IMG/VR virus record: IMGVR_UViG_3300050821_005417 | Coordinates: 1-20,804 of that record | Length of the DNA: 20,804 bases | Direction: 5' to 3' (one strand) | Source: a virus | Shown: piece after piece, positions 1-20,804 of the stretch | How the letters are laid out: each line of letters begins with the position of its first letter | How positions within the stretch are numbered: the stretch's first letter is position 1 | Notes under the pieces: model-generated | What the model was told of the DNA's origin: nothing | The model's database searches: none | What the model saw: only the letters and a program-made list of their open reading frames with translations | Position numbers and translations under genes: made by a program

Positions 1-1
1 T

Positions 2-49
2 GTGAAGCCCATCGACCTTCTGCGTATTAAGGGTCGGCCCATTCGCTGA
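2..49 (+). CDS. possible 3' tail of an upstream gene
   Basis: One frame is open from the left edge to a TGA at 47-49 and would encode the last 15 residues of a protein cut by the window edge, ending in KGRPIR. The other two + frames stop at 5 and 30. The piece is too short to recognise, and the choice rests only on this being the longest open frame next to a well-placed following gene. Confidence 0.25.
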   Translation: MKPIDLLRIKGRPIR

Positions 50-78
50 CTGAAAACCAAAAGAGCAGTGGCCGACCC
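31..78 (+). repeat. 9-bp inverted repeat upstream of the first gene
   Basis: GGGTCGGCC at 31-39 is exactly complementary to GGCCGACCC at 70-78, with a 30-nt loop. It lies between the stop at 49 and the Shine-Dalgarno sequence at 90-95. It could be an RNA hairpin or a protein-binding site. There is no T-run after it, so it does not look like a standard intrinsic terminator. Confidence 0.4.
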
Positions 79-100
79 GTTGTTTCAAAAAGGAGAACCC

Positions 101-781
101 ATGAACCGACGATCACTTTTCCGATCACTGCTTGGAGCAGTGGCCGGCGTGTTTACCTCTTCACTTCCGGCTTTTAGTAAGCCATCAATTCACCCGAATG
201 TCGGACGAAGGCTGCGCCAGATTTACGGGCTGGAGATACATCCACTCGACGAACTGATACCCGGCAACGAAGATGGATTCACGTATCGGGAACTGGCTAC
301 CTACACAGATTGTTTGTATCGTGGTGAACTTGAAAGACAATTCGGCCCTGAGAGTTTGCCTTATTGTGAAAGCGCGACATTCCGTAAAGCTATTGATCTG
401 CAGACCGCTGCACGGAGGCGAGAATGCGGGAAAAAGGTCAGAGGTGCAGAGGAGGAATTAAAAAGACTGGCTAGGGAAGTTCACGCGAGAGAAGCACCGG
501 AAAGGGAAAGGCAGCAACGGGCCGCAATACTCGAAAAATATCGAGAGGAACTGAAGTCGGTAGTCGATACCGGGCGAGAGGGGCAAGAACTAGCCAATCT
601 TAGATATGCGTATGCATTAGAAATGCACGCAATCCTGAAACAATCCAAAGAGCACTTTGGCGAACAAACAAGGAGGGAGGCGCTGATAGCCCTTCATATC
701 GGGGATGGTGACTGGCACCTCAATCCCGCGGGCTATATCTGCACCTGTATAAATGGCAAGCACGACTGCCCAAGATTTTGA
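101..781 (+). CDS. unknown protein with twin-arginine-like leader
   Basis: 226-residue protein of unknown function. The ATG at 101 is preferred because AAGGAG (90-95) sits 5 nt before it and because the protein then begins with a leader: MNRRSLFR, a hydrophobic stretch to about residue 22, then SLPAFSKP. The double arginine followed by SLF resembles a Tat signal, which would send a folded protein across the inner membrane. A GTG at 68 in the same frame would bury this leader and has no good ribosome site. The middle (about residues 95-165) is rich in E, R, K and A and probably forms a long helix or coiled coil. The C-terminus carries three cysteines (CTC, then C five residues from the end). 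No enzyme motif is visible. The coding call is firm and the export call moderate. Confidence 0.75.
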   Translation: MNRRSLFRSLLGAVAGVFTSSLPAFSKPSIHPNVGRRLRQIYGLEIHPLDELIPGNEDGFTYRELATYTDCLYRGELERQFGPESLPYCESATFRKAIDLQTAARRRECGKKVRGAEEELKRLAREVHAREAPERERQQRAAILEKYREELKSVVDTGREGQELANLRYAYALEMHAILKQSKEHFGEQTRREALIALHIGDGDWHLNPAGYICTCINGKHDCPRF

Positions 782-846
782 TCCGCTGTGCTACGGCACG
801 GTCAGAGGCCCCGAGAGATCAGAGCACACGGAGAGGCAAGGACGAT

Positions 847-1041
847 ATGATTCGACCGACGAAAGACGAACGACAGGCAGCTTCTATTGGCAACGCACTG
901 GTAAAGGCGCTGAGCCGACTAGAGGAAATATCCTTCGACCCAGAAATGATTTTTGATTCAATCAACATAAACTCGCTCCGACCGGGCGTTAAAGATGCGA
1001 TGGAGGTTTTAGGGAAGCACTATCTCGGAGAGGAAGACTAG
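847..1041 (+). CDS. small unknown protein
   Basis: 64-residue hypothetical protein beginning MIRPTKDERQ. The ATG at 847 is chosen because a purine-rich AAGGA (838-842) precedes it at close spacing. The frame is open back to a TTG at 778 that overlaps the previous stop, but that extension is Arg/Ser/Thr-rich and unconvincing. The protein is mixed alpha-helical in appearance, has no cysteines or transmembrane segment, and ends in an acidic EED tail. The stop is followed within 7 nt by the first copy of the repeated hairpin. Function not recognised. Confidence 0.55.
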   Translation: MIRPTKDERQAASIGNALVKALSRLEEISFDPEMIFDSININSLRPGVKDAMEVLGKHYLGEED

Positions 1042-1067
1042 AATCCCTCCACCGGGTGGAAGGATTC
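1041..1067 (+). terminator. hairpin, copy 1 of the repeated TCCACC/GGTGGA element
   Basis: GAATCC (1041-1046) pairs with GGATTC (1062-1067), and the 13-nt core TCCACCGGGTGGA (1048-1060) continues the stem after one mismatch, leaving a 3-nt loop. It starts at the last base of the preceding stop codon. No T-run follows, so termination is uncertain; it could equally be an RNA-processing or mRNA-stabilising hairpin. The same core recurs near 7516 and 10094. Confidence 0.55.
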
Positions 1068-1080
1068 AGACTAGGATTCT

Positions 1081-1296
1081 ATGATTGAACAAGACAGACG
1101 ACGGCTTGAGTTAGGCGTAAGGTTCGCCATGATCGCAATCGCTGAAGATTATGAGCGGGTAGCGCAACATCCGCTGACCTCAGAATCCGCGGCTTTTGCT
1201 GTCAGTTGTCAAGCACGCCGCGAGGCCTCGCAACGTGCAGCGGAGATTCGAGCGCAGTATTCCAATTTTCAGTTCCACAAGATGAGGGCGCATTGA
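1081..1296 (+). CDS. small unknown protein upstream of helicase
   Basis: 71-residue hypothetical protein. The ATG at 1081 has AGGA at 1073-1076. The sequence is helix-prone (DRRRLELGVRFAMIAIAEDY, then an Ala/Arg/Glu-rich half) with one cysteine and no known motif. The stop TGA (1294-1296) overlaps the proposed TTG start of the helicase (1293), so the two are probably translated together. It may be an accessory to the helicase-methylase pair, but only position suggests that. Confidence 0.55.
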   Translation: MIEQDRRRLELGVRFAMIAIAEDYERVAQHPLTSESAAFAVSCQARREASQRAAEIRAQYSNFQFHKMRAH

Positions 1297-2693
1297 AAGA
1301 CTGCTCCTATGAAACGTTTCTGCTGTCCAAGACTCAGGACAGTTCTGCGCTTGGCTTTGAGCCTGTATTCATGCCGGATTTCCTTTTTGATTTCCAAGCG
1401 TTTCTAACCGAGTGGGGCATACGCAAGGGGCGCGCTGCTTATTTCGCCGATTGCGGGATGGGCAAGACTCCGATGGAATTGGTCTGGGGCCAGAACGTTG
1501 TGCAGCACACGAACAAGCCAGTTCTACATTTAACGCCCCTTGCTGTATCGGCGCAGACCGTGCGCGAAGGGGAAAAGTTCGGCATAGAAGTGAAGCGCAG
1601 TCCAGATGGCAAAGTCTTCCCCGCAACGATCAATGTAACAAATTACGAAAGACTTCATTACTTTGATCCGAACGACTTCGCGGGCGTCGTATGCGACGAG
1701 AGCAGTTGTTTGAAATCTTTTGACAGTGTGCGGCGCGGCGAGATTACAGAGTTCATGCGTAAGATGCCGTACAGACTTTTAGGAACCGCGACGGCAGCAC
1801 CGAACGACTACATTGAACTCGGAACCTCATCGGAGGCCTTGGGCGAACTCGGCCACATGGACATGCTGCAACGGTTTTTCAAGAACGATCAAAACACAAT
1901 CAGGCCGATGATGTACCGCAACAAAGGTCAAAACTTCCAACAGTTGGACGACCGGGCGAAATGGAGATTCAAAGGCCATGCGAAGATTCCTTTCTGGCGT
2001 TGGATATGCTCATGGGCGCGGGCCTGCCGCAAGCCTTCCGATGTTGGATTTGAAGATGGTGCATTTATTCTCCCTCCGCTCATCGAACAACAGTACACGG
2101 TGGAGAGTCGTACGCTCGCGCCAGGCATGCTCTTCCCGATGCCGGCCATTAGTCTGCCAGAGCAACGAGAGGAGCGGAGGCGGACGATTCAAGAACGGTG
2201 CGAGAAAGTCGCGGACCTCGTAAACGATGGGGAACAAGCACTAATTTGGTGCCATCTGAACGACGAAAGCAACTTGCTCGAAGAGTTGATTCCCGATGCA
2301 GTTCAGGTGAGCGGCGAAGACGAGGACGAGGAGAAAGAAGAAAAGTTCCTAGGCTTTTCTAGCGGCGCGATAACTCGGCTTATTAGTAAGCCGAAAATTG
2401 GGGCATGGGGGTTAAATTTCCAAAACTGCGCTCACGTTACTTCGTTCCCTAGCCATTCGTTTGAAAGTTATTACCAATCTATTCGGCGCTGTTGGCGGTT
2501 TGGACAAAAGCGGCCAGTGCGGTCTGATATCGTAACCACCGAAGGCGAACGAGATGTAATGGCAAATCTGCAACGCAAAGCTAAGGCGGCAGACGAGATG
2601 TTCTCGGCACTGGTTGAGCAAATGAATTATTCGATGAGCCTTGAGCGGTCTATCGAGTTCACCGCAGAAATGGAAGTCCCACAATGGCTGTGA
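1293..2693 (+). CDS. SF2/SNF2-like DEAD/DEAH-type helicase
   Basis: About 466-residue nucleic-acid-dependent ATPase of superfamily 2, of the compact phage SNF2-like kind. Visible motifs: Walker A as DCGMGKT (residues 53-59, the GxGKT type), motif Ia region LHLTPLAVSAQ (78-88), Walker B/DEAD-type box VVCDESS (132-138), motif III LLGTATAAPND, and motif VI SIRRCWRFGQKRP near residue 400, with arginine-finger candidates. The TTG at 1293 is chosen because it overlaps the previous stop and leaves a protein starting just before SYETFL; the same frame is open to a TTG at 1206, which would mean an 88-nt overlap. It overlaps the methyltransferase by 10 nt. Such helicases may remodel DNA in phage replication or act with a modification enzyme. 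An acidic EDEDEEKEEK patch lies between the two RecA-like lobes. Family call strong, role inferred. Confidence 0.85.
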   Translation: MKDCSYETFLLSKTQDSSALGFEPVFMPDFLFDFQAFLTEWGIRKGRAAYFADCGMGKTPMELVWGQNVVQHTNKPVLHLTPLAVSAQTVREGEKFGIEVKRSPDGKVFPATINVTNYERLHYFDPNDFAGVVCDESSCLKSFDSVRRGEITEFMRKMPYRLLGTATAAPNDYIELGTSSEALGELGHMDMLQRFFKNDQNTIRPMMYRNKGQNFQQLDDRAKWRFKGHAKIPFWRWICSWARACRKPSDVGFEDGAFILPPLIEQQYTVESRTLAPGMLFPMPAISLPEQREERRRTIQERCEKVADLVNDGEQALIWCHLNDESNLLEELIPDAVQVSGEDEDEEKEEKFLGFSSGAITRLISKPKIGAWGLNFQNCAHVTSFPSHSFESYYQSIRRCWRFGQKRPVRSDIVTTEGERDVMANLQRKAKAADEMFSALVEQMNYSMSLERSIEFTAEMEVPQWL

Positions 2694-3679
2694 TTGCACA
2701 GGAACTGCACAAGAAATACGCCGTCTATAACGGTGACTGCAAGAAAATAATGGCGGGCTTGCCAGACAAATCGGTGCATCTCTCGATTTACTCTCCACCG
2801 TTCGCGACCAATTCCGGCGCACTTTATACCTACAGTTCCAGCGAGAAGGACCTCTCGAACTGCAAAGACTATCAGCAATTCTTTGAGCATTACGCATTCG
2901 TAGTTAGAGAAATTGCGCGACTGACTCACCCAGGCCGCATGACCTGCGTACACTGCATGGACGTACCAAGCGGGAACTCGGGAACGGATTACCTCATCGA
3001 CTTTCCCGGCGATATCGTTAGACTCCACGAAAAAGAAGGCTGGAACTACATCGCCCGCTACGCCATATGGAAAGAGCCACTAGCCGTCCGCAATCGCACG
3101 ATGGCAAAGAATCTAGCCCACAAAACCATCGTTGACGATTCTTCGCGTTGTTCGGTCGCGAGTGCAGATTATCTAGTGGTCTTTCGGCGCAAAGGCCAGA
3201 ATCAAATACCAATCAAACACCCGCAAGGTCTCTTAGAATACGCGGGCGAACGTAAGATCCCGGCAGACCTCTTAAAGTACCGCGGATGGAAAGGCAACCA
3301 GATCGAGAATCGCTACTCGCATTGGATCTGGCGTCAATACGCCTCAGCCTTTTGGGATGACATCCGTCTCGGGCATGTGCTTCCCTTCCGTCAAGCTAAA
3401 GACGAAGAGGATGAGAAGCACGTACACCCGCTGCAACTCGATGTGATTGACCGATGCCTTACGCTCTGGTCGAATCCCGGCGAAGTAATCTTAACGCCGT
3501 TTATGGGTGTCGGCTCCGAAGTTCACGAAGCAATACGCATGGAGCGCAAAGCGCTCGGCATGGAACTAAAACCGAGTTATTACAAGCAAGCTTTGAAAAA
3601 CATCGCAGAAATTCTAAAAACTGGAAAGATCAATGTGCAAGAGGAATTGTACGGAGCGGAGGAAGAGATTACGGCATGA
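2684..3679 (+). CDS. site-specific DNA methyltransferase, beta class (N4-C or N6-A)
   Basis: 331-residue amino-methyltransferase that would transfer a methyl group from S-adenosylmethionine to an exocyclic base nitrogen. The catalytic motif IV is SPPF (residues 37-40) near the N-terminus, and the SAM-binding motif I, LTPFMGVGSE, lies near residue 270. The order catalytic - target recognition - SAM binding is that of beta-class enzymes. An SPP catalytic motif is more usual in N4-cytosine enzymes, while DPP favours adenine, so the methylated base is only suggested. The middle (about 100-240) with LAHKTIVDDSS and the AGERKIPADLL stretch would hold target recognition. The ATG lies inside the end of the helicase gene, indicating coupled expression. 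No restriction nuclease gene is seen nearby, so a self-protective orphan methylase is likelier than a full R-M system. Confidence 0.88.
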   Translation: MAVIAQELHKKYAVYNGDCKKIMAGLPDKSVHLSIYSPPFATNSGALYTYSSSEKDLSNCKDYQQFFEHYAFVVREIARLTHPGRMTCVHCMDVPSGNSGTDYLIDFPGDIVRLHEKEGWNYIARYAIWKEPLAVRNRTMAKNLAHKTIVDDSSRCSVASADYLVVFRRKGQNQIPIKHPQGLLEYAGERKIPADLLKYRGWKGNQIENRYSHWIWRQYASAFWDDIRLGHVLPFRQAKDEEDEKHVHPLQLDVIDRCLTLWSNPGEVILTPFMGVGSEVHEAIRMERKALGMELKPSYYKQALKNIAEILKTGKINVQEELYGAEEEITA

Positions 3680-3777
3680 AACTCCGCTTTATCGCCGTCG
3701 CTGTGTTCTGGTACGCTTGGCGCTCTGTGAGGCAGGCATGTGGAAGCGAATCTCGGACTTATTTGTCGAGGCGATGA
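3676..3777 (+). CDS. micro-ORF, basic/aromatic peptide
   Basis: 33-residue ORF starting at an ATG that overlaps the methyltransferase stop as ATGA. It begins MKLRFIAVAVFWYAW, a short hydrophobic stretch, and ends in a basic tail with one cysteine. It overlaps the next micro-ORF by 40 nt in another frame. It may be a genuine tiny membrane peptide or simply the ribosome bridge to the next start. Support is mainly the ATGA junction. Confidence 0.35.
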   Translation: MKLRFIAVAVFWYAWRSVRQACGSESRTYLSRR

Positions 3778-3854
3778 TCGTGTTGACATTGGCTGCCATC
3801 GCAGTCTGTGCGGTCTTGATTGTTTGGGAATTTATTAACGAGGTTTTGACGTGA
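3738..3854 (+). CDS. 38-residue single-pass membrane peptide
   Basis: Starts at ATG 3738 after GAGGCAGG and ends in a TGA that overlaps the GTG start of the TadE-like gene. Residues 11-30 form one strong transmembrane helix (EAMIVLTLAAIAVCAVLIVW) flanked by charged residues. It has the size and shape of other tiny phage membrane proteins; a holin is possible, but one helix and no lysin next door make that weak. Its place directly before a pseudopilin-like gene suggests a shared envelope role. Confidence 0.5.
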   Translation: MWKRISDLFVEAMIVLTLAAIAVCAVLIVWEFINEVLT

Positions 3855-4249
3855 AAATCACAAAACGACTGAAAGATGAAAGAGGGCAGGCGATTCTGGA
3901 GGCAGCGGTCATGCTACCAGTGTTGATTTTTGTAGCACTGGCAATGATCGACATCCAGGTTGCCGAAAGTACAGCAGGAAGTCTGAACTACGTGGTCACT
4001 GAGGCAGCGCGTTGCGAAGCGATTGCAGGACTGCCGTGCAATTCTCCGAACAATGCCGGCCTCTACGCGAATCAACTGGCTTACAATCTCAGACTTCGGA
4101 ACGGATTCACGGTCGCATCTTACGGATGCGATGTGTTGTCCGGCTCATGCACGATGGTTGCTTCGTACTCGTACAAGCCGCTCGGCGTGTGGTTTCCGCA
4201 GATGATAATCACGCGAACGGGGACGGCTTCACTCAAGACTGGAGGGTAA
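3851..4249 (+). CDS. TadE-like pseudopilin-type protein
   Basis: 132-residue protein with the N-terminal signature of the TadE family, minor pseudopilins of the tight-adherence (Tad) pilus. The charged start (KITKRLKDE) is followed by RGQAILEAAVMLPVLIF, a hydrophobic helix to about residue 35. Gly12 with Glu17 five residues on matches the prepilin-peptidase pattern G|xxxxE, and the later VVTEAARCEA fits the conserved helix after the membrane segment. Four cysteines in the C-terminal half (including GLPC, YGCD and GSC) could form disulfides outside the cell. The GTG start overlaps the previous stop. No other tad genes are visible. Phage carriage of TadE is unusual. Family call good from the N-terminus; the rest is not diagnostic. 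Confidence 0.72.
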   Translation: MKITKRLKDERGQAILEAAVMLPVLIFVALAMIDIQVAESTAGSLNYVVTEAARCEAIAGLPCNSPNNAGLYANQLAYNLRLRNGFTVASYGCDVLSGSCTMVASYSYKPLGVWFPQMIITRTGTASLKTGG

Positions 4250-4250
4250 C

Positions 4251-4340
4251 GTGATTCTCTTAGTGCTGTATATCGTCGGTCCGTTTCTCTATTTGCTCTT
4301 CGCCATTCGCGAATGGATTGAGGTCGGAAAATGGCGTTAA
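4251..4340 (+). CDS. 29-residue membrane micro-protein
   Basis: GTG at 4251 follows GGAGGG (4241-4246) and immediately succeeds the TadE-like stop. The peptide is almost entirely one hydrophobic helix (ILLVLYIVGPFLYLLFAI) followed by REWIEVGKWR. Its stop overlaps the ATG of the next gene at 4331. The good ribosome site, tight junctions and clean membrane-helix pattern support it despite its size. Function unknown. Confidence 0.5.
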   Translation: MILLVLYIVGPFLYLLFAIREWIEVGKWR

Positions 4341-4516
4341 GTCCTCACGGTTGCTGGAATGGTCATCCGCATTTGGTACCAGACGGGTGCGTGTCTCAGG
4401 AGCAGGCTTTGGAGCGCGCACTGAAAAGCGCCTTACGTTCCGAGGAGAGACTTTACGATTTGGAACATCCTGCGACAGCATGGCAGAAATTGGCGAAATA
4501 CTTGAGGCTAAAATGA
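4331..4516 (+). CDS. small unknown protein
   Basis: 61-residue hypothetical protein, overlapping the preceding micro-gene by 10 nt and the following gene by an ATGA junction at 4513. It begins MALSPHGCWNGHPHL, with two cysteines and three histidines near the N-terminus that could bind a metal, and continues as a charged helix (QALERALKSALRSEERLYD). No known family recognised. Confidence 0.5.
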   Translation: MALSPHGCWNGHPHLVPDGCVSQEQALERALKSALRSEERLYDLEHPATAWQKLAKYLRLK

Positions 4517-4752
4517 ATCGTTTTGTATCGGTGCAAGTGAAGTGTGCGGGATGCGGGGCGCAGTTCGGGGAAGCGAACCACAGGTTCGTGCTCCATGACG
4601 AGCGAACAGATTTATTAACGCTAAATGTAGCCCTGTATTCCGTGAGAAAGTTTGAGCCATCAAGCCAATTGACAGATTTCGACTATCCGGTATGCGGAGA
4701 ATCTTGTTTGCAAAAACTGGAAGGCAAGTTAATCTCTGGGCAAAAGCTATGA
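4513..4752 (+). CDS. small Cys-pair protein, probable zinc ribbon
   Basis: 79-residue protein. CAGC (residues 11-14) and CGESC (about 61-65) form two spaced cysteine pairs typical of a single zinc-ribbon fold. The ATG at 4513 lies in the ATGA overlap with the previous stop, and its own stop overlaps the next ATG in the same way. Such small ribbons in phages often bind DNA or partner proteins, but nothing here fixes the target. The frame is open further upstream, but the overlap favours this start. Confidence 0.6.
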   Translation: MNRFVSVQVKCAGCGAQFGEANHRFVLHDERTDLLTLNVALYSVRKFEPSSQLTDFDYPVCGESCLQKLEGKLISGQKL

Positions 4753-5336
4753 ACATCGCATCCGTAGGCCCGATTGAAAAACTAACCCGGCAAGATGCCG
4801 AGGCTCCAGAGTACGCACGGCACGTCTGGTACGACGTAGAAAACGGCCGGCTGGTCGTAACGAACGGGCACGCGCTGGTGATTGCGGCGGTGGAACCTGA
4901 AGACGAAGACGTTACTGGAGTTCTCAGCGTTGAGGCGATTCAGTACGCTAGGTGGCTAGTGCGCAGACATTACTCGTCCTACTTCAAATGTGTAGCGAAG
5001 GAGTATGAATTTGACGATGGCACGCGAATGCCACGGCCTCAAGGAGAGTTCCCTGATTACGCAGCGATTGTGCCAGAGATTGCAGGACCGCCGACCGCGA
5101 CGTTCAATCCTGAATTGCTGGCACAGATTGTCGCTGCATTTCCAAAACGGGAGATTGGAAAGAAGGGGACCAATCCAGGCTCAATCAGTTTGTGGGTCAC
5201 GCCGTCAGAAGATCCAATGAAGCCGGGGCCGATCATCGTGCGTGCGCATTACACGGGCGGTATGGCGCTATTGATGGGCGTCACCGGAATGGACCCGACG
5301 AAATGGGTTCTCGAACTTCCGAGCGGAAGGAAATAG
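4749..5336 (+). CDS. beta sliding-clamp-like protein (short, phage type)
   Basis: 195-residue protein resembling parts of the DNA polymerase III beta clamp. The clues are the strand pattern around RLVVTNGHALVIAAVEPED (the position where bacterial clamps have a TDGHRLA-like segment), GEFPDYAAIVPE (the FPdy..ViP loop), a helix starting FNPELLAQIVAAF, and a closing strand region GMALLMGV. Bacterial DnaN is about 370 residues with three domains; this has room for fewer than two full ones and would need a higher oligomer, or it may have lost clamp function. The ATG at 4749 overlaps the previous stop. If real it would tether a polymerase or other enzyme to DNA. No polymerase is in the window. Confidence 0.5.
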   Translation: MNIASVGPIEKLTRQDAEAPEYARHVWYDVENGRLVVTNGHALVIAAVEPEDEDVTGVLSVEAIQYARWLVRRHYSSYFKCVAKEYEFDDGTRMPRPQGEFPDYAAIVPEIAGPPTATFNPELLAQIVAAFPKREIGKKGTNPGSISLWVTPSEDPMKPGPIIVRAHYTGGMALLMGVTGMDPTKWVLELPSGRK

Positions 5337-5338
5337 TT

Positions 5339-5500
5339 TTGGACCAACTGGCGCACATCGACGCGGTTATCCAGCGAACGGAAGATCGCAAACTTCTGAG
5401 GCTTTTGAATCGCGCATGGTGGACCGAATATTTCAAGAATCAACGAAAGGACGAAAGCAATGCAAGAACCTCCTCCCCTCCCACAGCAGTTGGACGATGA
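5339..5500 (+). CDS. small unknown protein
   Basis: 53-residue ORF with a TTG start at 5339, eight bases after AAGGA (5327-5331). It reads as a helix-rich peptide (IQRTEDRKLLRLLNRAWW) with a polar tail. It begins 2 nt after the clamp-like gene and overlaps the next small gene by 41 nt. Not recognised. An ATG start is lacking, so the exact start is uncertain. Confidence 0.45.
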   Translation: MDQLAHIDAVIQRTEDRKLLRLLNRAWWTEYFKNQRKDESNARTSSPPTAVGR

Positions 5501-5639
5501 CGATATCGAGATGCTCTACTTGCGCGGCGAGTTAGTCCGTCTTGAGAAATCTGGAACCAAGATCGTGCGAAACTTATTTCTCGCCTGCGTAGTTAGCGGG
5601 CTTTTATGGTTCGGGCTTTACAAGCTTTGGCACGGATGA
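5460..5639 (+). CDS. 59-residue protein with C-terminal membrane helix
   Basis: ATG 5460 follows AAAGGA (about 5446-5451). The protein has a Pro-rich start (EPPPLPQQ), an acidic DDDD segment, a short amphipathic helix (ELVRLEKSG) and one C-terminal transmembrane helix (NLFLACVVSGLLWFGLYKL). The layout - cytosolic acidic head, membrane tail - is seen in many small phage membrane proteins, including some lysis or superinfection-exclusion proteins, but there is no motif to decide. Confidence 0.55.
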   Translation: MQEPPPLPQQLDDDDIEMLYLRGELVRLEKSGTKIVRNLFLACVVSGLLWFGLYKLWHG

Positions 5640-5666
5640 GTTTGAGGACTTTGTAAATCCACGGCG

Positions 5667-5691
5667 AAAGGAGAACTGGATGAGAGGGTAA
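5667..5691 (+). promoter_or_regulatory. strong ribosome site before a three-codon ORF
   Basis: AAAGGAG (5667-5673) is the best ribosome site in this gap, yet the ATG it serves (5680) is followed by only two more codons and TAA (5689-5691). It could be a leader mini-ORF affecting downstream translation, or a relic of a broken gene. The rest of the 133-nt gap (5640-5772) shows no clear promoter. Confidence 0.3.
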
Positions 5692-5772
5692 CTCTTGGTC
5701 GTAGATAAGGAATGCATAAATTAGTGAATGAGAAGCGGGCTGGCTTGACAGGGCTGGCCCGCATTAAAGCCC

Positions 5773-5976
5773 ATGACGATTATCTGTTCACAGTGCGGAC
5801 CGAAGTTCGCTGGGTTTTTTACCCATGCGGAAAAGAAGCGGGCGAACTGCGAACGTTTGTGCATAACATGCCAGCGAAAGAAAAGCATGGAACAGCGTGC
5901 CGCGCACCATATCAAAACCGATCCTAGCCAGTCGTGGGCCGGTAATAACAAGCTGTTTCTACCGGGGAGCCACTGA
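5773..5976 (+). CDS. small Cys-rich zinc-finger-like protein
   Basis: 67-residue protein with CSQC (residues 5-8) and a second cluster ANCERLCITC (about 25-34), a C-x2-C ... C-x2-C arrangement typical of small phage zinc-binding proteins that begin with a similar CxxC motif. The tail is basic (RKK, then HH). The stop TGA overlaps the next ATG (TGATG), supporting this frame over a 71-residue ORF at 5712-5927 in another frame that has no motif. The ribosome site is weak. Confidence 0.55.
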   Translation: MTIICSQCGPKFAGFFTHAEKKRANCERLCITCQRKKSMEQRAAHHIKTDPSQSWAGNNKLFLPGSH

Positions 5977-6347
5977 TGACCGTTACTATTTCTCTCGCGA
6001 CAAACGACGAGCACGGCAACGAAACCGGGAAGTTGTCGGCTGTCCAACTCGGGAACGGTGCTCTTGATCTGCAATGGGGCGAGATTGGCTCGGAGCCGCG
6101 CTATCGACTGCTATACCGTAAATTCCTATTCATTCAACGACGGCGTTACGATGTCACAGCAGTTCACGCTTGGTACGGCAATTGGTGCTGGACCGGTGTT
6201 TCAATGCAAGCATCTGAAGCAGTAAAACTCCTCAACAATCTGAGCAATGATGACCGCTGGCACTGCGAAGGCGGGTGGTGTGACCTAAGCGACGCCTATG
6301 CGGTCGGTGCGGTCACGGCTGAACTGCTGGCCGATGTCGATGGCTAA
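5976..6347 (+). CDS. unknown protein
   Basis: 123-residue hypothetical protein in a TGATG overlap with the zinc-finger-like gene. It appears beta-rich in the first half (LSAVQLGNGALDLQWGEIG) with many tryptophans and tyrosines (HAWYGNWCWTG), then a helix (ASEAVKLLNNL) and a Trp/Cys segment (HCEGGWCDL). No signal peptide or known motif. Its end overlaps the cytosine methyltransferase start by 8 nt, so the two are likely co-translated. Confidence 0.65.
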   Translation: MTVTISLATNDEHGNETGKLSAVQLGNGALDLQWGEIGSEPRYRLLYRKFLFIQRRRYDVTAVHAWYGNWCWTGVSMQASEAVKLLNNLSNDDRWHCEGGWCDLSDAYAVGAVTAELLADVDG

Positions 6348-7503
6348 TTCCGATAAGCCATTAATGATTGAGCTCTATGCGGGCCTTCATGGTTGGGGCG
6401 AAGGTGCGTTGCCCGAAGGCTATCGGGTAATCGGTTTTGACATCGCGGACATGGGCGCATTGCTCGGAAGACCACGGCCCGATGAAATAAGCTTGGTGCT
6501 TCAAGATGTGACAACTCTGCATGGCTGTCAGTTCAAAGACGCTACGGTAATCGTCGCGTCGCCGCCGTGCATAGAATATTCCTACATGGCGATGCCCTGG
6601 AAGCGGTCGAAGCAAATCGCACGAGCATTGCGCGGGAAGGGCGAGTTCCCTGAAGGTTACACCGGATCGCGGACAATCGCGGAGTTGAATCGGTTGTTTG
6701 ATGCCTGCTTCAGAATCCAGCGCGAGGCAAGTGAGGCAGCCGGACATCACATTCCAATGATTGTCGAAAACGTCAGAGGCGCACAGCCTTGGGTCGGCAA
6801 AGCCCGCGCTTGGTTCGGAAGTTATTACCTTTTCGGCGATGTCGGCATGGTAGGCAAGCGGGTAGTGGCGGGAGTGCCGAGGTTTGGAGTGAGCGTGCAG
6901 CCGATGCGACATGGAGGAGCAAAGGCACCACCGGGGAATGCGAGCTCGCCGCTGTGGAAGGACCGCGCAATTAGCCGTACAGGAGCGCACGCAACGCCAG
7001 AAGAGGCAGACGCACTGGCCGCATGGGTAGAGGAACGCGATGGAACAAAAGTACCCGGCTTGGATAACGGATGCTGGCCGCCCGGTGGACTCGCGCAAGG
7101 CTTCCTAGACGCTCAGAAGCGCAACCCAGACGGCACAGAGCACATGCAGCAAGAAGGCTTGAAAATGGGCTGGGATAACACGGAGCGCGGCAAGTGCAGA
7201 CGCGATGACTCCTCGAAAGTACCCGGCATCTCCTTCAGTGGATTCGGAGAACCCGGCTACAAGCCTCAAGGCTTCAACGTCACAGCGGCGCAACGGTATC
7301 GGGAAGAACAAGAACAAGGCGGGTCAAAACGAATTAGCATCGGCTCGGCATCATGGCACGCGCAAAAAGGCCAACCGCGCAATCCGAACGACCCGAGGAA
7401 CTATTTCTCCAAGTCCAACGCTCGCAAGGCTGCTTCTGCTGAGATCGCGAGAATTCCGTTTGCGCTGGCGTCTTACATCGCCAGAGCTTTCAGGCCAGAG
7501 TAA
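6340..7503 (+). CDS. divergent DNA (cytosine-5) methyltransferase
   Basis: 387-residue C5-type DNA methyltransferase that would methylate cytosine at carbon 5 using S-adenosylmethionine. Motif I is IELYAGLHGWGEG (residues 10-22, in place of the usual F-AG-GG), motif II VIGFDI (30-35), motif IV ASPPCIEYS with the catalytic Cys77, and motif VI IVENVRG with Glu143. The C-terminal part (about 220-360) is Gly/Pro-rich and contains a 12-nt direct repeat (AAAGTACCCGGC at 7048-7059 and 7216-7227), both coding KVPG. A closing helix IARIPFALASYIARAF fits the conserved end of the family. The ATG at 6340 overlaps the previous stop; an ATG at 6334 is also possible. This is the second methylase in the window and is of a different class from the first. 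Confidence 0.85.
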   Translation: MANSDKPLMIELYAGLHGWGEGALPEGYRVIGFDIADMGALLGRPRPDEISLVLQDVTTLHGCQFKDATVIVASPPCIEYSYMAMPWKRSKQIARALRGKGEFPEGYTGSRTIAELNRLFDACFRIQREASEAAGHHIPMIVENVRGAQPWVGKARAWFGSYYLFGDVGMVGKRVVAGVPRFGVSVQPMRHGGAKAPPGNASSPLWKDRAISRTGAHATPEEADALAAWVEERDGTKVPGLDNGCWPPGGLAQGFLDAQKRNPDGTEHMQQEGLKMGWDNTERGKCRRDDSSKVPGISFSGFGEPGYKPQGFNVTAAQRYREEQEQGGSKRISIGSASWHAQKGQPRNPNDPRNYFSKSNARKAASAEIARIPFALASYIARAFRPE

Positions 7504-7506
7504 AGC

Positions 7507-7538
7507 GGCAATCCGTCCACCCGGTGGAGAGATTCGCC
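7507..7538 (+). terminator. hairpin, copy 2 of the repeated element (inverted core)
   Basis: The core TCCACCCGGTGGA (7516-7528) is the exact reverse complement of the core in copies 1 and 3. Flanking AATC (7510-7513) pairs with GATT (7531-7534), and GGC (7507-7509) with GCC (7536-7538), with small bulges. It follows the methyltransferase stop within 4 nt. No T-run, so it is a terminator or other 3'-end structure without proof. Confidence 0.5.
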
Positions 7539-7569
7539 TGTCCAGAAATGCACACCTTAAAGTTCTCTC

Positions 7570-7591
7570 TTGACATACAGTGTTCATTGTA
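7570..7591 (+). promoter_or_regulatory. -35-like box with adjoining 16-bp palindrome (possible operator)
   Basis: TTGACA (7570-7575) is a perfect sigma-70 -35 box. Directly after it, TACAGTG-TT-CATTGTA (7576-7591) is an inverted repeat matching at six of seven positions per arm. A repressor bound there would cover the promoter spacer. The weak point is the -10: no good hexamer lies 16-18 nt downstream; the nearest is TAAGAA at 7590, only 14 nt away. Confidence 0.4.
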
Positions 7592-7620
7592 AGAAACTGC
7601 CTTCCAGAGCATTAAGTCTC

Positions 7621-7647
7621 TTGCTCTTGACCGGTTCCTGTTAGAAT
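7621..7647 (+). promoter_or_regulatory. extended -10 promoter candidate
   Basis: TGTTAGAAT (7639-7647) is an extended -10 element (TGnTAnnnT type) with a partial -35 box TTGCTC at 7621-7626. Transcription would start near 7654. It points towards the intrinsic terminator at 7744-7772 and, beyond that, the next gene at 7801. Confidence 0.45.
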
Positions 7648-7653
7648 CGGCGC

Positions 7654-7772
7654 GCCCCGACGAAAGAAAAGGGCTTACCCTGGCGAACTGTGGGTGCTTC
7701 ACAAGTAGTCACTCCTGCTGTCCAAAATACAATCGCAGTCATCATCCCGCCGAGATTGGCGGGATTTGTTTT
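7654..7772 (+). ncRNA. candidate small RNA between promoter and terminator
   Basis: The ~119 nt between an extended -10 element and an intrinsic terminator hold no convincing gene. Short stems can be drawn: GCCC/GGGC around 7655-7673, and ACCC/GGGT around 7677-7694. I do not recognise a known RNA family. An alternative is an attenuator leader for the gene at 7801. One frame is open across it from a GTG at 7690, but that peptide runs through the terminator stem. Confidence 0.35.
7744..7772 (+). terminator. intrinsic (rho-independent) terminator
   Basis: ATCCCGCC (7744-7751) pairs perfectly with GGCGGGAT (7758-7765) around a 6-nt loop, followed by TTGTTTT (7766-7772). This is the cleanest textbook terminator in the window and separates the left gene block from the genes starting at 7801. 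Confidence 0.75.
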
Positions 7773-7800
7773 ATGGAAGGTACGACGCACGTCCGCTCAC

Positions 7801-8163
7801 ATGCGAAAAGAAAACATTCGGCTGTTGGCTGAAAACGGCAAATTCATCGGCTGGACCGATGACGACGATGCCCGCTCCAAAAAGCAGTCGGGTTACTGGC
7901 AAGAGTTCTATCACCCGCGCACCGGCAACTTCTACGCTCTCCAAAAGATCAAATTCCTTCCAAAACCAAGCGATCATTCCAGTCCAAGTGGAATCACTGC
8001 GTCTGAATGCCGCGCGAATGTTGGCATCTGGGACGGCTTGGACCGGGAAGAAGGCGGAGCGGTTCCGATTGGGAAGTTGAGAGCCGCGCGGGACAAAGTT
8101 CGGCTGTGGCCCCTTGTGGGCGATGACAAAGCAGTGCGCGTCTCGTGCCTCGCACGAGCGTAA
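7801..8163 (+). CDS. unknown protein
   Basis: 120-residue hypothetical protein beginning MRKENIRLLAENGKF. The N-terminal half is well formed (acidic DDDD, aromatic GYWQEFYHPRTGNFYAL), and the C-terminal half is Arg/Ala-rich with two cysteines. The frame is open upstream to a GTG at 7690, but that would run through the terminator hairpin, so the first ATG after it is used although no clear ribosome site precedes it. A competing 104-codon ORF in another frame (7766-8080) is Ser/Thr/Lys-rich and looks like a shadow. No family recognised. Confidence 0.5.
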   Translation: MRKENIRLLAENGKFIGWTDDDDARSKKQSGYWQEFYHPRTGNFYALQKIKFLPKPSDHSSPSGITASECRANVGIWDGLDREEGGAVPIGKLRAARDKVRLWPLVGDDKAVRVSCLARA

Positions 8164-8181
8164 GAGAAAGGCGTGTTCCAA

Positions 8182-8781
8182 ATGAAAACAGCAATTGATG
8201 ATCGGCCCCGTACTCTTGCAGCCATCGGCATGACATTAATCATGCTGTCAACCCTGTCGGCATGGAGTTGCAGTTCGACTTGGCTGCAAATCGTGCAGCA
8301 AGACCTCCCCGTTCTGACGAAGCAGGCAACGAGCATCGCACAGTTAGTCGATCCAAGTGGCTCCGATGCAAAACTCGCGACCACGGTGGGCAGTGATGCT
8401 GTCAGTCTCATCGGGTTAGTGAGCGATGCATATGCGGCCTACAACCAAAGTCCAACCGCTGACACCTTGCAGAAGCTTCGAGTTGCGCTCGACACGGTTG
8501 GAACCAAACTCCCAGAGACATTGCAGTCGGTCGCTGGCCAGTTCTCAAATCCGACCGATCTGTTGATTGTTACGGCGGCAGTGGATGCCATCGTAACCAC
8601 GGTGGACATCATTGCAAATCAGATCCCAGGCGCAACCAAGTCGGCGGCGCGTGCGGCGCATCTGCACAAGATGAAAGCAGCAGGACGGGATGTAAAGAAG
8701 ATTCCGACCGCTGACGATTTACGGAAGCAGTGGAACAGTCAAGTGTGTTCGCTTGCGCCCGGTCGATGTCCGACGATGTAG
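8182..8781 (+). CDS. unknown secreted or membrane-anchored protein
   Basis: 199-residue protein. ATG 8182 is preferred over GTG 8173 because AAAGG (8167-8171) is then 10 nt away rather than 1. Residues about 12-31 are hydrophobic (LAAIGMTLIMLSTLSAWSC), giving a signal peptide or anchor; a cysteine near the end of it suggests a lipoprotein, but AWSC is not a good lipobox. The rest is Ala/Val/Thr-rich helical segments (VGSDAVSLIGLVSDAYAAY; DLLIVTAAVDAIVTTVDIIA) and a basic tail with two cysteines. Possibly an envelope-associated phage protein; no known domain seen. Confidence 0.6.
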   Translation: MKTAIDDRPRTLAAIGMTLIMLSTLSAWSCSSTWLQIVQQDLPVLTKQATSIAQLVDPSGSDAKLATTVGSDAVSLIGLVSDAYAAYNQSPTADTLQKLRVALDTVGTKLPETLQSVAGQFSNPTDLLIVTAAVDAIVTTVDIIANQIPGATKSAARAAHLHKMKAAGRDVKKIPTADDLRKQWNSQVCSLAPGRCPTM

Positions 8782-8792
8782 AACCAAAATCC

Positions 8793-8798
8793 TATACT
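8793..8798 (+). promoter_or_regulatory. weak -10 candidate (TATACT)
   Basis: TATACT lies 11 nt after the stop at 8781 in a 94-nt gap (8782-8875). The bases 16-18 nt upstream do not resemble TTGACA. The rest of the gap is G-rich with two related GGGTTG segments. A promoter for the gene at 8876 is possible but poorly supported. Confidence 0.22.
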
Positions 8799-8875
8799 GA
8801 GGAGCGGATACTGCCAGAGCGGGTTGGGCCTGTGACGCTATGGTAGGGTTGCGGGCCTTTCCTTAAAGTAAACCA

Positions 8876-9133
8876 ATGAAGAAATGCACGGCACTGCTGA
8901 TTCTCGCGCTTAGTATCAAGGCTTCAGCGGTGGACCAGAAATCGTTGCTGCTAGGCATTGGAATCGGTTTAGGCATGTCGGCCTATCAGGGAACGCGAAG
9001 CAAGGTATTGTTGCCAACCGCGCATTTTATTCAGCGCACGGTGCGACCGATACCACAGGACAAGATCGAAAAAGCAAAGAGAAAGGCGGCGAAGGCGGCG
9101 CGGAAGCGGGTTGGTACGCCAGTAGCTGAGTGA
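8876..9133 (+). CDS. small unknown protein with signal peptide
   Basis: 85-residue protein starting [18 protein letters not shown], a good Sec-type signal peptide with likely cleavage after ASA, then a second short hydrophobic Gly-rich stretch ([14 protein letters not shown]) and a very basic tail ([16 protein letters not shown]). The tail could bind nucleic acid or anionic lipids. Its stop overlaps a GTG in the cold-shock frame. Function unknown. Confidence 0.6.
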
Positions 9134-9144
9134 AAGCGGAGCAC

Positions 9145-9363
9145 ATGGAAGGTACGCGCATCACAGGAACTGTAGCGTGGTTTAACGGGGCCAAGGGATA
9201 CGGATTCATCCGATGGCAGGGTGGTAGAGACGTATTCGTTCACTTTTCAGCAATTCAAATGGACGGCTACAAGGATCTCAAAGAGAATGACGAAGTTGAG
9301 TTCGAGGTAACGGACGGCCCCAAGGGCAAGCAAGCTGCGAATGTTCGACGGCTGGAAGATTGA
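9145..9363 (+). CDS. csp: cold-shock domain protein
   Basis: 72-residue single cold-shock domain protein, the usual CspA length. It shows the canonical start [19 protein letters not shown] containing RNP1 (KGYGFI), RNP2 as DVFVHFSAI, and the closing [17 protein letters not shown]. It would bind single-stranded RNA or DNA and melt structure in transcripts. ATG 9145 is chosen over GTG 9130 because CGGAG sits just upstream and cold-shock proteins start close to this point. Phages sometimes carry csp genes; here it sits among small accessory genes. Its end abuts the next gene by 1 nt. Confidence 0.93.
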
Positions 9364-9364
9364 A

Positions 9365-9562
9365 ATGGAGGCATGGCAGCAGCGCGTCATCGACGAGCAG
9401 TCCGAGTTGAGTTCAAAAATCGAGAAGATTCTAGCCTTCATTGGCGGGAAAGAAACTGCATTTGCATCACTTGAAACTGCCGAACAGGATCGTCTAATGA
9501 GGCAGATGCGAATTATGACCAGCTATTACGACATCCTTGACGAGAGGATAAAGCACTTCTGA
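9365..9562 (+). CDS. small helical phage protein (crAss001_48-like)
   Basis: 65-residue, probably all-helical protein. The pattern QQRVIDEQSEL...KIEKILAFI...F..L...EQDRLMRQ...M..Y..IL.ERI is that of a widespread small phage family often annotated as crAss001_48-related, of unknown function. ATG 9365 is preferred to an upstream ATG at 9341 because it leaves the cold-shock gene intact and matches the usual short N-terminus. Family call is from memory of the pattern and not checked. Confidence 0.65.
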   Translation: MEAWQQRVIDEQSELSSKIEKILAFIGGKETAFASLETAEQDRLMRQMRIMTSYYDILDERIKHF

Positions 9563-9572
9563 AAGGCACGGC

Positions 9573-9827
9573 ATGACGAAACTTGCATTGGTTCTCGTGA
9601 TAGCCTGTGGCTATGTAGTGGGGCGCGTTGCGGAACAATTGCTCGGTCTGCTGTTTGAGTGGGCAGGCAAAGTTGTAGGATTGATGATAGCGGCGGCGAT
9701 GAAGAAGATGCTCGCAGCTCGGCAAGCGCAGTACGAAGCAAGTCAGACAGCACTGGCACGGCAACGTTCGCCACTTGTTGTGGAAACAGGGAGGACCGTC
9801 AATGAAAATAACGAGCGCCCATCTTGA
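9573..9827 (+). CDS. small membrane protein
   Basis: 84-residue protein with ATG 9573 following AAAGG. Residues 4-20 are a hydrophobic signal or anchor helix (LALVLVIACGYVVG), a second hydrophobic region follows (WAGKVVGLMIAAAMKK), and the C-terminal 35 residues are polar. It could be a two-helix membrane protein such as a small holin, but without a nearby endolysin this is only a possibility. Overlaps the next gene by 26 nt. Confidence 0.55.
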   Translation: MTKLALVLVIACGYVVGRVAEQLLGLLFEWAGKVVGLMIAAAMKKMLAARQAQYEASQTALARQRSPLVVETGRTVNENNERPS

Positions 9828-10089
9828 AACAGTCCAAGGGCTTTTGTCGAAGGCAGGCGAGTTACTTGCCAGCCAGACGAAGGTTGCGAGGGAAGCCGAG
9901 GAGCAGCGCAAGGCCTGCGAGATCAGAGTCCGGGGTCTGCTCGGTGCGTTTGACATCTGTGCAGACTCGTTTGCACAAGGAACCGAGTTAAGCAATAATC
10001 AACTGAACGATCTGCCTGCGGAAGCACAGCAGGCACTTGGATTCAATAAGGCTGGACCGGCGGTAGTCGCAAAGGAATCAGCAGTTTAA
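9802..10089 (+). CDS. small helical unknown protein
   Basis: 95-residue protein with a strong ribosome site GGGAGGA (9789-9795) before ATG 9802. It reads as two helices (HLETVQGLLSKAGELLASQ; AREAEEQRKACEIRVRGLL), with two cysteines and an Ala/Val-rich tail. It may form a coiled coil. It ends just before hairpin copy 3, which looks like the end of this small operon. Function unknown. Confidence 0.6.
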   Translation: MKITSAHLETVQGLLSKAGELLASQTKVAREAEEQRKACEIRVRGLLGAFDICADSFAQGTELSNNQLNDLPAEAQQALGFNKAGPAVVAKESAV

Positions 10090-10091
10090 TT

Positions 10092-10112
10092 CCTCCACCG
10101 GGTGGAGGTTTT
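10092..10112 (+). terminator. intrinsic terminator, copy 3 of the repeated hairpin
   Basis: CCTCCAC (10092-10098) pairs with GTGGAGG (10102-10108) around a CGG loop, followed by TTTT (10109-10112). It begins 2 nt after the stop at 10089. The core TCCACCGGGTGGA is identical to copy 1. Of the three copies this is the one with a terminator-like T-run. Confidence 0.6.
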
Positions 10113-10127
10113 GGAAGGTTGAGCGAA

Positions 10128-10511
10128 ATGGAAGATGGCTTTAAGGAAATTAACTGGCCAGCAGAGAGGCCGAATGAAGACTTCACGCTGGCTGTCGCGC
10201 CGCTCCCGCCGCAAGGTTCCAAGTTGACTGCTTACGACTTTTCCGAGCCTATTGGCAGCGATTCTAAGATTTCCTTCGGTTGCGACGGCGTCAAAGTCGC
10301 TCAAGTCTTGCGGCGCATTGCGGATCAACTCGACAATCATGAGATTATGCCCGTTCGGTGTCGAGTGTTGACAGTAGCGAAGAATGATGACTTTGCTGAG
10401 ACCTTCATGCGCCTTTCGTTCCATCCTTGGATTGATTTCAGCGACAAAGCACTCAAGGATCGCGAAATGGTCAAACAGATGGACGCGGATCGAAGTACCG
10501 CGCAGCAGTAG
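10128..10511 (+). CDS. unknown protein
   Basis: 127-residue hypothetical protein. ATG 10128 is chosen because GGAAGG (10113-10118) is 9 nt upstream; a TTG at 10119 would abut that site. The protein is soluble in appearance, with a Pro-rich start, a central region KVAQVLRRIADQLDNHEI and a cysteine in PVRCRVLTV. No motif recognised. It starts directly behind hairpin copy 3, so it is either read through that hairpin or transcribed from an unseen promoter. Confidence 0.6.
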   Translation: MEDGFKEINWPAERPNEDFTLAVAPLPPQGSKLTAYDFSEPIGSDSKISFGCDGVKVAQVLRRIADQLDNHEIMPVRCRVLTVAKNDDFAETFMRLSFHPWIDFSDKALKDREMVKQMDADRSTAQQ

Positions 10512-10698
10512 GGAGTTCGCGCTACAGTGGCACCGTAGCGGAAGAGGGGCTTGTAGGATCGAACAAGCGGAACACTTTTCGAGACGGTAGCCCCTCATAA
10601 ATTCAGGAGTTCGGCACTCCCGCCTAGCACCAAGTCGCATATGCTGTGAAGTGTATGTGAGGGGAGAGTCGGACTCCTGACAAATTCAGGAGGCATCT
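10512..10698 (+). promoter_or_regulatory. structured 5' leader, candidate cis-acting RNA
   Basis: A 187-nt gene-free stretch with many complementary segments: CGCTAC/GTAGCG (10520-10525 with 10535-10540), GAGGGGCT/AGCCCCTC (10544-10551 with 10589-10596) enclosing TTGT/ACAA, GGAGT/ACTCC (10606-10610 with 10616-10620), and the final stem that holds the ribosome site. The sequence AAATTCAGGAG occurs twice (10599-10609 and 10682-10692). This density of pairing suggests a regulatory leader. I do not recognise a known riboswitch class. Confidence 0.45.
10674..10692 (+). promoter_or_regulatory. hairpin that masks the Shine-Dalgarno sequence
   Basis: CTCCTGA (10674-10680) pairs perfectly with TCAGGAG (10686-10692) around a 5-nt loop. 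The 3' arm is the ribosome site for the ATG at 10699 (AGGAGG, 10688-10693). When folded, the site would be hidden. The upstream copy of AAATTCAGGAG could pair with the same CTCCTGA and free it. Confidence 0.5.
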
Positions 10699-10869
10699 AT
10701 GAGCGCAGACAACACAGCCAATGGACCATGCTCGATGCCAGCCAAGCAGCCTCAGCAGTCTGGAGTGAAGGTACTACCAAAGCAGCCGAGCACTGGTGCT
10801 GTGACTCCAGCGCAACCGAACGTGAGTTCGGCTCAACCGATGGGAATGCCGAAGGCGGATGTAGGCTAG
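10699..10869 (+). CDS. small Pro/Gln-rich protein
   Basis: 56-residue protein with a strong AGGAGG site 5 nt before its ATG. Composition is rich in Pro, Gln, Ser, Ala and Val (for example MPAKQPQQSG, VTPAQPNVSS), so it is likely disordered, with one cysteine. It is separated from the next gene by 2 nt. The good ribosome site and the structured leader argue that it is expressed and regulated. Function unknown. Confidence 0.5.
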   Translation: MSADNTANGPCSMPAKQPQQSGVKVLPKQPSTGAVTPAQPNVSSAQPMGMPKADVG

Positions 10870-10871
10870 GC

Positions 10872-11156
10872 ATGGAGCCTGTAAGTCCAGTGCTGCCGAT
10901 GTCGGGCGAGTTGGATCAAGTCTACAAAGCCCAAGACGGCTCGGACCTCTACACTCCGTTGCCAGCTTTTCGCACGGATAAGGCAGTCATAAGCCGCTGG
11001 CGGTTGACGGACGATGAGCGGCAGCACATTGCAAACGGCGGTGACTTGTTCGTGTGCATCTTGAACTACGGCCAGCCAATTTGGCCGATCATGCCGATAG
11101 CGGCATCACCTGAGCAGGCACTAGAGACCTTGCTCCAGGTTGAGGAGCACGTATGA
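10872..11156 (+). CDS. small conserved-looking phage protein
   Basis: 94-residue protein. The segment RWRLTDDERQHIANGGDLFVCILNYG followed by QPIWPI resembles small phage proteins in which a short helix (LT..ER..I..G.D) leads to a beta strand and a Pro-rich turn; these are of unknown function and common near terminase genes. Its stop overlaps the next ATG as ATGA. No signal peptide. Confidence 0.6.
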   Translation: MEPVSPVLPMSGELDQVYKAQDGSDLYTPLPAFRTDKAVISRWRLTDDERQHIANGGDLFVCILNYGQPIWPIMPIAASPEQALETLLQVEEHV

Positions 11157-11341
11157 GCAAGGAGTCAAGTCAACCGAGTTACCTTAGGATCACTTCTACA
11201 TCGTGTTGCGGCGCAATTCCGGTTAGTCTCGGCACTTACCGACGCACGCTGAGTTGGTCACAAGCGACTGCGTTTTATGCGAATCCGCTAGGGCTAAATA
11301 ACGGCGAACCAGAAGTTCAGAAAAGCGAAGAAACGGCGTAA
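11153..11341 (+). CDS. small unknown protein upstream of terS
   Basis: 62-residue protein in an ATGA overlap with the preceding gene and with GAGGAG in that gene's 3' end as ribosome site. It has a central CC pair and is rich in Ser and Thr, with an acidic tail. It precedes the small terminase by 5 nt. Not recognised. Confidence 0.5.
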   Translation: MSKESSQPSYLRITSTSCCGAIPVSLGTYRRTLSWSQATAFYANPLGLNNGEPEVQKSEETA

Positions 11342-11346
11342 GTCCA

Positions 11347-11949
11347 ATGGCTACAAGTACTAGCAGTGCAGAAGAAAAGCGTACGAAAGCGTACGAAAAA
11401 AGCAAAATAAAAGAACAGGCCGCTCAACTCTTAGCTGAGGACAGGTTGAGCGACGAAAAGATCGCCGAGAAACTGGATATCGGGCGGACAACATTGTCCG
11501 AATGGAAGTTGCAACCGCAATTTGCTGCGAGAGTAAAAGCGATTGTAGATGCTCATGCTGAACGCGCTATGCACTATGGGTTGGCGCGCAAAGAGAAGCG
11601 TATCCAGGTTCTCAATGATCTCCACGGAAAGATTCTGCAAGTGATTGAAGAACGCGCTCTTGATCCAGAACTGGCAAAGATACCAGGTGGCAAGACGGGC
11701 ATCGTCACCAAAATGCTTAAGGGAATCGGGCATGGCGACGACTTTCAAATTGTCGAGGTCTACGCGATTGACACGGCTGCGCTCAAGGAGATTCGCGCCA
11801 TTCAGGATCAAGTAGCACAGGAACTTGGCCAGAAGGTGGAGAAGTATGAGCACGACTTCACTTCGGACGCACGCGAGAGACTTATCGCAGCACTCGATTG
11901 CGGATCGAATACGCGAACTGCCCAAGGCGAAACGCAAAGCATTAATTAA
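11347..11949 (+). CDS. terS: terminase small subunit
   Basis: 200-residue DNA-recognition subunit of the packaging motor. A helix-turn-helix is visible at about residues 28-60 (AQLLAEDRLSDEKIAEKLDI, then RTTLSEWKLQPQF), the classic arrangement for small terminases, followed by helical oligomerisation-like segments. It lies directly upstream of, and overlaps by 104 nt, the large subunit, which is the main support for the call. The N-terminus is Lys/Glu-rich. The ribosome site is weak. The last ~35 residues are encoded in DNA shared with the next gene and are polar. Confidence 0.75.
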   Translation: MATSTSSAEEKRTKAYEKSKIKEQAAQLLAEDRLSDEKIAEKLDIGRTTLSEWKLQPQFAARVKAIVDAHAERAMHYGLARKEKRIQVLNDLHGKILQVIEERALDPELAKIPGGKTGIVTKMLKGIGHGDDFQIVEVYAIDTAALKEIRAIQDQVAQELGQKVEKYEHDFTSDARERLIAALDCGSNTRTAQGETQSIN

Positions 11950-13396
11950 TCAACTCAGCGACAAGGAAGCTGAGGAACTGTGCTACGACTGGAAATTCTG
12001 GGGACGCGCAACGCAGCAAATCCCGCTTACGGACTGGTCTACGTGGCTGGTAAAAGCTGGACGTGGATTTGGCAAGACAAGATGTGGGGCTGAGACAGTA
12101 AGAGAGTGGATTAAGCACTTTCCAATCGTAAATATTGTCGGGCCGACAGCGGGCGATATTCGCGATGTGATGGTCAAAGGACCGAGCGGCATTCTCGCGG
12201 TATGTCCAAAGGCAGAACGTCCGGTATATCTGTCGTCGGACAGGCAGTTGCGATGGCCGAATGGGAATGTGACGCTCTGTTTCTCGGCAGAGGAACCAGA
12301 ACGACTTCGCGGCCCGCAACATTACAAACTGTGGTGTGATGAATTAGCAGCATGGCGCTATCAGGAAGAAGCATGGGACTTGGCCATGTTGGGATTGCGC
12401 TTAGGGAGCAATCCGCAAGTAGTGGTCACGACCACTCCGAAACCAACGAAGTTAATTAAGCTTCTACAGAACGACCCCACAACATATGTGACGCATGGTA
12501 CGACCTACGAAAATAGGCCGAACTTAGCGCCGAAGTTTTACTCGCACATCATCACGAAGTACGAGAACACTAGGCTTGGCAGGCAGGAACTCCTCGCCGA
12601 AGTTTTAGATGACAACCCCGGCGCTTTGTGGACTCAATCAGCGATCGACCGGGACCGCATCAAGATAGTGCCGGAACTGGTCCGGGTAGTCGTGGGTGTG
12701 GACCCAGCGGTGAGTGCAAACGAGGATTCCGATCTCACTGGCATCGTAGTAGCAGGACGAGGACGGGAGCACCCTCCACACTATTACGTACTTGATGATC
12801 TCAGCCTGCTTGGTTCGCCGAACGAATGGGCGGAAAAAGTCAACCTTGCTTATCGTACGCATAAAGCAGACCGCGTGGTAGCAGAGGTAAACAACGGTGG
12901 CGATTTAGTCGAAGCAAATCTGCGGACGAAAGATATCCAGTTCGCGTACAAAGCGGTACATGCAACCCGCGGCAAGATTATCCGAGCGGAACCTATCGCG
13001 GCACTCTATGAGCAAAAGCGTGTGCATCATGTAGGTATGTTCGCAAAGTTGGAAGACGAGATGTGCGACTTTAATCCGCAATCGTCTACAAAGTCGCCCG
13101 ACAGGATGGATGCGCTTGTGTGGGCGTTGGCTGAATTGAGTGAGGGTGCGGATGGGTTCGAGTTATTTTTGGCGACGAGCAGCGAAAATGCAAAGCGGCT
13201 GGCACCTCCACCGAACCCGCAAGAGATTGGCGGGGGATTGATACTGGGATCGGCGATGGTAACGGTTCCAGCGGTTGTACCGGGAACGGTGACAGTGAAC
13301 GAGGCTGTAGTAGTTCCCGGCGAAGCGGCGCGGGAGAAGGTTCAACCTTTTACGGACCCATACAGCCTGCTTAAGCGTGCCGCGAGATCGAAATGA
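11846..13396 (+). CDS. terL: terminase large subunit
   Basis: 516-residue packaging motor with ATPase and nuclease domains. Walker A is LVKAGRGFGKTR (about residues 62-73), Walker B with catalytic glutamate is LWCDELAAW (about 163-171), and the coupling motif lies in VVVTTTPKPT. The RNase H-like nuclease shows VVGVDPAVSANEDSD (first acidic site), AEVNNGGD in the middle and SPDRMDALVWAL with the late Asp. The ATG at 11846 has GGTGGAG just upstream and is inside terS; a TTG at 11825 is less likely. The C-terminal ~70 residues are Pro/Val-rich and probably flexible. It overlaps the next gene by 4 nt. Confidence 0.95.
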   Translation: MSTTSLRTHARDLSQHSIADRIRELPKAKRKALINQLSDKEAEELCYDWKFWGRATQQIPLTDWSTWLVKAGRGFGKTRCGAETVREWIKHFPIVNIVGPTAGDIRDVMVKGPSGILAVCPKAERPVYLSSDRQLRWPNGNVTLCFSAEEPERLRGPQHYKLWCDELAAWRYQEEAWDLAMLGLRLGSNPQVVVTTTPKPTKLIKLLQNDPTTYVTHGTTYENRPNLAPKFYSHIITKYENTRLGRQELLAEVLDDNPGALWTQSAIDRDRIKIVPELVRVVVGVDPAVSANEDSDLTGIVVAGRGREHPPHYYVLDDLSLLGSPNEWAEKVNLAYRTHKADRVVAEVNNGGDLVEANLRTKDIQFAYKAVHATRGKIIRAEPIAALYEQKRVHHVGMFAKLEDEMCDFNPQSSTKSPDRMDALVWALAELSEGADGFELFLATSSENAKRLAPPPNPQEIGGGLILGSAMVTVPAVVPGTVTVNEAVVVPGEAAREKVQPFTDPYSLLKRAARSK

Positions 13397-13572
13397 AACT
13401 GGGATGGAAGATGGCGCTAAGGGATGCCGAGGAAGGCATTAAGAGAGCAAGCCGGGAACTAGCGGACTGGAAGGCTGTGGCTGCGATATGCCGCAGGAGA
13501 GTAGCGCAGCGAGCTGCATGGCCTGGTGAGGTTGCGATAGTGCATAAGGAGAAGGGCAAGGAGAAACCATAA
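13393..13572 (+). CDS. small basic protein
   Basis: 59-residue basic, helical protein with its ATG overlapping the terL stop (ATGA) and its TAA overlapping the next ATG (TAATG). It reads KLGWKMALRDAEEGIKRASR, then AICRRRVAQRAAW, and ends in Lys/Glu repeats. Its high Arg/Lys content suggests nucleic-acid contact. The two tight junctions make it credible. Function unknown. Confidence 0.55.
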   Translation: MKLGWKMALRDAEEGIKRASRELADWKAVAAICRRRVAQRAAWPGEVAIVHKEKGKEKP

Positions 13573-15542
13573 TGCGAGCGTTCAGGTGGGCAGCTTTAAT
13601 TATTCTACTGACATCAATCGCGACGGCGCAGCAAGTTCCGGCAACGATGTTTGGGATGAACGTGCATCCGCAGGTTATCGCCACGCGGAACGCGATACCT
13701 TGGCCGACGATTCCAATCGGCGCATTTCGTTTCTGGGGAACTGAGACAACGTGGAGTGCCATGAATCCCTCGAACGGCGTGTACAACTTCGACACGATGG
13801 ATGCATGGTTTGCAGCGGCGGCAAAGAATGGCGTGACGGATTTCCTGTACACATTTGGCGAGACGCCGGCATGGGCTGCTGGACCTCCGATGACTCAATC
13901 ATGCGACCACTACCCAGGATCGTGCAACGCGCCCAAGGATCTGAATGCGGACGGCACGGGGCCAGATCAAATCTGGAAGGACTTCGTTACGGCAGTTGTG
14001 AAGCACGCGAACGGACGTATCAAGTATTGGGAAGTGTGGAACGAACCCGACATCGGAATCGAGTGGACGCCGACGAATCCGCAGATGCCCTACGCACAAC
14101 TGATTCGCATGGCAAAGGACGCTTACGCAATCATCAAGGCGAATTGTCCGACTTGCCAAGTAACTACGCCGTGCCCGGTCGATTCAGGGAAGGGCCAGAC
14201 TATCGGCAATTGGCTACCTAGCTATGTGAAGGCGGGCGGCCTGCAATATGCGGACATCATCGCATTTCACGGCTACATTGATTCGGCACTCGGCCAGAAG
14301 CCCGAAGCGGAAGCGGGAAAGGTGGCGACGATCAAAGTGGCGATTGGAAACAGTCCCAAACCGATATGGGACACGGAAGGCAATTGGGGTAACGATAGCG
14401 GATTGCCGAACGCGCAACTGCAGGCTGCATATCTTGCACGGATGTATCTCATGCAATGGTCGGTCAGCGTGCAAAGATTCTACTGGTGGCAGTACGGGAA
14501 TTCAGAGATGGGTACGCTTGTCACTAACGGGACGCTAACCTCATCCGGCACAGCCTATGCAGAACTCAATAAATGGATCGTTGGCAGCACGATGACCAAG
14601 CCGTGTATGAACACAGGAACGGTCTGGACTTGCAGTTTCCATATGGCGAACGGCGTTCAGTCGATGATCGTGTGGGACGCTGGACAGACTTGCGCTACCA
14701 CAAACTGTGGGCAAACGCAGTGGAGTTATCCGGTAGGCTACACGGCGTCAGCTACGCTGGCGGGAGTGAACGCGAAACTTAGCGGTGGCAAAGTGGGGAT
14801 TGGTGCGGCGCCGATTCTCCTCATGGGCAGCACTCCGTTGGGCAACTTCCCGCGGAATGCATCAAAGGCCAGCGGTGGGCAAAAGAAAGTTCTCTTCATC
14901 AATAAGGCATCTCATTCACAGGCAAAAGCGAGTGTTGCAAAAACCGCTGCAAGTGGACCGGATATTGTTAACCTTTCGTGGATATGCTCCACGTCATCGA
15001 ATGCGCTCAGTTACAACGTCTATCGCAACACAGCCTCGACTGGCGCATTTACTTTAATCGGCAGCACGGGTACGAATGCGTGCGCCTACACCGACTCTGC
15101 AACGGCCTACGGTGCGAGTTATTACTATGCGGTGACTGCATCGAATGTGGCAGCTGGTGCTTCATGTCCAACAGGACAGACTTGCGAGAGTAGTCAAGAT
15201 GGACCTGTGGGACCAGCCGTGATTCCTGGGCCACCTCCGCCTCCAGTTCCAAACCCTCCGACCGGATTGCAGATCGTTTCAATTGTCGCGAAGAATGTGA
15301 CGCTCAAATGGAACGCGCCAGCCGCGCAAGCAGGAGTGACGGAGGTTTCGGCGAACGTTTACATGTGTCACGAGTCAACTTGTCCAGCGCCACCGCTAGT
15401 CGCGACTGTGACGGGGACGACATACACCGGGAACTGCAATTACTCAACTCGGCAGTGCTGGTTCATTGTGAAAGAGAACACAATCATTGCTGGCAAGAAA
15501 GTGTTGAGTGCGGCGTCGAATACCGTGGCCGCAAAAGTGTGA
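13572..15542 (+). CDS. secreted glycoside hydrolase (clan GH-A-like) with fibronectin-like domains
   Basis: 656-residue protein with a Sec signal peptide (residues 1-19, ending ATA) and a TIM-barrel glycoside hydrolase of the retaining GH-A kind, closest in feel to GH39/GH5-like enzymes. YWEVWNEPD gives the acid/base Glu158 and IWDTEGNWG the nucleophile Glu269; RFWGTETTW and AFHGY (His233) fit substrate-site strands. About 111 residues separate the two glutamates. After the barrel come fibronectin type III-like segments (about 460-525 and 565-656), separated by a Pro-rich linker (GPPPPPVPNPP). Substrate cannot be read from sequence; plant or microbial cell-wall polysaccharide is likely. It sits in the packaging-head module between terL and portal and has a good ribosome site (AAGGAG, 13558-13563). 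It may be a virion-associated depolymerase or an auxiliary metabolic gene. Many cysteines suggest extracellular disulfides. Confidence 0.8.
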   Translation: MRAFRWAALIILLTSIATAQQVPATMFGMNVHPQVIATRNAIPWPTIPIGAFRFWGTETTWSAMNPSNGVYNFDTMDAWFAAAAKNGVTDFLYTFGETPAWAAGPPMTQSCDHYPGSCNAPKDLNADGTGPDQIWKDFVTAVVKHANGRIKYWEVWNEPDIGIEWTPTNPQMPYAQLIRMAKDAYAIIKANCPTCQVTTPCPVDSGKGQTIGNWLPSYVKAGGLQYADIIAFHGYIDSALGQKPEAEAGKVATIKVAIGNSPKPIWDTEGNWGNDSGLPNAQLQAAYLARMYLMQWSVSVQRFYWWQYGNSEMGTLVTNGTLTSSGTAYAELNKWIVGSTMTKPCMNTGTVWTCSFHMANGVQSMIVWDAGQTCATTNCGQTQWSYPVGYTASATLAGVNAKLSGGKVGIGAAPILLMGSTPLGNFPRNASKASGGQKKVLFINKASHSQAKASVAKTAASGPDIVNLSWICSTSSNALSYNVYRNTASTGAFTLIGSTGTNACAYTDSATAYGASYYYAVTASNVAAGASCPTGQTCESSQDGPVGPAVIPGPPPPPVPNPPTGLQIVSIVAKNVTLKWNAPAAQAGVTEVSANVYMCHESTCPAPPLVATVTGTTYTGNCNYSTRQCWFIVKENTIIAGKKVLSAASNTVAAKV

Positions 15543-16249
15543 CAAGGCAACACAAGAAGCGGACGGTCTGGCAAAGGGTTCGGGATGCCGCCCGCAAGAA
15601 ACGGCCGTTAAGGCTGAGCGCAAGTGAGACCATCGAGTTATCTTCTGTAGTGGTCCCCTTCGCGAATCTTGCCGACAGTGCTACACAGAAGTGGCGGCAA
15701 GAAAATAGGCGGGCTTGGTTCAGGGAAAGGAAACAAGCCAAAGCATCGACCGGTCCTATTTGGCCGCAGCTGAGCGGTAAGGTAGCGGAAGTCTGCGAGT
15801 TGTTATGCAGGGGGATGCATCTAGATAAGATTGCAGTTGCACTGAGGTTGCCTCGTACGACAGTAGGCAGCAGGCTGGCAGAAGCATATAGAATCGCGGG
15901 AATATCGGATGGCAAACAAAAAGAGGTCGCGTTGGCAGTGCTGCTTACTTATGAGCGTCATCCTGAGTTGCGCCCTCGCGACGGGATGCGCTGCGAAACG
16001 GAACACGGCGTCGCAGTCGATGAAACCATCAACTACAGCCATCCCTATCCCAACCGTCCAACCGGAAGCAACCGCATTGCCGGCCCAGTCTTCTACTGGA
16101 CCCAAGCTCCTGCCGATCTGCAAGGGCGGACTGCTGTCGCAACACGCGAACGCGGCGGAGATGATTGCATACCAAGCGAAGTATTCGACGGAAGGATGCC
16201 GATGGATGGCTCCGCCAAGATGTCCGACGAACTGGAAACCGCAATATGA
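15539..16249 (+). CDS. LuxR/GerE-type helix-turn-helix protein
   Basis: Up to 236 residues from a GTG that overlaps the hydrolase stop (GTGTGA). After a very basic N-terminus (RQHKKRTVWQRVRDAARKKR), residues about 75-135 read as a LuxR-type DNA-binding domain: LSGKVAEVCELLCRGMHLDK, then IAVALRLPRTTVGSRLAEAY. There is no receiver or ligand domain, so it would be a bare DNA-binding regulator, perhaps of late genes. The last ~113 residues overlap the lipoprotein gene in another frame and look unstructured, so the true C-terminus may be nearer 15960-16000 if there is a frameshift. The start is uncertain because no ribosome site is obvious. Confidence 0.6.
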   Translation: MTRQHKKRTVWQRVRDAARKKRPLRLSASETIELSSVVVPFANLADSATQKWRQENRRAWFRERKQAKASTGPIWPQLSGKVAEVCELLCRGMHLDKIAVALRLPRTTVGSRLAEAYRIAGISDGKQKEVALAVLLTYERHPELRPRDGMRCETEHGVAVDETINYSHPYPNRPTGSNRIAGPVFYWTQAPADLQGRTAVATRERGGDDCIPSEVFDGRMPMDGSAKMSDELETAI

Positions 16250-16268
16250 AGGGCAGTGTACGCCATGA
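15909..16268 (+). CDS. Pro-rich lipoprotein overlapping the HTH gene
   Basis: 119-residue protein with a lipoprotein-type leader: MANKKRSRWQ, hydrophobic CCLLMSVILSCALATGC, with Cys27 as the likely lipidated residue. The mature part is Pro/Thr-rich (TTAIPIPTVQPEATALPAQ), then has four more cysteines. Its 3' end overlaps the next ATG (ATGA), which supports it. The first 341 nt lie inside the HTH ORF in another frame. The overlapping, Pro-rich outer-membrane lipoprotein recalls Rz1 spanins, but the host ORF lacks the membrane helix of Rz. Function unknown. Confidence 0.6.
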   Translation: MANKKRSRWQCCLLMSVILSCALATGCAAKRNTASQSMKPSTTAIPIPTVQPEATALPAQSSTGPKLLPICKGGLLSQHANAAEMIAYQAKYSTEGCRWMAPPRCPTNWKPQYEGQCTP

Positions 16269-16519
16269 ACATACCGCCAGCGGGGTTGATTGAAAGCGCT
16301 GTGGATCAGATTGATCCGAACGGAAAGCCTGAGAAAGATGAGGCTTCGGAATTGGTCTCTGCGATTGGCGGAGCCACGGCAACGAAACTCGGAATTAATT
16401 TTCCGCTTTCACCTGAGTTCATGAAAGGCTATCAGATTGGTTTGCAGGTAGCGCGTCAAATGCTTGCAGGCAGTATGGAACTGGCGGTTAAGGGAATTAA
16501 TCCCGAGATTCTTCTGTAA
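16265..16519 (+). CDS. small unknown protein before portal
   Basis: 84-residue protein from ATG 16265 in an ATGA overlap with the lipoprotein stop; a GTG at 16256 is the alternative. It is Ala/Gly/Ile-rich with amphipathic helices (ELVSAIGGATATKLGINF; YQIGLQVARQMLAGSMELAV). No signal peptide or metal motif. Position suggests a head or neck accessory, but that is only context. Confidence 0.55.
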   Translation: MNIPPAGLIESAVDQIDPNGKPEKDEASELVSAIGGATATKLGINFPLSPEFMKGYQIGLQVARQMLAGSMELAVKGINPEILL

Positions 16520-16531
16520 AAGGAACTACGA

Positions 16532-18256
16532 ATGGCGCGAGGTTTAGTCCAAGACGGGTTCGGCAAGGCGACTCCAATCAGCCGTGGCTTGTTTGAGCGG
16601 TTCACGGACGGAGTGAACGCGCAAATTTCCAGCTTGGACCCGATGGCATGGATGGGGCCGTCGCAACCGATGGCGAGAGTTGCGCCGCGCGGAACGCAGC
16701 CTAGAATCTATGATTACCGCTTCGGACAGAACATCGACTACACGCCAAAGGCGTTTGAAGGTTATTGCTACGAGGTTCTGCGTGACCTCGCAGATGGCTA
16801 CAGTCTGCTTCGTTCGGTAATTGAAACACGCAAGGATCAAGTATCGCGGGTGCCGCACAGTTTCAGTGTCAGAACGTTGCCGGGTGAGCCGCCAAGCAAA
16901 AAGAAGGAACGGCAACTTAACGACAAGCGCATCGCGAAGTTGGAAGACTTTTGGTCAAAGCCGGACGGGCAGCATAGCTTTTCGGACTGGCAACGGCTCA
17001 TCCTCGAAGACCTGTTTGTCATTGATGCGGCCTCGATTGTTCCGAGATGGCGGAGGGATGGCGGAGTCTACGGCTTCGACGTGATTGATGGAGCCACGAT
17101 CAGTCTGTTGGTCGATGAAACTGGTCGTTCGCCGATGCCTCCCGACCCGGCCTATCGGCAGATCATCAAAGGAATGCCAGCGGTGGACATGATGATCCCG
17201 ACAGCGTCCATCAAGAAGTCGGACGCACTGTTCTTTTACCCGCGGAACGTGAGGCCGTCAAGACTCTACGGCTTCTCGCCAACCGAGCAGCTCGTACTTA
17301 TTGTGAACATCGCGCTACGCCGTCAGATGCATCAGCTTCAGTGGTATACGGATGGGACAATCCCCGACGTATTTCTCGAAGCACCAGATGGATTAAGCGA
17401 AGAACGCATGACGCAGTTCGAGGCGATCTGGAATGAAAAGTTCGCCACAACGCAAGCGCGGCGCAAAGCGAACTTCGTGCCCTTTGGAACCAAGGTCACC
17501 TTCGCAAAAGACCCGAAGCTGAAAGACGAGATGGACGAGTATCTTGCACGCATGGTCGCGTACTGTTTTAGCGTTTCGCCGACAGCATTAGTCAAGACCA
17601 CGAACCGCGCAACGAGTCAGCAGTTGAGCGACGATGCAAGGGCAGAAGGCCTTGAACCGATTCTGTCTTGGTTCAAAGAGATCATGGACGATTTGCTTGC
17701 GTTCATGGGCTGCGCGGATATTGAGTATGAACTCGGGTCGAGCAATCGCGAGAATCCGCTAGTTCAGGCCCAAGTTTGGCAGATTCTTTTGAGCACGGTG
17801 GATGACCAAGGCCACAGCCCGATGCGGGCGCCAGAAGTCCGAGAAGAGTTGGGCTTGGAGCCCATCGACTACGAAGCTGAGGACGACGCGGCATTTGCGA
17901 AAGGTCTTGACCAGCAGAGCCAGCGCAATGCACTTCAGGCTGACAATCAGGAAGACATGATGAGGCGGCAGCAGCAAGTGCAGCACGCCGACGAGCCGCG
18001 ACCGAAGGCGGCACGGCTGGCAGAATGTCCGCTCTGTCGCAGCGGGATGAAAGTTGTAGGGCATAGCGGCGATACCGTGATGGGACCGCACCATGTAGAC
18101 ACAGACGGCACGGAATTGCTTTGCTATGCAACGCAAAAGGTACTCGGGACTCGTGCTCTAAAAAAAAAGTCTCAAAGCCTACACGCTACCGCGTCGAATC
18201 GGGCTCTCGTAGCGAACGGCATACACAGGCCTTTGTCCGCACGTCGAACTTACTGA
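16532..18256 (+). CDS. phage portal protein
   Basis: 574-residue portal that would form the dodecameric ring at the capsid vertex through which DNA is packaged. Typical features: an N-terminal clip of basic/Pro segments, YSLLRSVIETRKDQVSRVPH (early wing helix), the core ILEDLFVIDAASIVPRWRRD, the FFYPRNVRPSRLYGFSPTEQ segment that is characteristic of HK97-like portals, the helix IALRRQMHQLQWYTDGTIPD, and a C-terminal crown with Glu/Gln-rich helices. A good AAAAGGA site precedes the ATG. The tail is odd: a Cys/His cluster (CPLC near residue 498, then HH and a further Cys) and a run of nine A at 18160-18168, after which the frame codes only 28 residues with no portal-like character. The downstream MuF ORF is in the -1 frame, so a fused product is possible. 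Confidence 0.92.
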   Translation: MARGLVQDGFGKATPISRGLFERFTDGVNAQISSLDPMAWMGPSQPMARVAPRGTQPRIYDYRFGQNIDYTPKAFEGYCYEVLRDLADGYSLLRSVIETRKDQVSRVPHSFSVRTLPGEPPSKKKERQLNDKRIAKLEDFWSKPDGQHSFSDWQRLILEDLFVIDAASIVPRWRRDGGVYGFDVIDGATISLLVDETGRSPMPPDPAYRQIIKGMPAVDMMIPTASIKKSDALFFYPRNVRPSRLYGFSPTEQLVLIVNIALRRQMHQLQWYTDGTIPDVFLEAPDGLSEERMTQFEAIWNEKFATTQARRKANFVPFGTKVTFAKDPKLKDEMDEYLARMVAYCFSVSPTALVKTTNRATSQQLSDDARAEGLEPILSWFKEIMDDLLAFMGCADIEYELGSSNRENPLVQAQVWQILLSTVDDQGHSPMRAPEVREELGLEPIDYEAEDDAAFAKGLDQQSQRNALQADNQEDMMRRQQQVQHADEPRPKAARLAECPLCRSGMKVVGHSGDTVMGPHHVDTDGTELLCYATQKVLGTRALKKKSQSLHATASNRALVANGIHRPLSARRTY

Positions 18257-19605
18257 GGCGGTTCTTTAAGCGGTGCCAGGCGAAGCTGGTGGCGATTGCA
18301 AAGGAAGTCCCATCGCTTGCAGAGATACCAGAGGGATGGCACTTCTACGATCCCGAGAGCGGGGCGGAGTTGCCGAAGGTAGCTGCTGCGGACTTGCAAC
18401 GTGATCAGAGCCACATGGCTTGTGCGATGATTCGATTGCCAGAGGCTATCGCAGACGAAGTACTGGCGAAAGCAGCAACGCTGATTGCGGACGAGGATGT
18501 GACGGGCAAGGGACGTGAGGGCGAACCGCACATCACGTTAAAGTACGGGGTTAGAGAGAACGTAGGAGAGACGGCAGAAGCCCTCGCCGAGTTCTACCCC
18601 TTCGAGGTTGAGTTAGGCAAGACGGGAGTGTTCGCTCCAAACCAGAACACCGGAGGCGCGGCAGTAGTTTACGTGGAAGCAATCGCGCCAATCCTGAAAG
18701 AGTTGCACTCTAAGTTGAGCGACAGCATAGGCGTGCGGCACGATGGAGCGGATTACGTTCCGCATGTCACGTTAGCTTACGTGGACGCATCAAAGGCCGA
18801 CAATTACGATGGCTTAGATTCTTTCGCAGGCATGAAGTTCACTGCGAACGCAATTACGATCACGCGGGCCGAAGGGAAAGACTGGACCTTTGACTTGGGC
18901 GGTGCGAGTCTCGTATCCAAGGCTGGAGGCGACGAAGAGGACGAGGATATCGAGGAAATCATTCTCGACATCCTCAAAGGTTTCCAGGAAATCGTGCCTG
19001 CAATGCAACACGAATTGGAAGGCACGTATCTGGACCAGGCACGGCAGATGTCAACGGAGATGGAGAGCACGGTTCAGTTGTCAGTGCTGAATCAGCGGGC
19101 GTTGGATTACGCAAGAGCGCGTGCCGCTGAGATGGTCGGCATGAAGTGGGTAGAAGGCGAACTTGTCACGAACCCTAACGCGGTGTGGGCCATCACGGAC
19201 ACGACGCGGGATGTACTGAAGGATCTGATTACCAACGCCTTCACGCAAGGCCAGACGCCAGCGGAGTTGACGAGTTCGATTGAGCAGACGGGAATCTTTA
19301 GTGCGTGGCGTGCGGATATGATCGCATCGACTGAGATGTCCAAGGCAACGATTCAAGGTTCGTTGTCAACGGCCAAGGATGTTGGGGCGATTGGTAAGCA
19401 GTGGGAAACCAGTGGTGACCACGATCACGACGACGAGTGCGATGGAAATGAAGACGATGGAGTCATTGCGATTGAGGATAGTTTTAGCAGCGGGGATGAT
19501 GGACCGCCAGCGCACCCGTCTTGCAATTGCTCTCTGGTCTATATAACGGCAGACGATCCCGAGACCGCAGACCTACTGGAGCCAGAAACGGTGGAAGCGG
19601 AATAA
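18121..19605 (+). CDS. MuF-like head protein with embedded 2H phosphoesterase domain
   Basis: The frame is open across the end of the portal; the left coordinate is the furthest upstream possible start (TTG), and neither it nor a GTG at 18289 has a convincing ribosome site, so frameshifted translation from the portal is likely. The protein has two parts. First (about 18410-18915), a 2H phosphoesterase / LigT-like domain: two histidine motifs, HITLKYG and HVTLAYV, about 80 residues apart, act on 2',3'-cyclic or 2'-5' phosphodiester bonds. Second, a MuF-type head morphogenesis domain (about 18950-19560) with helices YARARAAEMVGMKW, TTRDVLKDLI, ADMIASTEMSKA, and the closing HPSCNCS motif. The acidic tract GDHDHDDECDGNEDDG near the end is unusual. 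MuF proteins assemble beside the portal and can be ejected with the DNA. Confidence 0.82.
   Translation: MLCNAKGTRDSCSKKKVSKPTRYRVESGSRSERHTQAFVRTSNLLRRFFKRCQAKLVAIAKEVPSLAEIPEGWHFYDPESGAELPKVAAADLQRDQSHMACAMIRLPEAIADEVLAKAATLIADEDVTGKGREGEPHITLKYGVRENVGETAEALAEFYPFEVELGKTGVFAPNQNTGGAAVVYVEAIAPILKELHSKLSDSIGVRHDGADYVPHVTLAYVDASKADNYDGLDSFAGMKFTANAITITRAEGKDWTFDLGGASLVSKAGGDEEDEDIEEIILDILKGFQEIVPAMQHELEGTYLDQARQMSTEMESTVQLSVLNQRALDYARARAAEMVGMKWVEGELVTNPNAVWAITDTTRDVLKDLITNAFTQGQTPAELTSSIEQTGIFSAWRADMIASTEMSKATIQGSLSTAKDVGAIGKQWETSGDHDHDDECDGNEDDGVIAIEDSFSSGDDGPPAHPSCNCSLVYITADDPETADLLEPETVEAE
18160..18214 (+). promoter_or_regulatory. A9 slippery site with downstream stem (candidate -1 frameshift)
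   Basis: In the portal frame the codons are CTA AAA AAA AAG (18158-18169), giving the A-AAA-AAG slippery heptamer. A -1 slip moves ribosomes from the portal frame into the MuF ORF. CGCTAC (18184-18189) pairs with GTAGCG (18209-18214) and could act as stimulator 14 nt downstream, slightly farther than the usual 5-9 nt. A homopolymer error in the assembly is the main alternative. Confidence 0.5.
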
Positions 19606-19764
19606 ATGGAACTGAAATCGTTCAAGATTGTCGCTTGCCCGTTCCCTCAGTCGGACGTGACGGCAGAGTATGTGGAATATGGCAAGGACGAGGAAGATGC
19701 ACTCACTCAGTTCCGTTCGCAGTATCCGGCGTTTCGCGTGAAGAGCGTTGAGGAGGAAGGATGA
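19606..19764 (+). CDS. small acidic protein
   Basis: 52-residue protein whose ATG immediately follows the MuF stop and whose TGA overlaps the next ATG. It has a beta-strand-like start (ELKSFKIVACPFPQSDV), then a helix (DEEDALTQFRSQYP) and ends acidic. Below the usual 60-codon cut-off but well placed between two firm genes and containing the ribosome site AGGAGG for the next. Function unknown. Confidence 0.55.
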   Translation: MELKSFKIVACPFPQSDVTAEYVEYGKDEEDALTQFRSQYPAFRVKSVEEEG

Positions 19765-20171
19765 GCGAACTGCTTCCAGTGCTACGCGAGAATCATCCGG
19801 CGATGTCGCTCTGCGCATGGTGTCCAATGCCGGGTTCATGCTGCAAGAAATTCACCCTGACCTCAAAGTCGGAAGAGTGTTACGGGTCCAATTTCTCGTT
19901 CTGGAAAGGCGGCGCACAACAAGACGCGCAAAAAGAGTTAGATCGCCGCGGTCTTCCATTTATACCGGCAGGTATTTCAATGGAGGGCAATACGCAACGC
20001 GGTTACAGATTTGTGCAATTGGAGTATGACTGCCCGCATCTTCAGGCAGATGGGCGTTGTGGCATCTATGCTAATCGTCCAGATGTGTGCCGCTCGTTTA
20101 TTCCGGGAACGAATGATCTGTGTTGCGTAAAGTTGTTTCCCGGTGACACGGCGAAGAGGAGAAAGATTTGA
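19761..20171 (+). CDS. YkgJ-like Cys-cluster (zinc/iron-chelating) protein
   Basis: 136-residue protein with the cysteine pattern of the YkgJ / UPF0153 family, putative Zn/Fe-S chelators: CAWC...CC near residues 18-28, then CPHLQADGRCGIYANRPDVCRSF (about 91-113), followed by a CC. The DGxCxIYxxRPxxCRxF motif is highly characteristic. In cellular genomes the family is of unclear function. It has a strong AGGAGG site directly before the ATG and overlaps the next gene as TTGA. A role in metal or redox handling during infection is inference only. Confidence 0.8.
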   Translation: MSELLPVLRENHPAMSLCAWCPMPGSCCKKFTLTSKSEECYGSNFSFWKGGAQQDAQKELDRRGLPFIPAGISMEGNTQRGYRFVQLEYDCPHLQADGRCGIYANRPDVCRSFIPGTNDLCCVKLFPGDTAKRRKI

Positions 20172-20410
20172 ACGACCAGAAAGAAATCGCCAAGCAGGCC
20201 GCAGACGAGGTCGCGCTAACGATTGAGTTGAAGCGCCTCGACATAAAGAAAGACACGGCCTACAGATGTGGCCAGTCGGCAAAGGACCGAGGCTTCGGAC
20301 GACTCTCGCCCTACTATGAAGACGAGGCGGCGGACAAAGCATTCTTTGCTGGCTATGATGGGGAGTCCAAGCCAACGTTGGACGAGTTGCTTGCACCGGT
20401 GCTCTCATGA
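20168..20410 (+). CDS. small unknown protein, faintly RMF-like
   Basis: 80-residue protein from a TTG that overlaps the YkgJ-like stop; GAGGAG (20155-20160) serves as ribosome site. After a charged helix (ELKRLDIKKD), the segment AYRCGQSAKDRGFGRLSPYY then AADKAFFAGYDG has the spacing (G..A...G...PY...A....G) seen in ribosome modulation factor-like small proteins. That resemblance is weak. The last residues LAPVL recur at the end of the next protein. Confidence 0.5.
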   Translation: MNDQKEIAKQAADEVALTIELKRLDIKKDTAYRCGQSAKDRGFGRLSPYYEDEAADKAFFAGYDGESKPTLDELLAPVLS

Positions 20411-20633
20411 AATGGAAATGTGCACACGGAGTCGAGTTTGATGACGGCGATGCGAACGATAAATGCATTTCCTGTCATGTTGCAGGACAAGCTTTTGGCG
20501 CGGCTTTGAGAAATCATCCAGAGGCGGTGCAGAACAGAGTTGGGCTTAGTCATTCCTGTCTGATTAACGAATTGGATGGATGCGATCCATTTTCAAAACA
20601 GAGCCCACACATGATGAACTCGCTTGCACCGGT
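20389..20633 (+). repeat. 12-nt direct repeat at the ends of two adjacent genes
   Basis: GCTTGCACCGGT occurs at 20389-20400 and 20622-20633, just before the stop codons of consecutive genes. Both copies code LAPV in the same reading phase, each 7-10 nt before an ATGA stop/start junction. The entry spans the pair; only the two ends are repeat. Confidence 0.5.
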
Positions 20634-20643
20634 ACTGAGATGA
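20407..20643 (+). CDS. small Cys/His protein
   Basis: 78-residue protein in an ATGA overlap with the previous gene. The N-terminal CAHG and KCISCH make a CxxH ... CxxCH array that could hold one zinc ion, with further Cys at HSCL and DGCD. It ends SLAPVLR, like its neighbour's LLAPVLS. Its stop overlaps the next ATG. Function not recognised. Confidence 0.5.
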   Translation: MKWKCAHGVEFDDGDANDKCISCHVAGQAFGAALRNHPEAVQNRVGLSHSCLINELDGCDPFSKQSPHMMNSLAPVLR

Positions 20644-20804
20644 CCACAACTGATCTGAATCAACTAGCGGAAAGGGCAGCGCGTCGGGAAGAAATCCGGG
20701 CCAAGTTACCAGAGTCGCTGGCGATTGCATGGCTGGTAGTTGAAGAGGACGGGCGTATTTTCGACCTCAATAAGCAGGCTGAATTGTTATTCGGCTATGA
20801 ATCG
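20640..20804 (+). CDS. PAS-domain protein, 5' end only
   Basis: The first 55 residues are visible; the gene runs off the right edge. After an Arg/Glu-rich helix (LAERAARREEIRAKL), SLAIAWLVVEEDGRIFDLNK then AELLFGYES matches the start of a PAS sensor domain (the VD..G.I...N..AE.LFGY pattern). PAS domains sense small molecules, redox or light and usually feed histidine kinases or diguanylate cyclases; what follows cannot be seen. The ATG overlaps the previous stop. Tempting parallels with phage-borne signalling enzymes remain unproven. Confidence 0.65.
   Translation, partial: MTTTDLNQLAERAARREEIRAKLPESLAIAWLVVEEDGRIFDLNKQAELLFGYES

What the first reader, a model, noticed from the sequence alone, without database searches (positions are those of the whole stretch)
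13572..15542. Secreted glycoside hydrolase inserted between terminase and portal
A full-length enzyme with signal peptide, both catalytic glutamates (E158, E269) and fibronectin-like domains sits in the packaging-head block, where terL is usually followed closely by portal. It could be an auxiliary metabolic gene that lets infected soil bacteria attack polysaccharide, or a depolymerase for the host capsule. The Sec signal argues for export from the infected cell rather than virion assembly in the cytoplasm, which is the puzzling point.
Basis: partly seen in the sequence, partly recalled or inferred. Interest (0 to 1): 0.65.

Follow-up and report, generated by a model that had tools for sequence, protein, structure and literature searches.

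The report
Phage-borne, exported PslG-like sugar-chain cutter
A probable soil phage carries, between two of its DNA-packaging genes, an intact exported enzyme apparently taken from an Acidobacteria-type bacterium, where some relatives sit beside genes that build surface sugar coats; it probably trims or dissolves the host's own slime late in infection.

Summary
Window 13572-15542 is one 656-aa ORF: Sec-type signal peptide, GH-A (beta/alpha)8 barrel with E158 after strand 4 and E269 on strand 7, beta-sandwich, and a fibronectin-like tail. It is not a chimera: an independent 102.9-kb phage contig has terL-GH-HTH-portal with the GH 80% identical, and the catalytic region evolves under strong constraint (dN/dS 0.04).

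The closest solved structure by profile, Foldseek and structural alignment is PslG (Z 32.7), the Pseudomonas enzyme that hydrolyses its own exopolysaccharide; E158/E269 align with PslG's E165/E276. Pfam GH39 is below cut-off. On the tree the gene lies inside an Acidobacteriota clade of mostly exported enzymes, apart from other phage GHs. Several chromosomal relatives are flanked by surface-polysaccharide genes.

The terL-portal interval is variable: near-empty (<200 nt) in 28 of 54 relatives, elsewhere holding a tail fibre, an M14 carboxypeptidase or unknown ORFs. In the window the GH is translationally coupled to terL, which suggests late expression.

Best reading: a captured, Sec-exported endoglycosidase that cuts host or biofilm polysaccharide around lysis. 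Substrate and purpose are inferred. Soil-virus GHs are known; this is a new variant.

The parts
11825..13396 (+). Terminase large subunit (terL), left border of the slot
   Evidence: Terminase_6N 1.8e-22 and Terminase_6C 1.2e-19; phrog_979 4.1e-34
13393..13572 (+). 59-aa small ORF; start overlaps the terL stop (ATGA) and its stop overlaps the GH start (TAATG), suggesting translational coupling
   Evidence: sequence and translation
13572..15542 (+). Exported PslG-like GH-A glycoside hydrolase, whole ORF (656 aa)
13572..13631 (+). Sec-type signal peptide, residues 1-20 (MRAFRWAALIILLTSIATAQ)
   Evidence: scripted rule; hydrophobic core and ATA|Q retained in the sister phage although only 60% identical; many bacterial relatives also begin with export signals
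13632..14579 (+). (beta/alpha)8 barrel, residues 21-336
   Evidence: AlphaFold2 strands 27-30, 51-54, 91-95, 152-155, 196-198, 229-235, 265-271, 300-306
14043..14045 (+). Codon of E158, predicted acid/base
   Evidence: invariant in 22 relatives; aligns with PslG E165
14376..14378 (+). Codon of E269, predicted nucleophile
   Evidence: invariant in 22 relatives; aligns with PslG E276
14589..14831 (+). Beta-sandwich after the barrel, residues 340-420
   Evidence: PslG aligned over model residues 18-420
14916..15539 (+). Fibronectin-like tail, residues 449-656 (second domain less certain)
   Evidence: 42-58% identical to the sister tail and to two stand-alone exported proteins of another relative
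15539..16249 (+). 236-aa ORF whose GTG start overlaps the GH stop (GTGA); possible helix-turn-helix protein
   Evidence: family match is below cut-off (HTH_40, E 0.062)
15909..16268 (+). Probable 119-aa lipoprotein (lipobox LATGC) in another frame of the preceding ORF
   Evidence: open and 79% identical in the sister phage; substitution pattern fits two constrained frames
16256..16519 (+). 87-aa ORF of unknown function
   Evidence: 98% identical in the sister phage, not found in relative G001
16532..18256 (+). Portal protein, right border of the slot
   Evidence: Phage_portal 1.8e-14; phrog_2662 1.6e-50

Best explanation
A phage gene for a retaining endoglycosidase of the PslG kind, captured from an Acidobacteria-type bacterium and kept in a variable cargo slot of the late packaging-head operon. 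It is made late, exported by the host's Sec pathway, and cuts host or biofilm exopolysaccharide in the periplasm or, after lysis, around the cell, helping progeny to leave and spread or reach new cells; the fibronectin-like tail may hold it on the polymer. Shown by computation: the fold, the catalytic pair, purifying selection, placement on the tree and the slot. Inferred: late expression, export, substrate and purpose.
For: Fold and active site: profile best hit PslG 6e-18; Foldseek ranks 1-3 are PslG; PslG Z 32.7, 359 residues, 2.6 A; catalytic glutamates align. Functional gene: residues 21-420 are 94% identical to the sister copy with dN/dS 0.042, near the portal's 0.025. Origin: nested in a mainly Acidobacteriota clade (SH-aLRT 98), apart from other phage GHs. 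Substrate hint: relatives in L054, L062 and L067 lie beside polysaccharide deacetylase, glycosyltransferases, WecG/TagA/CpsF, sugar epimerase and Wzy_C genes. Export: signal-peptide pattern kept in both phages. Late expression: start and stop overlaps with the ORF after terL and with the next ORF. Slot: 54 relatives surveyed.
Against: No substrate was tested. PslG identity is only about 13-14% in structural alignment, and GH39 xylosidases share the fold. The neighbour evidence is uneven: a second set of loci gave mostly unrelated genes, no background rate was measured, and neighbours were chosen by hand. Overlapping genes suggest, but do not show, late transcription. The host is inferred from one gene tree and a terL relative in a Terriglobia-class genome.
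Confidence: 0.5

Rival explanations
1. Auxiliary metabolic gene: the exported enzyme degrades plant or soil polysaccharide to feed the infected cell.
For: Virus-encoded glycoside hydrolases, one with confirmed endomannanase activity, are reported from permafrost peat (PMC6786970). GH39 and GH10/GH30 xylan enzymes share the fold.
Against: PslG and one GH39 structure (5jvk, Z 32.2) score clearly above the xylanases (Z up to about 27). Late-operon coupling leaves little time for feeding (inference). Some chromosomal relatives sit in polysaccharide-building clusters.
Confidence: 0.2
2. Surface remodelling against superinfection: the exported enzyme, perhaps with the lipoprotein encoded just downstream, alters the receptor polysaccharide so that further phages cannot adsorb.
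For: A probable lipoprotein ORF is conserved next to the GH. A signal-peptide-bearing relative occurs in a phage contig with an integrase-like ORF (L025).
Against: Late expression fits exclusion poorly (inference). The lipoprotein is predicted only, and its frame overlaps another ORF.
Confidence: 0.15
3. Virion-associated depolymerase acting at entry.
For: In relatives the same slot holds a collagen-like tail fibre (L197) and proteins with a shared 40-55-aa N-terminal module and different C-terminal parts (L162, L164, L165).
Against: The window protein has an export signal and lacks that N-terminal module; no virion-anchor domain was recognised.
Confidence: 0.1

Closest known systems
PslG of Pseudomonas aeruginosa
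   Same: GH-A barrel plus beta-sandwich, aligned over residues 18-420 at Z 32.7; catalytic glutamates correspond; signal peptide; PslG disrupts its own species' exopolysaccharide matrix (PMC7237758)
   Different: About 13-14% identity in structural alignment; fibronectin-like tail added; phage gene, not part of a biosynthetic operon; substrate unknown
Glycoside hydrolase family 39 (beta-xylosidases and 5jvk)
   Same: Fold and catalytic pair; weak sequence similarity
   Different: Pfam PF01229 scores 13.6 bits against a cut-off of 26
Caulobacter phage Cr30 gp072, annotated beta-1,4 xylanase
   Same: Homologous phage GH, 28% identity over residues 1-395
   Different: No signal peptide or fibronectin tail; other genome position; falls outside the Acidobacteriota clade
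Soil-virus glycoside hydrolases of Emerson et al. 2018 (PMC6786970)
   Same: Glycoside hydrolase genes on soil viral contigs
   Different: The tested one is a GH5 endomannanase; GH39 and signal peptides are not mentioned in that paper's main text

Membership tests
Clan GH-A | (beta/alpha)8 barrel with acid/base after strand 4 and nucleophile at strand 7 | tested here: met
   AlphaFold2 model, barrel pLDDT mostly 70-97 with some lower loops; Foldseek and VIA-align matches
Clan GH-A | Conserved catalytic glutamates | tested here: met
   E158 and E269 invariant in 22 relatives
Clan GH-A | Retaining hydrolysis | not testable with these tools
   needs enzyme assay
GH39 | Pfam PF01229 score above the curated cut-off | tested here: not met
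   13.6 bits against 26; sister copy 13.2
GH39 | Closest structures are GH39 or PslG | tested here: met
   PslG Z 32.7 and GH39 5jvk Z 32.2, next rows about 27
PslG-like exopolysaccharide hydrolase | Catalytic residues equivalent to E165 and E276 | tested here: met
   assuming the chain starts at residue 27
PslG-like exopolysaccharide hydrolase | Gene lies in an exopolysaccharide cluster | tested here: inconclusive
   not so for the phage gene; seen for chromosomal relatives in L054, L062, L067 but not most of a second set
PslG-like exopolysaccharide hydrolase | Hydrolyses bacterial exopolysaccharide | not testable with these tools
   needs enzyme assay
Virion-associated depolymerase | Virion-anchoring N-terminal domain, no export signal | tested here: not met
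   signal-peptide pattern at the N terminus; no phage structural family found

The most novel reading that the evidence does not exclude
A phage lineage uses the terL-portal interval as an exchangeable slot for host-surface genes and there carries a hydrolase captured from its host's own exopolysaccharide machinery, exported before lysis so that each burst clears the surrounding matrix. Export before lysis, rather than carriage on the virion, would be a distinct depolymerase strategy.
Probability: 0.3. Interest if true: 0.65.

Novelty: new variant of a known kind. Interest (0 to 1): 0.45.

Why it matters
Glycoside hydrolases on soil viral contigs have been read as genes for plant-polymer breakdown. 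This one, by fold and by the neighbours of several chromosomal relatives, points instead to bacterial exopolysaccharide, which would change how such genes are counted in soil carbon budgets. It also shows that a fixed-looking phage interval is a variable cargo slot. The reading is testable by expressing one protein.

Tried and rejected
Chimeric assembly: rejected, because an independent contig has the same order. Own promoter for the GH: the pattern scan found no promoter-like site on the + strand in 13000-17000. The 306-aa slot protein of relative G001, suspected by eye to be a GH99-like enzyme: the AlphaFold2 model was poor (pLDDT 47) and Foldseek gave no match at E 0.001 or better, so unresolved. 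Fibronectin-like tail as a host marker: weak generic matches in 73 of 299 Terriglobia-class genomes, not informative. Portal as a host marker: relatives in 22 of 299 Terriglobia-class genomes, but Brevundimonas phages are equally close (36%), and no other bacterial class was searched as a control. Paper searches combining PslG with phage, and GH39 with soil viruses, listed no title or abstract on such an enzyme (the papers listed were not read). An o10728 codon comparison failed, possibly because the sister copy holds internal stops (not checked).

Full report
What is there. Window 13572-15542 (+) is a single 656-aa ORF. Left of it is terL and right of it, beyond two smaller ORFs, is the portal gene. 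A 59-aa ORF starts inside the terL stop (ATGA) and ends in the GH start (TAATG), and the GH stop overlaps the GTG start of the next ORF. I read this as translational coupling within the late operon. The pattern scan found no promoter-like site on the + strand nearby. Expression itself was not measured.

What the protein is. No Pfam model reaches its cut-off on the single sequence. A profile of 22 phage relatives finds PslG first (6e-18) and then GH39 xylosidases. The AlphaFold2 model shows eight barrel strands, E158 after the fourth and E269 on the seventh, then a beta-sandwich; the tail is modelled poorly. Foldseek ranks PslG first; VIA-align gives PslG Z 32.7 and GH39 5jvk Z 32.2, with the next rows near 27. 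The sequence alignment puts E158 and E269 on the PslG catalytic pair. I place it in clan GH-A and call it PslG-like, but do not file it in GH39, whose Pfam test it fails.

Export and tail. The first 20 residues follow the signal-peptide pattern (a simple script). The sister phage keeps the core and cleavage motif although the stretch is only 60% identical. The tail has one well-supported fibronectin-like domain and probably a second. The same tail occurs as two stand-alone exported proteins in relative G001.

Selection and neighbours in phages. Between window and sister phage L001, residues 21-420 are 94% identical with dN/dS 0.042; the tail is 58% identical with 0.19; the portal halves give 0.025 and 0.026 (Nei-Gojobori, synonymous sites partly saturated). 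Relative G001, with a portal 80% identical, shows no match to the catalytic part and has a 429-aa and a 306-aa ORF in the slot. Among 54 portal loci with terL found upstream (window and sister included), 28 have a gap under 200 nt; others hold a tail fibre (L197), an M14 carboxypeptidase (L164) or unknown ORFs; the slot proteins of L162, L164 and L165 share an N-terminal module. Some rows are near-duplicates, and very large gaps may include other head genes.

Origin. In a tree of 68 rows the two phage copies fall inside a mainly Acidobacteriota clade (SH-aLRT 98), apart from the other phage GHs (quick search, several long branches). Many bacterial relatives begin with export or lipoprotein signals, as read by eye. 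Ten hand-picked neighbours in four loci (L054, L062, L067, L072) were all polysaccharide-type genes; ten more from other loci were mostly unrelated, with a Kdo transferase, a sulfotransferase and a GT4 among them. So the association is seen in some loci, but its frequency is not known.

Mechanism. The best reading is late synthesis, Sec export, and cleavage of host or biofilm polysaccharide around lysis. The metabolic, superinfection and virion readings stay open at lower weight. Novelty is moderate: viral glycoside hydrolases from soil are known (PMC6786970), while a Sec-exported, PslG-like enzyme in a variable terL-portal slot did not turn up in the paper searches made.

Noticed in passing
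L001:12991-15876: The sister phage's portal ORF (961 aa) carries an intein-like insert absent from the window portal; LAGLIDADG_3 6.5e-7 and a weak Hint_2 match.
   Followed up: partly
18121-19605: Mu F-like head protein fused to an N-terminal 2'-5' RNA ligase (2H phosphoesterase) domain, with a match to anti-CBASS Acb1 just below cut-off; a similar fusion is seen by eye in a Terriglobia-class genome contig (L140).
   Followed up: partly
15909-16268: Probable lipoprotein ORF overlapping another ORF in a different frame; substitution pattern suggests both frames are constrained.
   Followed up: partly
L012:10862-16479 and L019:17041-18147, 18154-19419: Both sister phages have three consecutive ORFs with signal-peptide-like starts just before the probable tail-tube gene; some look fibre-like.
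   Followed up: partly
3851-4249: TadE-like pilus protein (PF07811, 1.8e-5) encoded in the phage window.
   Followed up: no
11825-13396: Only the last 82 residues of terL resemble the sister phage's terL, which suggests a mosaic junction inside the gene.
   Followed up: no
9130-9363: Cold-shock domain protein (PF00313, 1.2e-28).
   Followed up: no
L162:5385-7343, L164:4908-6521, L165:1657-3063: Proteins in the terL-portal slot share a 40-55-aa N-terminal module followed by different C-terminal parts.
   Followed up: partly

Follow-up and report, generated by a model that had tools for sequence, protein, structure and literature searches.

We analyzed the portal/MuF junction of a virus represented by a 20,804-base IMG/VR record, the whole of which is referred to below as the window. 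Terminase genes lie 5' of the portal ORF, and the junction comprises the following features:

16532..18256, + strand: portal protein ORF encoding the short product (574 codons); Pfam Phage_portal, E 1.8e-14; phrog_2662 positions 13-458 of 717, E 1.6e-50
18067..19605, + strand: MuF ORF, from stop to stop, in the -1 frame relative to the portal; coding evidence starts at the A run
18160..18168, + strand: A9 run, the putative slippage site, with in-phase A_AAA_AAA (18160-18166) and A_AAA_AAG (18163-18169)
18170..18256, + strand: dual-frame stretch, in which the 28-codon portal tail overlies the start of the MuF-frame coding sequence; the tail protein is not conserved, the MuF frame is conserved
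18184-18189 with 18209-18214, + strand: 6-bp stem, unsupported as an element
18520..18930, + strand: LigT-like 2H phosphoesterase domain of the fusion arm, 3' of the run and 5' of the MuF domain; Pfam 2_5_RNA_ligase2, E 5.8e-11
19216..19536, + strand: MuF domain; Pfam Phage_Mu_F, E 1.9e-9; the ORF matches phrog_2662 positions 531-709

The portal and MuF halves match the single PHROG profile phrog_2662 in order, as members of that family do, and thus correspond to one chain in other phages. Elsewhere in the window, a 656-residue ORF between the large terminase and the portal (13572-15542) gave weak matches, under the cut-off, to glycosyl hydrolase families 42 and 10, and the phage also encodes a cold-shock domain protein (9130-9363) and a TadE-like protein (3851-4249).

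At 18158-18169 the portal frame reads CTA AAA AAA AAG, which places A_AAA_AAG in phase, as a sequence-only reading of this DNA had proposed. The same reading held that a -1 slip at this site enters the frame of a MuF ORF that has no convincing start of its own, and both points were borne out: the -1 frame is open throughout 18067-19605, its only start codon before the run is TTG at 18121, and the next candidate is GTG at 18289. The product of such a slip would have a computed length of 1024 residues, in line with the approximately 1020 residues predicted earlier. The run is the only A9 or T9 in the window; 22 of 100 shuffled windows also contained one, so that its mere presence is not rare, and what is rare is its position and conservation. 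A search for a promoter or a terminator at the junction found neither. The downstream stem put forward in the sequence-only reading can be paired on paper, but it is not supported as an element, since the region folds no better than shuffled sequences (z +0.5) and the stem is absent from the differently folded region of a relative, L003.

Two 102-kb relatives containing the region, L002 and L003, encode MuF proteins with 89% and 80% identity, respectively, to that of the window. Both retain the run, the -1 offset, the open MuF frame, and the portal stop, and in each genome the junction run is the sole A9 or T9. A count of A residues in related phages, suggested earlier as a check, gave A9 in L002 and A10 in L003; the latter is due to an edge substitution (the base before the run is A, not T) and leaves the frame relation unchanged. 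Before the run (18067-18159), the differences between the window and L003 number 4/3/16 at portal codon positions 1/2/3. Past it (18170-18256), the counts are 0/1/14 at positions 1/2/3 of the MuF codons, with 14 of the 15 at third positions. The comparison with L002 gives the same frame-switch picture with few changes. To judge from these substitutions, the run marks the exact point at which selection passes from the portal frame to that of MuF. The 28-codon portal tail, which had been described as lacking portal character, changes freely as a protein between the window and L003. Since the MuF frame is unconserved 5' of the run and lacks any start codon in the stretch from the run to the portal stop, the MuF product must be reached via the run. 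The portal of L002 (1239-4133) also contains an in-frame insert of ~385 residues with a LAGLIDADG_3 domain, probably an intein.

The 2H phosphoesterase domain, which the sequence-only reading had overlooked, keeps both HxT motifs, and these are invariant in 7 sequences. Its structural model (pLDDT 81) was most similar to 4qak_B (Z 15.8) and to E. coli LigT, 5ldm_A (Z 15.7), so the two HxT motifs in the sequence go together with a 2H fold in the model. An identity as an Acb1 anti-CBASS nuclease is not supported: the Pfam Acb1 score of 25.9 bits is under the cut-off of 27, and the structural Z of 12.9 compares with 15.8 for the LigT type. PADLOC returned no match for the MuF arm, and the MuF profile gave no convincing match to a solved structure. 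It has been proposed that enzymes joined to MuF or portal proteins, 2H phosphoesterases included, are effectors delivered with phage DNA (PMC5512222), and the 2H domain of the window is possibly an injected enzyme of this kind.

We further assessed how general the arrangement is by collecting portal loci in scans with the MuF protein, a portal alignment, and four portals. A total of 423 loci were classified, of which 304 were non-redundant by portal sequence. Single-ORF portal-MuF fusions, which the earlier reading had suggested looking for in relatives, accounted for 120 loci. MuF lies in the -1 frame in 41 loci, in the +1 frame in 19, and in the same frame after a stop in 3; MuF is missing within 3 kb in 92 loci, and the remainder are cut short by the end of the contig. 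A runs of at least 9 were found at the junction of 28 of the 41 -1 pairs and 28 of the 120 fusions, compared to 1 of the 19 +1 pairs and 2 of the 92 loci without MuF. Outside the junctions of the surveyed loci, only 4 such runs occur in 2.44 Mb. Because some queries were chosen for carrying runs, the locus proportions are biased and are not population estimates; the contrast between the inside and the outside of junctions is unaffected. The split run loci comprise 15 with A9 and 13 with A10, and the fused run loci divide identically. Lengths of 6-8 are nearly absent from the split loci. The distance from the end of the run to the MuF domain is ~310 nt in both classes and 916 nt in the clade of the window, where the 2H domain is inserted. 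No MuF-frame start lies upstream of the run in 23 of the 28 split run loci, and in 19 of the 28 the run ends in frame with AAG or AAC. Comparison across these loci indicates that the MuF frame is used from the run onward, that run and offset are conserved, and that the arrangement is broadly distributed.

The 13 -1 pairs without a run of at least 9 include L107, with A6 and an in-phase A_AAA_AAG, and L371, with A8; most of the others have overlaps of the ATGA/GTGA type, which by their sequence are ordinary coupling. Three related loci (L150, L275, and L276) have start codons immediately 3' of the run, which may reflect ordinary reinitiation. Among related named phages, Strzyga, Polewnik, THSA-485A, MMB025, and Mufasa8 are all single-ORF fusions, and none of the five has the split portal/A run/MuF arrangement; the Thermoanaerobacterium phage THSA-485A is a cultured phage with an A9 run. 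Several further observations were made in the surveyed loci. In L034 (570-3497), an A10 run joins the portal and an inorganic pyrophosphatase domain into one fusion, and L027 (571-2343) has A9 and no fusion. Loci L190 and L237 are two different run-bearing portal loci on contigs of one Chlorobiaceae genome bin. In L051 (1388-6577), the portal contains a large insert and a weak intein splicing match follows MuF, and L035 (3707-5344) has an intein-like insert within the MuF arm.

In the fused run loci, the +1 frame reaches a stop at a median of 8 nt past the run, compared to 63 nt in the fusions without a run (p 2.8e-9) and a median of 41.5 nt in heptamer fusions. These early stops are partly driven by the encoded peptide, but the excess persists under synonymous-codon randomisation (p 3e-5). 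The portal +1 frame likewise stops early in the split loci (p 0.0018). A transcript missing one A would thus terminate quickly in both classes. The portal +1 frame is unreachable by a -1 ribosomal slip.

Based on these results, we propose that the A9 run acts as a conserved site of recoding, through which a single portal gene gives rise to two proteins, most likely by slippage of RNA polymerase, and we assign this reading a probability of roughly 0.6. That recoding of one kind or other takes place at the portal/MuF A run is, from the sequence comparisons, highly probable, and polymerase slippage is probably its main route. The run fits this agent in being an A run of about 9 or more within coding sequence, with the shifted frame conserved after it in homologues; in many genomes, selection against A/T runs sets in at a length of nine (Baranov 2005, PMC1088944). 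The run lengths of 9-10, the lack of RNA structure, the early +1 stops, and the occurrence of both fused and split states all favor polymerase slippage.

The proposal of the sequence-only reading was programmed -1 ribosomal frameshifting on A_AAA_AAG as the source of the fusion. Its central claim, that recoding joins portal and MuF, is strongly supported by the change of frame at the run, by the conservation in divergent relatives, and by the in-frame fusions of related phages. The ribosomal mechanism with its stem has weaker support than transcriptional slippage, and we consider it unlikely as the explanation. The heptamer is in phase in the window and its relatives, the in-frame AAG or AAC ending of 19 of the 28 split loci is as ribosomal slipping prefers (although a MuF peptide motif may explain it), and L107 has the in-phase A_AAA_AAG with A6 only. 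However, ribosomal slipping has no need of runs of 9-10, and the near absence of lengths 6-8 from the split loci speaks against it. No RNA structure was found downstream of the run in the 28 split loci (mean z -0.13), and as a candidate stimulator a Shine-Dalgarno match of at least 4 occurred in 9 of the 28 compared to ~19% of control sites, a weak excess. The early stops in the portal +1 frame are also left unexplained. Slipping by the polymerase and by the ribosome are nevertheless compatible with one another.

Ribosomal slipping gains support from the related in-frame fusions, where in-phase heptamers occur at the same place, and part of the family probably uses it. In 36 of the 86 fusions without a run of at least 8, the junction site contains an in-phase X_XXY_YYZ heptamer (A_AAA_AAR, G_GGA_AAR, C_CCA_AAR, and C_CCT_TTC were seen). 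In-phase heptamers reach 4.4 per kb at the site but 0.2 per kb within the portal body, and out-of-phase heptamers at the site 0.9 per kb; Lys-Lys is encoded as xxA AAA AAR in 17 of 48 cases at the site versus 3 of 126 elsewhere (p 1.7e-8). This enrichment makes ribosomal slipping plausible in other branches. A nearby -1-frame stop of the dnaX kind was sought after the heptamers of the single-ORF fusions, and the stops were not closer than in controls (median 68 versus 76), which gives no sign of selection for a short product in these fusions. Both run and heptamer are missing from the remaining 50 fusions, indicating that not every such phage requires two products.

It is very improbable that the run is instead a phase-variable switch, in which replication slippage would toggle the fusion between phage genomes. 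L027, the lone run-bearing +1 pair, is 99.9% identical to L034, and their runs (A9 and A10) are one A apart; fused and split states are also equally common among the run-bearing loci. However, run length is constant within each of about 20 other groups of near-identical run-bearing contigs, and the distribution of fused and split states tracks the portal tree, with 11 changes versus 19.5 in shuffles (a rough count on a FastTree tree). The third frame relation is absent save in L027, which is itself -1 to its own extension, and the length change between the window and L003 is the edge substitution that keeps the frame.

A separate MuF gene with its own start, the overlap being incidental, is more doubtful still: TTG 18121 is in frame and ten or so other -1 pairs have ordinary ATGA/GTGA-type overlaps, but relative to L003 the MuF frame is unconserved before the run and conserved right after it, and many relatives have no start codon there. 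Least credible is the alternative raised in the sequence-only reading, a homopolymer sequencing or assembly error that splits a truly single ORF, because, although one A more would fuse the frames, A9 or A10 recurs at an identical offset in dozens of independent contigs of varied identity, L047 and L166, a contig of a Nitrosomonadales genome, are in agreement, and L026, L037, L285, and L357 have MuF-frame stops just 5' of the run; error is thus excluded as a general cause in the family.

Under polymerase slippage at the A9 run, unslipped reading would produce the free portal with its short tail, and a net -1 slip would lead into the MuF frame and give a portal-2H phosphoesterase-MuF fusion of ~1024 residues. 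RNA polymerase would slip on A9/A10 to yield mRNAs with one A extra or one fewer, the former encoding the fusion and the latter another short portal. Ribosomes may also slip at the in-phase A_AAA_AAG. The portal is a twelve-part ring, and a few fused subunits in it would place MuF inside the head; by arithmetic on this ring, slippage at about 1 in 10 would presumably yield, from one gene, a copy number like that of SPP1 gp7. The latter is present in 1-2 copies per capsid (PMC5576092). The low ratio of fusion to free portal put forward in the sequence-only reading is likewise presumed.

More broadly, there is about an even chance that slippage of RNA polymerase on A9/A10 serves phages as a widespread and old device for dosing MuF and its attached enzymes (2H phosphoesterase in the window, inorganic pyrophosphatase in relatives) into a small number of the twelve subunits of the portal. 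The fused and split DNA states would then be interchangeable, since both give both products, and ribosomal heptamers would replace the run in other lineages. If true, this would explain how one gene places few MuF domains on the portal ring, and enzymes carried with MuF would be dosed by slippage. It would also provide a head-assembly example alongside the known recoding of tail chaperones and coat proteins, and many portal/MuF genes annotated as separate or frameshifted would each be one recoded gene.

In the literature searched, recoding conserved at the junction of portal and MuF does not appear beyond a single prediction, and the searched text of a recoding review (PMC5009743) and of the GeneTack survey (PMC3711429) contains no portal case. 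The prediction concerns Brevibacillus phage Emery (KC595516), for which a slippage join of gp4 and gp5 was predicted and annotated (PMC4168068), a portal-sized gp4 thus being linked to a MuF-like extension. We found T_TTT_TTA in phase near the end of gp4, which has a weak Portal_T4 match. Emery differs from the window in its portal family, in having no A9 run, in the authors' name for the product (head morphogenesis protein), and in being a single phage. The same two domains occur in a single chain in phrog_2662, Arthrobacter phage Sonali, and Microbacterium clusters EA and EB. These proteins, in contrast, use one frame, and some relatives in our set have runs or heptamers whereas others do not. 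The lambda tail chaperone gpG-gpGT and the coat extensions of phages A2 and T3 are phage structural proteins that are likewise made in two lengths by a -1 slip (PMC5009743), although they are other proteins and the mechanism is ribosomal. In the orfA/orfB of IS elements, transcriptional slippage on an A run likewise joins offset frames (PMC1088944), but the product is a transposase rather than a virion protein. Thermus thermophilus dnaX shares with the window an A9 run and has two products made from one gene by transcriptional slippage (PMC1088944). It is a cellular gene in which slippage shortens the product, whereas slippage in the window would lengthen it, and the run-bearing in-frame relatives are closer to dnaX than the window is.
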